From: Hymenobacter aranciens
GTDB taxonomy: Bacteria > Bacteroidota > Bacteroidia > Cytophagales > Hymenobacteraceae
Assembly (NCBI RefSeq): GCF_030580865.1
Contig: NZ_JAUQSY010000005.1
Coordinates: forward strand, 186,001 to 250,000
Direction: 5' to 3'
DNA length: 64,000 nt
This document shows, in pieces, positions 1 through 64,000 of the stretch. The notes below the pieces were generated by a model. It searched no databases. It saw only the letters and a list, made by a program, of their open reading frames with translations, and had not been told where the DNA came from. Position 1 is the first letter of the stretch. Each line of letters opens with the position of its first letter. Both the position numbers and the translations under genes were made by a program.

Positions 1-1891
1 GCGGGCCGCGCCAGAAGAGTTGCAGGCGCTGGCGGGCCCGGCGGTAGTCGCCAATCAGGAATTTCCACCACTTGTGGCCGTGGCTGAGCAGGGCAGCCCG
101 CTCGGGCAGGAAATCGTGCGCCCAGGCTTCGGGCAGCACGGTGTTATCATATTGCTGATGAAGGCGGGCGTGGGTTTCGCCCGCCTGTAGCAACTCGGTT
201 AGCTGCGGGGCCTGGCGCGTCCAGCGCGGGTCGGCCAGCCGGAAGCCGGATAGCGCCGGGGCCAGCTGGGCGTGGCGGGCGGCGGGCAGCAGGGCTTCGG
301 CGGCGGCGCGGGCGGTGGGCAGGGGCAGGCCGAGTACCTGGGCCAGCGCTTCGGTCTGGGCTTGTAATTCCTGCACGGCAGCCGCAGCGGCTTGCAGCAG
401 CGGCAGCAGCGTGGCCTGGTCGGCGGGCAGCCACATCGTCAGCTCACTACCCCAGAACAGCAGGTTTCTGGGCAGGCCGATTTTCTGCAGCGAGGCTTGC
501 AGGCGGGCCGCTAGGGCTTCGGCACGGGCGGCATCGGCGTCGGTCCATTCGGATAGGTTGGCGAAAGCGGGGCGGGGCAACTTGGCTATGCCGGGCTCGG
601 CCTGGAGCAGTAACAGCTCACCCGCCACCTGCTGGGCCGTGCGCCGGCTGCGGCCCAGCGGCGTATTCACGGCTTGGTCGTAGCTGTTGAGCAGCTGGCG
701 GTAGGCGGGCAGCTGGGCCACGTTATCAGCCACGAGGTGGGCCGGGCGGCCCAGTTCCAGGGTGGCTTTCAGCTCATCCAGCAGCGCCTTTTTGCTGGTT
801 TTGTGACTGTGCAGTTCCAGGCAGGCGGCGCCCAAGCCCATGGCATCGAGGCGACGCTTCACTACTTCCAGCGCGGCCATTTTCTCGGCCACAAACAACA
901 CTTTCCTGCCCGCCCCGATGGCCTCGGCCAGCAGATTGGCAATGGTTTGCGACTTGCCCGTGCCCGGCGGACCCTGGATAATCAGGTTGCGTCCTTCCTG
1001 CACGGCCAGCACCGCCAGCAGCTGCGACGAGTCGGCATCCAGCACCTGGTGCAACTCAGCCGCCGGACTCTCAGTGTCTAGAAATGCGGCTTCGCCTACC
1101 GTCGGCGGCGCGTCGGTGAACCCGGCTTCGGGGTTCAGCAACGCCGCGATGGCCGGATGGCTTAGCAGCGGTTTGTCGGCGGGCCAGCTGGCCGGGGCCA
1201 GGTCGCGGTAGAGCAGGAACTTGCCGAAGGAAAAAAAGCCAAGAACTATGTCATTGGGCATTACCTGCCATTGTGGTCGGGTAGCCACCGCCGCCACGGC
1301 GGTGTAGTAGTCAGCTAGCGGCTGCTCCTCCTCAAAGGCGGGCAATGTCAGGTTGAAATCAGTCAGCAGCTTGGCTTGCAGCGACAGGTTTTCCTCCACT
1401 TCGCCGCCGGTGTAGCGCAGCCGAAACCGCTCGGTGGCCGTGCCGCGCTCCAGCAGCACCGGCACCAGCAGCAGCGGGGCGCGGCGGGGCTCGGTGGCGT
1501 TGCCGGGCTCGTACCAATTCAGCATGCCCAGGGCCAGATAGAGGATGTTGGCGCCGGTTTCCTCCAGGCTGGTGCGGGCGGTGTAGAAGGTGTTTTGCAG
1601 GCGGCTTTCGAGCTTGGCAAAGGCCTCGGCGGTTTGCAGCTTGTTGTCGGTGAGGGCGGTTTGCTGCTCGGCTTCGCTAAGAACCGGCGTTTCGCCTTCG
1701 GCGGCCGCCCGGAAATACATGGTGCGGCCCTGCGTCACCAGCAGCTCGTGCACGGCGGCCGATTCTTCCGCCACCACGCTCACGCCCTGCGCCTTCGACG
1801 GCCGGTAGTTGAGCAGCGGGTTGCGCAAACCCAAATCCAGCAGCTCCTGGCGGGCGGCTTCGAGGCGGGCAGCTAGCAGACTATCGGGCAT
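1..1891 (-). CDS. DUF4011-type superfamily 1 helicase/AAA ATPase, N-terminal part (cut by window edge)
   Basis: The first 630 residues are visible and the frame runs off the left edge. The N-terminus has the motif LLDLGLRNPLLNYR, typical of DUF4011 proteins. A Walker A motif (GPPGTGKSQTIANLL) lies at about residues 307-321 and is followed by a long helical insertion. This order fits large SF1-type helicases of roughly 1,400-2,000 aa that often end in a DUF3320 or Vsr-like nuclease domain; that C-terminal part lies outside the window. From memory, DUF4011-helicase-Vsr proteins have been reported as antiphage (Hhe). The ATG at 1891 gives the complete DUF4011 start. The gene is divergent from the KDPG aldolase across 122 bp. 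ATPase assignment is firm; a defence role is inference. Confidence 0.8.
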   Translation of the reverse strand, partial: MPDSLLAARLEAARQELLDLGLRNPLLNYRPSKAQGVSVVAEESAAVHELLVTQGRTMYFRAAAEGETPVLSEAEQQTALTDNKLQTAEAFAKLESRLQNTFYTARTSLEETGANILYLALGMLNWYEPGNATEPRRAPLLLVPVLLERGTATERFRLRYTGGEVEENLSLQAKLLTDFNLTLPAFEEEQPLADYYTAVAAVATRPQWQVMPNDIVLGFFSFGKFLLYRDLAPASWPADKPLLSHPAIAALLNPEAGFTDAPPTVGEAAFLDTESPAAELHQVLDADSSQLLAVLAVQEGRNLIIQGPPGTGKSQTIANLLAEAIGAGRKVLFVAEKMAALEVVKRRLDAMGLGAACLELHSHKTSKKALLDELKATLELGRPAHLVADNVAQLPAYRQLLNSYDQAVNTPLGRSRRTAQQVAGELLLLQAEPGIAKLPRPAFANLSEWTDADAARAEALAARLQASLQKIGLPRNLLFWGSELTMWLPADQATLLPLLQAAAAAVQELQAQTEALAQVLGLPLPTARAAAEALLPAARHAQLAPALSGFRLADPRWTRQAPQLTELLQAGETHARLHQQYDNTVLPEAWAHDFLPERAALLSHGHKWWKFLIGDYRRARQRLQLFWRGP

Positions 1892-2013
1892 GGCATTGAC
1901 GAAGGACGAAGTAAACTTAAGGCAAGCGCAAAGAAGCCCGGCTGACCACCGCAACTCGCCCACTACTGGCCGGGCTCGTATAGCCGGTACACCTTTTCGC
2001 CTTTTTCCCTCGT

Positions 2014-2670
2014 ATGGCCTCTTTCCCCCGCGCCGCGATGCTCGCCCAGGCGTTGCGCACGCCGCTCATTCCCGTCTTCTACCACGTCGAGGCCGCGCAG
2101 GCCCGGCAGGTGCTAAGTGCCTGCTACGAAGGCGGCGTGCGAGTGTACGAATACACCAACCGCGGCCCGCAGGCCCTGGCTATCTTCACCGAGCTGCAGC
2201 GCTTTGTCGAAGCCGAATACCCTGACCTGCTGCTGGGCGCCGGCACCATCTTCCAGGCCGCCGACGCCGAAAAATTCATCGCCGCCGGGGCCGATTTCAT
2301 CGTGTCGCCGGTTATCAGCGCGGCGGTGGCGGCCGTATGCCAGCGCCACAACCTGGCCTGGCTGCCCGGTGCCTTCACGGTCAATGAGATTTTTCAGGCG
2401 ATGGAAATGGGCGCCGATATCGTCAAGATATTTCCCGCCAGCATGATTACGCCAGCCTACATCCGCACCCTGCGCGGGCCCTTACCCGAGGTGCCGCTGC
2501 TAGTCAGCGGCGGCGTGACGCCCGAGCCGGCGGCGCTGGCCGAGTGGTTTCGGGCCGGCGCCAGCTGCGTGAGCATCGGCTCGCAGCTGCTGCCGCCAGT
2601 GGGCGCGGCGGGGCTGGCGGCGCACGTGGCGGAGCTGCTGCGGGGGATTAAAAACGCCACGCTGGTTTAG
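2014..2670 (+). CDS. eda: 2-dehydro-3-deoxy-phosphogluconate (KDPG/KHG) aldolase
   Basis: This is a 218-aa class I aldolase of the Eda family, a usual length of 200-225 aa. It should cleave KDPG (or KHG) to pyruvate plus glyceraldehyde-3-phosphate (or glyoxylate) in the cytoplasm. The Schiff-base lysine is K138 in DIVKIFP, and the acid/base glutamate is about E46 in YEYTNRG. The phosphate-binding SGGV and GSQLL segments are near the C-terminus. The ATG at 2014 places the TPLIPVF motif at the normal distance. No KDG kinase or Edd gene is adjacent, so the substrate cannot be decided from context. The 3' end overlaps the convergent permease by 4 bp. Confidence 0.9.
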   Translation: MASFPRAAMLAQALRTPLIPVFYHVEAAQARQVLSACYEGGVRVYEYTNRGPQALAIFTELQRFVEAEYPDLLLGAGTIFQAADAEKFIAAGADFIVSPVISAAVAAVCQRHNLAWLPGAFTVNEIFQAMEMGADIVKIFPASMITPAYIRTLRGPLPEVPLLVSGGVTPEPAALAEWFRAGASCVSIGSQLLPPVGAAGLAAHVAELLRGIKNATLV

Positions 2671-4418
2671 CTCAGCTGCTCGCGCTTTGCCTGTCCCAGC
2701 TTCGAGTGCTTATAGCCGTAGCCGAAGTAAATCACCAGCCCCAGCAGCAGCCAGATGAAGAACATCGTCCAGTTGGCGATGCCGAGTTGCGTCATCAGGT
2801 AGAGGTTAATCAGTAAGCCCAGTACCGGCAGCAGCGAGAGCTTTTTGCGGAACGAAAGCACCGCCAGCGCCCCGCAAAACAGCAGAAACACCAGCATGGG
2901 AATCTGGTGGCGGAAGCCTTCGTAGCCTTCACCAAAGGCGGCGAGGCGGAAGAAGTCGTTCATCTGCTCGCGGTTATAGACGAACAGCAGCACGGCCGTA
3001 ACCAGCAGCAGCAGCGGCACCAGGAACTGCCCGTTGATGTATGGCACTTTGAAGCGGGCCTCGGAGCGGCCGTAAGGGTCGATGATGAGGATGCCGCCGC
3101 ACACCAAGGCGAAGGCGAAGAGCGTGCCGATGCTGGTGAGGTCGACTACCAGGTCCATGTTGAGCAGCAGGGCGGGTACGGCCACGAAAAAGCCGGTGAC
3201 GATGGTGCTGAACGAGGGGGTGTGGAAGCGCGGGTGCACTTTGGAGAAGACTTTGGGCAGCAGGCCGTCGCGCGACATCGTGAGCCAAATGCGCGGCTGG
3301 CCCAGCTGAAAAACCAGCAGCACCGAGGCCATGGCAAACACGGCGCTGACGGCCACCAAGCCCGAGAGCTTCGAGAGGCCCACTTTGGCGAATACGAACG
3401 ACAGCGGGTCGCCCACGCCCAACTCTTTGTAGCTCACCATGCCGGTGAGTACGAGGGTGATGATGACATACAGCACTGTGCAGATAATCAGCGCGTACAT
3501 CATGGCCTTGGGCAGGTCGCGCTGCGGGTTTTTGCACTCTTCAGCAGTAGTTGAGATGGCATCGAAGCCGATGTAGGCGAAGAACACGGCCGATACGCCT
3601 TTGAGCACACCGCCCACGCCGTTGGGGGCGAAGGGCGTCCAGTTGGCGGGCTGCACGTAGAACGCGCCCACGGCAATTACTACGAACACCACTATCAGCT
3701 TGAGCAGCACGAGGATGTTGGAGGCGGTTTTGCTTTCCTTGATGCCGACGTAGACGAGGGCGGTGATGAGCACGGTGATGACGAAGGCGGGTAAATCTAC
3801 CACGAGGTGCCAGTCGCCGAAGAGGAGCGGGGCTTCGTTCCAGAGCTTGTAGTTGGCGAGTTGGGCGGCGCTGGCTTCAGTTAGGGGCTTATTGGCCAGC
3901 ATCAAATCGAGCACGGCGTGGTAGCCCTGGTAGGCCGTTTGGGTGCCGGTGCTGAGGTAGGTGGGAATGTGCAATCCGACGCCGTCGAGCAGGCCGGTGA
4001 AGTAGTCAGACCACGAAATGGCGACGACGATATTGCCGACGGCGTACTCCATAATTAGCGCCCAGCCGATAATCCAGGCCGCGAGCTCGCCAAACGAGGT
4101 GTAGGCGTAGGTGTAAGCCGAGCCGCTGACGGGCACTGTGGCCGCAAACTGCGCGTAGCACAAGGCCGAAAACGCGCAGGCCACCGCCGTAAACACAAAC
4201 AGCAGCGATACGGCTGGCCCGCCGTCGAGGCTGGCTTTGCCAATGGTGCTGAAAATGCCTGCCCCGATGATGGCCGCGATGCCCAGCGCCGTGAGGTCGC
4301 GCACGGTGAGGTGGCGCTCGAGCCCGCCGGGGGCGTGGCCGTCGTGGTCGGCGGGCGGGTTTTGCAGGATGGCCGCAATGGTTTTGCGGCGGAAAAGGGA
4401 CTGATTGGAGGGCGGCAT
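2667..4418 (-). CDS. APC-superfamily amino acid permease (cationic amino acid transporter type)
   Basis: This 583-aa integral membrane protein has about 12-14 hydrophobic segments. The first transmembrane segment carries the APC motif GIAAIIGAGIFSTIG, and the sequence PVSGSAYTYAYTSFGELAAWIIGW follows in TM3. Both fit the CAT/YfnA branch of APC transporters, which are proton-coupled or uniport amino-acid carriers in the inner membrane. A loop of about 70 residues after TM4 (IPTYLSTGTQ to LFGDWHL) is longer than in many bacterial homologues. The stop codon overlaps the eda stop by 4 bp. The specific substrate cannot be read from sequence. Confidence 0.9.
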   Translation of the reverse strand: MPPSNQSLFRRKTIAAILQNPPADHDGHAPGGLERHLTVRDLTALGIAAIIGAGIFSTIGKASLDGGPAVSLLFVFTAVACAFSALCYAQFAATVPVSGSAYTYAYTSFGELAAWIIGWALIMEYAVGNIVVAISWSDYFTGLLDGVGLHIPTYLSTGTQTAYQGYHAVLDLMLANKPLTEASAAQLANYKLWNEAPLLFGDWHLVVDLPAFVITVLITALVYVGIKESKTASNILVLLKLIVVFVVIAVGAFYVQPANWTPFAPNGVGGVLKGVSAVFFAYIGFDAISTTAEECKNPQRDLPKAMMYALIICTVLYVIITLVLTGMVSYKELGVGDPLSFVFAKVGLSKLSGLVAVSAVFAMASVLLVFQLGQPRIWLTMSRDGLLPKVFSKVHPRFHTPSFSTIVTGFFVAVPALLLNMDLVVDLTSIGTLFAFALVCGGILIIDPYGRSEARFKVPYINGQFLVPLLLLVTAVLLFVYNREQMNDFFRLAAFGEGYEGFRHQIPMLVFLLFCGALAVLSFRKKLSLLPVLGLLINLYLMTQLGIANWTMFFIWLLLGLVIYFGYGYKHSKLGQAKREQLS

Positions 4419-4490
4419 TGGGGTGGCAACAGGGCTTTGAAGCGCAAAAGATAACGCCTTTTGCGCGGCTGCTGCTCCCGGCCCGCTCCG

Positions 4491-4991
4491 TTAATGGTAG
4501 CGCAGGAAGCCGCCCAGCACGTTGCCGGCCACGTTCAGCATCATCGAGCGCCCACCCACGCGCATTGGCACGCCCACTGATAAGCCGCTGGCGCTGAACG
4601 GCGAGCCATTGTAAGCCGGGTTGAGCGGCGCCACTGGTGCGAAGCCGGGATTGGCCGGCAGCTCCACACCGCCCGGGCCCAGGGCCGCCGTGCTGCCATA
4701 GCCCCGCTGTACCCAGAAAGGCACAAACGTGTACTGCACGAAGGGCCGCGCCTGCTTGCCTTCGCCCAGCACGTAGCGCAGGTAAGGCTGCACCGAGTAG
4801 CCCGCCGCCCCGGCCGTGGGTAGCGGCGAGTAGCCCACCGATACGTAAGCACCCGTCAGAAACCGCCCCTGGCTGGGCGGCGCGGGCGCCGGATACTCCA
4901 GCCCCAGGCCGCCCGAGGGGCTTAGCTGCGCCCAGCTCAGGGCGGGCCACAAAACCAGCGCCAGCGGCGCGCAGCGGAAAGCAACAGGCAT
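4491..4991 (-). CDS. small exported protein, possible outer-membrane beta-barrel fragment
   Basis: The ATG at 4991 gives a 166-aa protein that starts with a clear signal peptide (MPVAFRCAPLALVLWPALSWA, cut after WA). The open frame extends upstream but lacks such a start, so 4991 was chosen. The mature part is rich in Gly, Pro and aromatics with alternating polar and apolar stretches (YSVQPYLRYVLGEGKQ, PFVQYTFVPFWVQRG) and ends in YH, resembling a short beta-barrel or a surface protein. No family was recognised. It is followed on the same strand by the permease, 72 bp downstream, and is divergent from the four-cysteine protein at 5155. Confidence 0.65.
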   Translation of the reverse strand: MPVAFRCAPLALVLWPALSWAQLSPSGGLGLEYPAPAPPSQGRFLTGAYVSVGYSPLPTAGAAGYSVQPYLRYVLGEGKQARPFVQYTFVPFWVQRGYGSTAALGPGGVELPANPGFAPVAPLNPAYNGSPFSASGLSVGVPMRVGGRSMMLNVAGNVLGGFLRYH

Positions 4992-5154
4992 AGCAAGTAG
5001 AGTTAAGGGTGGGCGATAATTCGGGAAACGTAGGCCAAGACACAAAGTTTTGGGACTGGCAGTCACTACCGAGGAGCACCATAGCCGGTGGAAGGTTGCG
5101 GGTCGATGTGAAATTGCCCGGCCGCAGGCATCGGGTAGTAAACTCGCGTTTGCC

Positions 5155-5940
5155 ATGAGCCTTGTGCAACTTTCCATCCCCCGGCCCTGCGCCGAAAGCT
5201 GGGCCGCCATGACGCCCACCGCCCGCGGCCGCCACTGCGCCGCCTGCCAGAAAACGGTGGTTGATTTTACGCACATGACCGACGCCGAAATTCTAGCGCA
5301 CCTGAGCCACGCTGGGCGCGGGGAAATCTGCGGCCGGGTGAGGGCCGGGCAGCTGGCGCGGCCCTTGCAGCCGCTGGCGCTGGCCCGCCCGCTGAGCTGG
5401 CGGGCCTGGCTGGCCACGCTGGCCGCCGTGTGGGGCTTGCGGGAGGGCGCAGGGGCTTCGACGGCCCGGGCGCAGGCACCTACCGAGCAGTGGGCAACCG
5501 ACTCGAACGCGCTGGAACAGCTGCAAATCGCGCACAAAGACAACTACGAGGGCGTCCGCTCAACTGCCTTTGTGCTGCGTGGCGTAGTGCTCGACGCCGA
5601 AAGCCAGGGCGGACTGCCCGGCGCCAGCATTATTATCAAAAACTCACAAGTGGGCGTAGCGACGGATGCCTCGGGCCGGTTTGCACTGGAAATTCCGGCC
5701 GCGCAACTCCGGCACGACACCGTGACGCTGCTTTTTAAATCCGTAGGCTTTCTGACGCAGGAGCGCACCGTGCTTATTAAAAACCTCCTGCAGCACCAGC
5801 AATCCGAGCTACTGCTGATGCTGGAGGTATCCCGCATGGGTGGCTTGCGGGTAAGCGGGCTGCCGCCCGCGCCCTGGCAGCCGCGCCAGTTCTACTACTG
5901 GAGCAAATACTGGCTCAACCGCCCTTTCCGCAGCCATTAG
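5155..5940 (+). CDS. four-Cys N-terminal domain plus carboxypeptidase-regulatory-like protein, copy 1
   Basis: This 261-aa protein has three parts. Residues about 8-60 hold a compact motif with cysteines C12, C28, C31 and C59 and the conserved text GRHCAACQKTVVDFT, likely a zinc-binding knuckle. Residues about 78-97 are hydrophobic (WRAWLATLAAVWGL), a probable membrane segment. Residues about 135-215 form a CarboxypepD_reg-like beta-sandwich (LRGVVLDAESQGGLPGASIIIKN...GVATDASGRFAL). The likely topology is an inner-membrane protein with the Cys domain in the cytoplasm and the sandwich in the periplasm. The ATG at 5155 is preferred over 5050, because homology with copy 2 begins there. Copy 2 follows after 24 bp. 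Function unknown. Confidence 0.8.
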   Translation: MSLVQLSIPRPCAESWAAMTPTARGRHCAACQKTVVDFTHMTDAEILAHLSHAGRGEICGRVRAGQLARPLQPLALARPLSWRAWLATLAAVWGLREGAGASTARAQAPTEQWATDSNALEQLQIAHKDNYEGVRSTAFVLRGVVLDAESQGGLPGASIIIKNSQVGVATDASGRFALEIPAAQLRHDTVTLLFKSVGFLTQERTVLIKNLLQHQQSELLLMLEVSRMGGLRVSGLPPAPWQPRQFYYWSKYWLNRPFRSH

Positions 5941-5964
5941 CCGCCGCTTTCCGTACTTGCGCCC

Positions 5965-6672
5965 ATGCCCCAGCCCCAATTCAGCATTCCGCAGCCCTGC
6001 GCCCAGCCCTGGGCCGCCATGTCGCCCACCGCCGCCGGCCGCCACTGCGCCACCTGCGCCACCGAAGTCGTGGATTTTACCCGCTTGAGCAACGACGAAA
6101 TCCTGGCCTTCCTGGCCCGGCGCCGGGGCGAGCACATCTGCATCAACGCCCACGCTCTGCAGCTGATGCCCACCGCGCCCGTGCCGCGCTGGCGGCAGTG
6201 GCTGCTGGCGGCGCTGGCCGTGCTGGGGCTGGCCCCCGCCGCCTCGGCCGTGGACCACGGCGGGGCTGCCCTGCCGCCCCCGCTGCCGCCGCTGGCCGAT
6301 ACCGGCGGCCGCCCGCCCGCGCCCGGCCAGCAGGTGGTGGTGCGCGGCCAGGTGTTTGACGACCAGGATAAGTCGCCCGTGGCCGGCGCCCGCGTCATGA
6401 TTGATGGCACCAAGTACGGCGTGATTACGGATGAGCAGGGCCGCTACGAGCTGGTGATGGCCGCCAGCTTCGAGCCGCTCAAAAAAGGCACGCTCAAGCT
6501 CACGTTCAGCGGCAGCCCCTTCTCCTTCAAGCCACTGACCAAGGTGCTGACAATTGCCCGCAAGCCCAAACCAGTGGAATTGAACGTTACCCTGCAATCC
6601 ATTGACAAGCGCGGGCAGGTGATGGGGCGCATGATGATGCCGGAGCCGCCGGTGGCACCGCCGCGTAGCTAA
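5965..6672 (+). CDS. four-Cys N-terminal domain plus carboxypeptidase-regulatory-like protein, copy 2
   Basis: This 235-aa tandem paralogue of the preceding gene keeps the four cysteines at identical positions (C12, C28, C31, C59) and the text GRHCATCATEVVDFT. A hydrophobic segment (QWLLAALAVLGLAPAASA) covers residues about 76-94, followed by a Pro-rich linker (LPPPLPPLADTGGRPP). The CarboxypepD_reg-like domain begins at about residue 125 (VVRGQVFDDQDKSPVAGARVMID...GVITDEQGRYEL). It lies 24 bp after copy 1 and is almost certainly cotranscribed with it. The linkers and C-termini have diverged, so this is an old duplication. A long hairpin follows at 6677. Confidence 0.8.
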   Translation: MPQPQFSIPQPCAQPWAAMSPTAAGRHCATCATEVVDFTRLSNDEILAFLARRRGEHICINAHALQLMPTAPVPRWRQWLLAALAVLGLAPAASAVDHGGAALPPPLPPLADTGGRPPAPGQQVVVRGQVFDDQDKSPVAGARVMIDGTKYGVITDEQGRYELVMAASFEPLKKGTLKLTFSGSPFSFKPLTKVLTIARKPKPVELNVTLQSIDKRGQVMGRMMMPEPPVAPPRS

Positions 6673-6676
6673 ATAA

Positions 6677-6736
6677 TTTCGCGCAAGGTTTTGCAAGGTT
6701 GATGGTAGAACCAAACCTTGCGAAACCTCGCGCAAA
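6677..6736. repeat. intergenic inverted repeat / terminator-like hairpin
   Basis: The arms 6677-6700 and 6714-6736 are near-complementary (core AAGGTTTTGCAAGGTT against AACCTTGCGAAACCT) with a 13-nt loop. The hairpin starts five bases after the stop codon of the second four-Cys gene and could end that transcript. It has no long T tract, so a terminator role is not certain. Confidence 0.6.
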
Positions 6737-6770
6737 AACCTTTCCGCCCAAAAAAACATTGTAGCCGGAG

Positions 6771-7835
6771 ATGAAATCTCTGCGCTACGCCCTTGTTTTG
6801 CTGCTGGCCACGGCCTGCATTCCCTTTAAGCCTACCACCAAAAACGACCGTTTCCCTGGGCAGGCGCAGCTGCCGCAGGAGGAGGCCCCGCACCCGCAGA
6901 ACTCGCTGGAATGGTGGTATCTCACCGGCCATCTGAAGGACGTGAAAACGGGCGAGGAGTTCGGCGTCGAGTACGTCTTCTTTCACTTCAACCCCGACGG
7001 CAAGCAGGACTACCAGATGGTGAACTTCGCCCTCAGCGACCCGCAGGGCCAGCGCTTCACCTACGACTACGACATGGGCAAGCTGCCCGCGCCGCTGCCC
7101 GCCACCCTGCCGCTGAACCTCACCGAAACCAAAGGCACCCAAACCTGGACCCTGAGCGGCCAGGAAGGCCGCTACCGCCTGCAGGCCCGCATGGCCGACG
7201 CCGCCAAGCCCGGCTACGCCATCGACCTCACCACCGCGCCCACCAAGCCTGTGCTGCTGCACGGCGGCGGCACCGGCTACGAGCAGTATGGCCCCGTGGC
7301 CCAGGCCGGCTACTACAGCTACTCGCGCCTCAACACCTTTGGCACCATCGAAATAGCGGGCAAAGCCCACGCCGTGACTGGCGAGCTCTGGTACGACCGC
7401 CAGTGGAACTGCGGCGGCGTGAACAAGAAAAGCGTGGCCTGGGACTGGCTCAGCCTCCAGCTTAACGAGACCAAGGATGACCTGATGCTCTACGCCGTGC
7501 ACGACAAGCAGGCCAACACGCACATCGGCGGCGGCTCGCTCTTCGGTCCGCTGGGCGAAAACCTGCACCTCGCTGCCTCCGACTTTAAGCTCGAACCCCT
7601 CACGTACTGGACCAGCCCCGCCTCGGGCAAAACCTACCCCGCCAGGTGGCGCGTGCAGGTGCCCGCCAAAGGCTACGACCTGGTAGTGGAGCCGCTGATA
7701 CCCAATCAGGAGCTCAGCCTACGCCTGTTTAAAGTATTTAACCTGCGCTACTGGGAAGGCATGTGCCGCGTGACGGGCACGCATAACGGCGCGCCAGTGA
7801 CAGGCAAGGCCTACGTAGAAATCACAAACCGATAG
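6771..7835 (+). CDS. CrtC/AttH-like lipocalin-domain lipoprotein
   Basis: This 354-aa protein has an N-terminal lipoprotein-type signal (RYALVLLLATAC, lipid on C16). The text PHPQNSLEWWYLTGHL at about residues 40-55 is the hallmark of the CrtC N-terminal lipocalin / AttH family. Other family blocks include GYYSYSRL, GELWYDRQWN and YWEGMCRVTG. Relatives include carotenoid 1,2-hydratases and AttH proteins of unknown substrate; they are paired lipocalin barrels. The lipid anchor and lack of neighbouring carotenoid genes argue for a general envelope hydratase or ligand-binding role rather than a proven carotenoid hydratase. The ATG at 6771 is the only start giving the signal. Confidence 0.85.
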   Translation: MKSLRYALVLLLATACIPFKPTTKNDRFPGQAQLPQEEAPHPQNSLEWWYLTGHLKDVKTGEEFGVEYVFFHFNPDGKQDYQMVNFALSDPQGQRFTYDYDMGKLPAPLPATLPLNLTETKGTQTWTLSGQEGRYRLQARMADAAKPGYAIDLTTAPTKPVLLHGGGTGYEQYGPVAQAGYYSYSRLNTFGTIEIAGKAHAVTGELWYDRQWNCGGVNKKSVAWDWLSLQLNETKDDLMLYAVHDKQANTHIGGGSLFGPLGENLHLAASDFKLEPLTYWTSPASGKTYPARWRVQVPAKGYDLVVEPLIPNQELSLRLFKVFNLRYWEGMCRVTGTHNGAPVTGKAYVEITNR

Positions 7836-7887
7836 TGCGGCCGGCCTTGTGCGTCGGGCTACGGACCATTTGGGTCGGACGACCTGC

Positions 7888-7981
7888 GAAAAGTATTAGA
7901 CCATCCACGAAAAGTATTGGACGGCCAACCCAATTGGTAGGGCTGTCCACGAAAAGTATTAGAGGACCTATAAAAAGTATT
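7888..7981. repeat. four dispersed copies of a GAAAAGTATT motif
   Basis: GAAAAGTATT occurs at 7888-7897, 7909-7918 and 7951-7960, and AAAAGTATT at 7973-7981. They sit in the 217-bp gap between two convergent genes, where no promoter is expected. The spacing is irregular (21, 42 and 22 bp). I cannot assign a function; the rest of the gap (7836-8052) shows no gene, and the 74-aa ORF across it is a repeat artefact. Confidence 0.6.
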
Positions 7982-8052
7982 GGCAGCCGAACCAAATCTG
8001 TTGCCCGTGCTACATTTTTGGTTCAAGTGCCGATTCGCCCGGTTCGTCAGGT

Positions 8053-9258
8053 CTACTGATTCAGCACCACCCGGAATGTGGTGCCCCGCCCAATCTCGCT
8101 CCACTTCACGAAGAGCTTGCCTTCGTGGTAGTTCTCGATGATGCGCTTGGCCAGGGCCAGGCCCAGGCCCCAGCCGCGCTTTTTGGTGGTGAAGCCAGGC
8201 TGGAAAACGGTGTCAATCCGGTTTTTGGCGATGCCCTTGCCGGTATCGGTGATGTCGATGGCGACCTGTTGGGCCGGCTCGCGGCGGCGGTACCAGGTGC
8301 GGCGCACCCGCACCCGGCGCAGGTGCAGCGTGATGGAGCCTTTGCCCTCCATCGCATCGACGGCGTTTTTGCAGATGTTTTCGATGACCCAGTCAAACAG
8401 CGGCACGTTGATGCGGGCGGGCGTATCGGTGGGCAGGTCGGTTTCGATGGTGAATTTCACCTTCTTCGACACCCGGCTTTCGAGGTAGGCAATGGCGTTG
8501 CGGGTGGTCTGGAGCAGGTTTTCGTCCTTCATGGCCGGCACCGAGCCGATATTGGAAAACCGCTCCGTGATGATTTCGAGCCGGCGAATGTCCTTACCCA
8601 GCTCCTCCACGATGGGCTCATCCTTGAAGCGCTCGGAATGGCGCAGATACTCCTGCCAGCCTACCAGGCTGCTCAGCGGCGTGCCCAGCTGGTGAGCGGT
8701 TTCCTTGGCCAGGCCCACCCACACCCGGTTTTGCTCCGAGCGCCGCGAGTAGCTGAAGGCAAAGTACGCCATCACGGCCAGGCTGGCAATGACGCCCAGA
8801 CCTACCAGCGGGTAGGTGCGGAGCTGCGAAAGCAGCTGCGAGTCTTTGTAGTAGATGTAGTTGCGGTAGCCGGCGCCCAGCTCCACAATAATGGGCGGGT
8901 GCTGTCGCTGCATGTCGGCCAGCGTCTGTTCCATCAGGGCCACCGAGTCGGCCTCCGCGATGCCGTTCGGAATGTCGATGTTCTTGATGCCCGCCACGTT
9001 CTTGCCATCGGTCAGGATGATGGGAATGGTGGTGTTGGCATTAATAATTTCCTCGAACACGAAATTGGTGTTCGAGTCAACTTCGGAGTTGATAATAAAC
9101 TCCTGGGCTTTGGCGTAGAGGCGAATCTGCTCCTGCTCCCGCTCCGACACGCGCTGCACCAGTAAGTTGGTGTATACCACCGTGGCGGCGCCCATGATGA
9201 GCGCCAGCACCGCCACGATGATTTTGATGCGGGATTTTTGGTCGTAGATGCCGAGCAT
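8053..9258 (-). CDS. sensor histidine kinase with Bacteroidetes-type AHQLGTP H-box
   Basis: This 401-aa protein has two membrane segments (about residues 12-34 and 150-171) that bracket a 115-residue extracytoplasmic sensor domain. The H-box is WVGLAKETAHQLGTPLSSL with the phospho-accepting histidine at H189. The ATPase domain shows the N-box (ENICKNAVDAM), G1 (DTGKGI) and G2 (GWGLGLALAK). There is no HAMP text I can recognise, and no response regulator is adjacent, so it is an orphan kinase here. The ATG at 9258 precedes the first membrane segment directly. Confidence 0.9.
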   Translation of the reverse strand: MLGIYDQKSRIKIIVAVLALIMGAATVVYTNLLVQRVSEREQEQIRLYAKAQEFIINSEVDSNTNFVFEEIINANTTIPIILTDGKNVAGIKNIDIPNGIAEADSVALMEQTLADMQRQHPPIIVELGAGYRNYIYYKDSQLLSQLRTYPLVGLGVIASLAVMAYFAFSYSRRSEQNRVWVGLAKETAHQLGTPLSSLVGWQEYLRHSERFKDEPIVEELGKDIRRLEIITERFSNIGSVPAMKDENLLQTTRNAIAYLESRVSKKVKFTIETDLPTDTPARINVPLFDWVIENICKNAVDAMEGKGSITLHLRRVRVRRTWYRRREPAQQVAIDITDTGKGIAKNRIDTVFQPGFTTKKRGWGLGLALAKRIIENYHEGKLFVKWSEIGRGTTFRVVLNQ

Positions 9259-9294
9259 TTAGTAATTGAAAAACTGAGGAACGTCAAATAAGGA

Positions 9295-9409
9295 AAAAAG
9301 AACGTCATGCTGAACGCAGTGAAGCATCTCGCCCATGGTAGTAATCCTGACGTTGGGAATTACTGCTGCGGGCGAGATGCTTCACTGCGTTCAGCATGAC
9401 GTTCTTTTT
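9295..9409. repeat. long palindromic repeat, family 1 copy A
   Basis: Arms 9295-9334 and 9370-9409 are perfectly complementary over 40 nt (core GTCATGCTGAACGCAGTGAA) with a 35-nt loop. It separates the divergently placed starts and stops of the kinase and dusB. The A/T-rich outer ends (AAAAAG...CTTTTT) would also make it a bidirectional terminator. Confidence 0.92.
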
Positions 9410-9421
9410 GGGCTGGTAAAA

Positions 9422-10411
9422 TTACCCCACCAGCACCGCCTCGCTGCGCGCAATCTCGTTCAGAATCTCGTACACTTCCTCGGGCGTGCCGGCTTCCACC
9501 AGCCGGGTGCGCCACATCTTGGAGCCCTCCAGGCCGCGGAAGTAATGCGCGTAGTGCCGGCGCATCTCGAAGATGCCCACTTTGGGGCCCTTCCACTCCA
9601 CGCTGCGGTCGAAGTGCATCTGGCACATGGCCACGCGCTCGTCGAGGGTGGGCGGGGCCAGCAGCTCGCCGGTGGCCACGTAGTGCTTCACTTCGCGGAA
9701 AATCCAGGGGTAGCCGATGCTGGCGCGGCCAATCATGACGCCGTCCACGCCGTAGCGGTTTTTGTACTCCAGCGCCTTCTCGGGCGAGGTAATGTCGCCG
9801 TTGCCGAAGATGGGAATGTGGATGCGTGGGTTGTTTTTGATGCTGGCAATGAGGCGCCAGTCGGCCTCGCCCTTGTAGAGCTGGGCGCGGGTGCGACCGT
9901 GCACCGTCAGGGCTTTGATGCCCACGTCCTGCAGCCGCTCGGCCACTTCTTCCACGTTTTTGGTGCCTTCGTCCCAGCCCAGGCGGGTTTTCACGGTCAC
10001 GGGCAGGTGGGTGTGCTTCACCACGGCGGCGGTCATGGCCACCATCTTGGGGATGTCCTGGAGCAAGGCGGCGCCGGCGCCACGGCAGGCCACCTGCTTC
10101 ACCGGGCAGCCGTAGTTGATGTCGATGAGGTCGGGCCCGGCCTCGGTGCTGATGGCGGCGCACTCGCCCATCGTCTCCACGTCGGAGCCGAAGAGCTGGA
10201 TGCCGATGGGCCGCTCGTAGTCGAACACATCGAGCTTCTTGCGGCTCTTGGCGGCGGCGCGGATGAGGCCTTCCGAGGAGATGAACTCGGTGTACATCAA
10301 ATCGGCCCCGTTGGCCTTGCACACGGCGCGGAAGGGCGGGTCGCTCACGTCCTCCATCGGGGCGAGCAGGAGCGGGAAATCAGGGAGTTGGATGTTGCCG
10401 ATGTGAACCAC
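9422..10411 (-). CDS. dusB: tRNA dihydrouridine synthase B
   Basis: This 329-aa flavoprotein of the Dus family reduces specific uridines in tRNA to dihydrouridine using FMN and NAD(P)H. The start of the TIM barrel is LLLAPMEDVSDPPFR, and the active-site cysteine is C102 in DINYGCPVKQV. FMN- and RNA-binding blocks (VKTRLGWD, LTVHGRTR, FGNGDI, DGVMIGRASIGYPW) are complete, and the length matches DusB. The frame starts with GTG at 10411; no in-frame ATG exists before the conserved IGNIQLP segment. Family 1 repeats lie on both sides. Confidence 0.95.
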   Translation of the reverse strand: MVHIGNIQLPDFPLLLAPMEDVSDPPFRAVCKANGADLMYTEFISSEGLIRAAAKSRKKLDVFDYERPIGIQLFGSDVETMGECAAISTEAGPDLIDINYGCPVKQVACRGAGAALLQDIPKMVAMTAAVVKHTHLPVTVKTRLGWDEGTKNVEEVAERLQDVGIKALTVHGRTRAQLYKGEADWRLIASIKNNPRIHIPIFGNGDITSPEKALEYKNRYGVDGVMIGRASIGYPWIFREVKHYVATGELLAPPTLDERVAMCQMHFDRSVEWKGPKVGIFEMRRHYAHYFRGLEGSKMWRTRLVEAGTPEEVYEILNEIARSEAVLVG

Positions 10412-10442
10412 GGGAATAGGGCTTGAGTACGGATAAATTAGA

Positions 10443-10567
10443 ACGTCATTCCGAGCGCGAAACTGTCATGCTGACGAAGGAAGCATCCTCTCACGCCAAA
10501 ACAAATTGTTCAGCTATGATAAGATGCTTCCTGCGTCAGCATGATAGTTCCGCGCTCGGAACGACGT
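10443..10567. repeat. long palindromic repeat, family 1 copy B (degenerate)
   Basis: Arms 10443-10489 and 10521-10567 (47 nt) are complementary apart from about seven mismatches and share the core GTCATGCTGACG with copies A and F. The copy lies between dusB and the CPBP gene and extends the element by an outer segment (CGAGCGCG) that the other copies lack. Confidence 0.85.
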
Positions 10568-10644
10568 GCTGCTGCCCGGGCGGCTTGCGCCGACAAGACT
10601 TAGCTTTACTGCAAAATTACGTCCTGCCCAACTAGCTTCCCCCC

Positions 10645-11616
10645 ATGAAAGGTTTCGCCCCGCGCCTGATGCACCCGCTGCTGCAAATACTGCTGGCGCT
10701 GGGCTTGGCTATTGGTGGGCTGTGCCTGGCCACGGTGCTGGCGCTGCTGCTGGCCTCGCAGCTCTACGGCCTCTCGCTCGCCGCCGTGCTGCAGCTCAGC
10801 GCCCAGCCCGGGGCGCAGCCCCACACTTGGGGCGCCCTGATGCTGCTGCAAGGCGCGTCGCTGCTGGGTGCGGGCGCAGGTGTGGCCTTGATGCCCGCCA
10901 TCGTAGGGCTGCCGTGGCGCGCGTATTTCGCGCCGCGCCGGTTGGGCAGCGCCGGCTGGCTGCTGGGCGCGGCGGCGCTGGTTATCGTCATTTTGCCCTT
11001 CATGTCGATGCTCATTGCCTGGAATGCGCAGGCGCACTTCCCGGCTTTCGTGCACGATTTTGAGCTGTGGGCCAAAGACAAAGAGGACCAGGCCGCCGTG
11101 CTCACCAAGTTTCTGACGCAGCTAAACAGCACTGGCCGCCTGCTGGTGGGCCTGGTGGTTATTGCCGTGGTGCCCGCCGTGGCCGAGGAGCTGGTATTTC
11201 GTGGCGTTATCCAGCAGAACCTGGTGCGCTGGTTTAATTCGCGGCACCTAGGCGTGTGGCTGGCGGCGGCCTTGTTCAGCGCTATTCACATGCAGTTCTT
11301 TGGGTTTGTGCCGCGCTTCGTGCTGGGTTTGGTGCTGGGCTACCTATACGAATGGAGCGGTAACCTGCTGGTGCCCATCGCGGCGCACTTCACCCAGAAT
11401 GCCCTGCAGCTCCTGCTGCTCTTCCTGGCCCAGCGCGGCTACTTCGGCGCCGCCTTCGACCCCGATGCCAACGAGGCGCTGCCCTGGCCCGTGGTGCTGC
11501 TGTCGGCGCTGCTCACGGCCGGGCTGCTCTACTTCCTGCGGCAGCGCATGGCCGCGCCCACCAGCGTCACGCTGAGCCACGACGGCGTCAGCACCGCTGC
11601 CGCCAACGAGGTCTAA
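10645..11616 (+). CDS. CPBP-family intramembrane glutamic endopeptidase
   Basis: This 323-aa membrane protein of the CPBP/CAAX (Abi) protease family carries EE181-182 and R186 in AVAEELVFRGVI, H215 in FSAIHMQF, and H248/N252 in IAAHFTQN, the three family motifs. It has about eight hydrophobic segments. The family includes prenyl-protein and bacteriocin-processing proteases; the substrate here is unknown. It is followed by cdsA after 28 bp, an arrangement expected of an operon. The ATG at 10645 is preceded by a C-rich stretch with no Shine-Dalgarno sequence. Confidence 0.9.
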   Translation: MKGFAPRLMHPLLQILLALGLAIGGLCLATVLALLLASQLYGLSLAAVLQLSAQPGAQPHTWGALMLLQGASLLGAGAGVALMPAIVGLPWRAYFAPRRLGSAGWLLGAAALVIVILPFMSMLIAWNAQAHFPAFVHDFELWAKDKEDQAAVLTKFLTQLNSTGRLLVGLVVIAVVPAVAEELVFRGVIQQNLVRWFNSRHLGVWLAAALFSAIHMQFFGFVPRFVLGLVLGYLYEWSGNLLVPIAAHFTQNALQLLLLFLAQRGYFGAAFDPDANEALPWPVVLLSALLTAGLLYFLRQRMAAPTSVTLSHDGVSTAAANEV

Positions 11617-11644
11617 ATCTTTCCGCTTTCAACATCCCGTTCTT

Positions 11645-12604
11645 TTGACTCCCGACCAAACTCCCGCTCCCGCCGAAACCCCCAAGCCCGGCCCCAGCAA
11701 CCTGCAGCTGCGCACCATCTACGGCCTGCTGGGCGCGGCCCTGCTGGTGGGCAGCGTCTGGTTCAGCCCCTGGACGTTCGGGCTGTTCTTCGCCTTCGTG
11801 CAGGCCGTGATGCTGTGGGAGTTTTACCGCATGATGCGGGCGGGCGGGTACGCGCCGGCAGTAGGAATTGGGCTGGTCATAAGTCTGCTTATGTTTGGAG
11901 CTACTCTGTATGTATCGAACTACATAATGGGTAGCAAAGGCATCTTGGCAGAGCCAACTCAACATGAAGGAGTAGGCGAGCTTATTACAATATCTTTCTG
12001 GCGCTCGCAAAGCTGGACTACTTTCTTCGCAATTCCAGGAGGACTGTTGCTAATCACAACCGTATTGATTGTGATTAGAGAGATGTTTTTCTGGCCCAAT
12101 CACAGTCAGCCCTTTGCCAATGTAGCTGCTACTTTGACCGGGCTATTATACATCAGCCTGCCAATGACGGCGCTGATAATGCTGGCATTCATGCCATACG
12201 GCTACGACTACCGCCGCGTCATCGTCCTGCTCTTCCTTATCTGGTCGTCCGACATCGGCGCCTATGCCGCCGGCAAAACCTTCGGCAAGCACAAGCTGGC
12301 CCCCAAAATCTCGCCCGGCAAAACCTGGGAGGGCTTTGCCGGCGGCGTGGTGCTCACACTGGTCATGGGCTGGGCCCTGGGCTACCTCATCCCCGAACTG
12401 CCGCTGGCGCACCGGCTGGTGGCGGCGGGCGTGGTGGCCGTGTTCGGCCCGCTCGGCGATTTGGCCGAGTCGATGCTCAAGCGCAGCGTGGGCATGAAGG
12501 ACTCGGGCAGCATCATGCCCGGCCACGGCGGGCTGCTCGATAGGTTCGACGCGTTTCTGCTGGTGCTGCCGGTGCTGGTGCTGCTGCGGCTACTGGTAGG
12601 GTAG
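11645..12604 (+). CDS. cdsA: phosphatidate cytidylyltransferase (CDP-diglyceride synthase)
   Basis: This 319-aa inner-membrane enzyme makes CDP-diacylglycerol from CTP and phosphatidate, the entry to phospholipid synthesis. The CDS signature is complete at residues 276-302 (SMLKRSVGMKDSGS then PGHGGLLDRFD), and an upstream KISPGKTWEG block agrees. The frame opens with TTG at 11645; no ATG lies before the first membrane segment, so TTG is the likely start. The stretch 11860-12190 is visibly richer in A and T than the rest of the gene. It follows the CPBP gene closely, and its pathway partner psd lies two genes downstream beyond gdhA. Confidence 0.93.
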   Translation: MTPDQTPAPAETPKPGPSNLQLRTIYGLLGAALLVGSVWFSPWTFGLFFAFVQAVMLWEFYRMMRAGGYAPAVGIGLVISLLMFGATLYVSNYIMGSKGILAEPTQHEGVGELITISFWRSQSWTTFFAIPGGLLLITTVLIVIREMFFWPNHSQPFANVAATLTGLLYISLPMTALIMLAFMPYGYDYRRVIVLLFLIWSSDIGAYAAGKTFGKHKLAPKISPGKTWEGFAGGVVLTLVMGWALGYLIPELPLAHRLVAAGVVAVFGPLGDLAESMLKRSVGMKDSGSIMPGHGGLLDRFDAFLLVLPVLVLLRLLVG

Positions 12605-12610
12605 CCCGAG

Positions 12611-12709
12611 TACCGCGAAACTCTGTTTCCGCGACGAGCGCAGCGAGTTCCAAGCGTTAGCAAACGTTAGAACTCGCTGCGCTCGTCGCGGAAACAGAGT
12701 TTCGTGGTA
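12611..12709. repeat. long palindromic repeat, family 2
   Basis: Arms 12611-12650 and 12670-12709 (40 nt, one mismatch) contain CGCGACGAGCGCAGCGAG and enclose a 19-nt loop with its own inverted CGTTAG/CTAACG-like pair. The element follows the cdsA stop by 6 bp and precedes the gdhA promoter. Confidence 0.9.
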
Positions 12710-12732
12710 CTGGTTCAACAAAACAAAAAACT

Positions 12733-12740
12733 TACCTTTG
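12733..12740 (+). promoter_or_regulatory. gdhA -7 promoter box
   Basis: TACCTTTG matches the Bacteroidetes -7 consensus TAnnTTTG and lies 52 nt before the gdhA start. No clear TTG -33 box is seen at the normal spacing. Confidence 0.6.
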
Positions 12741-12791
12741 CGGCCTTATTTCCGTACCCATTTCCCACCCAACACATTCCCATTTTCCAGC

Positions 12792-14081
12792 ATGGCAGCC
12801 CACACAGTGTATAAAGAGCCCGCTCCCAAGGTAGACCGCGAAAATCCGCTTGAGTCGATGATGTCGCGTTTCAACATTGCCGCCGAGATTCTTGGCCTCG
12901 ATGAGGAAACGTATAACGTGCTGAAAGCTGCTGACAAGCAGGTTATTGTCCATATCCCCGTGACGATGGACAACGGCAAAGTGCGCGTGTTCGAAGGCTA
13001 CCGCGTCATTCACAGCACCGTGCTGGGCCCGAGCAAGGGCGGCATCCGCTACGACAAGAACGTGCACCTCGACGAGGTGAAGGCCCTGGCGGCCTGGATG
13101 ACCTGGAAATGCGCCGTAGTCGACCTGCCCTACGGCGGTGCCAAGGGCGGAATCATCTGCGAGCCCACTACCATGAGCGCCGGCGAAATCGAACGCCTCA
13201 CCCGTGGCTATACGCTGGCTATGAAGGACGTATTTGGTCCCGACCGCGACATCCCGGCCCCCGACATGGGCACCGGCCCCCGCGAAATGGCCTGGCTGAT
13301 GGACGAATTCTCGAAAACCGTGGGTGCCACCTCGCCGGCCGTCGTAACCGGCAAGCCGCTGGTAATGGGCGGCTCGCTGGGCCGTACCGAGGCCACCGGC
13401 CGTGGCGTGATGGTATCGACGCTGGCTGCGCTCAAAAAGCTCGGCCTCGACCCCATGCAGGTGTCGGCCGCCGTGCAGGGCTTCGGCAACGTGGGCTCCT
13501 GGGCTGCTAAGCTGCTGAGCGAGCAAGGCGTGAAAATCAAGGCAATATCCGACGTGAGCGGCGCTTACTGGAACGCCGACGGCATCAACATTGACGAAGC
13601 CATTTCCTACAAAAACGCCCACAACGGCCGCCTCGACGGCTACACCGGCGCCGTGCTGATGGAAAACGCCGACGACCTGCTCACCACCGACGTGGACGTG
13701 CTGGTGCCCGCCGCCGTGGAAGACGTCATCACTGAGCACAACGCGCACGATATCAAAGCCAAGCTCATCGTGGAAGGCGCCAACGGCCCGACTTCGGCCT
13801 CGGCCGACCCGATTATCAATGAGAAAGGCATTATGGTGGTGCCCGACATTCTGGCCAACTCGGGCGGCGTGACGGTGAGCTACTTCGAGTGGGTGCAGAA
13901 CCGCCAGGGCTTCAAGTGGACTGAGGAAATGGTGACCGAGCGCGCCGACCGCATCATGAGCGACGCGTTCGAGAAAGTGTACCAGACCAGCCAGAAATAC
14001 AAAATCCCGATGCGCATCGCCGCCTACGTGGTGAGCATCGACAAAGTGGCCCAAACGTACAAATTCCGCGGCGGCTTCTAA
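12792..14081 (+). CDS. gdhA: glutamate dehydrogenase (Glu/Leu/Phe/Val family)
   Basis: This 429-aa dehydrogenase interconverts glutamate and 2-oxoglutarate plus ammonia with NAD(P). The substrate-binding and catalytic lysines lie in the text VLGPSKGGIRYD and DLPYGGAKGGI, and the Rossmann motif is VQGFGNVGSW. The length and the C-terminal RIAAYVVSIDKVAQTYKFRG block fit the hexameric small-subunit class. The open frame begins at 12738, but the ATG at 12792 is chosen: it follows the promoter and removes a non-conserved leader. The gene sits between cdsA and psd and is flanked by inverted repeats on both sides. Confidence 0.95.
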   Translation: MAAHTVYKEPAPKVDRENPLESMMSRFNIAAEILGLDEETYNVLKAADKQVIVHIPVTMDNGKVRVFEGYRVIHSTVLGPSKGGIRYDKNVHLDEVKALAAWMTWKCAVVDLPYGGAKGGIICEPTTMSAGEIERLTRGYTLAMKDVFGPDRDIPAPDMGTGPREMAWLMDEFSKTVGATSPAVVTGKPLVMGGSLGRTEATGRGVMVSTLAALKKLGLDPMQVSAAVQGFGNVGSWAAKLLSEQGVKIKAISDVSGAYWNADGINIDEAISYKNAHNGRLDGYTGAVLMENADDLLTTDVDVLVPAAVEDVITEHNAHDIKAKLIVEGANGPTSASADPIINEKGIMVVPDILANSGGVTVSYFEWVQNRQGFKWTEEMVTERADRIMSDAFEKVYQTSQKYKIPMRIAAYVVSIDKVAQTYKFRGGF

Positions 14082-14352
14082 AATCACTGATTTTCGCTGA
14101 TTAACCGTGGTTTCGCTGATTATAGCCGGCACGGTGTTAGTAAGCAGTGAATGCTGAAAACTTGACTTGGTGTTGATATTGCTTGGTCAGTTGTTATTTT
14201 GTTCCGTAGAAAGGCACGGGCCGTTCGGCCTGTGCCTTTTACTTTTTCTGACCGTAATTTGCCTTGGCTTGCATCCCTGCGGCCATCTGTTGCGCCGACT
14301 AACCGGGCTGGAATCAGCGAAATCACGGTTAATTAGCGAAAATCAGTGATTT
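14081..14352. mobile_element. MITE-like 272-bp unit with 41-bp terminal inverted repeats
   Basis: The arms 14081-14121 and 14312-14352 are complementary over 41 nt with two mismatches (AATCACTGATTTTCGCT... and its complement). The left arm starts on the last base of the gdhA stop codon, and the right arm ends one base before the psd ATG. The arms contain an internal TTTCGCTGATT direct repeat. No transposase and no convincing ORF lie inside. No target duplication was recognised, so the mobile nature is inference. Confidence 0.65.
14210..14247 (+). terminator. rho-independent terminator after gdhA
   Basis: AAAGGCACGGGCCG pairs with CGGCCTGTGCCTTT around a short loop and is followed by T-rich sequence (ACTTTTTC). 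It lies inside the MITE-like unit and ends gdhA transcription. Confidence 0.8.
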
Positions 14353-15015
14353 ATGAAGATTCACAAAGAAGGACGACGCATTCTGTTCGTTACGCTGCTG
14401 GTGCTGATTGCGCTCAACCTGGCACTGTATTACTGGAACAAGGGCAACGACATCGTCAACTACCTGATAACGGGTGCTACGGTCATCATTTTCCTGCTGA
14501 TACTGCAGTTTTTCCGCAGTCCGTTCCGGCATATGTTCACCCACGAAGACCTGCTGCTGGCTCCGGCCGATGGCAAAGTAGTAGTGATTGAAAAAGTACA
14601 CGAGCCCGAGTATTTCGACGATGAGCGGATGCAAATCAGCATCTTCATGTCGCCCATCAACGTGCACGTGACGCGCAACCCGATTTCGGGCATTGTGAAA
14701 TACTTCAAATATCACCCCGGCAACTACCTCGTGGCCTGGCACCCCAAAAGCAGCACGCTCAACGAGCGCACTACGGTGGTGGTAGAGTCGGATGCCGGCC
14801 CGCTGGTGCTCTTCCGGCAGATTGCCGGGGCCATGGCCCGTCGTATTGTGTGGTATGTAAATGAAGGCGACGAAGTGACCCAGGGCGAAGAGTTTGGCTT
14901 CATCAAGTTCGGCTCACGCGTCGATTTGTTTGTGCCGCTCGATACCGTGGTGAAAGTGGAAATGGGCCAGAAAGTGAAGGGCGGCGAAACCGTTATTTGC
15001 CAGCTGAAAGTCTGA
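14353..15015 (+). CDS. psd: phosphatidylserine decarboxylase, short (Psd-A) type
   Basis: This 220-aa pro-enzyme of the archaeal-type PSD family has two N-terminal membrane segments (residues about 9-25 and 37-52). The self-cleavage site is G187-S188 in FGFIKFGSRVDLF, which creates the pyruvoyl group on the small alpha chain. Conserved ADGKVV, SPINVHVTRNP and ERTTVVVE blocks are present. It converts phosphatidylserine to phosphatidylethanolamine in the inner membrane. The gene begins one base after the MITE-like arm, and a terminator follows at 15046. Confidence 0.93.
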   Translation: MKIHKEGRRILFVTLLVLIALNLALYYWNKGNDIVNYLITGATVIIFLLILQFFRSPFRHMFTHEDLLLAPADGKVVVIEKVHEPEYFDDERMQISIFMSPINVHVTRNPISGIVKYFKYHPGNYLVAWHPKSSTLNERTTVVVESDAGPLVLFRQIAGAMARRIVWYVNEGDEVTQGEEFGFIKFGSRVDLFVPLDTVVKVEMGQKVKGGETVICQLKV

Positions 15016-15045
15016 ACCACGGATTTTGTGAACGATTGAGAATTA

Positions 15046-15077
15046 AAAAGGCCACCCATTCGGGTGGCCTTTGTTTT
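15046..15077 (+). terminator. terminator after psd
   Basis: GGCCACCC and GGGTGGCC form a perfect 8-bp stem with a 4-nt loop, flanked by AAAAA and TTTGTTTTT. It can serve psd and, less well, the convergent gene. Confidence 0.9.
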
Positions 15078-15143
15078 TCCCTCATGCTACTGGAGTGGTT
15101 CACTAAATTTGTGGAATTCGGAAAATCCGGTGGCACTCGTAAT

Positions 15144-16319
15144 TCATACCAGTAGGTGCGGCACGAACTCTGACAGGTTGGTAATCAGGCTGGCGTCGCG
15201 GCGAAAGCCGATGGCGCAGGCCTCGCCCGCCCAGAACACGCCAGCCTGGTAGCGGCGGCCCTGTGCGTCGGTGGGCAACTCGGCCCAGCGCTGGTAGAGC
15301 TGGGGTTGCTGGTCAAACTCGCCGGGAATTTCTGTAGCGGTGCGGCCATCGGGATGAATTTCGGCTACGTTCTGGCCTTCGCGGCCCAGCACCGGCTTGC
15401 GCACCTGGTGGCCGGGCAAGGGGTGCAGGCTGGCCTCCAGCAGCAGCGGGTGATGGGGAAATACCTGCCAGAGGTGCGCCAGCAGGCCCTTGCTCTGGAA
15501 CAGCAGGCTGTAGGCCGGGTTGGCAATGACAACGTCGCGGGTGAGCAGCAGGTGACTGAGGTCGGCGGTGAGGTCGGGCTCTTCTTCGGCCAGAATCTCC
15601 CAGGGAACCAGCTTAAACAGGAAGTCGAATTTTTGCCACTGTTCGGGGCCGGTTGCTGCCCACACGCCCCGGTCTTCGCCCTGCATTGCTACGCGCATGT
15701 CATCGGCGGGGCAGATGTGCACCTGGCTGAAGCCCGCCGTGCGGGCCGCCTCGGCCAGCACGGCGCAGTTGGCCTCGTCCTCGGCACTGTCGGGCAGGTA
15801 AATCAGCAGCAGGCTGGGCTGGCGGTCGTTGTTGAGGCCACGCCAATGGCGAAACTGGTCTTCCAGGCACTCAAACAGCCCGTTGGCCTGGCGGCCTTCG
15901 GCCGACTGGCCGGCGGCTACCAGGCTGGCCCACTGCACCACGGCGGTTTCGGGCAGGCTGGTGGCAGTGTCGGCGTTGAATTCCAGAAGCTTGGGGCCTT
16001 CGGCCGTTAGGGCCAGGTCGAACCGGCCGTAGAGGTGCCAGTGCCGCTCGTCGTTCCAGGAGTGCCGCACGGCCTCCCACAAGTTGGTCGGAATGGCCAG
16101 CTGCCGGAGCAAATCGTCCGGAATCGGGTCGGGAATGGCCTGCACCAGCATGTCGTACAAGGTATCGGCCGCCTGCAGCAGCGTTTCGGCCTCGGCCTCG
16201 GCGAGTTGCACGGCTTCGCGGGCCACATAGTTCTGACAGGCGTCTTCCATTGTCCACTCCCAGCCCAGCGCCTGCACGGCGGGGAGTACGTCGCCGGTTA
16301 GTGGCAGGAGGTTTATCAT
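15144..16319 (-). CDS. glutathionylspermidine synthase-like ATP-grasp protein (YgiC/YjfC family)
   Basis: This 391-aa protein matches the synthetase half of glutathionylspermidine synthase. Substrate and ATP-grasp blocks include YGRFDLALTAEGPKLLEFNAD, LPETAVVQW, QSKGLLAHLW and RKPVLGREGQNV. It lacks the amidase domain, as do the YgiC and YjfC proteins whose substrates are unknown. A peptide-amine ligation with ATP is the family reaction. It is followed on the same strand only by the psd terminator region, and the upstream gene is the YgiB-like lipoprotein, separated by a family 1 repeat. Confidence 0.9.
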   Translation of the reverse strand: MINLLPLTGDVLPAVQALGWEWTMEDACQNYVAREAVQLAEAEAETLLQAADTLYDMLVQAIPDPIPDDLLRQLAIPTNLWEAVRHSWNDERHWHLYGRFDLALTAEGPKLLEFNADTATSLPETAVVQWASLVAAGQSAEGRQANGLFECLEDQFRHWRGLNNDRQPSLLLIYLPDSAEDEANCAVLAEAARTAGFSQVHICPADDMRVAMQGEDRGVWAATGPEQWQKFDFLFKLVPWEILAEEEPDLTADLSHLLLTRDVVIANPAYSLLFQSKGLLAHLWQVFPHHPLLLEASLHPLPGHQVRKPVLGREGQNVAEIHPDGRTATEIPGEFDQQPQLYQRWAELPTDAQGRRYQAGVFWAGEACAIGFRRDASLITNLSEFVPHLLV

Positions 16320-16356
16320 AATCTGGTGTTTAAGGCGTTGGAAACGAGAGTAGGTG

Positions 16357-16479
16357 CAACTACAGAACGTTCTGCTGAACGTAGTGAAGCATCTCGCGAG
16401 GAGCTAGTAAACCTAATCGAAGGGAATTACTACTGCACGCGAGATGCTTCGCTGCGCTTTGCATGACGTTCTGTAGTTG
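16357..16479. repeat. long palindromic repeat, family 1 copy D
   Basis: Arms 16357-16398 and 16438-16479 (42 nt) pair with a few mismatches. The core GAACGTAGTGAAGCATCTCGCG and the loop text GGGAATTACTACTGC are shared with copy A. It lies between the YgiB-like and YgiC-like genes, within the presumed operon. Confidence 0.88.
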
Positions 16480-16483
16480 GCGT

Positions 16484-17164
16484 TTACCCGCCAAAGCCCC
16501 GCGAACCGCCGCGGCTGCCGAAGCCGCTGCTACGCCCAGCCGGCGCGCTGCTGCGAAAGCTGGGCCGCGGGGCCGTGCGGACCGTAGAGCGGCTTTCCTG
16601 AATGCCCGCGTTGGGCGAAGGATTGGCGCGGGAAAAGCCCCGGCCGAAAAAGCCCCGGCCCTGGTTCTGACGCTCGTTGGCCACGTTGGCGCGCCAGCCC
16701 TGGTTTTGCTGCAGCAGGCCGGGGTTGGCGTAAACGCCAGGGTTAGGGGTGAGGAAGCGGCCGGCCATGTAGCCGATACCGCCCCACATCAGCACATCCA
16801 TCATGCCGGTGCCGCCGGCCCGGTTTTCGGGGTTCACGCGGCTATAGTCCTGCATTTGCTTTTGGAGCGCCTGGCCCTGCAAGGTGTCAGTTTTGCCGTC
16901 GAAATGGTGCAGGATGGCGGCCACTTCTTCTTTGCCAGCGGGGCGCTCGGCGGTGATTTTCCACTGATTGGGCTGCACTTCCGTCATTTCGGTGATGACA
17001 CCCTGGCTGTAGCTTTCGCCGCCCCATTCGCCACTAACGCCGTTGTTTTCCGAAGTGCTGTTGTCGTTGGAACAGGCGGGCAAGGCCAGGCCGAGGCTGG
17101 TAGCGGCGGCCAGCAGCAGCACGTTGCGGCGCCAGTCGCCGAGGGTATGGAAGTGCTTTTTCAT
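16484..17164 (-). CDS. YgiB/DUF1190-like lipoprotein
   Basis: This 226-aa protein has a lipoprotein signal (LGLALPAC, lipid on C31). The middle holds a hydrophobic Gly-rich stretch (MDVLMWGGIGYMAGRFLTP). The C-terminus is low-complexity Ser/Gly/Arg (RSSGFGSRGGSRGFGG). The order of lipid anchor, MxxGRF segment and SR/FG-rich tail resembles E. coli YgiB, and the next gene is the YgiC-like ATP-grasp enzyme, matching the ygiB-ygiC neighbourhood. The similarity is by architecture more than by sequence, so the label is tentative. The ATG at 17164 precedes the signal. Confidence 0.6.
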   Translation of the reverse strand: MKKHFHTLGDWRRNVLLLAAATSLGLALPACSNDNSTSENNGVSGEWGGESYSQGVITEMTEVQPNQWKITAERPAGKEEVAAILHHFDGKTDTLQGQALQKQMQDYSRVNPENRAGGTGMMDVLMWGGIGYMAGRFLTPNPGVYANPGLLQQNQGWRANVANERQNQGRGFFGRGFSRANPSPNAGIQESRSTVRTAPRPSFRSSAPAGRSSGFGSRGGSRGFGG

Positions 17165-17270
17165 GGCAAGGAACAGGGAGGAGAAACGAGTACGGAACTA
17201 CAACACGCGGTAGCGATACAATAGTTGGCAGCTTGGCGTGAGGTAGCCACGCTGTTAGCCAGGAGGCGGG

Positions 17271-17768
17271 CTAAACGGACTGGTGCTCAGGGAACCAAGT
17301 GGACGCCAGCTGCATTAATTGCTCCAGCGCCGCCTGGTCGTCGGCGTCAAAGTCGTTGAGCTGGTCGCTGTCTACGTCGAGCACGCCCAGCACCTGGCCA
17401 TCCTTGATAATCGGCACCACGATTTCCGATTTCGATTCGGAACTGCAGGCAATGTGGCCAGGAAACTGCTCCACATCGGGCACCAGCAGGGTTTGGGCCT
17501 GGGCCCAACTGCTGCCGCACACGCCTTTACCGCGCCGGATGCGGGTGCAGGCAATGGGGCCCTGGAAGGGGCCGAGTACCAGTTCCTCGCCTTTCACGAG
17601 GTAGAAGCCTACCCAGAAAAAGCCAAAAGACTGGCGTAGCGCGGCAGCGGTGTTGGCCAGGTTGGCGGTGAGGTCGGTTTCGCCGGCGGTGAGGGCTTCG
17701 ATTTGGGGGAGTAGCTCGACGTAGCGGGCGGCTTTGGTAGTGGCGGTGAGGGCGAGGGTTTCGGCCAT
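17271..17768 (-). CDS. msrC: free methionine-R-sulfoxide reductase (GAF-domain fRMsr)
   Basis: This 165-aa GAF-domain enzyme reduces free L-methionine-(R)-sulfoxide. All three family cysteines are present: C74 and C84 in CTRIRRGKGVCGSSW and C108 in GHIACSSESKSEIVVP. The length is usual for the family. The gene lies 17 bp downstream of the PurA-like gene and is the last of five same-strand genes, so it is probably cotranscribed with them. The ATG at 17768 is the only start that keeps the N-terminal helix. Confidence 0.92.
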   Translation of the reverse strand: MAETLALTATTKAARYVELLPQIEALTAGETDLTANLANTAAALRQSFGFFWVGFYLVKGEELVLGPFQGPIACTRIRRGKGVCGSSWAQAQTLLVPDVEQFPGHIACSSESKSEIVVPIIKDGQVLGVLDVDSDQLNDFDADDQAALEQLMQLASTWFPEHQSV

Positions 17769-17785
17769 CAGAAAAGTAAAAAGGG

Positions 17786-19012
17786 TTAAAGAGCCAGCGG
17801 CTGGTTGAGGCCGGCGCCGGTGCTGCTGTGGCTAAACCGGTAGCTGGCGAAGTCGGTTTCGAGTAAAACGGGAAGCTGCTTGGGCGGGAGCTGCTGCAAG
17901 TGGCCTTGGTAGAAGCAAGGTAGCTGGCCGTTGGGCAGGTGGTCGAGGCAAGTCAGTACGAAATGTTTGGATAAGCCAGCCGAGAAATTGGCGTCGCAGG
18001 TGAGAGCGTAATTCAATAGCTCAACCGATAACGGGCCGGTACGAAAATTACCCTGGTGGTCATTTGGCTGATTGGTTTCAGCGGCGTTATTTACCAGGTT
18101 GATGGGGGCTTCCGGCGGAAAAGGGCCCGCGCCGTGGCGCGTGTGGTAGGCGCGGCTGACGTAGTAAATTTCAGGGTGGGCACCGAAGGCGGGAGTAGAT
18201 TCCCGCAGCAAATCAAGGGCATTGGCCGAGGTTGTGCGGCTGCGCGTGACGTGCGGAAACAGCCCAAAATCCATGTCCAGCAGGATGCCCTGGGCACCTT
18301 CGAAAACGTAGGTCTGCCAGGGTGCATCGGAAGCAAATATTTCTTGAGTCCGCGTCAGTTGAATAAGCTGTTGCTGGTGTAAATCAGCGAGCTGGGTCGC
18401 ATAACCGGCAAAGCGCTGGTCCTCGCCGTCGTGGTCGAACTGGTGAAAGTCGAAGCTGGTTTCGGCCTTGATTTTAGCTTCGTAATACATCCGGATTTGC
18501 CGCAGCTTGTAGGTGAAGACGGCCGGGAAACGCAAATCCTGCGCGTAGAGCCGCAAGGGCGTTTCCTGGTGCCGCGCCACGGTGGCCCCGAAGCCCACGC
18601 CGCAGCTGCCGTGGCGGGCGGTGCCACGTCCGGCTTCGAGGGCGCGGTTGTAGAGCACGTCGTAATGCGTCGTGACGGGGCAGAGGCCGTCCACCAGCAG
18701 CCGGGGATGCACACCCAGCGCCCGTAGCGCCGCATATTCGCGCAGCACTGAGGCCGGCGAAAACGTGCAGTAAGCCGACCAATAGGTAGGCACCCCGCGC
18801 AAAGTGCCCGCTCCGAAGCTGGAGAAAACGTGCCGCCGGCCATCTGCCAACACCACCGTGTGGCCCGCCTGATGGCCGCCGTTGAAGCGCACGACCAGCG
18901 GCTGCCGGCCGGCGGCCAGCGCCTGACCGCAGAGAAAATCCACGGTCAGGCCCTTGCCTTCATCGCCAAAGCCCAGGCCGAGTACAATCTGGGCTCGTTT
19001 ATCGGGACTCAC
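17786..19012 (-). CDS. divergent adenylosuccinate synthetase-like protein
   Basis: This 408-aa protein has the PurA fold blocks: GLGFGDEGKGLTVDFL, RFNGGHQAGHTVV, FEGAQGILLDMDFGLFPHVT and the late SKHFVLTCLDHLPN. Normal PurA makes adenylosuccinate from IMP, aspartate and GTP. Here the usual GTTGRGIGP segment reads GSCGVGFG, and GGxNAGHT reads GGHQAGHT. The catalytic aspartate of GDEGKG is kept, which argues against a PurZ-type enzyme. The frame opens with GTG at 19012 and overlaps the VWA stop by 4 bp (GTGA), so the two genes are translationally coupled. A specialised NTP-dependent ligase role is inferred. Confidence 0.85.
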   Translation of the reverse strand: MSPDKRAQIVLGLGFGDEGKGLTVDFLCGQALAAGRQPLVVRFNGGHQAGHTVVLADGRRHVFSSFGAGTLRGVPTYWSAYCTFSPASVLREYAALRALGVHPRLLVDGLCPVTTHYDVLYNRALEAGRGTARHGSCGVGFGATVARHQETPLRLYAQDLRFPAVFTYKLRQIRMYYEAKIKAETSFDFHQFDHDGEDQRFAGYATQLADLHQQQLIQLTRTQEIFASDAPWQTYVFEGAQGILLDMDFGLFPHVTRSRTTSANALDLLRESTPAFGAHPEIYYVSRAYHTRHGAGPFPPEAPINLVNNAAETNQPNDHQGNFRTGPLSVELLNYALTCDANFSAGLSKHFVLTCLDHLPNGQLPCFYQGHLQQLPPKQLPVLLETDFASYRFSHSSTGAGLNQPLAL

Positions 19013-19950
19013 AATTTGAAAATACCGCCCAGGAAGCCACCGCTCTTTTTGGGCGTGGTAGTGAGGCCTTGCTTGACGTGTACCAGCGCATTTTCGACGC
19101 TGCTGGCAATGCCTTTGTCAAAGCAATTCAGGATGTCCTGCAATTCCACGCCGTGCACCAGGGCCACGGCCGAGGCAATGGTTTCGGCAATGGCGTTGTA
19201 GTCATTGAGGACGATGAGCCGCTCGCCGAGGATTTTTTTCCAGTAGCCCAGCACGTTCTTATCGTCGCGGTAGCTGCCTTCGTTGACGTGGATGTGGAAG
19301 ACGTGGTAGCTGCGCTGGGCTTCTTCCAGCAGCTGCTTGTCGCTCAAGTCCTGGGCTTCGGGGTAGCCCATAATGGCCTGCAGAGCCTTACCTTGCAGCA
19401 CGTCCCAGGCCGCCTCGTCGCCGATGGTGAAGAGGAAACCCTTCTGCCCGCGCTTCTCGAAGCAGTCGCAGGACGTGTGGCGGGCCGCAAACAGCCAGGC
19501 CAAGGTGTACGACTCCCGGTTTTGCCCACCGCCGTTGCCTTCCAGGAAAATCTCCGTCAGCCACTGGTCGAGCTCGGCCGTGCCGCTCTCGAACTGGCCC
19601 ACCTGCAGCGGAAACTGGTCGGAATGATGGTCGCCGATGCCGCCGAACAGAATCTGCGGATGAGGCACGCCGTGGTCGATGAGCGTGTTCATGAGGGCGC
19701 CCAACTTCTCGCGCACCAAGATTTCGGGGATGCGGCCCATGCTGCCTGTTTCGTCCAGAAACACGCCGATGGCCAACGACTCGGGGTGAATGTCGGAGTC
19801 GCGGCTTTCGCGGAATTTCACGCCGTAGGGCAGCATTTTATTGCTGGCGCGGCCTGCGCGGTTGTTGGCAAAAATGTCGTCGGCGCTCGCGCCGGCGCGG
19901 CTGTCCTTGAGGTAATCAAACGCGTCGTCGGACCAGGTGCTGTAACCCAT
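19009..19950 (-). CDS. von Willebrand factor A-domain protein
   Basis: This 313-aa cytoplasmic VWA protein has a MIDAS motif of the DxTxS form at D66, T68 and S70 (LDETGSMG), and a following GGIGDHHSD that may supply another metal ligand. The N-terminus (FDYLKDSRAGASADDIFANN) is soluble and there is no signal peptide. The C-terminus is helical and ends GGFLGGIFKL. The ATG at 19950 is chosen because the longer frame would translate repeat copy E. The downstream PurA-like start overlaps this stop. The J-domain/pseudokinase gene is upstream across repeat copy E. Confidence 0.88.
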   Translation of the reverse strand: MGYSTWSDDAFDYLKDSRAGASADDIFANNRAGRASNKMLPYGVKFRESRDSDIHPESLAIGVFLDETGSMGRIPEILVREKLGALMNTLIDHGVPHPQILFGGIGDHHSDQFPLQVGQFESGTAELDQWLTEIFLEGNGGGQNRESYTLAWLFAARHTSCDCFEKRGQKGFLFTIGDEAAWDVLQGKALQAIMGYPEAQDLSDKQLLEEAQRSYHVFHIHVNEGSYRDDKNVLGYWKKILGERLIVLNDYNAIAETIASAVALVHGVELQDILNCFDKGIASSVENALVHVKQGLTTTPKKSGGFLGGIFKL

Positions 19951-19990
19951 AGCGGTAAGGTTTGGTGAGGGGTGAGAGGAGTTGAGTAAC

Positions 19991-20130
19991 AAAAGAACGT
20001 CATCCTGAGCGCAGCGAAAGGACCTCGCCCGCGCCGCCTGCAATAGTAATTTCTTCGTTTTACTGGTTGAAGTTACCACCTCAGAGAAGCGGGCGAGGTC
20101 CTTTCGCTGCGCTCAGGATGACGTTCTTTT
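19991..20130. repeat. long palindromic repeat, family 1 copy E
   Basis: Arms 19991-20032 and 20089-20130 are perfectly complementary over 42 nt (core GTCATCCTGAGCGCAGCGAA) with a 56-nt loop. The right arm ends one base before the stop codon of the J-domain gene. It sits inside the proposed operon and may attenuate or process the transcript. Confidence 0.92.
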
Positions 20131-21009
20131 TCATAATTCCAATGGATAAAAAACCGGCTTGCCGAACATCGTTTTCAACAGTGCCCGCCACTCCGTCAGC
20201 ATTGCATACGCATTCTGCTGCGGCGCGATGAGAAAATTAATCAGCCGCTCGTCCACCGTTTTGCGCAGCTTCACGCCGTGGCCCGAGGGGTCGCCGAGCA
20301 GGTAAAGCGCCGTGCGCTGGGCCAGGCTGAGGTCGATGTACGCCGTGGCGCGCTTGTCGCGGAATACGGCTGGCGGGTACCAGTTCAGGTAGTTGCCCGA
20401 GACGGCCGTGAGTGGCCCACCCAGCGAGGTGAGGTGGTAAAATGACAGCGCCATGATGCCGTGCGTGCCCGGCACCAGGGCCAGCGACTCGGGGGTGAGC
20501 CCGGCGTGGCAGAAACCCTCCTGGTGCAGCCAAGCCACCAGCTCCAGCAGGCGGCTCAATACCCAGGCCACGTGCTCGGCGAGCAGCGTGAGGCCACTCA
20601 GTGGCACCAGGAATTCGGGGCCGCTGACGATGAGCGAGTCGTCTTCGCGGCGCAGCTCGGTAGGCAGGTAGCGGCGGAAGTGCTGGGCCGCGCCGCTGGA
20701 AAGCTGCGTTAGGCGGCGGTAGTTGTTGAGACTCTGCTGCAGCAGCGCCGGGTCGCCTTCGAAGCTAAAGGTCTGCTCATCGCGGCGGCGGAGCGGGCCG
20801 GCGTCGTCCGTCAGCTGGTCGAGGGCTTTGAGCTGGGCTACGTAGTCGTTCAGGCGGGCCACGGCATCGCTGGCGCCGGGCAGGTGGCACACGTCGGGGT
20901 GCAGCAGCTTGAGGTAGTTCAGGTACTGCTGCCGGTAGTGGCGGCGGCTGAGCAGGCCGGCCGGCGAAGTCGAATTCAGCAGGGCCGTGAGCAGGGTAGG
21001 GGCATCCAT
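20131..21009 (-). CDS. J-domain plus pseudokinase-like protein
   Basis: Residues about 20-65 of this 292-aa protein look like a J-domain: a helix (YRQQYLNYLKLL) followed by HPD at 37-39 and a helix III-like ARLNDYVAQL. Residues about 80-290 resemble a protein-kinase lobe, with H168 in FCHAGLTPESLAL at the position of HRDLKPEN and MALSFYHL at the position of DFG. The catalytic aspartates are missing, so it should be a pseudokinase. It begins 12 bp after ribD and precedes the VWA gene. The J-domain suggests it recruits an Hsp70. The kinase assignment rests on my eye alone. Confidence 0.65.
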   Translation of the reverse strand: MDAPTLLTALLNSTSPAGLLSRRHYRQQYLNYLKLLHPDVCHLPGASDAVARLNDYVAQLKALDQLTDDAGPLRRRDEQTFSFEGDPALLQQSLNNYRRLTQLSSGAAQHFRRYLPTELRREDDSLIVSGPEFLVPLSGLTLLAEHVAWVLSRLLELVAWLHQEGFCHAGLTPESLALVPGTHGIMALSFYHLTSLGGPLTAVSGNYLNWYPPAVFRDKRATAYIDLSLAQRTALYLLGDPSGHGVKLRKTVDERLINFLIAPQQNAYAMLTEWRALLKTMFGKPVFYPLEL

Positions 21010-21021
21010 GCGCGCAGAAGG

Positions 21022-22053
21022 TTAAGCATTCACGTACCAATACAGCTTATCCGGCCCGACGGTCTGCACTTCGCGCAGATTATTAAGCCCGACAACCGGC
21101 GCCGCGATGCCCTGCCCCAGCTTCAAGGGCGACTTAAAGATGCGGATTTCATCCCACAGCCCGGCGTTAATCAGCGCGTTGAGCACCGTGGGACCGCCCT
21201 CCACCAGCACCGACTGCACCGATTGCTGCCGCAAGTCCTGCAGCACCTGGGGCAGCAGGTCGTCGGCTTCGGAGAGGGTGACGTGGGCGAGGTTTTCGGC
21301 ATTTGGGCGCTCGCGGTAGGTGTAGAGGCGGGTGGGCTGCGAGCGGTCGAGCACGTTGTGCGTGGGTGGGAGGCTCAGGTTTTTGTCGATGACCACGCGC
21401 AGGGGCTGGGGGCCAGGCCAGTCGCGCACGTTCAGGCGGGGGTTGTCGTGCAAGGCGGTGCGGGTACCCACCAGGATGGCCGCTTCCTCGGCCCGCCACT
21501 GATGGGTGAGCAGCCCGGCCTGCTCGCCGCTGATTTGCACCTGCTGGTAGTAGCGCCCAGCCAGGAAACCGTCGGCCGTTTCGGCCCATTTCAGCACCAG
21601 GTAGGGCCGTTTTTTTTCGTGAAACGTGAAAAAGCGCCGGTTCAGCCAGCGGCCTTCTGCGGCCAGCAGGCCGGTTTCAACGCGCACGCCAGCCGCCTGG
21701 AGCTTGTCGATGCCGCGCCCAGCCACCAGCGGAAAGGGGTCGTCGTTGCAAATCACCACTTCGGGCACGCCCTTGGCAATGAGCAGGTCGGCGCAGGGAG
21801 GAGTTTTGCCGTGGTGCGCGCAGGGCTCCAGCGTCACGTACACGCGGCTGTGTTTCAGCAGCTCCTGATTGTCGACGCTGGCCAGGGCATTCACCTCGGC
21901 GTGGGGGCCGCCGTACTGCCGGTGCCAGCCTTCGCCGATGATGCGGCCTTCGTGGGTCACTACGCAGCCTACCAATGGGTTGGGCCGGGTGTAGCCGCTG
22001 CCCAGGCGCGCCAAATCGAGGGCGCGGCGCATGAATAACGAGTCGTTTTCCAT
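21022..22053 (-). CDS. ribD: bifunctional riboflavin biosynthesis deaminase/reductase
   Basis: This 343-aa enzyme performs the deaminase and reductase steps after GTP cyclohydrolase II. The N-terminal deaminase has the zinc ligands H51 (GGPHAEVNAL), C78 (LEPCAHHGKTPPC) and C87 with catalytic E53. The C-terminal reductase has the RPYLVLKWAETADG and LVEGGPTVLNALI motifs. Both domains are complete. A -7-like TACCTTG lies 4 nt upstream of the ATG. It diverges from prmC across the heptamer arrays and leads the run to the J-domain gene. Confidence 0.95.
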   Translation of the reverse strand: MENDSLFMRRALDLARLGSGYTRPNPLVGCVVTHEGRIIGEGWHRQYGGPHAEVNALASVDNQELLKHSRVYVTLEPCAHHGKTPPCADLLIAKGVPEVVICNDDPFPLVAGRGIDKLQAAGVRVETGLLAAEGRWLNRRFFTFHEKKRPYLVLKWAETADGFLAGRYYQQVQISGEQAGLLTHQWRAEEAAILVGTRTALHDNPRLNVRDWPGPQPLRVVIDKNLSLPPTHNVLDRSQPTRLYTYRERPNAENLAHVTLSEADDLLPQVLQDLRQQSVQSVLVEGGPTVLNALINAGLWDEIRIFKSPLKLGQGIAAPVVGLNNLREVQTVGPDKLYWYVNA

Positions 22054-22117
22054 GCTGCAAGGTACGGGGGAACGCTGTGGTCGGGCGAATCTCGCGTGCG
22101 GGTTCGTTCGGTCACTC

Positions 22118-22284
22118 GTGTTTGGTGTTTGGTGTTTGGTGTTTGGTGTTTGGTGTTTGGTGTTTGGTGTTTGGTGTTTGGTGTTTGGGTATATTTATCT
22201 GAATACCCAATACCCAATACCCAATACCCAATACCCAATACCCAATACCCAATACCCAATACCCAATACCCAATACCCAATACC
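22118..22284. repeat. two inverted heptamer arrays between ribD and prmC
   Basis: GTGTTTG is repeated exactly ten times at 22118-22187. AATACCC is repeated eleven times plus AATACC at 22202-22284. The centre (GGGTATATTTATC then GAATACCC) is itself palindromic. The two arrays pair imperfectly, better in RNA where G-U pairs are allowed. The repeats keep one reading frame open into prmC. Confidence 0.95.
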
Positions 22285-22334
22285 AAAGTAGTCGGACGAA
22301 CCGCTGAGCGGAATTCGCCCGACTACTCAACCGG

Positions 22335-22342
22335 TACTTTTG
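22335..22342 (+). promoter_or_regulatory. prmC -7 promoter box
   Basis: TACTTTTG matches TAnnTTTG and ends 5 nt before the prmC ATG. Transcription would begin at about the start codon, so the transcript may be leaderless. Confidence 0.6.
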
Positions 22343-22347
22343 TAACC

Positions 22348-23217
22348 ATGACCGTTCGTGAATTCACCGCCGAGCTGGCCGCTGCCCTCACCGCCCTCTA
22401 CCCGCTGCCGGAGGCCGAAGCCATTGCCGCCCTCGTGGCCGAGCACCGCCTGGGTTTCGACGCCCTGCAGCGGCGCATGCAGGCCGCCGCGCCCGTGCCG
22501 CCCGCCCTGGCCGCCGAGCTGCCCACTCTGCGCACCCGCCTGCTAACCTACGAGCCGGTGCAGTACGTGCTGGGCACGGCCCACTTCGCTGGCATGGAGC
22601 TGGAGGTGACGCCCGCAACCCTCATCCCACGTCCCGAAACCGAGGAACTCGTGCGCCTTATCGAAGACGAGCAGCGGGGCCGCCCCGGCTTGCGCGTGCT
22701 CGACGTGGGCACCGGCTCGGGCTGCCTGGCGCTGGCGCTGGCCCGCGCCCTGTCCCGCGCCGAGGTGCGGGCCGTGGATATCTCGGCGGAGGCTCTGGCA
22801 GTGGCCCGGCGCAATGCCGCCCGCTACGCGCCGGGCGTTGTCTTCCAGCAGCTTGATATTCTAAATGAGCTGCCAGCCATCGAGCCCGGTACGCTGGACG
22901 TGCTGGTGAGCAACCCGCCCTACGTGCGCGACAGCGAGCGGCGGCTGATGCGTGAAAACGTGCTGGCCTGGGAGCCTGCGACGGCCCTGTTTGTGCCCGA
23001 TGCGGACCCGCTGCTTTTCTACCGGCGCATCGGGCTGCTGGGGCGGCAGCTGCTGAAACCCAAGGCTATGCTGTATTTCGAAATCAACGAGGCCTTTGAG
23101 GCGGAAACGGTGGAGCTGTTGCAGGGACAGGGCTACGGGGCGGTGCAAGGCGTGGCCGACATGTTTGAACGGCCGCGCATGGTGCGGGCTACGGCGCCGG
23201 AGCAGAATTATAGATAA
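22348..23217 (+). CDS. prmC: release factor glutamine N5-methyltransferase
   Basis: This 289-aa methyltransferase modifies the GGQ glutamine of release factors RF1 and RF2. It has the SAM-binding DVGTGSGCLALAL at 119-131 and the catalytic NPPY at 189-192 (VSNPPYV). The family insert IPRPETEELV is also present. The open frame runs back to 22096 through the heptamer repeats, but the ATG at 22348 follows the -7 box and gives the normal length. The ribD-prmC divergence is a common arrangement. Confidence 0.95.
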   Translation: MTVREFTAELAAALTALYPLPEAEAIAALVAEHRLGFDALQRRMQAAAPVPPALAAELPTLRTRLLTYEPVQYVLGTAHFAGMELEVTPATLIPRPETEELVRLIEDEQRGRPGLRVLDVGTGSGCLALALARALSRAEVRAVDISAEALAVARRNAARYAPGVVFQQLDILNELPAIEPGTLDVLVSNPPYVRDSERRLMRENVLAWEPATALFVPDADPLLFYRRIGLLGRQLLKPKAMLYFEINEAFEAETVELLQGQGYGAVQGVADMFERPRMVRATAPEQNYR

Positions 23218-23361
23218 GCTGGTGACAGTCAGAATAATTTTTAATCAAATTCTAATGTCTATTTCAGCAGGTTAAATTAGTTGTTTGTCGGTAGAAATTG
23301 GCAGTTCGTCGGGACGGGATGCAGGTAAAACTGGGAATAAGCAAAAAAAATGAGTCAAGGA

Positions 23362-23393
23362 TTGCTGAAAATTCAGTAAAAACTTTACTTTTG
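23362..23393 (+). promoter_or_regulatory. promoter of the T9SS adhesin-like gene
   Basis: TTG at 23362 and TACTTTTG at 23386-23393 are separated by 21 bp, close to the Bacteroidetes -33/-7 spacing. The surrounding 216 bp (23218-23433) are A/T rich and hold no gene. Confidence 0.7.
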
Positions 23394-23433
23394 CATGTTC
23401 TGAGTTTCACTTCACCCTTCACCTTAAGCTGCT

Positions 23434-26001
23434 ATGGAAAAGAACTTTACTCTCTTTGAAATTTGGGCATTAGCTACCGTAGGTCGGCCGTTGCTGGCAG
23501 GGCTGGTGCTATTAGTCGGGCTTGCCGGGGCACCACTACCGTTGCGGGCGCAAGCATGCACTATCACGGTGAGTGACAACGGGACTATCATCCCTATCAT
23601 CAACACCGCCGGCACGGTTATCTGCATAACGGCCAACAACTACACCCGCGACATTACCATTAACGCGGCCAACTGCACCATTAATTTCAGCGGTAACACT
23701 TACAGCGGGAGCCTGAGTGTGACCAGTAATGGAGCCGGCTGCACTATCAACAACAACAGTGGCAGCACCATCAGCAGCAGCGGCAACTCGATTGCGGCCG
23801 CCACGACCATCAATAACAACAGCGGAGCCAGCTGGACGGGTAATTTCTATAGTGGAGTAGCCACTGGCTGCACTATCAACAATGCGGGCAGTTGGGCGCC
23901 AAGCGGACAGCAGTTCACCCCCCTGAACGGCATCACCATCAATAACACCGGAGCCTGGAATGCCATCTGCTACGGGGTATCGGGCAACCCGGTAACGATA
24001 ACTAATTCGGGCGTCTGGTCGAATCAGCTGGGTGGCATTTCTACCAATCTGACGCTCACGAACAACGCCGGCGCCACCTGGTCGCAACCCTTAGCCGGGA
24101 GTGGCGCAGGCAACTTCACCCTGACCAACAACGGCACCTGGACCGGCAACCTTACGTTCCCTGCGGGCACCAACACGTTCAGCAACCGCGCCGGGGCCAC
24201 CGCTACCATTGCTACCACGGCCTTTGCCGGCACCACCACCATCAGCAACGGCAGCAATGGTGGCACGCCTACTCTCACTTTCAGCAGTGGCATCACGCCC
24301 ACGGCCGCTACCACCATCGTCAATTATGCGGGCACGGTAAATACCAATTCGGGTATCACCAGCGCCGGTACCATCGACAACCGGGCTACCTGGAATGCCA
24401 GCTCGTTCGCCAGCAGCGGCAGCGTCACTAACTCCAGCACGGGCACCATCCGGCCTACGGCTTCGTACACCAATAGTGGCAGCACTACCAACAACGGGTA
24501 TATTAACCTGACTGCCAGCGGTGCCACTTACACCAATAGCGGCAGCACCAACAACAACGGGACGATAACCGCAGCCGCCAGCTACACCAACAGTGGCGGC
24601 ACAACCACTAATGCCGCCAGCCGCAGCATCACGGCCAGTACCTACTCCATCAGCGGCGGCACCTTCACCAACAATGGCACCGCCACGGCCAATACTTCGT
24701 TTGCCAATGCCGGCGGCACCGTGAATAACAACGTCGGCGGCACCATCGCCACGCCTACTTATACCAATCAGGGCACCACCACCAACAGCGGCACGCTGAA
24801 CCCCACGGGCGACTTTGTTAACAGCTCGGGTACCGGTAACGTTGTCACCATCAATTCGGCCATTAACCCCGGCGGTAGCTACACCAACCGCGGCATCACT
24901 CACAACAATGGCTCCATTCAGGCCGGCACCTTCGTGCTGAATGAAAACTCGGGTGCTACCGTAAACAACAACGCCGGAGCCACCATCACTACCAGCACAT
25001 ACTTCCTGAACCGGGCCATATTGGTTAATAATTCGACCATCACGGTGGGCTCGTATTTCACCGCCGAAAGCTCGGGCACCATCACCAATGGCAGCAGTGG
25101 CGTGCTGGTGGTGAACACTGATTTCACCAATAACAGCCCCTTCACCAACAACGGGCGCATCTACCAGATTTCGCCGAGCAGCCTGTTCCGGCACCTCAAT
25201 GGCGCCACCTTCACTAATGCAGGCTACGTCGAGATAGGCGGGAATTTCACCAACGAAGGCAACGTCAACGGCGCCCCCAGCGGGCCCACCGGGGCCTTCC
25301 GGGTGGCGGGCGTGAGCACCAACACGGGCTGGACCTTCGGTAACTCGGGGGCGCTGGATTTTTGTGATACCACGCCGGGCGGCGCACCGGCGGGCTTCAA
25401 CTCGAACAGCGGCGGTATCGGCGGTGCCGTGACGGCCTGCACCGTTATGCCCCGCCCGCTGCCCGTGGAGCTGACGCGCTTCAGCGCCACCGTCGCCAAC
25501 GGCCGCGTACTGCTGAGCTGGGCCACGGCGTCGGAGAAAAACAACCGCCACTTTCTGATTGAGCGTAGCGCCGACGGCCGTGAGTTCACGGCCATTGCCA
25601 AAGTGCAGGGCCAGGGCACCACGGCCCGCGCCACCAGCTACAAGGCCACCGACGAGCAGCCCCTCAAAGGCCTGAGCTACTACCGCCTGCAACAGGTGGA
25701 TGCCGACGACAAGGCCAGCTTTTCGCCGGTAGCGGCCGTGCAAATAAGCACCGGGCGCGCCATCGAGCTGGCCCTCTATCCTAACCCCGTCGCTAGCCAA
25801 ACCCAGCTCGACCTGAGCTCCTGGCCCAGCGGCGCCGCCACCGTGCAGGTGATGGCCGTGAGCGGCAAAGTAGCCCTGACCATGCTGGCTCACAGCGGCG
25901 AAAAACAGGCCCTCGACCTGCACGCCCTGCCCAGCGGCGCCTACCTGCTCACGGTGCGCTCGGCCGGCCAGCAGCGCACGCAGCGCCTGCTGAAGCTATA
26001 G
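23434..26001 (+). CDS. T9SS-secreted Asn/Thr/Gly-rich repeat protein
   Basis: This 855-aa protein starts with a hydrophobic signal (LLAGLVLLVGLAGAPLPLRAQA). Residues about 60-630 are a degenerate repeat with TNNGTI, YTNSGST and ITNSG text, suggesting a right-handed beta-helix of about 20-residue turns. Residues about 670-770 form a fibronectin-like module (PVELTRFSATVANGRVLLSWATASEKNNRHFLIERSADG), commonly found just before T9SS tails. The C-terminus is a Por-type sorting domain (LYPNPVASQTQLDL... to RLLKL). It should be exported to the surface or medium by T9SS, likely as an adhesin or matrix protein. The T9SS genes are not in the window. Confidence 0.85.
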   Translation: MEKNFTLFEIWALATVGRPLLAGLVLLVGLAGAPLPLRAQACTITVSDNGTIIPIINTAGTVICITANNYTRDITINAANCTINFSGNTYSGSLSVTSNGAGCTINNNSGSTISSSGNSIAAATTINNNSGASWTGNFYSGVATGCTINNAGSWAPSGQQFTPLNGITINNTGAWNAICYGVSGNPVTITNSGVWSNQLGGISTNLTLTNNAGATWSQPLAGSGAGNFTLTNNGTWTGNLTFPAGTNTFSNRAGATATIATTAFAGTTTISNGSNGGTPTLTFSSGITPTAATTIVNYAGTVNTNSGITSAGTIDNRATWNASSFASSGSVTNSSTGTIRPTASYTNSGSTTNNGYINLTASGATYTNSGSTNNNGTITAAASYTNSGGTTTNAASRSITASTYSISGGTFTNNGTATANTSFANAGGTVNNNVGGTIATPTYTNQGTTTNSGTLNPTGDFVNSSGTGNVVTINSAINPGGSYTNRGITHNNGSIQAGTFVLNENSGATVNNNAGATITTSTYFLNRAILVNNSTITVGSYFTAESSGTITNGSSGVLVVNTDFTNNSPFTNNGRIYQISPSSLFRHLNGATFTNAGYVEIGGNFTNEGNVNGAPSGPTGAFRVAGVSTNTGWTFGNSGALDFCDTTPGGAPAGFNSNSGGIGGAVTACTVMPRPLPVELTRFSATVANGRVLLSWATASEKNNRHFLIERSADGREFTAIAKVQGQGTTARATSYKATDEQPLKGLSYYRLQQVDADDKASFSPVAAVQISTGRAIELALYPNPVASQTQLDLSSWPSGAATVQVMAVSGKVALTMLAHSGEKQALDLHALPSGAYLLTVRSAGQQRTQRLLKL

Positions 26002-26015
26002 CAGTCTCTGACAAC

Positions 26016-26064
26016 AAAAGCAGTAGGGCCACGACCGACGTACGGTCGTGGCCCTACTGCTTTT
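26016..26064. terminator. bidirectional terminator, perfect 22-bp stem
   Basis: Arms 26016-26037 and 26043-26064 are perfectly complementary (AAAAGCAGTAGGGCCACGAC...) with a 5-nt loop and A/T ends. It lies between the convergent adhesin and hydrolase genes. Confidence 0.92.
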
Positions 26065-26081
26065 AGCAATGCCTGGTTCGA

Positions 26082-27038
26082 TTAACGCCCGGGCTTGCGG
26101 CTGAAGGCCGCCAGCGCCTGCTCAAATTCCCGGGGATTCTCGAAGAAGGCGTAGTGCCCGCCGGGCAGCAGCACCACCTGCTGCTTCGGAAAGCGGAAAG
26201 CCTGGTGGTGCGTCGGGCCGGTCACGTTGTCGTGCTGGCCGGCCAGCACCAGCACGGGCATGGTCAGCTGCGCCGAAACGGCGGTGAAGTCCTGCAGGTA
26301 GCCATCAATCACGCCGGGCTGGTAGAGCGACGCGGCAAAGTCGTGGTTGACCTTCTGAGCGGGTCGGAAGCGGCTGAGCCGGGCGGCGGCCGAGTCGTCG
26401 GCAAACATCAGCTTGTTCAGCAAGTGCTGCTGGTTGAGCAGCGCCGACACCATGCCAAAGCGCTGCGGCAGCGGTGCATTAGCATCAAGCGGCGGGCGGG
26501 TGGCGGCGGGCAGCAGCGCGTAGCCGGTCGTGGCAAAGCTCTCCATGCTAGCCGGCAGGTTGAGAATGCTGTTGGCCAGCACGAGGCTTTCCACCCGCTG
26601 CGGGTACTTGCTGGCGTAGGCCGTGGCGATGAGGCCGCCGAAAGAGTGCGAAAGCAGCGTCCAGCGCTCTAGGTGTAGCTGCTGGCGCACCTCCTCCAGG
26701 TCCTGCACCACGCGGTCGTGGCCGTAGGCCTTGGCGGCCGAGCTGCCCGAGCGGCCGCTGCCGCGCTGGTCGAGGTAAATCATCTGAAACTGCCGCTCTA
26801 GCATCGGCCCGGCCAGCGCTTCGATGGCTTCGCTGCCCGCGCCGGGGCCGCCGTGCACCAGCAGGCAGGGCCGCCCCTGGCCCGCCACCCGCACGAATAG
26901 CTCGACGCCATCGGAGGTTTTGAGGCGGGAAACGCCGGTGGGCAATCCAGCGGCCTGGGCCACAAGGCTATTCATTACCAGCAGTGTGAGAAACAGGAAG
27001 CGCAGTAGCGCGGGGCAGGGGAGGGAGGTCGTTTTCAT
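26082..27038 (-). CDS. alpha/beta hydrolase, proline iminopeptidase-like, exported
   Basis: This 318-aa protein has an N-terminal hydrophobic signal (LRFLFLTLLVMNSLVAQA). The oxyanion motif is HGGPGAG at 62-68, followed by DQRGSGRSG. The nucleophile is S132 in SHSFGG, the acid is about D270 (AGQHDN) and the base is H295 (GGHYAFFENP), giving a full triad. This pattern is closest to the S33 proline iminopeptidase group, but substrate cannot be fixed. Export to the periplasm is inferred from the signal. A -7 box lies 4 nt upstream of the ATG. Confidence 0.85.
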   Translation of the reverse strand: MKTTSLPCPALLRFLFLTLLVMNSLVAQAAGLPTGVSRLKTSDGVELFVRVAGQGRPCLLVHGGPGAGSEAIEALAGPMLERQFQMIYLDQRGSGRSGSSAAKAYGHDRVVQDLEEVRQQLHLERWTLLSHSFGGLIATAYASKYPQRVESLVLANSILNLPASMESFATTGYALLPAATRPPLDANAPLPQRFGMVSALLNQQHLLNKLMFADDSAAARLSRFRPAQKVNHDFAASLYQPGVIDGYLQDFTAVSAQLTMPVLVLAGQHDNVTGPTHHQAFRFPKQQVVLLPGGHYAFFENPREFEQALAAFSRKPGR

Positions 27039-27042
27039 GCTT

Positions 27043-27050
27043 CAAAGCTA
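27043..27050 (-). promoter_or_regulatory. hydrolase -7 promoter box
   Basis: Read on the minus strand it is TAGCTTTG, a match to TAnnTTTG, and it ends 4 nt before the ATG at 27038. A leaderless start is possible. Confidence 0.55.
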
Positions 27051-27156
27051 GAAGGCGACCTGCGCGGCTATGCGCGAAAACTGACTGAAGCGGCATCAGC
27101 AGCGGCTGAAGCGTCGAAAAAGTCCGAAGAATACTGAGGACTCAGTTGAAAATCGG

Positions 27157-27264
27157 CTGTCATGCTTTATCTGGCGTCCCGAAGGAAGCATCCTCTCGCA
27201 CCCGAATAAAATCGTGATGGCGTGAGAGGATGCTTCCTTCGGGACGCCAGATAAAGCATGACAG
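27157..27264. repeat. long palindromic repeat, family 1 copy F
   Basis: Arms 27157-27197 and 27224-27264 are perfectly complementary over 41 nt. The core GTCATGC...GAAGGAAGCATCCTCTC matches copy B. It lies 9 bp from the DPP-IV stop in the gap to the hydrolase gene (27039-27272), which has no gene otherwise. Confidence 0.92.
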
Positions 27265-27272
27265 TCGGGCTC

Positions 27273-29501
27273 TTACAGATTCTGCAGCACAAAATCCGTC
27301 ATCTGCCGGTAGAGGTGCAGGCGCGTGTTGCCGCCATAAATGCCGTGGTTGCGGTTGGGGTAGTACAGCGTCTGGTAGCTCTTGTCGGCTTTGATAAGCG
27401 CATCGACCCAGGCAATGGAGTTCTGGAAATGCACGTTGTCGTCGCCGGTGCCGTGCACGAGCAGGTACTTGCCTTTGAGCTGCTTGGCGAATTGCACGGG
27501 CGAGTTGTCATCGTAGCCACCGGGGTTTTCCTGCGGCGTTTTCAGAAACCGCTCGGTGTACACGGTGTCGTAGTAGCGCCAGTTCGTGACGGGCGCCACC
27601 GAGATGCCCATCTTGAACAAATCGGCGTTCTTGGTCATGGCCAGGGCCGTCATGTAGCCGCCGAAGCTCCAGCCCCAGATGCCGATGCGGCTTTTATCGA
27701 CGTAGGGCAGCGTGGCAAGATACTTGGCGCCCTCGCCCTGGTCGATGGTTTCGAGCTTGCCGAGGTTGGCGTAGGTGCTTTTCTTGAAGGCTGCGCCGCG
27801 GGCGCCGGTGCCGCGGCCGTCCACGCTCACCACGATGTAGCCATTTTGGGCCAGTAGTTGGTGCCAGAGGTAGTTGGTGAAAGCCGTGCCGCCGCCCGCG
27901 TCGTCCTTCACCGTTTGCGAGCCCGGGCCGCCGTACACGTGCATCAGCACCGGGTATTTCTTGTTGGCGTCGAAGTTGGCCGGCTTAATCATCCAGCCGT
28001 TGAGCTGGGTGCCGTCGCTGGTTTTGAAGCTGATGAACTCGTGGCTGCCGAGGGTGTACTGGCTGAGCGTATGGCGTAGCTTGGCATTGTCTTCCAGGGT
28101 TTTTACCAGTTTGCCCGTGCGGCCGTCGCGCAGGCTCACCACCTGCGGCTGGCCGGCCTGGCTGTGGTAGTTGAGGTAGTAGCGGCAGTCGGGTGCGAGG
28201 TTAATCACATCAGTGCCCACGCCCGCCTCACCCAGCCGCTCGGCGTTGCCGCCGCTCAGCTTGGCGCGGTAGAGGTGGCGCTGCATGGGCGCTTCCTGGG
28301 TGCTGGTGAAATACACCAGGCCATTCTTCGCGTCCACCCGGGCTACGTCGCTCACTTCCCAGCTGCCTTTGGTGAGCTGCCGCACTTCTTTGCCGCTCAT
28401 ATCGTGCAGGTAAAGGTGGCGGTAGCCGTCCTTCTCGCTGGCGAAGATGAACTGCTTGCCACCCGGCAGGTAGTACAAATCGTCGTCGGTCACTTCCACG
28501 TAGGCCTTGTCGGTATCGGTCAGGGCCACGCTGGTTTTGCCGGTTGTCACGTCGCCGTGCAGGATTTCCAGCTTGTTCTGCAGCCGGTTCATGCGGCGGA
28601 TACTGAGCAGGTTGGGTGTCTGCGTCCACGTCACGCGGGGAATGTACTGGTCGGCCACCGGGCCCACATCCATTTTGGTGGTGCGGGTGCTGGCCACGTC
28701 GTAGCTGCTGATGCTCACGACCGAATTTTTCTCGCCCGCTTTGGGGTATTTGTAGCGGTAATCCTCGGGGTAGAGTTTGCCCCATTCCTGCATATTATAC
28801 TCCGGTACCTGGCTTTCATCGAAGGAATAAAAGGCAATTTGCCGCGAGTCGGGCGACCAGAAAAAGGCCTGCGCAAACTCAAATTCTTCCTCATATACCC
28901 AGTCGCAGGAGCCGTGAATGAGCTGGTTGCGCACGCCCGTAGTCGTCACCGCCGTCTCTTTCATCGTGCCGAGGTCTACCAAGTACACGTTGTTGTCGCG
29001 CACAAAGGCCACGCGCTTGCCATCGGGCGAGAAGGTGGCGTAGCTCTGCTTGCCGCCCGCACTCAGGGCCGTCAGCTTCCTGGTGCTGCGGTCAAACACG
29101 TAGTAGCTGGCCCGCGAGCTGCGCCGGTAAATTGGCTCGGTGTCGGTGGTAAACAGCACCTTCTGCTCGTCGGCGTTGAAGGAGTAGCCATCTACGGCCA
29201 GCGGCCGGGCGCCGCCGGGCAGCTGCAGGGCGCTGGCGGTTACCAGCGTGGCGGCGGCCTTGCCGGTGGTGGCCTCGTGCTGCACCAGGCTGCCCTCGTC
29301 GAGGCTGGCGTAGTAGCGGCCGTCCTTCATCCAGTCGAAGCCCGGCACCGTGGCGGCCCGAAAGGTAGGCTTAGCCCAGATGTCTTCCAGGGTCAGGGCT
29401 TGTTTTTGCTGAGCAAAAACGGCGGTGGGAGCTAAGCCCGGCAGCAGGGCCGGGCCATTGGCCGCCAGTAGGGCAGCCAGAATAAAAGAACGAACGTGCA
29501 T
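27273..29501 (-). CDS. dipeptidyl peptidase IV, S9 family
   Basis: This 742-aa serine peptidase has an N-terminal signal peptide (SFILAALLAANGPALLPGLAPTAVFAQ), a beta-propeller, and a C-terminal hydrolase domain. The substrate N-terminus is bound by the EE of DWVYEEEF. The triad is S612 (GWSFGGYM), D687 (HGTGDDNVHF) and H719 (NRNHGIYG). It should remove Xaa-Pro dipeptides in the periplasm. The first open codon is a TTG at 29507, but the ATG at 29501 is preferred. It is divergent from the lipoprotein at 29584. Confidence 0.95.
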   Translation of the reverse strand: MHVRSFILAALLAANGPALLPGLAPTAVFAQQKQALTLEDIWAKPTFRAATVPGFDWMKDGRYYASLDEGSLVQHEATTGKAAATLVTASALQLPGGARPLAVDGYSFNADEQKVLFTTDTEPIYRRSSRASYYVFDRSTRKLTALSAGGKQSYATFSPDGKRVAFVRDNNVYLVDLGTMKETAVTTTGVRNQLIHGSCDWVYEEEFEFAQAFFWSPDSRQIAFYSFDESQVPEYNMQEWGKLYPEDYRYKYPKAGEKNSVVSISSYDVASTRTTKMDVGPVADQYIPRVTWTQTPNLLSIRRMNRLQNKLEILHGDVTTGKTSVALTDTDKAYVEVTDDDLYYLPGGKQFIFASEKDGYRHLYLHDMSGKEVRQLTKGSWEVSDVARVDAKNGLVYFTSTQEAPMQRHLYRAKLSGGNAERLGEAGVGTDVINLAPDCRYYLNYHSQAGQPQVVSLRDGRTGKLVKTLEDNAKLRHTLSQYTLGSHEFISFKTSDGTQLNGWMIKPANFDANKKYPVLMHVYGGPGSQTVKDDAGGGTAFTNYLWHQLLAQNGYIVVSVDGRGTGARGAAFKKSTYANLGKLETIDQGEGAKYLATLPYVDKSRIGIWGWSFGGYMTALAMTKNADLFKMGISVAPVTNWRYYDTVYTERFLKTPQENPGGYDDNSPVQFAKQLKGKYLLVHGTGDDNVHFQNSIAWVDALIKADKSYQTLYYPNRNHGIYGGNTRLHLYRQMTDFVLQNL

Positions 29502-29571
29502 GAACAATGGAAAGCCGATTGGAACGTTAAAGGTAACAAGCCTGCTTCGGGCGTTGCACGCGACCCCTGGT

Positions 29572-29579
29572 TATCTTTG
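29572..29579 (+). promoter_or_regulatory. lipoprotein -7 promoter box
   Basis: TATCTTTG ends 4 nt before the ATG at 29584. A TTG at 29554 is 15 bp upstream, short for a -33 box. Confidence 0.55.
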
Positions 29580-29583
29580 CTGT

Positions 29584-30612
29584 ATGCGCTTTCGACTGTT
29601 ATTTCTACTGCTGCCCCTGCTGGCGGCCTGCGCCAAAGAGCCCGGCCCGGTCCGCTTCGATTTTGTGGGTGCCACCGGCCTCACGTCCAGCGACCGGAGC
29701 GTGAGCGCCGGCGACACGCTCATCACCCGCGCTTACGTCACCGGCGACAACTTGCTGAAGCACCTGCGTATCACCGTCACGTACGAGCCGCAGCCCAACC
29801 CCGTGGTGTACCCCGACGTCCTCACGTCCTACGACCCCAGCACAAACCCCAGCTCGCCCGAAATCCTGTACCTGGATTCGACGCTGGCTACCAACCAATA
29901 CGATTTCGGCTTCCGCAACCGCTTTGGGGTGCGCACCACCTCCGGCGTCGAAAACTGGCGCTATACCGTCACCGACGCCAGCGGCAACAGCACCACCCGC
30001 GGCTACCGCATCGTGGTGCGCAAGGCCGACTCGGCCGCCGTGCTGCACAACTACACCATGTTTGCCCGCCTCAGCGAGCGCGGCGCGCAGGCCCGGCCGT
30101 TTCTGCAGCTGCAGGCGGGCCTGCTGCTGCCGCGCTTCGCCCTCCGCCCCCAGCCCGGCATTCAAGGCAACCCGGACCTGATTTACAACAACCAGCGAGT
30201 AATCGACGCCGTGCTTGTGCGCCGTGGCAGCGGCGTGCGGTTTGTGTCGCCGAGCTCCGATTCGCTCCGCGCCTCTACCGACAACTGGGCCCGCGCCCGC
30301 CGCAAGAGAACCGTGTTCACGCACATCGCCATCACCAACGCCGCCTTCAACAACCTCAATACGGTGGCCTCGCTGCGGGCCGCGTTCGTCGGTGGCAGCG
30401 CTGCCTCGCCCGATTCACTTTTTACCCGCCCACTGGTAAAACCGCCCGTGGTAACCACTTCCGACCCCACGCCCAACACTACCAGCAGCGCCATTGCCTT
30501 CCGCACCGAAGACTTAACTACCAAAGAGCGGAAATACGGAGTGCTGTTCGTCAGCGACGTGACGGAGACGCCCTACCCGGGCATCAGGTACACCGTGCGG
30601 ATGCAGAAGTAA
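29584..30612 (+). CDS. lipoprotein of unknown function
   Basis: This 342-aa protein has a lipoprotein signal (RFRLLFLLLPLLAACAK, lipid on C16). The mature part begins with beta-rich text (GPVRFDFVGATGLTSSDRSVSAGDTLITRAYVTGDNLLKHLRITVTYEP) and looks like one or two Ig-like domains. No enzyme motif or named family was recognised. The open frame extends upstream to 29425, but only the 29584 ATG gives the signal and it follows a -7 box. A strong terminator follows at 30622. Confidence 0.75.
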   Translation: MRFRLLFLLLPLLAACAKEPGPVRFDFVGATGLTSSDRSVSAGDTLITRAYVTGDNLLKHLRITVTYEPQPNPVVYPDVLTSYDPSTNPSSPEILYLDSTLATNQYDFGFRNRFGVRTTSGVENWRYTVTDASGNSTTRGYRIVVRKADSAAVLHNYTMFARLSERGAQARPFLQLQAGLLLPRFALRPQPGIQGNPDLIYNNQRVIDAVLVRRGSGVRFVSPSSDSLRASTDNWARARRKRTVFTHIAITNAAFNNLNTVASLRAAFVGGSAASPDSLFTRPLVKPPVVTTSDPTPNTTSSAIAFRTEDLTTKERKYGVLFVSDVTETPYPGIRYTVRMQK

Positions 30613-30621
30613 CCGGTGCCC

Positions 30622-30669
30622 CAACCTAAAAGCGGCGACCCCTGTATAGGGGTCGCCGCTTTTAGGTTG
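30622..30669. terminator. bidirectional terminator, perfect 22-bp stem
   Basis: Arms 30622-30643 and 30648-30669 are perfectly complementary (CCTAAAAGCGGCGACCCC...) with a GTAT loop. It separates the convergent lipoprotein and FadL-type genes. Confidence 0.93.
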
Positions 30670-30693
30670 ATGACAGAACTAGTGGGGGGTTCC

Positions 30694-32292
30694 CTAGAAC
30701 GTAAAGCCCGCCGTTATATTCGTAGTGAAGCGGCTGTTGTTAACCGTTATCGCTGGTTCCTGCCCTTGACTCAAGGTATAAGGCGAATACAACTGGTCGA
30801 ACGTGGTATATACGCCTGCTACATCCAGGAAAAAGCTGTTCTGACGTAAGCCCGCACCCGCTGTGTAAAACTTCTGGCTACGGTCGATGCTGCCATTGCG
30901 GTAGGGGTCGCCGTACTGCGCATACCCCGCCCGGAGGCGGAAAACGTCAAAGCGCAGTTCGCCGCCAAAGCGCAGATTTATAGCGTTCTGATAATCAGAT
31001 TTGATAGTCCTGTTTTCTGCCGAAAAAGAATAAGTGGTGCCATTGGCTTGCTCGGGTGTATCGTGGTAGCGGGCCTGGTCGTAACCAACATATTCAATGT
31101 CACCTGTCAGAAAGCCAACCTTGCCAATCGTCAGCGCTATTCCGCCATTAGCGCGAAAAGGCGTCACAATAGCATAGTCATAAGCCGCCGGAACGGCACT
31201 GGTCGTGGCTCCTTTAGTAGAGCTGGCAGAAGACTGTGTAACATAATCCTCAACTACAATAGTAGATGCAAAATACGTTTCCAGAGTTTGATTGAAGGTA
31301 TTGGAAAGGCTGATGTACGTAGGCGTCTGAACGGAAGCGCCAACACGTAAGAAATCACTCATCCGGTAGATGATACCCAGCCGCAGGTTGATACCGGTGG
31401 CGGTGGTGCGCTCGTTTTCCAGTAGCCTTAGGCTCTTAAAAGCGCTGGTATCGGCCGAGTTACTTCCCTCCTCGTAAGTTCGCGTCACGCGGTTGTTTGC
31501 CGACACGATACCCAAGCCACCGCCGATGTACAACCGGTCGCGGTAGCTGGCCCCATAACCCAGGTCAAACTGCGAAAGCGACCCCGCTCGGGTAATCGTT
31601 TCGCGTTGTGGCACGGCCAGGGTCGGGTTGCGCCGCAAGCCCCGCGTGATATTCAGTGTTGATAAATCAGGTGAAAAATTAGTCAGAAAAGTGCTGTAAG
31701 CCAAGCCATCCAGACTGGTATATTCGCTGCCGTTATTGTAGCTGTTCAAGGCCTGGTCATAGATGTCGTCCAGCGCAGACTCATAATCCGTTGAGCCATT
31801 TGTGTTGCGCGGCTCGCGCAGTCGCTGAAACAGCGACGCGTTGTCAGCTACTGTTCCTTCGTACGAGAAAGCGGTATTGTAATCGGCTAACCGGCTAAAT
31901 CCCAGTGCAAAGCTTCCACCGCGCCAGTCGTTTGCATCATCATCGGTACGCCGCCGGGCCAGCACCAGGCCCGCGCTGGCAATGTGAAAGCTGTTCTTGG
32001 TTTGGTTTACCGTGGTGCCAGTTCCGCTGGCATCAGCCTGCCCAAATCCCAGGCCCGGGGCAAAGTGTATTTCCGATTTCTGGTACAGCCCCAGCCCGGC
32101 CGGGTTGCTCGTCAGGTTGCCGAAGTCGGCTCCCAGCGCCACATTGGCGCCCGCAATGCCCTGCGTACGGGCTGGCCCCCCAAACTGCAACTGCGAATAC
32201 CGGCTGGCTTCGCCTACAAAATCCTGCGCCCGGGCGCTCAGTCCGGCCCCCAGCAGCAGGGGCAAAGCCAGTCGAAAAGAAAGGGTTTTCAT
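30694..32292 (-). CDS. OmpP1/FadL/TodX-type outer-membrane transporter
   Basis: This 532-aa protein has a signal peptide (FRLALPLLLGAGLSARAQ) and then typical FadL text: RTQGIAGANVALGADFGNLTSNPAGLGLYQKSEIHFAPG. The rest is amphipathic strands with long loops and ends in a terminal Phe (TTNITAGFTF), the outer-membrane insertion signal. It should form a 14-strand barrel for hydrophobic ligands. It lies 72 bp downstream of the GY-rich lipoprotein gene, across a terminator. Confidence 0.88.
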   Translation of the reverse strand: MKTLSFRLALPLLLGAGLSARAQDFVGEASRYSQLQFGGPARTQGIAGANVALGADFGNLTSNPAGLGLYQKSEIHFAPGLGFGQADASGTGTTVNQTKNSFHIASAGLVLARRRTDDDANDWRGGSFALGFSRLADYNTAFSYEGTVADNASLFQRLREPRNTNGSTDYESALDDIYDQALNSYNNGSEYTSLDGLAYSTFLTNFSPDLSTLNITRGLRRNPTLAVPQRETITRAGSLSQFDLGYGASYRDRLYIGGGLGIVSANNRVTRTYEEGSNSADTSAFKSLRLLENERTTATGINLRLGIIYRMSDFLRVGASVQTPTYISLSNTFNQTLETYFASTIVVEDYVTQSSASSTKGATTSAVPAAYDYAIVTPFRANGGIALTIGKVGFLTGDIEYVGYDQARYHDTPEQANGTTYSFSAENRTIKSDYQNAINLRFGGELRFDVFRLRAGYAQYGDPYRNGSIDRSQKFYTAGAGLRQNSFFLDVAGVYTTFDQLYSPYTLSQGQEPAITVNNSRFTTNITAGFTF

Positions 32293-32304
32293 AAAAAAAA
32301 AGGC

Positions 32305-32340
32305 AAAAAAGAGCCGGCCGTAGGGCCGGCTCCGAAAAAA
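32305..32340 (-). terminator. terminator between the GY-rich and FadL-type genes
   Basis: On the minus strand GAGCCGGCC pairs with GGCCGGCTC across a TAC/CCG loop and is followed by TTTTTT. It ends the GY-rich lipoprotein transcript just before the FadL-type gene. Confidence 0.82.
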
Positions 32341-32364
32341 TCAGCATATCAAACCAGAAAACGA

Positions 32365-33843
32365 TTAGCGGCCCCGACGGCCTCCACCGCCACCGCCACC
32401 ACCACCGAAGCTTCCGCCTCCGCTACCCGACGACGGCTGCGAGTAAGAGCGCGAAGGCTGCGACGGCTGGCTGTACGTGGGCTGCTCGTAGCTGCGGGCG
32501 CGGGTTTCCGAGCGCTGCGGCTGCGGGGCCGGCTGGCTTTCGCCGCTGCTACCGAAAAAGCCCCCGCGCCGGGGGCGTGTCGTTTCGCCCTGGGGCATCA
32601 CCTGCGGCTGGGCCTGGGGCTGCGCGGCTGGCTGGTCGGCTAGCTGTGCAGCGCCCTGATTGCCCCAGCCGCTGCGGGTGCGGCCGGTGTTGGCGTCGGC
32701 AGGTTGCGCATTCATGCCATCCACGTAGGTGGGGCGCACATTGGGGACGGTTTCGGGGCGGGTTTCGCCATAAGTGCGCCCACCACCAGTAGTGGCGGGG
32801 CGTATGCCGCCTGTTGTAGCAGGAGTGCCCGTCACCACACCATTATCGCGCGTACCACTAACGGCGCGGCCGGTGCGGCCCGGGTTAACACTCCCCGTAA
32901 GGGAATTATTGTAGGCCCGGCCACCAGTAGGGGTGCTGGGCGCGCTAACCGGTGTGCCTGCCGGACGGCCACCGGTAGCCCCGCGGCCAGTTCTGTCGGG
33001 CTGCCCGGTAGTAGGAGTGGTAGTGCCCCCAGCCATCCGGCGGCCAGTCGTCACGTTGCCGCCCCGACCACCCCGCGGCCCCACAAGCACCGTGCGGCCA
33101 CCGCCGCCGTAGCCACCGCCACCCGTGTAAATCACGTCGCGGTAGCCGCCCCCGTAGTAGCCACCACCGTAGTAGTTAGCGCCATAGTAGCCACCGCCAC
33201 CGTAGTACCCGCCATAGAAGGGACCACCGTAGTAGTACGGATTGTAGCCGCCGTAGCCCCAGGGCGAGCCGTAGCCGCCATAGCCAAATCCGCCGTAGCC
33301 CCAGGGCCGGCCAAAGCCGATGCTGATGCTCACGCCCGAACCATAGCCGTAGTACGGGCTATAGTAGGGATTATAAAACGGGTCGGCCCACACGGTACTG
33401 TAACCGTAGGGCGAGTAGAGGTAGGGCGAGGGAGCAATGACCGTGTAAGGGGCATAAGCTACGGGAGCGTAGTTGGTTACGCCCGGCGTGTAATAGTCGT
33501 AGTTCGGCACACCATTCGGATACACCTTGCTGGTGGAGTAGCCGGCATTGCTGTCGTCGTAATACTGGTCGTTGCCGGCCGACTGGTTGCTGGCGCTGCC
33601 GTTGTAGTCGGGGTTGGTGGCCTCGTCGGCGGCGGCGGGTGCCGGGGTGGCAGGCGCCGAGCTGCCGGAGGAGTAAGGCTGGTTATAGGCTTGTTGGGCG
33701 GGGCGCGCCACGGCGGTCGTGCGGTCCTTGGAGGAGTAATACACCCCGTCGTCTTCCGACGTGGCGATGGCCCCGGTACCGGCGCAGCCGCTCAGTGCGA
33801 GCAGGCCCAGCGCGGGCAGGATGGCGGTGAGGGAATTTTTCAT
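32365..33843 (-). CDS. Gly/Tyr-rich lipoprotein, low complexity
   Basis: This 492-aa protein has a lipoprotein signal (LPALGLLALSGCAG, lipid on C20). Residues about 110-250 are extremely Gly/Tyr/Pro rich (YGYGSGVSISIGFGRPWGYGG, YYGGGYYGGGYRD). The rest is Thr/Gly/Pro/Gln rich, and the C-terminus is a Gly run ending GGGGRRGR. No domain is recognisable. Such tails usually stay unfolded and may bind other envelope molecules. The ATG at 33843 precedes the signal. The 241-bp upstream gap (33844-34084) is A/T rich, with a -7-like TAATTTCG for proS but no gene. Confidence 0.75.
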   Translation of the reverse strand: MKNSLTAILPALGLLALSGCAGTGAIATSEDDGVYYSSKDRTTAVARPAQQAYNQPYSSGSSAPATPAPAAADEATNPDYNGSASNQSAGNDQYYDDSNAGYSTSKVYPNGVPNYDYYTPGVTNYAPVAYAPYTVIAPSPYLYSPYGYSTVWADPFYNPYYSPYYGYGSGVSISIGFGRPWGYGGFGYGGYGSPWGYGGYNPYYYGGPFYGGYYGGGGYYGANYYGGGYYGGGYRDVIYTGGGGYGGGGRTVLVGPRGGRGGNVTTGRRMAGGTTTPTTGQPDRTGRGATGGRPAGTPVSAPSTPTGGRAYNNSLTGSVNPGRTGRAVSGTRDNGVVTGTPATTGGIRPATTGGGRTYGETRPETVPNVRPTYVDGMNAQPADANTGRTRSGWGNQGAAQLADQPAAQPQAQPQVMPQGETTRPRRGGFFGSSGESQPAPQPQRSETRARSYEQPTYSQPSQPSRSYSQPSSGSGGGSFGGGGGGGGGRRGR

Positions 33844-34084
33844 GGCTGAATGACGAGTAGGGGTAGGCTGGCAGGATGTAAAATAACAACCCCAACCGCG
33901 AAAGAATGATTAAATCGGCGTGAAATTCAGCGCGTAATTCAACTTTCTCTTAAAACGGTAAAAAGCGGCTGCGGTTTAATAACGTAATTTCGCCCCGAAA
34001 CGGTGCCCCGTGTTCAGTTCAAGTTCTGTTCAAAAGCCGTACCAGCCGGGCCGACCAATTTCGATTATTTCTAAGATGCCTGTT

Positions 34085-35560
34085 ATGAGCAAAAAGTTGC
34101 CTACCCGCCAGGAAGATTATTCGCTCTGGTACAATGAATTGGTGAAGCGCGCCGGATTGGCCGAAAATTCGGCCGTGCGCGGCTGCATGGTCATCAAGCC
34201 CTACGGCTACGCCATTTGGGAGAAAATGCAGCGCACCCTGGACGACATGTTCAAGCGCACCGGCCACGAAAACGCCTACTTTCCGCTGTTCGTACCCAAA
34301 AGTTTGTTCGAAGCCGAGGAAAAGAACGCCGAGGGCTTTGCCAAAGAGTGCGCCGTGGTAACCCACTACCGCCTGCAGAACGACCCCGACCGGCCGGGCA
34401 AGCTGCGCGTCGACCCACAAGCCAAACTGGAAGAGGAATTGATTGTACGCCCCACTTCCGAAGCCATCATCTGGAGCACCTACAAGAACTGGGTGCAGAG
34501 CTACCGCGACCTGCCGCTGCTCATCAACCAGTGGGCCAACGTGGTGCGCTGGGAAATGCGTACCCGCCTGTTTCTGCGCACGGCCGAGTTTCTGTGGCAG
34601 GAGGGCCACACCGCCCATGCTACCGCCGCCGAAGCCGTGGCCGAAACCCGGCAGATGCTCGACGTGTACGCCGAGTTTGCCGAGGAGCACCTAGCCCTGC
34701 CGGTGGTGAAGGGCGTGAAAACTGCCAACGAGCGTTTTGCCGGCGCCGAGGATACCTATTGCATCGAAGCGTTGATGCAGGATGGCAAGGCGTTACAGGC
34801 CGGCACCAGCCACTTCCTAGGGCAGAACTTCGCCAAGGCATTCGATGTGACGTTTGCCAACAAGGAAGGCGGCCTGGAGCACGTATGGGGCACGAGCTGG
34901 GGCGTGAGCACCCGCCTGATGGGGGCGCTGGTGATGGCGCACTCCGACGACGAAGGCCTGGTGCTGCCGCCCAAGCTGGCGCCTATTCAGGTAGTTATCG
35001 TGCCCATCTACAAAACCGGCGAGCTCGACGCCCTGCTGGAGCGCATCAAGCCCATTCAGATGGGCCTCATTCAGCGCGGCATTTCGGTGAAGGTGGACAG
35101 CCGCGACACCGAGCGGCCGGGCTTCAAGTTTGCCGAGTGGGAAATGAAGGGTGTGCCCGTGCGCCTAGCCATCGGCGCCCGCGACCTCGACAATGGCACC
35201 GTGGAAGTGGCCCGCCGCGATACCAAGGAGAAAATGAGCTTGCCCCTGGCCGACATCGTCGCCAGCGTCGACCAACTGCTGACCGACATTCAGGCTAACA
35301 TCTACGAGCGCGCCAAGGCCTTCCGTGCCGAGCGCACCACCCGTGTGGATAGCTACGAGGAGTTCAAGCAAGTGCTCGACGGTAAGGCTGGCTTCGTGCT
35401 GGCGCACTACGACGGTACGTCCGAAACGGAGGAGCGCATCAAGGAAGAAACCAAGGCTACGGTGCGCTGCCTGGCGCTGAATGAGCCCGACGAAGAAGGT
35501 ATCTGCATGGTGACGGGTAAGCCCAGTCCGCGCCGCGCTTACTTTGCCCGCGCTTACTAA
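34085..35560 (+). CDS. proS: prolyl-tRNA synthetase, archaeal/eukaryotic type
   Basis: This 491-aa class II synthetase has [14 protein letters not shown] (motif 1), [21 protein letters not shown] (motif 2) and the [16 protein letters not shown] block (motif 3). It lacks the INS editing domain, as expected of the shorter ProS type. It charges tRNA-Pro with proline. The ATG at 34085 ([17 protein letters not shown]) matches the usual family start; ATG 34076 is an alternative three codons upstream. The C-terminal zinc-type domain ends with [10 protein letters not shown]. It is followed by a terminator at 35598. Confidence 0.95.
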
Positions 35561-35597
35561 AAGCCGGCTACCCGAAGCAGAAAATTAATTAGGCTTA

Positions 35598-35644
35598 CGC
35601 CCCGCTCCCGGCTACTTTTGTATGGCCGGGGCGGGGCGTTTTTT
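35598..35644 (+). terminator. proS terminator with a promoter box in its loop
   Basis: CGCCCCGCTCCCGGC (35598-35612) pairs, with one bulge, with GCCGGGGCGGGGCG (35625-35638), followed by TTTTTT. The 12-nt loop is TACTTTTGTATG, which contains the -7 consensus TACTTTTG at 35613-35620. The next gene starts at 35670. Confidence 0.75.
35613..35620 (+). promoter_or_regulatory. -7 box for the small exported protein
   Basis: TACTTTTG matches the TAnnTTTG consensus, 49 nt before the ATG at 35670, and lies in the loop of the terminator hairpin. A -33 TTG at the expected position was not found. Confidence 0.5.
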
Positions 35645-35669
35645 AAATCCTTTCTCTTTCTACCTGAAA

Positions 35670-36095
35670 ATGATACGAATCCTATTGACTTTGGCGCTGG
35701 GTCTCAGCTTGTCAGCTGCTTATGCCCAAACGGGCACTACCATGGTGGTGCCGCGCACGGCTATTGGTCAATTGGAAGACCTGATGGAGGTCACCAAGAA
35801 GGCTGCAGCCAAGCCCAAGAGCAATAGTAAATTGCCTGCCGAAGCAAACCCCGAGCTCAATCGGTATCTGGTAATTGCGGCCGACGATTTTGTGCGGGTG
35901 ACCCGCGAAACGCCCACCCGCGAAGCCTACCTGGCTGCCATCGACAAAGGCCTGGGACGGCTGACTACGCTGGCAACCAGCAAGGAACTGCGCCAACAAG
36001 TGGCTGATTATTACCTCGACCTGATTGAAATCGTGGGCCTGGATAGCTCGGACGGCAAGCTCGATACCTTCGTGGCGCAGGCCGGCATCAAATAG
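35670..36095 (+). CDS. small exported protein, unknown function
   Basis: This 141-aa protein has a signal peptide (IRILLTLALGLSLSAAYA, cut before QTG). The mature protein is helical and charged (QLEDLMEVTKKAAAKPKSN, TLATSKELRQQVADYYLDLIEIVG). No family was recognised. The longer frame from 35622 would start with an atypical leader, so 35670 is preferred. Its stop is 4 bp from the stop of the convergent DinB gene. Confidence 0.7.
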   Translation: MIRILLTLALGLSLSAAYAQTGTTMVVPRTAIGQLEDLMEVTKKAAAKPKSNSKLPAEANPELNRYLVIAADDFVRVTRETPTREAYLAAIDKGLGRLTTLATSKELRQQVADYYLDLIEIVGLDSSDGKLDTFVAQAGIK

Positions 36096-36099
36096 GAGT

Positions 36100-36660
36100 T
36101 CAGCAGGCCAGCGACACCTGCAGACCGGCTTTCACTCGCAACGCCTGCTGCAGGTGCCGCTGCTGATGCACCACTACAAACTCCAGCGCCTCGCCCAAAC
36201 GCAGCTTCAGCAGCCGGAAAAATTCGACGGGCACGGCCTTGCGGTTGAGGTCGGCGGCGTGGGCGCGGGCCAGCAGGTCCAGCAGCGCGGTTTGGTGGGC
36301 CAGAAACTCGTTGAGCACCTCACGGCCCAGGCGGCTGCCACTGGGGTTCATATGCTTGAGGGTAGTGTGCTTTTTGCGGTTGTCGGGGCGCATCATATTC
36401 ACCGATTTGCGGCCCAGCCAGCTGTAGCCGACGGGCTGGTCGGCAATGCTGCTGGCCTGCGTCAATGCTTTCGATAGCTGTGGGTTGTAGTAGCGGCTGT
36501 AGCGGTTGAGGTGCTCCAGGCATTCGAGAATGCTCCAGCTGCCGGGGGCCGGCTGGTGGTTGAGCAGGGCGAGGTCGAGCGGCTCAAATTCGGCTTGCGC
36601 GGTAGCACGGAGCTGCTGGGTGGCGGTTTGCAGGGCGATGAGAAAAGCGGTATGGTTCAT
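36100..36660 (-). CDS. DinB-family four-helix protein
   Basis: The ATG at 36660 gives a 186-aa protein with the DinB_2 pattern: PAPGSWSILECLEHLNRYSRYY, and a late FFRLLKLRLGEALEFVVVHQQRHLQQA. DinB proteins are metal-binding four-helix bundles; many are thiol-S-transferases or stress-induced proteins of unknown substrate. The conserved helix histidines (H69-like EHLNR and the HQQRHLQQ) are visible. The ORF extends to 36717 but 36660 is the first good start. The Crp-like regulator lies 64 bp upstream on the same strand. Confidence 0.85.
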   Translation of the reverse strand: MNHTAFLIALQTATQQLRATAQAEFEPLDLALLNHQPAPGSWSILECLEHLNRYSRYYNPQLSKALTQASSIADQPVGYSWLGRKSVNMMRPDNRKKHTTLKHMNPSGSRLGREVLNEFLAHQTALLDLLARAHAADLNRKAVPVEFFRLLKLRLGEALEFVVVHQQRHLQQALRVKAGLQVSLAC

Positions 36661-36724
36661 GGTGTTGTTTTTTTTGACAAAGGTCCGGCGGGCGTTTGGC
36701 CAAAACCTTGACGCCAATCAATAT

Positions 36725-37315
36725 TTACCGCAGTCGGCTCAGCGTCTCTGGCGTCATGCGCAGGTAAGACGCCAGGTACTTTTTGGGCACGTGCTGGAAG
36801 ATGCCGGGGTTGCGCGCCCGCAGCCGCGCCAGCCGGTGCGCGGGCTCGGGCAGCAACAAATCAATCTCGTGCTCCATTCGTCCTACCAGGGCTTTTTCCA
36901 ACTCGAAGCGCCAGAAGCGGGCCAGCGCCGGGCTGTGCTCCAGCAAGTCCTGAAACTCGCGCCGGCTGATGGCAATCAGTCCGCTCTGCCGCAGCGCCTG
37001 AATGGCGTACTCCGACGGCTGCCCGGCCACGAACGAGGGAAACGAGCAAATGAGCGTATTGCCGTGCCCGAAGCCCACGCAGATTTCTTCGTCGCCGCTG
37101 GGGTAGAAAATGCGCAGCAGTCCGTGGTGAATGAAGTACAGGTACTGCTCGGTCTGCCCCGGCTGCACCAGAAAATCACCGCGCTTCAAGGCCACGGTTT
37201 TTGTCCAACAGGCCACGAAATCTTCGATTTCGGTGGCGGGTAGGTAGGGCACCCGGCTTAGCAAAGCGGTGAGCAGAGTACGGGCCGGGGTGGCAAAATC
37301 GGCAGCAGCAGGCAT
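36725..37315 (-). CDS. Crp/Fnr-family transcription regulator
   Basis: This 196-aa protein has an N-terminal cyclic-nucleotide-binding jelly roll (VALKRGDFLVQPGQTEQYLYFIHHGLLRIFY) and a C-terminal helix-turn-helix (VPKKYLASYLRMTPETLSRLR). The binding pocket lacks the usual RE pair for cAMP, so the ligand is unknown. It shares strand and closeness with the DinB gene and may control it. The HTH reaches the C-terminus, so the protein is complete. It is divergent from nfeD across 129 bp. Confidence 0.9.
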   Translation of the reverse strand: MPAAADFATPARTLLTALLSRVPYLPATEIEDFVACWTKTVALKRGDFLVQPGQTEQYLYFIHHGLLRIFYPSGDEEICVGFGHGNTLICSFPSFVAGQPSEYAIQALRQSGLIAISRREFQDLLEHSPALARFWRFELEKALVGRMEHEIDLLLPEPAHRLARLRARNPGIFQHVPKKYLASYLRMTPETLSRLR

Positions 37316-37444
37316 GACGAAACAACTGATTTAAGATGCGTAAATTAGGGCAAACGACCCGCACCCACGCTGGCCCCGGCCGCCGTGGCACCGCAAATGT
37401 GCCGCCCGCCGCGTACCTTTTCCACCTCAAATTTTCTTTGTGCT

Positions 37445-37912
37445 ATGACCTGGCTTACCATTGTCTTGCTGTTGCTCTTCGGGCTGCTGTTTCTGGCGGC
37501 CGAAGTGGTGTTCATTCCCGGTACTACCATCGTCGGGCTCATCGGTTTTGCCCTGCTGGTGGCGGGCGTGTGGCTCGGCTACCGCGACCTGGGTACGCCC
37601 ATCGGGCACTACGCCCTGCTGAGTACAGCAGCCCTGGCGGGGCTGATTTTGTACATCGGCCTGCGACCTAAAAACCTGGCGAAAGTAGCACTCAACGAGG
37701 TGAATAATGCTTCCGTACACGACGTGCGCCGTCCCGACGTGCTGCCCGGCAGCGTGGGCCGCACCCTTTCGGCCTTGCGCCCGGCCGGTACCGTGCTGTT
37801 CGATGAGGAGCAGCGCCGCGAGGTCGTCACCCGGGGCGAGTTTGTGGCGGCGGGCACGGCCGTGCGGGTGCTCGGCATCGAGCAAAACCGCATTGTGGTG
37901 GAAGTTGCCTAA
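37445..37912 (+). CDS. NfeD-like membrane protein
   Basis: This 155-aa protein has two or three membrane segments (WLTIVLLLLFGLLFLAAEVVFIPG, TIVGLIGFALLVAGVWLGY, LLSTAALAGLILYIGL) and a C-terminal OB-fold (VGRTLSALRPAGTVLFDEEQRREVVTRGEFVAAGTAVRVLG). This is the short NfeD layout without protease domain. It precedes floA by 77 bp; NfeD and flotillin genes usually act together in membrane organisation. The ATG at 37445 is chosen over 37385, which would add a non-hydrophobic leader. A -7-like TTTCTTTG ends 4 nt upstream. Confidence 0.9.
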   Translation: MTWLTIVLLLLFGLLFLAAEVVFIPGTTIVGLIGFALLVAGVWLGYRDLGTPIGHYALLSTAALAGLILYIGLRPKNLAKVALNEVNNASVHDVRRPDVLPGSVGRTLSALRPAGTVLFDEEQRREVVTRGEFVAAGTAVRVLGIEQNRIVVEVA

Positions 37913-37989
37913 GTAGAAAAAGCGCCAGCATGACGTTCTGAGTGGTGTCTTTCATCGCCGACTAACAATATCCCCACTACCTTGCGCCC

Positions 37990-38994
37990 ATGAATTCGCT
38001 CCTCTTTCCCATCATCGTCGGCGCCGTGGTGCTGCTGGTGTTTCTGTACTTTTTCCCCATCAGCTTGTGGATAACGGCTATTTTCTCCGGGGTGAAGGTC
38101 AGTTTGTTTCAGCTGGCGTTTATGCGGGTGCGCAAGGTGCCGCCCTCCCTCATCGTCAACTCGCTGATAACCTCCACCAAAGCGGGCCTGAACCTGACGG
38201 CCAACGAACTGGAAACCCACTACCTGGCGGGTGGCAACGTGCCCACCGTTATCAAGGCGCTGATTTCGGCCGACAAGGCCAATATTCCGCTCGACTTCCG
38301 GCAGGCGACGGCAATAGATTTGGCCGGGCGTAATGTGTTCGAAGCTGTCACGACCAGTGTTAACCCGAAGGTAATCACCACGCCCAACGTGGCCGCCGTG
38401 GCGCAGGATGGCATTCAGCTCATCGTTATTGCCCGCGTCACGGTGCGGGCCAACATCACCCAGCTCGTGGGCGGCGCGGGCGAAGAAACCATTCTGGCCC
38501 GGGTGGGCGAAGGCATCGTGACGAGCATCGGCTCGTCGCTGTCGCACAAGGAGGTGCTCGAAAACCCCGACAAGATTTCCAAGCTCGTGCTGCACAAGGG
38601 GCTGGACGCCGGCACAGCCTTCGAAATCCTGTCTATCGACATCGCCGACATTGACATCGGCGAAAACATCGGCGCCAAGCTGCAGACCGACCAGGCCAGC
38701 GCCGACCTGCGCGTGGCCGAGGCCCGCGCCGAAGAGCGCCGCGCCATGGCCGTGGCCATGGAGCAGGAATACCGCGCTAAAACCCAGGAAGCCAAAGCCC
38801 GCGTAGTCGAAGCAGAAGCCGAAATCCCCCGCGCCATTGCTGAGGCTTTCCGCAACGGCAACCTCGGGGTGATGGATTACTACAAGATGCGCAACGTGCA
38901 GGCCGATACCGAAATGCGCGACTCCATTGCCAACCCCGGCGGCAACGGGCCGGGCAGCACCAAGCCCGGCCGTGAGGAAGGACGGCAGTCGTAG
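37990..38994 (+). CDS. floA: flotillin-like protein FloA
   Basis: This 334-aa protein has an N-terminal membrane hairpin ([32 protein letters not shown]) and then an SPFH domain and coiled coil with many Ala/Glu heptads ([54 protein letters not shown]). It follows nfeD, as in FloA operons, and likely scaffolds membrane microdomains. The C-terminus is Gly/Pro rich and variable. TACCTTG ends 5 nt upstream of the ATG at 37990. Confidence 0.93.
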
Positions 38995-38995
38995 G

Positions 38996-39084
38996 ATAAG
39001 TTAAAAGTTGAGAGTTAAAAGTGAAAACCCTGATGCTTGCTTAGCGTCAGGGTTTTCACTTTTAACTCTCAACTTTTAACTTAT
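38996..39084. repeat. long perfect inverted repeat, AT-rich family 3
   Basis: Arms 38996-39033 and 39047-39084 are perfectly complementary over 38 nt (core GTTAAAAGTTGAGAGTTAAAAG) with a 13-nt loop. The right arm includes the stop codon of the OmpA gene. It also acts as a bidirectional terminator between floA and the OmpA gene. A related arm occurs at 48400. Confidence 0.93.
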
Positions 39085-41159
39085 TTCTTGGTAATCGTGA
39101 ATTCCACGCGGCGGTTGAGCGCCCGGGTATCTTCTTTGTCGTTGCTGGCCACGGGTTTGGTATCGCCAAAGCCCTCGGTGGTGATGCGGGCGCTGCTGAT
39201 GCCGTGGCTGCTGAGGTACTTCTTCACCTCGTTCACGCGGTCGAGGCTGAGCTTGAGGTTCAGGGTGGGGTCGCCCTGGTTGTCGGTGTGGCCCGAGAGC
39301 TTGATTTCCACCGTCGGGTATTCTTTCAGAATGCGGATGAGGCGGGCCAGCTCGGGGTAGGAATTGGTGCGCAGGTAGTATTTGCTTTGCTGGAAGAAAA
39401 TGTTATTCAGCTTGATAGTCTGGCCGACGGCGAAGGGTACCAGAAACAAATCCTGGGTTTGCTCGGTGTATTTGTCGCGGGCCGTCACGTCGAGGTTGGC
39501 GTTTTCAGCGATGTAGTTTTTGGCCTCGGCGCGGTAGCCGTACTGCACCCCGCTGGGCAGTACGATAGTATAGGAGCCGTCGGTCGGGTCGGTTTCCGTC
39601 ACGCCGATTTCCTCGCCCGTCAGCAGGTTTTCGTAGTGAATAATGGCCTTGATGGGCTTTTTGGTCACGGCATCGAGCACCTGGCCGCGCACTAGCGTTA
39701 CCACTTCGGGCTTGAAGGCCGGCGAGAGGGCAATGCGGAAAATGTCCTTCGAATTGTCGGTGCCATTGCGCGACGATACCAAATAGGCGTCGTCGCCGGC
39801 GGCCGAGAGGGTGAAGTAGGCGTCGAAGTCGGGCGAATTCACCACCGAGCCCAGGTTGCGGGGTGGGCTCCAGTTGGTCCAGGTATCGTCGAGGCGCTTG
39901 GAGTAGAAGATGTCGGATTTGCCGTAGCCGCCGCGTCCTTCGGTGGCGAAGTACAGCGTCTTCTCATCGGCCGCCAGAAAGGGGGCGAAGTCGGCCTTTT
40001 TGGTGTTTACGTTGGGGCCCAGATTTTTGGGGCGCGTCCAGCTCACGGTGCTGCCGGGCTGCAGAAAGCTCACGTACAAATCCTGCCCGCCCTGGCCGTC
40101 GGTGCGCTCCACGGCCATCAGCAGGGCCTTGCCCGAGGTAGCCAGGAAGCAGTCGATGTGGTCGGGGTCGTTATTGTAGAAGTCGTCGATTTCCAGCTTC
40201 ACCGGCACCGACCAGCCGCTTTTCTGCTTCTTGCTCAGGCTGAAGCCTTTTGGTTCTATCGCGCCGCCGGGCAGGTACACGCCCGTCAGGATAGCCGAGC
40301 CGCCGCTGGCCGTCACCGAGGCCAGGCCGTTGGGGTCGTCGGGGGTATTGATGGGAGCGTTGATATTTTTGGCCGGGCCCCAGGTTTTGGCCTTCGAGTT
40401 TTGCAGGGTCGAGTACCACACGTCCTGCGGGTCGCGGGCGCCGCCCACGTTGCCGGGGTGGTCCTGCCGGGCAAAGAACAGTGTGCGGCCATCGGGCGAG
40501 ATAACCGGGTGCGTATCCACGTAGCGCGAGTTCACGTTGGGCCCCAGGTTCACCAGCGCCGAGTCGAACTTCACGGCCGCCGCATCGTCGCCTTTGGGGC
40601 CGGTAAAGTCTTTCGACACCACCACCGCCTGCACGTTGGAAATAGCAATGGCATCAATCTGGTTGATGCCTTCTACCTTAGCCGTATTCATCGTCACTAT
40701 CGCACCGATGGCGCGGTAGGTAGTGGCGTCAAACTTCACTTCCAGTGTGCGGTAGGTTTCGGGCAGCGGGCCGGGATTATCGTTTTTATACACCTCGTGC
40801 TTGCCGCCGCGGGTATCCACCAGCTCGATTTTGGTGATGGCGCCAGGGTTAAAGTTCTCCACCACCGTCACCTGCTGGGCCTGCAGCGAGCGGGCAAAGC
40901 GCACCTCGATGAATTCGTTGGGGCCTTCCTTCTTGGGAATCCAGGCGTCGTTGCTGATTTGGCCCAGTGGCAGGGCGTTGGGCTTGCCCAGCACCTGGTC
41001 GGGCGAAAAGGCTTCTTTGCCCGCCGCTTTCTGCGACGAAACGGCGGTGACTTTGGCGGCCCAGTACACATTCTGGGCCCGGGCCGACGAAGCCAGGCCG
41101 AGCGTCAGCGCCAGTAGCGCCCCGGCGGGTAGAAAACGGGAAAGCAGAGAATTTTGCAT
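39081..41159 (-). CDS. OmpA-family protein with PD40-like beta-propeller
   Basis: This 692-aa protein has a signal peptide (ALLALTLGLASSARAQ), a discoidin-like segment (residues about 30-175, WAAKVTAVSSQKAAGKEAF), a propeller of PD40-type repeats (THPVISPDGRTLFFARQD, AYFTLSAAGDDAYLVSS) and a carboxypeptidase-regulatory-like stretch. The C-terminal OmpA domain has GHTDNQGDPTLNLKLSLDRVNEVKKYL and should bind peptidoglycan. This layout is common in Bacteroidetes envelope proteins. A -7 box lies about 47 nt upstream of the ATG at 41159. Confidence 0.9.
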   Translation of the reverse strand: MQNSLLSRFLPAGALLALTLGLASSARAQNVYWAAKVTAVSSQKAAGKEAFSPDQVLGKPNALPLGQISNDAWIPKKEGPNEFIEVRFARSLQAQQVTVVENFNPGAITKIELVDTRGGKHEVYKNDNPGPLPETYRTLEVKFDATTYRAIGAIVTMNTAKVEGINQIDAIAISNVQAVVVSKDFTGPKGDDAAAVKFDSALVNLGPNVNSRYVDTHPVISPDGRTLFFARQDHPGNVGGARDPQDVWYSTLQNSKAKTWGPAKNINAPINTPDDPNGLASVTASGGSAILTGVYLPGGAIEPKGFSLSKKQKSGWSVPVKLEIDDFYNNDPDHIDCFLATSGKALLMAVERTDGQGGQDLYVSFLQPGSTVSWTRPKNLGPNVNTKKADFAPFLAADEKTLYFATEGRGGYGKSDIFYSKRLDDTWTNWSPPRNLGSVVNSPDFDAYFTLSAAGDDAYLVSSRNGTDNSKDIFRIALSPAFKPEVVTLVRGQVLDAVTKKPIKAIIHYENLLTGEEIGVTETDPTDGSYTIVLPSGVQYGYRAEAKNYIAENANLDVTARDKYTEQTQDLFLVPFAVGQTIKLNNIFFQQSKYYLRTNSYPELARLIRILKEYPTVEIKLSGHTDNQGDPTLNLKLSLDRVNEVKKYLSSHGISSARITTEGFGDTKPVASNDKEDTRALNRRVEFTITKK

Positions 41160-41205
41160 AGTAAAGAGCAGAAAGGGGGCGCCCTATGGTCGGGCTTCGC
41201 CTGGG

Positions 41206-41213
41206 CAAAAGTA
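41206..41213 (-). promoter_or_regulatory. -7 box of the OmpA gene
   Basis: Read on the minus strand it is TACTTTTG, a full match to TAnnTTTG, leaving a 5' leader of about 40 nt before 41159. The -33 box was not found at normal distance. Confidence 0.6.
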
Positions 41214-41343
41214 GCTGAAAGCCCGCCCGCCGGACTTTCCAACGGCTAACCTAACGAAAAACTATTTCTTGTACTACCCCGCCCGCTGTATTACCTTCCC
41301 GGTCCGGCTCCGCGAACCCATCAATCAGGAGCCATTGGCCGTC

Positions 41344-43428
41344 ATGTTTCGTTGGCTCGCGTCGTGTATCAGCAGGGGAGGAGGGCCAGCGCGGCGCGGC
41401 AGGCTCCTCTTGCTAACGCCGTTTGTGCTGCTGGTGTTGCCTGGGCGGGCTCAGCTGATTGGGGCCACCGCCTTCGGGCCGGTGTTTGCCCGCCCGGCTT
41501 CGGCTGCCACCGATACCATGTTGTGGCTCAACACCCGGGCCCGGCGCGTGGGCGTGAGCACCTTCGTGCAGGCCTCCAGCTTGCGGGGCAATTTTGGCCT
41601 CGGCGCCCGGCAGCAAATCCGCTACCGCTTTGGCAGCGACTGGATTTACGACTCGCGCGGCACCCCGCCCTTCGTGCGGGAGGATTACGGCGGCGACGTG
41701 GCTCACCTCATCAGCCTGGGGCGCAACGACCACTGGCAAGCCGGCCAGCAGATTCACTACGACCAGAGCCGCGCCAACGCCACCCGCACCGGCCTCTGGC
41801 TGGGCCGCCTGAGCTACCAGCGCCGCCTGCGCCCCGGCCACCCTGCCGACAGCCTCTCGCAGCTGCGCCTGACGCTGCTGGGCGGCGGCGCCACCGACAC
41901 CCGCAACGGCTTCAAGGACGACGGCTTCGCCTACGGCTTCGACGCGGCGGCTTTATTATTTAATAACGGGCTGGCCGCGCCGCCCATCGTCATCCGCATG
42001 CTGGGCACCCGGGCGCAGCTGGGGCCGCGCATTGCCCAGCGCCTAGTGGCCGAGGCCGTGGGCGAGCAAAGCTTCCTGGAAAACGCGCCGTTGACGGTGC
42101 AGGGCCGCCTAGGCTACCGCAGCAACCGCGCCGAAGACTACCTGCGCGGCTCGGTGCAGCGCATCCAGTCCGACACGCTGGCGGCGCAGGTGGGCGGTAT
42201 CTACCGGCTCAATCCTTCGGCCACCCTGCGCTCCGACAACAGCGTGCTGCTGCCCACCCGGGCGTTCGCCTACCGCCGCCTGAGCCAGGAGGCCGACACC
42301 CTGCAGGACCTCGGCTACCGCCAGCGCGAGCTCAACACCCGGCAGGAGCTGCGCATCGTGCGCCCCAAGCTGCAAACCGGCATCAGCTTCAACTACCGCG
42401 AGCGCACTCGCTCCTACTACCTCGAAAACTCCCGCAGCCTGAGCGAAGCCCGCCTGGCCACGGCCCTGGCTCGCGAGCAGGTGAAGGACATCACCGAGCA
42501 AACTACCCTCTGGCAGGGCGACCTCACCTGGCTGCCGGTGCCGCGCCACGCCCTGGCCTTGCTGGGCACCGCCCAGCTGCTGCGCGTGGATGCCCCCAGC
42601 CGCGATAACCAGCAAACCCGCGACGAAGCCCAGCACCTGCTGCGCCTCACCTGGACGGGCCGCTGGGCCGGGGCCTTCCGCACCACCCTGGCCGTGGCCG
42701 GCGAATACCGCCAGACGGTGTTCATCCGGGCCGCCCAGAGCGCCGAAAACTATGCCGACCACCTGCTGCACTGGGAGCCGGGCTTCACCTGGGCGCCGGG
42801 CAAGCTCAGCCTGCGCTCCACGTTTCACCTGTGGGTGAGCTACCAGGTGCGCGACCGCGCCACCGAGCAGGCTCGCAACCGCGCCAGCCGCGTGCTCGAC
42901 CAAACCCAGAGCATCGGCTACCAGCTGCGGCCCAACTTATTGCTCCAGGCTGATTACACCCGCCGCGAAAACCGCGTGGGCCAGCTCAACTGGGCCCAAT
43001 TTCGGGAAAGCCCGCTCGATACCAGCATCACCCACGATTTCACGGCCGGGCTGCGCCAGAGCTGGGCCGGCAAGCGGGGCGGGTCGTCGCTGCGCCTGGG
43101 CTACCGCCTGCTGGAGCAGCGCAACTACGGCCGCGCCGCCCTGGAGCCCGCTGCGGGCAGCCCCACTACCACGTCCACGCTGATTTACCTGCACAACATC
43201 ACCCGCCAGCAGGGCCCCGAGGTGGCCGTGGAGCGCCGGGCGGCCGGCTTCACGCTCGCCGCCAGCCTGTGGCTGCAATGGATGCGCACTTATTATACCT
43301 ACGACGTGGGCACTGGGGTGTACAGCGGCAGCAGCTACACGGCCCTCGACTTGGCGCAGGAAATAAACCGCGTGCTGCCTTATTTCGAGCTGTCGCTGGA
43401 GTGGCGGGTGGGCCGGCGGAAGCCGTAG
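41344..43428 (+). CDS. exported putative outer-membrane beta-barrel protein
   Basis: This 694-aa protein has a signal peptide (RGRLLLLTPFVLLVLPGRAQ). The mature part has many alternating aromatic/polar strands (GARQQIRYRFGSDWIYDSRG, LRSTFHLWVSYQVRD, LRLGYRLLEQRNYGR) and ends in YFELSLEWRVGRRKP. It looks like a large barrel, but I recognise no family. The frame opens at 41269; ATG 41344 is chosen because the signal starts there. It is divergent from the OmpA gene. Confidence 0.75.
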   Translation: MFRWLASCISRGGGPARRGRLLLLTPFVLLVLPGRAQLIGATAFGPVFARPASAATDTMLWLNTRARRVGVSTFVQASSLRGNFGLGARQQIRYRFGSDWIYDSRGTPPFVREDYGGDVAHLISLGRNDHWQAGQQIHYDQSRANATRTGLWLGRLSYQRRLRPGHPADSLSQLRLTLLGGGATDTRNGFKDDGFAYGFDAAALLFNNGLAAPPIVIRMLGTRAQLGPRIAQRLVAEAVGEQSFLENAPLTVQGRLGYRSNRAEDYLRGSVQRIQSDTLAAQVGGIYRLNPSATLRSDNSVLLPTRAFAYRRLSQEADTLQDLGYRQRELNTRQELRIVRPKLQTGISFNYRERTRSYYLENSRSLSEARLATALAREQVKDITEQTTLWQGDLTWLPVPRHALALLGTAQLLRVDAPSRDNQQTRDEAQHLLRLTWTGRWAGAFRTTLAVAGEYRQTVFIRAAQSAENYADHLLHWEPGFTWAPGKLSLRSTFHLWVSYQVRDRATEQARNRASRVLDQTQSIGYQLRPNLLLQADYTRRENRVGQLNWAQFRESPLDTSITHDFTAGLRQSWAGKRGGSSLRLGYRLLEQRNYGRAALEPAAGSPTTTSTLIYLHNITRQQGPEVAVERRAAGFTLAASLWLQWMRTYYTYDVGTGVYSGSSYTALDLAQEINRVLPYFELSLEWRVGRRKP

Positions 43429-43445
43429 GGGGTGGCCGTTTCGAA

Positions 43446-43576
43446 GCCTGCTTCCGCCGTTTCGCAGGGTCGTAACGCCATTTCGCAGGGTCGTAACGCC
43501 ATTTCGCAGGGTCTTAACGCCGACGGGAACGAGCTGCGAAACGGCGTTACGACCCTGCGAAACGGCGGAAGCAGGC
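43446..43576. repeat. inverted repeat with three 21-bp tandem repeats upstream of rpoN
   Basis: Arms 43446-43488 and 43534-43576 (43 nt) are complementary with one mismatch. Within the left half a 21-bp unit (TTTCGCAGGGTCGTAACGCC plus one base) is repeated at 43460, 43481 and 43502. The gap 43429-43725 holds this element and no gene. Confidence 0.9.
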
Positions 43577-43712
43577 TGCGAGGCGGCGGCGGGGCCCTGC
43601 GAAACGGCGGCGGCGCGTTGGCCAGCGCCGTTCGCGGCGCGAAACTTGCTACGGGCGCTCAACTTTTCGGCCGCGGGCGGGGTAAAGTAGTGCGCTCCCG
43701 CCGCCGACTTCG

Positions 43713-43720
43713 TATTTTCG
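43713..43720 (+). promoter_or_regulatory. rpoN -7-like box
   Basis: TATTTTCG differs from TAnnTTTG at one base and ends 5 nt before the rpoN ATG. It may start a leaderless transcript. Confidence 0.45.
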
Positions 43721-43725
43721 CCACT

Positions 43726-45300
43726 ATGCAACGCCTCGACCTTAAACAGCTGCTTTCCCAAAAGCTTTCGCCCCAGCAGATTCAGTTTATAAAACTGCTG
43801 CAAATCCCGACGGCCGAGCTGGAAACCCGCATCAAGGAAGAAATGGAGGTGAACCCCGCCCTCGAAGAAGGCGACACCGACGAGCCCGACGAGCAGGAGC
43901 GCAACGAGGACGACGACCGCGACGACGAAAACGACCCCGACGCCGAGTACGACAGCGACAACAGTACCCTGGATGAGGACTTTGAGGACCGCGCCGACGA
44001 CCGGGCCGACGACATCCCGGAGCCCGAAATCACCCCCAAAGACGACACGCCCGAGCAGCCCGACAACACCGACCTCGACCTCAGCGACTACCTCAACGAC
44101 GACGAAATAGCGGGCTACAAAATGCAGGGCGACGGCCCCGGCGACGAGGAGGAGCGCGACATGCCCCTGGCCGACACCAGCGGCTCGCTCATGGATGCGC
44201 TGCTCGACCAGCTGCACTTTGCCGACCTCGACGAGAAGCAGGAGGCTATTGGCCAGCAGCTCATCGGCTCGATTGATGGCGACGGCTACATCCGGCGCGA
44301 CCTCGCGGCCATTGCCAACGACATGGCCTTCTCGCAGAATATCGAAACCACCGTGGCCGAAATCGAGGCCGTGCTGCGCGTGGTGCAGGGCTTCGACCCG
44401 GCCGGCATCGCCGCCCGCGACCTGCCCGAGTGCCTGCTGCTGCAGCTCGAGCGCCGCCCGCAGGACGACGACACCGTGAACGCCGAGCGCATTCTCACCG
44501 AGACGTTCGAGGAATTTACCAAGAAGCACTACGTCCGTATTCAGCAAAAGCTGGACCTGGAGGACGACGAGCTGAAGGACGCCATCAGCGTTATTCTCAA
44601 GCTCAATCCCAAGCCGGGCGGCAGCGGCCCCACCGGCCCCGGCAAAACGCAGTACCTCATGCCCGACTTCATTCTGACGAATGACAACGGCGTGCTCAAC
44701 CTGACCCTCAACGCCCGCAACGCCCCCGAGTTGCGCGTAAGCCCGGCCTACACCGAGATGTTCCGGACCTACGACAAGGCCTCGAAAAAGGACCAGAAAA
44801 TGAAGGAGGCCGTCACCTTCGTCAAGCAGAAGCTGGACTCGGCCAAGTGGTTTATCGACGCCATCCGGCAGCGCCAGAACACCCTGCTGCGCACCATGAA
44901 CGCCATCGTGGAGCTGCAGCGCGAGTTTTTCATCGAAGGCGACGAAGGTAAGCTGCGGCCGATGATTCTCAAGGACATCGCCACGCGCATCGGCATGGAT
45001 ATTTCCACCGTGAGCCGCGTGGCTAACTCCAAATCGGTGCAAACCGAGTTCGGCATCTACCCGCTCAAGTACTTCTTCTCGGAAGGCATCGCCACCGACT
45101 CGGGCGAGGACGCCAGCAGCCGCGAGGTGAAAAGCATCCTCAAGGACCTCGTGGGCAACGAAAGCAAAGCCCGCCCCCTGAGCGACGACAAGCTCGAAAA
45201 AATGCTCAATGCCCGCGGCTACAACATTGCCCGCCGCACCGTGGCCAAGTACCGCGAGCAGCTCAACATCCCGGTAGCCCGGCTGCGCAAGGAGCTGTAA
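43726..45300 (+). CDS. rpoN: RNA polymerase sigma-54 factor
   Basis: This 524-aa sigma-54 begins with the Q-rich activator-interacting region (MQRLDLKQLLSQKLSPQQIQFIKLLQIP). A long acidic linker follows (residues about 45-130, DEQERNEDDDRDDENDP). The core-binding region (SLMDALLDQLHFADLDEKQEAIGQQLIGSIDGDGYI) and the HTH (IATRIGMDISTVSRVANSK) are complete, and the RpoN box ARRTVAKYRE is at about 502-511. The acidic linker is longer than in enteric RpoN. The ATG at 43726 is chosen over 43432, which would translate repeats. Confidence 0.96.
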   Translation: MQRLDLKQLLSQKLSPQQIQFIKLLQIPTAELETRIKEEMEVNPALEEGDTDEPDEQERNEDDDRDDENDPDAEYDSDNSTLDEDFEDRADDRADDIPEPEITPKDDTPEQPDNTDLDLSDYLNDDEIAGYKMQGDGPGDEEERDMPLADTSGSLMDALLDQLHFADLDEKQEAIGQQLIGSIDGDGYIRRDLAAIANDMAFSQNIETTVAEIEAVLRVVQGFDPAGIAARDLPECLLLQLERRPQDDDTVNAERILTETFEEFTKKHYVRIQQKLDLEDDELKDAISVILKLNPKPGGSGPTGPGKTQYLMPDFILTNDNGVLNLTLNARNAPELRVSPAYTEMFRTYDKASKKDQKMKEAVTFVKQKLDSAKWFIDAIRQRQNTLLRTMNAIVELQREFFIEGDEGKLRPMILKDIATRIGMDISTVSRVANSKSVQTEFGIYPLKYFFSEGIATDSGEDASSREVKSILKDLVGNESKARPLSDDKLEKMLNARGYNIARRTVAKYREQLNIPVARLRKEL

Positions 45301-45318
45301 GACGCGTGATGGCCGAGC

Positions 45319-45481
45319 GGCCAGCCGCGAAGCGGCGACACGCTGGTAGCTTGTGGTGACGTAAAGTAACCAGAGCCGCAAAGCGGCGGCACCTTTCTCC
45401 GGGCGGAAGTGCCGCCGCTTTGCGGCTCTTAGTTGCCGGCTGACATCTTACTACCAACCTGTCGCCGCTTCGCGGCTGGCC
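45319..45481. repeat. nested inverted repeats (cruciform) after rpoN
   Basis: An outer pair, 45319-45340 and 45460-45481 (22 nt, perfect, GGCCAGCCGCGAAGCGGCGA...), encloses an inner pair, 45372-45392 and 45409-45429 (21 nt, perfect, AGAGCCGCAAAGCGGCGGCA...). GGTAG and CTACC lie between. It fills most of the 288-bp gap to the next gene, which holds no gene. Confidence 0.93.
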
Positions 45482-45588
45482 TTAGCTGAACTTCGGTAGT
45501 AACTTTGACTTACGCATCGACTTCCGTAGCTTTTCACTTCTCAGGGGCTGGAACTTCCCGTTTCCAGCCCTTAAATGACACCCGCTAA

Positions 45589-48330
45589 ATGGTAAATGAC
45601 CTTCCGGACGACCCGGCGCAACTGCAGGCCCTGGTGCTGGAAGAGCGGGCGCGGCGGCAGCAGGCCGAAGCCGAATTACTGAAGCTGCGCAAGCTCAATC
45701 CGAACCCGGTGCTGCGCCTCGGCGGCGACGGCCAGCTGCTGTTTTCCAACCCGGCCGCCGAGTCGCTGGCCCAGGAGCTGCGCCAGACCGGCCCCTCCCG
45801 GGTGCGGCCGCAGCTGGTGCAGGCCACCGTGCAGGCCCTGCGCACCGGCGAGATGGGCCAGCGCGAGCTGACGGCCAACCACCTGCACTACCTGCTGTTT
45901 ACGGTGCCGGTGGTAGAGGAAGGCTATACCATGCTATACCTCACCGATATCACGGACCGGCGGCACGCTGAGCGCGAAGTGCGCGAGCAGCAGGAGTTCT
46001 ACGAAACCATTCTGGGCCACCTGCCCGCCGTGGTCACGGTGCTCGACGCCGACCAGCGCTACCAGTACATCAACCCCTACGCCGAGCCCGACCCGCAGCA
46101 GCGGCAGCAGCGCATCGGCAGCACCTTTGCCGAGCACTGCGCCCAGCAGGGCCTGCCGGCCGTGCTGGCCAGCCGGCGCTGGCGCCTGTTTGAGCGGGCC
46201 GTGCGCACCCGCGACATGGTGAGCTGGGAAGAAAAGTGGCCTACGCCCGAGGGCGGCGAACTCTACTGGCTGTGCTTCTACCAGCCGGTGTTCGGGCCCG
46301 AGGGAGTGCTGCGCATGGTTATCTGCTACGGGCTCGACATCACCAAGCGCCGCCAGGCCGAGGAGCGCACCCGCCTGAGCGAGGAGGCGATGAAAAGCCA
46401 GCAGGACTTCACCCAGCAGGTACTCGACCTGAACCCCAGCATCATCATGGTGCGCGACGAGCAGATGCGCGTGACCTACGCCAACCAGGCCCTGCGCGAC
46501 TGGCAGCGTATGGTGGCCGAGCAAAGCGGCTCCGAGACGTACTCCCGCGACGTACTCTCGGCCGAGGAGGTCGAGCATTCGGCGCAGCTCGATGCCCGCG
46601 CCATTGCCAGCGGCCAGACCATCACTTCGGAAGACCGCATCACCATGCCCGATGGCGAATCGCGCTGGTACCAGGTGGTGCGCTGCCCCCTCACCCAGCC
46701 CGACGGCTCGCGCCAGGTGCTCATTGTGAGCACCGACGTGACCGACCTCAAGCTGGCCCTGCGCGCCGCCCAGGCCGCCGCCACCGCCCGCGAAAACTTC
46801 CTGGCCAACATGAGCCACGAAATCCGCACGCCCATGAACGGCGTGCTCGGCATGACCAGCCTGCTGGCCAAAACCGGCCTCAACGAGCAGCAGCGCAGCT
46901 ACGCTGAGGTTATCCAGTACTCCGGCAAGCACCTGCTGAACGTGGTGAACGACGTGCTCGACATGGCCAAAATCACCTCCGGCAAGCTGGAGCTGGAGCA
47001 GGCCGCCTTCAACCTCTGCGACTCGATGGGCAAGGCCGTGCAGCCGCTGGTGGTGCAGGCCCAGGAAAAGGGCATCCGGGTGCTCGGCACGCTGCTGCGC
47101 GACTCCTGCCCGCACCCCTGGGTGGTGGGCGACCCCTTCCGCTTGAATCAGATTCTCATCAACCTCGTCTCCAACGCCATCAAGTTTACCCCGGCCGGGG
47201 GCACGGTGAGCATCGGCGGCTACTTCGTGAGCGAAACCCTCACCACGCTCACCACCGAGTTCCGGGTGACGGACACCGGCATCGGCATCGCGCCCGATAA
47301 GCTGGACACGATTTTCCAGGAATTCACCCAGGCCTACGCCGATACCACCCGGCAGTTTGGCGGCACCGGGCTGGGGCTGAGCATCAGCCGGGCCCTGGTG
47401 CAGCAGATGGGCGGCACCCTCACCGTGCAGAGTGTGCAGGGTAGCGGCAGCTCGTTTTCGTTTATCACCACGCTGCCCAAGGCTACCTCCGAGCAGGTGA
47501 AGGCCAGCACCACGCCCGAGGCCCTGCCCGATGCCTCGCCGGTGCGCGGCCTGCGGGTGCTGCTGGTCGAAGACAATGCCATCAACCGCGAGGTGGCCCA
47601 CTTGCTGCTGGCCGGCCACGGCGTGGAAGTGGATGAGGCCGAAAGCGGCCTGGAGGCCCTGGAGATGTTCGAGCAGCAGCGCTACGACGTCATTCTGATG
47701 GACATCCAGATGCCCGGCATGAACGGCCTCGAAGCTACCGCCCACATCCGCCAGCACCCCGACCCGCGCCGGGCCCTCACCCCGGTGCTGGCCCTCACCG
47801 CCAACGCCTTCCGCTCCGACGCCGACAAGTACCGCGCCGCCGGCATGAACGACACGCTCTCCAAACCCTTCGAGGAAACCGAGCTGCTGGCCAAAATCAG
47901 CCACCTCGCGTCGGGCACCGAGCAGTTTCTGGAACAGCGCGCCGCCGCGCCCGCCGCCCCGGCGCCCGCGCCCGAACCCGCCGAGGCCCCCGAACCCGCC
48001 GCCCCCGCGCTCTACGACCTGGGTTTGCTGCGCCAGACGGCCCACGGCAGCACCGTGTTTATGAACAAAGTGCTGGCCTCTTTCCACAACAACATGCCCG
48101 CCAGCATCGCCGAAATGCGCGATGCCCAGGCCACGGCCGACCTGCCCGCCCTGAGCGCGCTGGCTCACAAGCTGCGCCCCTCGCTGCGCCTGCTGGGCGC
48201 CGCCGTGTCGCCCTGGCTCGAAGAAGTGGAAAACAAAGACGCCGCCGAGGCCGACCGGCTGGCCGCCGCCGCCCCGCTCATCGAGCGGCTGCAGGAGCTG
48301 GTGCAGCAGCTGCCATCGGCGCTGGAGTAG
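45589..48330 (+). CDS. PAS hybrid histidine kinase with receiver and HPt domains
   Basis: This 913-aa soluble hybrid kinase begins with a coiled coil, then three PAS domains (about 35-120, 130-255, 270-395). The kinase core has H410 in FLANMSHEIRTPMNG, N-box (NLVSNAIKFTP), G1 (DTGIGI) and G2 (GGTGLGLSISRAL). The receiver has LLVEDNAINRE and the phospho-acceptor D705 in VILMDIQMPG. A Pro/Ala linker leads to an HPt domain with H860 in ALAHKLRPSLRLLGA. It is a complete phosphorelay in one polypeptide, with no membrane segment, so a cytoplasmic signal is likely. No output regulator is adjacent. Confidence 0.93.
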   Translation: MVNDLPDDPAQLQALVLEERARRQQAEAELLKLRKLNPNPVLRLGGDGQLLFSNPAAESLAQELRQTGPSRVRPQLVQATVQALRTGEMGQRELTANHLHYLLFTVPVVEEGYTMLYLTDITDRRHAEREVREQQEFYETILGHLPAVVTVLDADQRYQYINPYAEPDPQQRQQRIGSTFAEHCAQQGLPAVLASRRWRLFERAVRTRDMVSWEEKWPTPEGGELYWLCFYQPVFGPEGVLRMVICYGLDITKRRQAEERTRLSEEAMKSQQDFTQQVLDLNPSIIMVRDEQMRVTYANQALRDWQRMVAEQSGSETYSRDVLSAEEVEHSAQLDARAIASGQTITSEDRITMPDGESRWYQVVRCPLTQPDGSRQVLIVSTDVTDLKLALRAAQAAATARENFLANMSHEIRTPMNGVLGMTSLLAKTGLNEQQRSYAEVIQYSGKHLLNVVNDVLDMAKITSGKLELEQAAFNLCDSMGKAVQPLVVQAQEKGIRVLGTLLRDSCPHPWVVGDPFRLNQILINLVSNAIKFTPAGGTVSIGGYFVSETLTTLTTEFRVTDTGIGIAPDKLDTIFQEFTQAYADTTRQFGGTGLGLSISRALVQQMGGTLTVQSVQGSGSSFSFITTLPKATSEQVKASTTPEALPDASPVRGLRVLLVEDNAINREVAHLLLAGHGVEVDEAESGLEALEMFEQQRYDVILMDIQMPGMNGLEATAHIRQHPDPRRALTPVLALTANAFRSDADKYRAAGMNDTLSKPFEETELLAKISHLASGTEQFLEQRAAAPAAPAPAPEPAEAPEPAAPALYDLGLLRQTAHGSTVFMNKVLASFHNNMPASIAEMRDAQATADLPALSALAHKLRPSLRLLGAAVSPWLEEVENKDAAEADRLAAAAPLIERLQELVQQLPSALE

Positions 48331-48340
48331 CTCTGTCGTC

Positions 48341-48514
48341 AACCTCACCCCCTGACCCCCTCTCCAAAGAAGAGGGGGCACCGGTTATGCGGGGGTAAGG
48401 AGTTAAAAGTGGAGAGTTAAAAGGCAGCACGACCTTTTAACTCTCCACTTTTAACTTTTAACTCAATCGTTCGGCTCCCCCTCTCCGCAGGAGAGGGGGC
48501 CGGGGGGTGAGGTT
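48341..48514. repeat. nested inverted repeats, AT-rich family 3 inside a CT-rich pair
   Basis: Outer arms 48341-48365 and 48490-48514 (25 nt, two mismatches, AACCTCACCCCC...) surround inner arms 48400-48424 and about 48433-48464 (GTTAAAAGTGGAGAGTTAAA...). The outer flanks contain local CCCCCTCTCC hairpins. It fills most of the 313-bp gap 48331-48643. Confidence 0.9.
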
Positions 48515-48541
48515 CACGCGGAGAGCGAAGATTTACCCACC

Positions 48542-48575
48542 AAAAAAGCCCCGCCAAACTGGCGGGGCTTTTTTA
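48542..48575. terminator. bidirectional terminator
   Basis: AAAAAAGCCCCGCC pairs with GGCGGGGCTTTTTT across a 5-nt loop. It ends the kinase on the plus strand and the DUF4331 gene on the minus strand. Confidence 0.93.
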
Positions 48576-48643
48576 ATAAGGCAAAGTCAACGGCCGCGAC
48601 CCGGCAGCTCTCCATGAAGCCGGCCGACGGTCCGGTTACCCGC

Positions 48644-51600
48644 CTATTGGATGACTACGCGTTTCACCACTTGGGTTTTGCCCGAACTGAGGTGCAGCGA
48701 GTACACGCCGGGGGCGAAGCCCGCTACCTCGAACTGCGAGGTAGCGCCGGCGGCCGTCATGGCCACGGTGCGGGTGCTCACGAGCTGGCCCAGTTGGTTG
48801 ATAACTTTCACCGTGACGGGGGCGCTGCCCATCTCGGCGGGCACCAGCAGCGTGAAGCTGCGGTGGGCCGGGTTGGGGAACAGCGTCACCAGGTCGGTGA
48901 GGTTGGTGCCGGGGCGGGTGGCCAGCGGGCCGGCCAGGCCGAAGAACAGGCTGAAGCGGCCCGGCAGCAGCGTGCTGCTGGCGCGGAAGCTGTAGGTCGG
49001 GTTCTGGCTCAGGTTGGTGCGGGTGCCGGTGAGGGCATCGAGCAGGAACACGTTGGTGCCCGAGCCGAAGTTGACGATGCTGGCGGCATTGAAGGTGTAG
49101 CTGCCCACGGCGGGCACTTTCACGTTCAGCGGCACGGTGGTGGTGCCGGTGAGGGCGGGCAGGCCGTTGATGGCCAGCTCGTCGTTGCCGGCAATGCTAC
49201 CCACGCTCAGGCCCGAGGTGTTGGGCAGCTTGTAGGCGTCGTAGAACGAGTCGAACACCGGCGAGGCGCCCTGCTCGAAGTACACGTAGGCGTCGTCGCT
49301 GAGGTTGGTACCTTGCAGCTGCAGCTGCACCAGCGGGCGGGTATCGCCGTTGCGGTTGAAGCTGGGCTGGGTGGAGAACGTAGTCACGCGCACGGCGTCA
49401 TTCAGGCCGAAGCTACCGGTGGTTTGCCCGGCCGACACGCGGGTGAAGAAGCCTTGCATGGCCGAAATCAGCGGGTTACCCACGCCGTTCACGTAGCTGC
49501 GGTAGTTGCCCACGTACTGGCCGGTGCTCTGGTAGGTGTAGATGGCGTCGTCCACGTTGGTGCGGGTCACGCCGCTCGTCTGGCTGAAGTTGATGGGCGA
49601 CGGGTAAGGGTTGCCCAGGAATTGCCAGCCGGCATCGGCGCTGGCGCCGCGGGTGAGGTTGCTGCGGGTTACGGGGCCGGTGTTCAGGGTGCCGTTGAGG
49701 TCCACCAGCGAGCTGGCGGGCAGGTTCACGGTGTAGCCGGTGAGCGGGCTGAACACGTCGCCGGCGGCGGGCACAAAGAAGCCTTTGTCGAAATCCGACT
49801 GGCCGGTGGCCACGCTGGTAGCAATGCGGCTCTCGTCGTAGCCGAACACGTTCGGGAAGGGCGTTACCAGGCCGGGCGTGGTCGAGCTGTTGTAAGCCTG
49901 GTTGAAAACCGGCGCGAAGCCGTTCGCCGCCAGGTCGCTCAGGAAAGTACCCGGACCCTGCATCGGCGAGCTGTAGTGGCGGTAGCCGGCCCCGGCGTTG
50001 AAGGCGGGGTCGATGGCGCGCTGCATGATGGCCGGGCCGCTCACGACGCCGGCAGTGTTCACCACCAGGGCAGTGCCGGCGGTCGGGGTCGAGCGCAGGG
50101 TCAGCACGTTGCCGGCGCTGGTGACGAGGTTGCCGCTGGTCAGGGTTACGAGCTGGCTCACGGCCACGCCGCCGTTGTTCACGGTTACGCCAGCCGCGTT
50201 GTTCACGGTCAGGCTGCGCACCTGGGCGGGCAGGCCGGTACCGGTGGTTTGCGCTTCGCCGCCGATGAACTCATAAATGGCATCGTTCGAGAACGAGCGG
50301 CTGCCCGCCAGCTGGATAGCGCCCGTAGCGCCGCTGGCGGCAATGCCGGCCGAATTGCACACGCGGAGCGTGCCGCCAGCCTGCAGCACGAAGCTGCCGG
50401 GGCCGGTGATGGGCAGGCAGTTGGTAGCCAGTACGCCGCGGGTGCTCAGCACGCCGCCGTCCTGCACCGTCAGGGTGCCATTCACCTGGATGGGGCCGTT
50501 GAACGAAGCCACGCCGCCGCTGGTGATGGTGATGTTGCGGTAAGTGCCGGCTTCCACTGGCATGGCGGTGCTCACCGTCAGGTCGGGGATGGTGAGGGTG
50601 TTAGTCGGGCCGCTGGCCGAACCGGTGCCGCGCCAGGGCGTCTGCACGTAGGGGAAGGCCGCGCGGATGGTGGTGTCGTTGCGCTCCACGCCCGAGGTGA
50701 AGGCCAGTACGCCACCCAGCTGCGGCGTCACCGGCGAGGTGCTGGCAGGCGTGTAGTCGTCGTACCACAGGCCGATGGCAGCCAGTACTACGCCACCGGC
50801 AGCTTTCAGCTCAATCTGGTCCACGGCGTCTTCCAGGCGGCGACCGTTCGGGAAGCCGTCCATGTTCGGGATGAATTCCAGGTTGGCGTTGCCGTTGAAG
50901 CGCGGGTCCGTCAGGCCCAGCACGGCGGCGGCCAGCAGCCCTTGGTTGCTGAAATCAGCCGAGTTGCGGGGCGTGGTAGGCACGGCCATGTTCAGGCGCA
51001 GCATGTCGCCGCCCACGTTGGTAGCACCGGGGTAGGTCAGGGGCAGGAAGTTGTTGATGAACGGCTTGCCGGCGGCCAGCGGGTCACCGTTTTTGCCGGT
51101 GGCCAGCTGGTAGGGCCGCAGGTTAGGCACCCCGGTGTGGAAGATGGGCTTGATATCCACCGAGCGGGGCTTGCCGGGCACCAGCAGATATTCGCCAAAA
51201 CCACCCTGAGCTACCGGAGCCAGGGCAGTGCCGGCTACGGCGCTGCTGCCGGCCAGCCCGCTCAGGCCGGCGGCCTGGTTGCGGAAGTCGAAGCCATTGG
51301 CGGGCAGGCCGGGGAAGCCGGCCAGCGACTTAGTCTGGATGCGCAGGGCGTCCAGGGCCGGCACGGCTTCACCGTAGTAGGTGGCGGCTACCGTCTTGGG
51401 CGCCTGCGGAGCCGTCGGCACGTCATCGGCCATGTACAGGTCCACCTCGGGGTTCGAGAGGTAGTCGTCCGTCACGGCTGCTTCGGCGTAGGGCGAGCGG
51501 GCGTTCCAGGTGTCCTTGGCGCCGATGGGGTTGATAACCTCGTTGGTGAGGGGCATGCCCAGGCGCGAAACCTGCACCCAGGTGCCGCTCTGGCCGTCGC

Positions 51601-52483
51601 CGTTGGTGGCGTCGAAGGTGCGCAGCTGCTGGCGGCTGGCCGAAGCCCACACGCCAATCACATAGTTGGGGTCGAGAATGCTGGTGGCCGCCGAGGCGGG
51701 TTGGCCGTTCTTCTGCAGCGTGGCAATCGGAATGCTAAGGGCAATCGAGTGTACGTTCTTGCGCGACAGGCCATCGGGGGCCGTGTTGGGGCCGCCGGGC
51801 GTGGCACCCGCGCCCGGGCGCAGGCCAGCCAGGTCGAAGATGGCGCCAAGGTCGGCGAAGAAGGGGTCGTCGGCGGGGCCGCAGAAGACGGTTTCGCCGC
51901 CGCCGCCCGTAGCCGGCGCGATGGAGTTGGTGCGCAGCGACTCATAGTTCGGCGCGTTCAAACCAGCGCCGCCCTCGATGGAGCGGGGGCCGATGTTGTT
52001 CGGGGCCACCACGCCGTTGGTCACGATGGCCGTGAAGCCGCCACCGTTCACGCTTTTCTCGCAGGTGTAGGTGGTTTTCAGGTTCTGGGCCCCCAGGCGG
52101 ATGTTGAAGAACGTGGACGGGTCCATGTTCGTCTGGGCGAAGGTGAAGCGGTACGTGATGTTGTCGGTAGCCGTGCTGCCGTCGTTTTTCACGTGTACTT
52201 CGTAGCGCACCCCGGGGCTGAAGTTCGAGTAGTTCGGCCCGCCGTGGGGCAGCTCGAAGGGAATGTAGTTGGCAATGATGACGACGCGGTTGGCGTCGTT
52301 GGGGTCGCGGAAGGCGTAGAGGTCGGTGTTGTCGGCCGTGGGGTCGTCGGCAATCATCGGGGCCTCGCGGTGGCTACTGGCTTCCAGCGGGGTGTAGTGG
52401 GCGTTGCTCCACATGGCGAAGCCCGCCGCCGCCGCGCCCAAAGCGGGCAGCGCGGCATATTTACGGATAGATTTGAGTGTCAT
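48644..52483 (-). CDS. DUF4331 protein with a T9SS tail and stalk shared with the neighbour
   Basis: This 1279-aa protein has a signal-like start (KYAALPALGAAAAGFAMW) and a DUF4331 domain beginning ASSHREAPMIADDPTADNTDLYAFRDP. DUF4331 covers about residues 35-645 and matches the upstream gene closely. The C-terminal half (about 650-1200) has GTYRNITI, YRHYSSPM and NVFGYDESRI text that aligns with the protein at 54817. The tail is a T9SS sorting domain (TLFPNPAHRSFTLLVP...VVKRVVIQ). The function of DUF4331 is unknown. It is 33 bp downstream of the DUF4331 paralogue and cotranscribed. Confidence 0.9.
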   Translation of the reverse strand: MTLKSIRKYAALPALGAAAAGFAMWSNAHYTPLEASSHREAPMIADDPTADNTDLYAFRDPNDANRVVIIANYIPFELPHGGPNYSNFSPGVRYEVHVKNDGSTATDNITYRFTFAQTNMDPSTFFNIRLGAQNLKTTYTCEKSVNGGGFTAIVTNGVVAPNNIGPRSIEGGAGLNAPNYESLRTNSIAPATGGGGETVFCGPADDPFFADLGAIFDLAGLRPGAGATPGGPNTAPDGLSRKNVHSIALSIPIATLQKNGQPASAATSILDPNYVIGVWASASRQQLRTFDATNGDGQSGTWVQVSRLGMPLTNEVINPIGAKDTWNARSPYAEAAVTDDYLSNPEVDLYMADDVPTAPQAPKTVAATYYGEAVPALDALRIQTKSLAGFPGLPANGFDFRNQAAGLSGLAGSSAVAGTALAPVAQGGFGEYLLVPGKPRSVDIKPIFHTGVPNLRPYQLATGKNGDPLAAGKPFINNFLPLTYPGATNVGGDMLRLNMAVPTTPRNSADFSNQGLLAAAVLGLTDPRFNGNANLEFIPNMDGFPNGRRLEDAVDQIELKAAGGVVLAAIGLWYDDYTPASTSPVTPQLGGVLAFTSGVERNDTTIRAAFPYVQTPWRGTGSASGPTNTLTIPDLTVSTAMPVEAGTYRNITITSGGVASFNGPIQVNGTLTVQDGGVLSTRGVLATNCLPITGPGSFVLQAGGTLRVCNSAGIAASGATGAIQLAGSRSFSNDAIYEFIGGEAQTTGTGLPAQVRSLTVNNAAGVTVNNGGVAVSQLVTLTSGNLVTSAGNVLTLRSTPTAGTALVVNTAGVVSGPAIMQRAIDPAFNAGAGYRHYSSPMQGPGTFLSDLAANGFAPVFNQAYNSSTTPGLVTPFPNVFGYDESRIATSVATGQSDFDKGFFVPAAGDVFSPLTGYTVNLPASSLVDLNGTLNTGPVTRSNLTRGASADAGWQFLGNPYPSPINFSQTSGVTRTNVDDAIYTYQSTGQYVGNYRSYVNGVGNPLISAMQGFFTRVSAGQTTGSFGLNDAVRVTTFSTQPSFNRNGDTRPLVQLQLQGTNLSDDAYVYFEQGASPVFDSFYDAYKLPNTSGLSVGSIAGNDELAINGLPALTGTTTVPLNVKVPAVGSYTFNAASIVNFGSGTNVFLLDALTGTRTNLSQNPTYSFRASSTLLPGRFSLFFGLAGPLATRPGTNLTDLVTLFPNPAHRSFTLLVPAEMGSAPVTVKVINQLGQLVSTRTVAMTAAGATSQFEVAGFAPGVYSLHLSSGKTQVVKRVVIQ

Positions 52484-52516
52484 TTTCTTCGAACGAATCA
52501 GAAGTGAGAGATTGAG

Positions 52517-54361
52517 TTAGCGACGAGTAGCGAAGCCCTGCCACGGCGTCTGCACGTAGGGGAAGGTGCTGCGGAACGTGGTGTCGTTTTTCTCCACGCC
52601 GGTCGCGAAATTCAACACGCCCGCCAGGCGCGGCGTGGCCGGCGAAGGGCTGGTGGGCGTGTAGTCGTCGTACCACAGGCCGATGGCTGCCAGCACGGCG
52701 CCACTCACAGCCTGCAACTCAATTTTGGTCACGTCGTCCTCCAAACGGCGGCCGTTGGGGAAGCCGTCCATGTTCGGAATGTTCTGAATAGCCGTCGAAG
52801 CATTGAAGCGCGAATCGGTGATGCCCAGCACGGCGGCGGCGATGAGGCCTTGGTTGCTGAAGTCAGCCGAGTTGCGCGGGGTGGGCGGCACGGCCATGTT
52901 CAGGCGCAGCATATCGCTGCTGTGGGGGCCGCCGCCCGTGAGAAGCAGGAAGTTGTTGACGAAGGGCTTGCCGGCCGCCAGCGGGTTGCCGTTTTTGCCG
53001 GTGGCCAGCTGGTAAGGGGCCACGTTCGGCACACCCGAGTGGAAGATGGGCTTGATATCCACCGAGCGGGGCTTGCCCGCTACCAGCAGATACTCGCCAT
53101 AGCCACCGCTGGCAATGGGGGCCAAGGCAGTGCCGGCCACGGCGCTGCTACCCGCTAGGCCGCTCAAGCCGGCGGCGTTATTGCGGAAGTCGAAGCCATT
53201 GGCGGGCAAGCCGGGAAAGCCGGCCAGCGACTTGGTTTGCACGCGCAGCTGCATCAGCGCCGGCACGGCCTCCCCGTAGTAGGTGGTGGCGGTGGTTTTG
53301 GGAGCGGCCGGGGCTACCGGCACGTCGTCGGCCATATAGAGGCTCAGCTCGGGGTTCGAGAGGTAGTCGTCGGTCACGGCGGCCTCGGCGTAGGGCGAGG
53401 TGCGGTTCCAGGCGTCCTTGGCGCCGATGGGGTTGATGGCCTCGTTCAGCAGCGGCATGCCCAGGCGCGATACCTGCACGTAGGTGGCGTTATCCGTGGT
53501 GGGGGCGCCGGTGGTGCTGAGGGTGCGCACCGAGGGGCGGCTGGCCGAAGCCCACACGCCAATCACATAGTTGGGGTCCAGAATGCTGGTAGCGGCCGAC
53601 ACTGGCTGCCCGTTCTTCTGCAGCGTGCTGATGGGCGCGCTGATGGCGATGGATTGCACGTTGTAGCGGGCGAGGCCGTCGCGGGCGCCCTGGTTGATGC
53701 GGAAACCGGCCAAATCGAAGGCGGCCCCGAGGTCGACAAAGAAGGGGTCGTCCGAGGGGCCGCAGAAGATTTGCTCGCCGCCGCCGCCGGTGGCATTGGC
53801 TACCGTGGTTTGGCGGTAGGCGGTGTAGTCGGGCTGGTTCAGGCCGGCGGCGCCGCTAATCGAGCGCGGCCCGATGTTGTAGGCCGGTACCACGCCGTTG
53901 GAAACGATTGTGGTGAAGGCCCCGCCATTCACGCTCTTCTCGCAGATGTAGGTGGTCTTGAGGTTCTGAGCCCCCAGGCGAATATTGAAGAACGTGCTCG
54001 GGTCGGTGTTCGAGCGCGTGAACGTGAAGCGGTACGTCACGTTGTCCACGTTGGTGGCGCCGTCGTTCTTCACGTGAATTTCGTAGCGGATGTTCTCGCC
54101 GAACGTGTAGTAGTTCGGGCCGCCCTGGGGCAGCTGGAAGGGCACGTAATCCGCAATCAGCACCACCCGCGTGGGGTCGTTGGGGGCGCGGAAGGCGTAC
54201 ACGTCGGTGACGTCGGCCAAGGGGTCGTTGGCAATCATGGGCGCTTCGCGGTGGCTGCTGGCCTCCAGGGGTTGCTGGGAGCCGCTCCAAAGCACGGCGC
54301 CCGCGGCAACGCCCACCGCGGCGGTCAGCACAATTGCCGGCCGGGTAAGGTTTTTCTTCAT
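52517..54361 (-). CDS. DUF4331 protein without a T9SS tail
   Basis: This 614-aa exported protein has a signal-like start (MKKNLTRPAIVLTAAVGVAAG) and a DUF4331 domain (ASSHREAPMIANDPLADVTDVYAFRAP). It is a close paralogue of the first half of the downstream gene, up to YVQTPWQGF, where it stops without a T9SS tail. It should remain in the periplasm unless carried by another route. The ATG at 54361 (with one more at 54367) is chosen over 54475, whose leader is not hydrophobic. The gap 54362-54816 contains no gene; it holds a terminator at 54743. Confidence 0.88.
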   Translation of the reverse strand: MKKNLTRPAIVLTAAVGVAAGAVLWSGSQQPLEASSHREAPMIANDPLADVTDVYAFRAPNDPTRVVLIADYVPFQLPQGGPNYYTFGENIRYEIHVKNDGATNVDNVTYRFTFTRSNTDPSTFFNIRLGAQNLKTTYICEKSVNGGAFTTIVSNGVVPAYNIGPRSISGAAGLNQPDYTAYRQTTVANATGGGGEQIFCGPSDDPFFVDLGAAFDLAGFRINQGARDGLARYNVQSIAISAPISTLQKNGQPVSAATSILDPNYVIGVWASASRPSVRTLSTTGAPTTDNATYVQVSRLGMPLLNEAINPIGAKDAWNRTSPYAEAAVTDDYLSNPELSLYMADDVPVAPAAPKTTATTYYGEAVPALMQLRVQTKSLAGFPGLPANGFDFRNNAAGLSGLAGSSAVAGTALAPIASGGYGEYLLVAGKPRSVDIKPIFHSGVPNVAPYQLATGKNGNPLAAGKPFVNNFLLLTGGGPHSSDMLRLNMAVPPTPRNSADFSNQGLIAAAVLGITDSRFNASTAIQNIPNMDGFPNGRRLEDDVTKIELQAVSGAVLAAIGLWYDDYTPTSPSPATPRLAGVLNFATGVEKNDTTFRSTFPYVQTPWQGFATRR

Positions 54362-54742
54362 AAACATGAAGTGGGGGTAAAGTGAGAGAATAGGAAAGGG
54401 TTTATGTTTGCCCCGAATGCCTTGGCCGCCACCCGCGAAACGGACGACGGCGGAGCAGCCGGGAGCAAGCAGCAATACGCTAGGGGATTGAAAAGCGGAT
54501 TGGACAACTTAGTTACCTTTCTGCTACCCCGCGATGAAATGTGCCCTCACGAGGCGCTGGGCCGCTATTACCCGGGTAAGTCTTATTGAAAAAGCCAAAA
54601 TCTTACACCCTTTCTGTGCGCCCGCTCCCGAATTTCCGGCGGCACTACTGCCAGCAGCTCTCTTGAAGTGAGAAAATTATACCTCAGCAGTAAGAGGCAC
54701 CAGTTTGGTGCTGGCAGGTAATTTCACACGTTGCGCCCACTA

Positions 54743-54774
54743 AAAAAGGCCGCCCCCTTCCGGGAGCGGCCTTT
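54743..54774 (-). terminator. terminator downstream of the 54817 gene
   Basis: On the minus strand, GGCCGCTCCC pairs with GGGGGCGGCC followed by TTTTTTAG. It lies 43 bp after the stop of the gene at 54817. The rest of the 455-bp gap shows only weak A/T-rich promoter-like text. Confidence 0.8.
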
Positions 54775-54816
54775 CTAAATTCCTGCAGAAAAAGGTCGAA
54801 TCTTTTCTACAAAGCG

Positions 54817-57800
54817 CTATTCCACTACCACGCGCTTCGTGACCGGGGCGATGCCCTCGCTGCGAAGCTGCAGCAGGTATACGCCGGCCGCCAGCTTATC
54901 GGTTGCAAACTCGGCCACGGCGCCGCTGGCCGAGAGGGTCAGGCGGCGGGCCGGCTGCACCACCTGGCCGAGGCCATTGAGCAGCGTAGCCTGCAGGGCC
55001 GGAGTGCCGGGCAGGGCCGGCACGCTCAGCGTGAAGCGGCCGTGGGCGGGGTTGGGGTACACGCTCAGCTGCTGGGCCAGGGTGCTGGCGGTGGCCAGCG
55101 GAGCGGCGCTGGGGTTAAACACCAGCGCGAAGCGGCCCACCGACGTGAGCTCGGTAACGCCCAGCTGGAAGGTGTAGCTGGCGCCCATCCGCGAGAGGGC
55201 GGTTTGCTGGTTGGTGCGGCGGTCTACCAGCACCACGTTGCTCAGGCCGGCCGGGGCCAGGTTCAGCAGCTGCTCGGCGGCAATGGTGTAGGTGCCGGCG
55301 GTGGGCACGTTCAGGCCCAGCGGCACGGTAATGGCGGCGCTGCCGGTGGGCAGGCCGAGGCCGTTGATGGCCAGCTCGGTGGCGCCGGCCAGCGAAAACA
55401 GGTTGGGCGCCTGGCCGCCGGGGTTGCGCAGCTTGGTGGCATCGGTGCGGGCATCGGCGGCGGCGGTAGCGGCCAGGTCGAAGTACACGGTGGTTTCATC
55501 GGCCAGGGCGGCGGCGCTGCCCTGCAGGCTGAGCTTCACCAGCGGGCGGCGCTCGGCCGAGCCGCGGCGGAAATTGGTGCCGGTGCTGAAGGTGGTTTCC
55601 CGCATGAAGTTGTCGAAGGTGAAATCGACCGACGAACCGGCGGCGCCCACGTTGCGCACGAAGAAGCCCTGGCCGCTCGGGATGATGGGATTCCCGATGC
55701 CGTTGACGTAGGTGCGGTACTGGCCGGCATATTGGCCGGTGCTCTCATACACGTAGGCGGCGGCGCTCATGCCGCTGGGGATGCTGGCCTGGCTCCAGTC
55801 GATGGGCGAGGGGTAGGGGTTGCCCACCAGGTGCCAGCCACCGTCGGCGCTGGCGCCGCGGCTCAGGCTCACGGTCTGGTCGCCGGTTACGGGCGTGCCT
55901 TCGAAATCGACCAGCGCGCCGGCGCCGATGTTCACGGTGTAGCCGCGGCCCACGGCCAGGGCCGCGCCGGTGCTGGCGGGCGACACCCAGCCTTTATCAA
56001 AAGCTCCGTAAGAGGAGGTAACGGTAGCCACGCGGCTTTCATCGTAGCCAAACACGGTGGGGAAGGGCGTCACCAGGTTGGGCTCGGCGGCCGCGTTGTA
56101 GGCCGGGTTCACCACGGGCGCAAAGCCGCCGGTGGCCAGGTCGGCCACGGTGCTGCCCGTCACGGGCGCCGAGTAGTGGCGGTAGCCCGTGCCCGGGTTC
56201 ACGCTGGGGTCGATGGCGCGCTGCACGCGGGCCGGGCCCGCTACCACGCCCGGGGTGCCACCTAGCGGGCCGCCTTCCGGCTCATTAAAGACGAGGGCCG
56301 AGCCCTGCGTGGGGTTCGAAAGCAACGTGAGCAGGTTGGTGTTGCTCGTCACGAGGTCGCGCCGGAGGCGCAGGCGGCGGCGCACGCTCAGCGGGCTGGA
56401 AAGCGTTAGCTCGCCGGCGGTGGGCGGTGTCCCTCCATCGGTATTGAAATCAATGTCGGTGTTCACAAACAGCTCCCGCACGGTGGCCGGCAGGCCGGTG
56501 CCGCTCACGTAGCTCGCCGACACGCGGTAGGTATAGCTAGCGTCGTCGGAGAACGAGCGGGTGCCCGTTACCTGCACGGCGCCAGTGGTGCCGCTGGCGC
56601 TGAGGCCGCCGGCATTGCGCAGCTGCAGCGTACTGCCGGCCTGCGTGGTGAAGGAGCCAGGGCCGCTCACGGTGCGGGTATCGAGGTTCAGTTCGCCGCC
56701 GGTTTGCAGGGTCAGGGCGTTGGTTACCGTCAGGTTATTGGTGAGGCGGGCCACGCCGGTGCCGGTGATGGTCACGTTGCGGTAAGTGCCATTGATGTCC
56801 CGATTCAGGGTATTCACCACGAGGTCGCCGGGGGTGCCGTCATTCACGCAGATGCCGAAGGTGCCTTCTGAGTCGTGAAATACCCGGGCATACAGCACCT
56901 CGCCGGGCGTGCGGCCCGATACGCCCACCGTGCCGAAATTATCATTGCCGTTAAATCGGTTGCAGCCTAACTCCGTCAGCGTCCCGCAAGTACCACTGTA
57001 CAACGCCAGGGTCACGTCGTTGAGCGCATTCACCGCTGTGCCGGCGCTGGTGCGCACTACGGCAGCGCCGTTAGCAGGCACCACAAACTGATACCACACG
57101 TCGTACCAGCTTCTTTGCACCCAGAAGGTGGCGCAGCTAGGGCCGGGGAAGTCTTTGGTAGCTCCTTCGAGGGTGCCGTTTACCGAGTTGCAGCTGCCGT
57201 TGCTACCCACCGTTAGCACCGTGGCGGTGGAGCAGAGGTCGTTGGTCAGCAGCGGTGCCGCCTCAAGGTTGCTGACGCAGATGGAGTAGGGGTCGTCGGA
57301 CCCGAAGTTCTGGAGCACTACCCGCAGGTAGTAAGTAGTGCCGGCGGTCAGCCCGCTTACCTGCTTGGAGTAATCAACGCAGTTCACGCTGGTGAGACTG
57401 CCGCAGCTGCCGCTAAATACCTCCAGCCGGTCATCGTTGGCGGTAGTTTCGACGTGTATAGTGCCCGAAGCCGGCGCTACGAAGCTATACCAGGTGTCCT
57501 TGCCGCCGTCGCACACCTGCAGGCTGCTGCTCGAAGCCGTGGCGTTTGCATTGATGGCATTGTAGGCGTTGGCGCAGGGGTTGTTGGCGGGCGCCACCGT
57601 CAGGGCCACGGCGCCGCTGCACTCGTCGTTGCTCGGCGCCATGGGCGGCACAAAAGCATACACCTGTCCGCTGGCGGGTGGCGTCGTCAGGTTGTTGGTC
57701 GCCGTAGCTTTGCTGTAGCTGGGGGCCGTGCCCGTGTCGCGTAGCGACAGGAACGCCCAATCGGTAATCAGGCCAATGCTGGCACCGTCGCCCGTTACGG

Positions 57801-58356
57801 GGGCGCTGCCCACGTTGTTATAGGCATACTCCACGCGTCCCGCGCCCTCATACAGCCGCACCTGGAAGGAGATGTTCGGCGCGGTGGCCGTTACGCCCCA
57901 CTTCCAGTTGCGCCACTCGAAGGTGAACACCCGGCTGCCCACCGCGCCCGTGGTGCGGTAGCTGGCCGTGCCGTTGCTGCCATCGAGGTCGTCCCACAAG
58001 GCGGCCAGCAGCGGCTGCGAGTCACCACTAAGGTTATCGAAGTCGTTGTCTCTTGTGGAGCTCAGCAGGCTGTTAAACGACAAAAAGCCGTTCGATGAGG
58101 CATACGCCGTGTTGTAGCTGTTGCCTTCAAACTTGAATTCGAAGCCGATGGGCAGGCCCGCCGAAACGCTGTCATTGGTTTGCACCAACGATACCACGGT
58201 ACCCCCGTTCAGTGGCACATAGGCTTCCTGCCGGGGCATCAGCGTCAGTTTATCAAAGCGAATGGTGGGCTGCGCCCAGGCCTGCCCGGTGCTCAGCAGG
58301 CCCAGCAGCAGCCCGGCCAGCAAGCCCCAGCGGCGAGTAGGTAAGAGAGTTTTCAT
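54817..58356 (-). CDS. large T9SS-secreted multidomain protein
   Basis: This 1179-aa protein has a signal peptide (WGLLAGLLLGLLSTGQAWAQ). Residues about 30-235 look like a nidogen/PEP-like domain (GFLSFNSLLSSTRDNDFDNLSG, LYEGAGRVEYAYNN). Two PPC-like sandwiches follow (DTWYSFVAPASGTIHVETT; about 240-500). From about 520 the text matches the C-terminal half of the DUF4331-T9SS protein (GTYRNVTITGTG, YRHYSAPVTGS, FPTVFGYDESRV). It ends in a sorting domain (LSVYPNPAHGRFTLSVP...VTKRVVVE). The ATG at 58356 is chosen over the long open frame to 58533. Function unknown. Confidence 0.88.
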   Translation of the reverse strand: MKTLLPTRRWGLLAGLLLGLLSTGQAWAQPTIRFDKLTLMPRQEAYVPLNGGTVVSLVQTNDSVSAGLPIGFEFKFEGNSYNTAYASSNGFLSFNSLLSSTRDNDFDNLSGDSQPLLAALWDDLDGSNGTASYRTTGAVGSRVFTFEWRNWKWGVTATAPNISFQVRLYEGAGRVEYAYNNVGSAPVTGDGASIGLITDWAFLSLRDTGTAPSYSKATATNNLTTPPASGQVYAFVPPMAPSNDECSGAVALTVAPANNPCANAYNAINANATASSSSLQVCDGGKDTWYSFVAPASGTIHVETTANDDRLEVFSGSCGSLTSVNCVDYSKQVSGLTAGTTYYLRVVLQNFGSDDPYSICVSNLEAAPLLTNDLCSTATVLTVGSNGSCNSVNGTLEGATKDFPGPSCATFWVQRSWYDVWYQFVVPANGAAVVRTSAGTAVNALNDVTLALYSGTCGTLTELGCNRFNGNDNFGTVGVSGRTPGEVLYARVFHDSEGTFGICVNDGTPGDLVVNTLNRDINGTYRNVTITGTGVARLTNNLTVTNALTLQTGGELNLDTRTVSGPGSFTTQAGSTLQLRNAGGLSASGTTGAVQVTGTRSFSDDASYTYRVSASYVSGTGLPATVRELFVNTDIDFNTDGGTPPTAGELTLSSPLSVRRRLRLRRDLVTSNTNLLTLLSNPTQGSALVFNEPEGGPLGGTPGVVAGPARVQRAIDPSVNPGTGYRHYSAPVTGSTVADLATGGFAPVVNPAYNAAAEPNLVTPFPTVFGYDESRVATVTSSYGAFDKGWVSPASTGAALAVGRGYTVNIGAGALVDFEGTPVTGDQTVSLSRGASADGGWHLVGNPYPSPIDWSQASIPSGMSAAAYVYESTGQYAGQYRTYVNGIGNPIIPSGQGFFVRNVGAAGSSVDFTFDNFMRETTFSTGTNFRRGSAERRPLVKLSLQGSAAALADETTVYFDLAATAAADARTDATKLRNPGGQAPNLFSLAGATELAINGLGLPTGSAAITVPLGLNVPTAGTYTIAAEQLLNLAPAGLSNVVLVDRRTNQQTALSRMGASYTFQLGVTELTSVGRFALVFNPSAAPLATASTLAQQLSVYPNPAHGRFTLSVPALPGTPALQATLLNGLGQVVQPARRLTLSASGAVAEFATDKLAAGVYLLQLRSEGIAPVTKRVVVE

Positions 58357-58534
58357 GTAAACGTATTGTGGTGGAATAGGAAAGAAAAAAGTCGGCCCGG
58401 CCGTCGGCTCTCCAACAGAACGGCCAGTCCGTAACCAGACAAAACTATTTTGCCTTGCTGGGCTATCCAAGCACGATTGCACCAACCGCCGAAAAACGGT
58501 TGCCAACGCCACAAAAAGTGTCATGAAAAACAAA

Positions 58535-58573
58535 GCCGCCGGCCATCAGTAGCGACTACTGATGGCCGGCGGC
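58535..58573 (-). terminator. terminator of the 58601 gene
   Basis: GCCGCCGGCCATCAGTAG is repeated as its complement at 58556-58573 with a 3-nt loop. On the minus strand the stem is followed by TTTGTTTTT. It lies downstream of the gene ending at 58601. Confidence 0.88.
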
Positions 58574-58600
58574 CGCACGCATGGTGTTTGCAGGAAAGGC

Positions 58601-60052
58601 CTACTTTACCACAATTTTATTCAATTGTAACGCCTTCGACTTCTTATTTGGCCGGCTCACGCCGACGATGGTTTTCTCACCCAGCCATACCGTGAAATCC
58701 TTCACATAGGCCAGCTGCTGGTCGTCGGCCACGTTCAGCTTGAGGCGCTCGGGCGGGCTCACCACGCCGGTTTGCACGTTCAGGCGGCGCAGGTAGAGGT
58801 CCGATTTCTTGTTGAGGTTTTCCAGCGTCAGCAGCTGCAGCGTGTTGCCAAACACCGCCGCCCGGAAGCCGATGCCGGTGTAGGCGTCCACGCCCGGCGC
58901 CACCTGGTCCTTGGCCACGATGTTGTGCCACTTCGGCGCACCAAACTCATTGTAGCCGAATACGTGCAGCTCCCGCGCGTGTACCGGCGCCGGCGTCTCG
59001 CCTTCCTCGAAGTGCTTTTCGGCCAGCACCACCAGCTGCTTCTCGTCAGTCTGCAGAATGTCGTCGAGGTAAATGTCATCCAGCCGCTTCACGGCCGTGC
59101 CGCTGGCCTTGCTCAGCTCGGCCAAATACTCCGGCCCGAAGCGTACCTCGTCGGCAAACTTCATGTCGCCACCGCCGAAGTCGTACTTCACCACCTTCAG
59201 GCTGTAGTATTCGCCGGTCTTGTCGTCGGCGCACAGGGCGGCGGCATACAGGCTGCCATCGCCCAGCACCTTAAACTTGGCATCGCGAATGGTCACCGCC
59301 CGGCCGCCGTACACGCCGCCCACGGGCACGCCCATCACCTTCACCTCCGGCGCGGGGCCGGTGGGGTAGCGGCGCACGGTCAGCTTGCGCATGCCGTCGC
59401 TGATGAGCGTCACGTACTGCGTGCCGTCGTTGGCCACGTGCACGCCCGGCGAGAAAAACTCGCTGAACTCCCGGAAGTCGTAGGTTTTTTCCTCCAGTGG
59501 CCCCAGGTTCTGGTCGAGCAGCGTGGCCGTGATGCTTTTTATCTGCTGCTCCCGGGTGAGGTAGCGGAAAGCCAGCAGCCGGCTGCCATCGGGCGAGATG
59601 GCCAGGCCCGGCCGCCGCTCGCGGGCCGCCACGCTCACCACGGTTTTGGCGGCGCCCTTCTGGCCGCTCTGCAGGTTCACGGGCACCACGGTCAGGTTCT
59701 GGTTGCCTTCGTCCTGGTGGTGCAGCACCACCCAAGCTTGCTGCGCACTGCGGCCGAAGGCTTCCAGGGTTTCGCCGGGCGCCACGGGCACGGTGGTGCT
59801 CCAGAGTTGTTTTAGCTCGGTGTCGTAGCGCTCCACGGCGTAGCCGCCCGCGCTCTGGTGGGCCAGAATGACGAAGCCGCTGCCATCGGCCAGGGGCAGG
59901 GATTTGCGGGGTACCCGCATGTCGTAGCGGTCGGGGCCCGGTTCGGGCAGGTAGCTAAATGGTACCGATTTCACTTTTTGGGCCGTCGTGGGCAGCACGC
60001 CCCCCGTCAGGCTCCAGCCCAATAGTCCCAATACCAAAGCGCGTCGCAGCAT
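58601..60052 (-). CDS. exported propeller-like protein of unknown function
   Basis: This 483-aa protein has a signal peptide (RRALVLGLLGWSLTGGVLPTTAQ). The mature part has repeating strands with SPDG-like turns (PGLAISPDGSRLLAFRYL; FVILAHQSAGGYAVERYD), which suggests a beta-propeller. It ends in KKSKALQLNKIVVK, without a T9SS tail. No enzyme motif was recognised. The first codon in the open frame is TTG at 60058, but ATG 60052 is a better start. The upstream gap 60053-60402 carries minus-strand TACTTTTG (60108-60115), a -7 candidate. Confidence 0.75.
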   Translation of the reverse strand: MLRRALVLGLLGWSLTGGVLPTTAQKVKSVPFSYLPEPGPDRYDMRVPRKSLPLADGSGFVILAHQSAGGYAVERYDTELKQLWSTTVPVAPGETLEAFGRSAQQAWVVLHHQDEGNQNLTVVPVNLQSGQKGAAKTVVSVAARERRPGLAISPDGSRLLAFRYLTREQQIKSITATLLDQNLGPLEEKTYDFREFSEFFSPGVHVANDGTQYVTLISDGMRKLTVRRYPTGPAPEVKVMGVPVGGVYGGRAVTIRDAKFKVLGDGSLYAAALCADDKTGEYYSLKVVKYDFGGGDMKFADEVRFGPEYLAELSKASGTAVKRLDDIYLDDILQTDEKQLVVLAEKHFEEGETPAPVHARELHVFGYNEFGAPKWHNIVAKDQVAPGVDAYTGIGFRAAVFGNTLQLLTLENLNKKSDLYLRRLNVQTGVVSPPERLKLNVADDQQLAYVKDFTVWLGEKTIVGVSRPNKKSKALQLNKIVVK

Positions 60053-60107
60053 AAGCAAAAGTTTTTTTGAAAAAGAATAAATCAGCCGATAGCCGGGCTG
60101 GTTGCTA

Positions 60108-60115
60108 CAAAAGTA
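60108..60115 (-). promoter_or_regulatory. -7 box for the 58601 gene
   Basis: Read on the minus strand it is TACTTTTG, a match to TAnnTTTG, 55 nt upstream of the ATG at 60052. No CAA at the normal -33 position was found on the plus strand. Confidence 0.5.
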
Positions 60116-60349
60116 CCGCTTCCAGGCCCTTGCTTGCCCACTGCCAGGCTACCATCCACGCTGGCAATCCAGTAGTACTCCTAAAAACGTAGCACAACCA
60201 TAACGCTGGGGACGTCACCTTCGTAAAGCGGCACCGTTTACTTTGTGGCCGCTATCGGTGTGCCCCAAGCGTAAAAAGTTCCCGAAAACTCGTATTTTTG
60301 ATTATAGATGCGAGGTTGGTCGCAGTAGTTGGGCTTTTGAACGGTATTT

Positions 60350-60379
60350 TTGCACATCGTTAAGTTTTGCCTATCTTTG
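60350..60379 (+). promoter_or_regulatory. strong promoter of the 74-aa gene
   Basis: TTG at 60350-60352 and TATCTTTG at 60372-60379 are separated by 19 bp, the ideal Bacteroidetes -33/-7 spacing. Two other -7-like boxes, TATTTTTG at 60293 and 60345, lie just upstream. Confidence 0.78.
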
Positions 60380-60402
60380 TATCCGCCTCTCATTTTCTGC
60401 AC

Positions 60403-60627
60403 ATGAAAGCTTTAGTAAAACTCGTACTGCTGCTCGCCCTGATTGTGGGCGGGAAGCTGGCCAAAGAAGCCGCCCCCGTAACGGTTGCTCAGTCGCCAGT
60501 TTCGGCTACCCAACAAGAAAAAAGCAACCGTGTCGTGATGGTTCATCAGGTACTGACTTCCGAGCCGGTAGCCCCGTCCGAGGAGCAGCCCCGACAGGGT
60601 AGCCCCATCGTCACGGAGATGTTCTAA
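60403..60627 (+). CDS. 74-aa membrane-anchored or exported peptide
   Basis: The ATG at 60403 gives a 74-aa peptide with a hydrophobic N-terminus (ALVKLVLLLALIVGG) and a polar Ala/Pro/Gln/Ser-rich remainder that ends IVTEMF. It is framed by a strong promoter at 60350 and a terminator at 60637, so it is probably a real monocistronic gene. The ORF reads back to 60367 but that leader is unlikely. No family was recognised; a small membrane regulator or exported peptide is possible. Confidence 0.65.
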   Translation: MKALVKLVLLLALIVGGKLAKEAAPVTVAQSPVSATQQEKSNRVVMVHQVLTSEPVAPSEEQPRQGSPIVTEMF

Positions 60628-60636
60628 TCTGCCCCG

Positions 60637-60665
60637 AAAGCGACTTTTCAAAAGTCGCTTTTTTT
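60637..60665 (+). terminator. terminator of the 74-aa gene
   Basis: AAAGCGACTTTT pairs with AAAAGTCGCTTT and runs into TTTTTTT. It begins 10 bp after the stop codon at 60627. Confidence 0.9.
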
Positions 60666-60796
60666 ATGCCCGCTCCAATCGTTTGCAGCCGCCCACTGGG
60701 GCTGATGGAGCCCTTTCAATCGTTTGCGGGGCGGAGTAGCGTCGGCAATCGGCTCAACTATCAGGTATAGGAGCGCAGAGTAGCTGCGGCGGGGGC

Positions 60797-60804
60797 TACC
60801 TTTG
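60797..60804 (+). promoter_or_regulatory. asnS -7 box
   Basis: TACCTTTG is a full match to TAnnTTTG and lies 30 nt before the asnS ATG. Confidence 0.65.
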
Positions 60805-60834
60805 CAGCTTCAATTGCTTACTGATAGATTAGCT

Positions 60835-62229
60835 ATGTCCCTCAAACGGTCCACCGTGCAGCAGCTGCTCAGCAGCCAGGAGCTCGACCGCGAAGTTCTC
60901 GTCAAAGGCTGGGTGCGCTCGCGCCGCGGCAACAAATACGTGCAGTTCATCATCGTCAATGATGGCTCCACCATTCACACCATTCAGGCCGTGGCCAATG
61001 CGGAGCAGTTCTCCGAAGAAAGCCTCAGAGACGTGGGCAACGGCGCCTGCGTGGCCATTCGGGGCCAGCTGGTGGCCTCGCAGGGCAAAGGCCAGGCGGT
61101 GGAAATTCAGGCTACTGAAGTCACCGTGCTCGGCAAGGCCGATGCCGAAGCCTACCCGCTGCAAAAGAAAGCCACTTCGCTGGAGCACCTGCGCGAAATT
61201 GCCCACCTGCGCCCCCGCACCAACACCTTCGGGGCGGTGCTGCGCGTGCGCCACGCGCTGGCCTTCGGCATTCATAAGTTCTTCAACGACCGGGGCTTTT
61301 ACTACGTCCACACGCCCATCATCACCGGTTCCGATGCCGAGGGCGCGGGCCAGATGTTCCGCGTCACCACGTTGCCGCCCGACAACCCGCCCCGCACCGA
61401 CGACGGCGCCATCGACTACAGCCAGGACTTCTTCGGCAAGCAAACCAACCTCACCGTTTCGGGCCAGCTCGAAGGCGAGCTGGCCGCTATGGCGCTGGGC
61501 AGCATCTACACCTTCGGCCCCACCTTCCGGGCCGAAAACTCCAACACCGCCCGCCACCTGGCCGAATTCTGGATGATTGAGCCCGAAGTAGCCTTCAACG
61601 AGCTGGAGGAAAACATGGACCTCGCCGAGGACTTCCTGCAGTACCTCGTGCGCTACGCCCTGGAGCACTGCCCGGACGACCTACAGTTCCTCAACGACCA
61701 GTACGACAAGGAGCTGCTTACGCGCCTGAGCTTCGTCACCGACAACGCCTTCCAGCGCCTCACCTACACCGAGGCCGTGGAAATCCTGAAATCGGCGAAG
61801 CAAAAATTCGAGTTTCCCGTGGACTGGGGTACCGACTTGCAAAGTGAGCACGAGCGCTACCTGGTGGAGAAGCATTTCAAAAAGCCCGTCATTCTGACCA
61901 ACTACCCGAAGGAAATCAAAGCCTTCTACATGAAGCTGGACGAGGACGGCCGCACCGTACGCGCCATGGACGTGCTCTTCCCCGGCATTGGCGAAATCAT
62001 CGGCGGCTCGCAGCGCGAGGAGGATTACGAGAAGCTGCTGGGCCGCATGGCCGACATGCACGTGCCCGCCGACGAGCTCAGCTGGTACCTCGACACCCGC
62101 CGCTTCGGTACCGCGCCGCACGCCGGCTTCGGCCTGGGCTTCGAGCGTCTGGTGCTGTTCGTAACGGGGATGAGCAACATCCGCGACGTGATTCCTTTCC
62201 CGCGCTACCCGAAGAACGCGGAGTTTTAG
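60835..62229 (+). CDS. asnS: asparaginyl-tRNA synthetase
   Basis: This 464-aa class IIb synthetase charges tRNA-Asn. The N-terminal OB-fold reads [25 protein letters not shown]. Catalytic motifs are [43 protein letters not shown] (motif 2) and [15 protein letters not shown] (motif 3), the last two typical of AsnRS rather than AspRS. The ATG at 60835 gives the usual start ([12 protein letters not shown]). It is monocistronic with a -7 box at 60797 and a hairpin at 62254. Confidence 0.96.
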
Positions 62230-62253
62230 GCTTCGATAGTAGTTTGCAAAATG

Positions 62254-62292
62254 AGAGGCGGTTCCGGTAACGGGGCCGCCTCTTGCTTTTTA
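62254..62292 (+). terminator. terminator of asnS
   Basis: AGAGGCGG pairs with CCGCCTCT around a GC-rich loop and is followed by TGCTTTTTA. It is 25 bp after the asnS stop. Confidence 0.75.
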
Positions 62293-62352
62293 AAAGCCGG
62301 ACTAACCTCGGTGGTGCATCCATCGTTGCAAGGGCAGATAATCTGACTTGTT

Positions 62353-63978
62353 ATGCTTCCCGAAATTAACCTTACTGACTCCGCCAGCCTGCCCGAAGGC
62401 GCCCTCAAAACCTTCGCCACGCCCGATGGCGGCCCCAAGGTGCTGCTCACCCGGCAGCAGGGCCAGGTGCATGCTTTTGCGCCCAACTGCCCGCACTACG
62501 GCGCGCCGCTGGAGAAAGGTAAAGTAGTGGCGGGCCGCCTCATCTGCCCCTGGCACCACGCCTGCTTCCGGCTGGAAACCGGGCAGCTGTGCGAGCCGCC
62601 GGCCCTTGATGACCTGCCCAGCTACGCCGTGCGCGAGGCCGGGGGCCGCATCTGGGTGCGGGTGCCTGCCAACCCACCCGCCAGCACCGACAAGCCCGAC
62701 ACCACGCCCACGGCCGAACTGGGCGGCACCCCGCCCGCCCCGGCGGCCGCGCCCACCGACCAGCGCACCTTTGTAATAGTAGGCGCGGGAGCGGCCGGTC
62801 AGTTTGCCGCCCAAACCCTGCGCCGCGAGGGCTTCCGGGGCCGCATCGTGCTGCTTACGGCCGAGGCCCAGCTGCCCTACGACCGTACCAAGCTCAGCAA
62901 AGCCTATCTGGCGGGTAAGGCCGAACCGGCGGCGCTACCGCTACGAGAAAAATTGTTTTATGAAGCGCAGCATATTGAGCTGCTGACTAATGCTCGCGTG
63001 ACGGGCATCGATAGCAAAACGCAGGAAGTGCAGCTGGCCGACCAGCCGCCGCTGCGCTACGACCAGCTGCTGCTGGCGCCCGGCACCACGCCCAACCTGC
63101 TGCCCCAGCTACCCGGCCACGACCTGAACGGCGTGCTGCCCCTCCGCAGCCGGGCCGATGCCGACGTGCTGCTCGAAGCTACCCGGGAAGCGGCGCAGGT
63201 GGTGGTTATTGGCTCCAGCTTCATTGGTATGGAGACGGCCGCCAGCCTCGCGGCCGAGGGACGGCAGGTGACGGTGGTGGCGCAGGACAAAGTGCCGTTT
63301 GCGAAGGTGCTGGGGCCGGAAATCGGGCAAATGTTCCGGCAGCTGCACGAGGCGAAAGGCGTGCGGTTTGAAACCGAAGCCGAGGTAGAGTCGCTGCTGA
63401 GCGAAGGCAACCAAGTAAGCGCGGTGCTCCTCAAAGGCGGCCGCAAGCTGCCCGCGCAAGTGGTAGTGCTGGGCGTGGGCGTGCGCCCGGCCACGGAGTT
63501 TTTGCGCAGGAGCTTCGAGCTGGAAAAGGACGGCGGCCTGAAAACGGATGAATACCTGCAGGTAACTGAAAATGTGTACGCCGCTGGTGATATTGCCGCC
63601 TTCCCGCTGGCGGCCAATGGCAAGCCCGCCCGCATCGAGCACTGGCGGCTGGCCCAGCAGCACGGCCAGCTGGCCGCCCGCAACATGCTGGGGCAGCGCG
63701 AAAAATTAACCGCCGCGCCGTTTTTCTGGACGCAGCAGTTTGGCAAAAGTCTGCGCTACGCCGGCCACGCCGATAAGTGGGACGACATCATGTACCACGG
63801 TGAAGTAGCGAAGCAAAAATTCCTGGCGTTCTACGTGCAGCGCGGGCGCATTGTGGCCGTAGCCGGCATGGGCCGCGATGCGGATATGATTTATATCACT
63901 GAACTGTTGGGCCAGGGGCGCCTGCCTGCGCCTGCCCAGCTGCAGCCCGATACCGACTGGGCCGCCTTGCTGGCTTGA
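62353..63978 (+). CDS. Rieske ferredoxin-FAD reductase fusion (AIF-like)
   Basis: This 541-aa protein joins two domains. The N-terminal Rieske domain has C46/H48 in CPHYGAP and C65/H68 in CPWHHACF, a [2Fe-2S] cluster site. A Pro/Ala linker (residues about 105-135) leads to an FAD oxidoreductase with GAGAAGQ at 144-150, a second dinucleotide fold (VVIGSSFIGMETAASL) and the FAD contact ENVYAAGDIA. The arrangement matches AIF-like (AIFM3-type) reductases, which pass electrons from NAD(P)H to an unknown partner. No partner gene is visible before the window ends. Confidence 0.92.
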   Translation: MLPEINLTDSASLPEGALKTFATPDGGPKVLLTRQQGQVHAFAPNCPHYGAPLEKGKVVAGRLICPWHHACFRLETGQLCEPPALDDLPSYAVREAGGRIWVRVPANPPASTDKPDTTPTAELGGTPPAPAAAPTDQRTFVIVGAGAAGQFAAQTLRREGFRGRIVLLTAEAQLPYDRTKLSKAYLAGKAEPAALPLREKLFYEAQHIELLTNARVTGIDSKTQEVQLADQPPLRYDQLLLAPGTTPNLLPQLPGHDLNGVLPLRSRADADVLLEATREAAQVVVIGSSFIGMETAASLAAEGRQVTVVAQDKVPFAKVLGPEIGQMFRQLHEAKGVRFETEAEVESLLSEGNQVSAVLLKGGRKLPAQVVVLGVGVRPATEFLRRSFELEKDGGLKTDEYLQVTENVYAAGDIAAFPLAANGKPARIEHWRLAQQHGQLAARNMLGQREKLTAAPFFWTQQFGKSLRYAGHADKWDDIMYHGEVAKQKFLAFYVQRGRIVAVAGMGRDADMIYITELLGQGRLPAPAQLQPDTDWAALLA

Positions 63979-64000
63979 GCTGCTAGCGCCCGGCTTGCAG

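Follow-up and report, generated by a model that had tools for sequence, protein, structure and literature searches.

Two adjacent DUF4331 genes of Hymenobacter aranciens, here named A and B, very probably form an old tandem pair, of which A received its tail from a family of T9SS modules, and the third gene beside them, C, is an unrelated bystander. The three genes are located in a window of 64,000 nucleotides (contig NZ_JAUQSY010000005.1, positions 186,001 to 250,000), to which all coordinates below refer. A sequence-only reading of this window had regarded A as its two neighbours joined together; this was supported in part, and its main point, the fusion of neighbours, was refuted.

Gene organization and domain composition

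All three genes are located on the minus strand and transcribed in the order C, B and A, which agreed with the order given in that reading. Gene C (58356-54817, 1179 aa counted from the ATG) is composed of two GBD_T9SS_assoc stretches followed by the same C-terminal module as in A, and it lies outside the conserved pair. Gene B (54361-52517, 614 aa) contains a putative signal peptide and the DUF4331 domain only. After a gap of 33 bp (52484-52516, minus strand), the size of which is similarly retained in relatives, follows gene A (52483-48644, 1279 aa). It contains a putative signal peptide, a DUF4331 domain (residues ~36-616) and a C-terminal module of ~650 aa (residues ~632-1279; 48644-50593 on the minus strand, coding part and stop), at the end of which a T9SS type A sorting domain is located (residues 1201-1279). 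The N-termini of A, B and C, read by eye, were basic and then hydrophobic, and the signal region of B contained no cysteine, such as a lipobox would have.

In the Pfam comparison, A and B shared DUF4331, A and C shared Por_Secre_tail, and only C had GBD_T9SS_assoc (galactose-binding-like). A and B are like the DUF4331 family (PF14224) in matching the full profile, each covering all 421 positions with an E value of about 1e-120 (402.8 bits for A and 409.2 bits for B; cut-off 27), but A differs from it by the ~650-aa module added after the domain. A and C resemble T9SS type A cargo (TIGR04183 / PF18962 Por_Secre_tail) by the sorting domain at their ends, with TIGR04183 scores of 33.3 bits for A and 27.0 bits for C (cut-off 23); their putative signal peptides would also fit such cargo. 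B differs, as the TIGR04183 and Por_Secre_tail profile searches found no sorting domain in it.

The similarities between A and B and between A and C were far above chance. In BLASTP, residues 24-619 of A and 24-609 of B shared 74% identity (bit score 890), with 76.7% identity at the DNA level in the DUF4331 part. Residues 634-1279 of A aligned with residues 511-1179 of C at 46% identity (E 4e-143), and the DNA of these two tails showed only patchy similarity (~67%). BLASTP revealed no shared similarity between B and C. Both resemblances pointed out earlier, that of the DUF4331 half of A to the 614-aa B and that of its last ~650 residues to the C-terminal part of C, were thus confirmed.

The AlphaFold model of B, with its DUF4331 domain, was of good quality (pLDDT 80.5, pTM 0.85) and strand-rich in its first half. 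This model gave no Foldseek match under E 0.001; its best VIA match, a CBM74, had a Z of 7.2, within the range reached by unrelated folds, and a sequence search of solved structures revealed no credible match. The module of A has a beta-strand-rich start, a middle part without confident model and a beta-rich end with the Por_Secre_tail, and the tail model, built from five sequences, was poor (pLDDT 53). Among the papers of the library searched by name and accession, none named DUF4331 or PF14224.

Transcription units

Just after C, we found a terminator-like hairpin on the minus strand (approximately 54741-54775), composed of a stem-loop and then a T run; the 51-nt stretch had an MFE of -29.4 kcal/mol and a z of -4.8. 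The spacing between C and B is 455 bp, compared with 33 bp between B and A. Considering the strong hairpin after C and the short gap between B and A, the latter two are likely to form an operon, and C is probably transcribed and terminated apart from them. The region upstream of B yielded no promoter motif of the Bacteroidota type, and the scan for sigma-70 promoters was likewise negative.

On the plus strand, an open frame of 1297 codons (48614-52507) ran antisense across all of A, and its counterpart in locus L158 comprised 1902 codons; such long antisense frames are probably a by-product of G+C-rich codons. Elsewhere in the window, two adjacent arrays of 21-bp tandem repeats (43455-43611) were found at the upstream end of an RpoN-like sigma-54 gene (ORF 43432-45300).

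The B-A pair in the genus Hymenobacter

The DUF4331 search covered 101 genomes of the genus Hymenobacter, the window genome included. In 17 of the other 100 genomes, a long open frame of about 1270-1360 codons came immediately after a short copy; in one further genome the pair was cut by the contig end. In all 17 loci, an orthologue of B (71-79% identity) was separated by about 30 bp from a full-length orthologue of A (66-71% identity overall and 62-68% in the tail). Homologues of C and of the other genes of the window were not found next to the pair in these 17 loci; the only matches there were frames antisense to A and B and a single weak one of 30% in L146.

The proposal that A arose by duplication and domain joining stands as far as A is composite, with its DUF4331 half and B being tandem paralogues in sister clades. 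It does not stand as an event local to this genome, as the same fused gene lies beside a B orthologue in the 17 related genomes, and at the genus level it is the B-A pair that recurs as a gene set in other taxa. The surroundings of the pair varied between species groups, indicating that the pair moves or travels as a unit. Since it occupies several different neighbourhoods, horizontal spread of the pair within Hymenobacter may have taken place.

The tail module family and gene C

The last 648 residues of A showed about 50 long matches in its own genome with 37-52% identity, nearly every one in a reading frame of its own, these frames being about 700 to 4500 codons long. C ranked only 23rd among the non-self matches. 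In each of eight other genomes of the genus, 2-13 tail copies were found at E<=1e-60. These ~50 copies of the ~650-aa module (query 48644-50590) represent an unusual lineage-specific expansion of T9SS-tailed proteins, in a genome with at least 150 Por_Secre_tail matches in all.

A tree was built of 49 tails, 20 of them from A and its orthologues. These 20 formed one clade (100/100), and the tail of C was placed elsewhere; the nearest own-genome paralogue of the A tail was L032, with weak sister support (83/93). The front part of C (508 residues) had no orthologue in the 18 other genomes carrying the pair, in which its best match was 42% over about half its length. C is thus a member of the same module family and an unrelated, genome-specific gene lying upstream by chance, and the likeness of A to it is coincidental, because the export module of A is common to many genes of this genome.

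A duplication of B in this genome, with one copy then joined to the C-terminal part of C, would agree with the adjacency of the genes on the same strand and with the alignment of both halves of A, but it is very improbable as the origin of A. The same fusion exists in 17 other genomes without C, C is specific to this genome, 22 paralogues exceed it as match to the A tail, and the tails of A and C fall in separate clades. By these same four findings C is ruled out as the donor of the T9SS tail, for which it had been taken. Moreover, the DUF4331 domain of A is nearer to those of its orthologues (up to 82%) than to that of B, and the tree gives no sign that this lineage was the source of every A orthologue.

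Phylogeny of the DUF4331 domain and age of the duplication

Among 201 DUF4331 domains placed in one tree, those of A and its orthologues (20 rows, SH-aLRT 98) and those of B and its orthologues (21 rows, 99) formed sister clades, all from Hymenobacter. Both clades sat inside Hymenobacter (99), beside single copies with a short T9SS tail, and the third DUF4331 copy of this genome, located on contig C24, was found among these single short-tailed copies. As the sister clades of A and B each span ~20 species, the duplication is old.

Mapped on an rpoB tree of 30 genomes, the distribution of the pair required 4 changes, compared with a mean of 9.2 after shuffling; if the root were placed on the branch to the seven pair-less genomes, one gain and a few losses would suffice. 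Considering the 17 intact pairs, the two clades and the rpoB pattern together, both the duplication and the fusion predate the sampled species.

Tandem DUF4331 pairs across Bacteroidota

Outside Hymenobacter, the best DUF4331 loci were chosen by similarity to A and are not a random sample; among the 53 two-gene loci not cut by a contig end, an untailed copy was followed by a tailed copy in 50 (median gap 30 bp), one locus was reversed and two were arranged otherwise. One further locus contained two untailed-tailed pairs in a row. All of the 50 tailed copies ended in Por_Secre_tail, and between about 105 and 1007 residues followed the DUF4331 domain, some of these stretches containing DUF11 or SprB repeats. 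The window pair fits this layout, its genes being adjacent on the same strand with a short gap, B untailed and A carrying the sorting tail. The tandem pairs of Saprospiraceae, Chitinophagaceae, Fluviicola and other Bacteroidota share the untailed gene, gap and tailed gene, often with TPR, HupE or TonB-receptor genes nearby, but the inserts of their second genes differ, often consisting of only a ~110-aa tail and in other cases of DUF11, SprB or further modules. None of the loci fetched from outside the genus was found to contain the Hymenobacter tail module.

Frequent neighbours were genes for a TPR protein (71 loci), a TonB-dependent receptor (35), ECF sigma factors (31), a HupE/UreJ protein (25) and anti-sigma factors (23), counted in clusters formed by similarity alone, of which the sigma cluster may contain unrelated sigma genes. 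Neither the window nor the 12 kb that follow its high end yielded a TPR, HupE or TonB-receptor gene, and the TPR and HupE genes of this genome adjoin the third DUF4331 copy on C24, not the B-A pair. Another tandem DUF4331 pair of Hymenobacter was observed in L066, L068, L161 and L162; both of its copies have ~110-120 residues after the domain, the size of a T9SS tail, and the pair adjoins TPR, HupE and TonB-receptor genes.

The tandem pair could be ancient in Bacteroidota, with gene conversion homogenizing the copies in each lineage, so that the duplication in Hymenobacter would be only seemingly recent. This would suit the untailed-then-tailed order, which many families share (50 of 53 two-gene loci), and also the DUF4331 tree, where first and second copies grouped by lineage and not by position, with at least 18 changes forced. 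Long silent-identity runs (p<0.05) were found in 11 of 51 pairs compared with 2 of 60 control comparisons, a hint that some lineages have undergone gene conversion. We nevertheless consider an ancient, converted pair rather unlikely. In the window pair, windows of 30 codons hinted at recent conversion, but the silent-site run tests were not significant (p 0.12 and 0.28) and we do not claim it; only one of 19 Hymenobacter pairs reached p<0.05. Almost no residues separate first from second copies across the lineages, as three columns only marked them throughout the phylum and one of these was reversed in Hymenobacter. In addition, the Hymenobacter pair is placed within the single tailed copies of its genus.

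Repeated independent tandem duplications, in which a partial duplication leaves a truncated first copy and hence the same short-then-tailed order, have in our opinion close to an even chance, slightly below it. The lineage-wise grouping of the copies would follow, and the tandem pairs with both copies tailed in some Hymenobacter indicate that other outcomes exist; yet many independent origins would have to arrive at one gene order, one end point of the short copy and a similar spacing. This grouping by lineage despite a constant layout, seen in the tandem pairs of loci L074-L142 and L143-L162, would reflect gene conversion or repeated duplication.

Proposed function of the pair

We propose that a tandem duplication of a DUF4331 gene took place in an ancestor shared by a group of Hymenobacter species; of the two copies, B is without sorting tail and A bears the ~650-aa module from the large T9SS-exported family. 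According to their domains, A and B would both enter the periplasm through signal peptides. B, with no tail and no lipobox-like cysteine, would remain in the periplasm, and A, with its sorting tail, would cross the outer membrane by T9SS and then be surface-fixed or released; a periplasmic B and an A exported to the cell surface are most likely as predicted from the sequence. Export with display at the surface or release from it is established for proteins of this sorting type, which in Porphyromonas and Tannerella are anchored by a glycolipid (PMC7468200). The long module of A may act as a spacer or stalk, and DUF4331 domains would be present at both faces of the outer membrane.

The operon neighbours in relatives, with TPR, HupE/UreJ, TonB-dependent receptor, ECF sigma and anti-sigma genes, suggest a regulated uptake or binding system. 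The two DUF4331 forms might be binding partners for a ligand taken up via the TonB receptor and the HupE-like membrane protein, possibly a metal or a metal-bearing ligand. Tentatively, and with somewhat more doubt than belief, we extend this to a phylum-wide two-gene system, in which DUF4331 would exist in a periplasmic and a T9SS surface form, the copies would be kept alike by recurrent conversion or re-duplication, the surface copy would swap its spacer, and uptake would be sigma-controlled together with the TPR protein, the HupE-like permease and the TonB receptor.

A fresh fusion of neighbours was a tempting but wrong story, which is now replaced by a conserved pair, and neighbouring genes that share a large exported module may be merely two of many in a family expanded in the genome. 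The pair layout repeated across Bacteroidota invites a functional test, and it is the part worth following.
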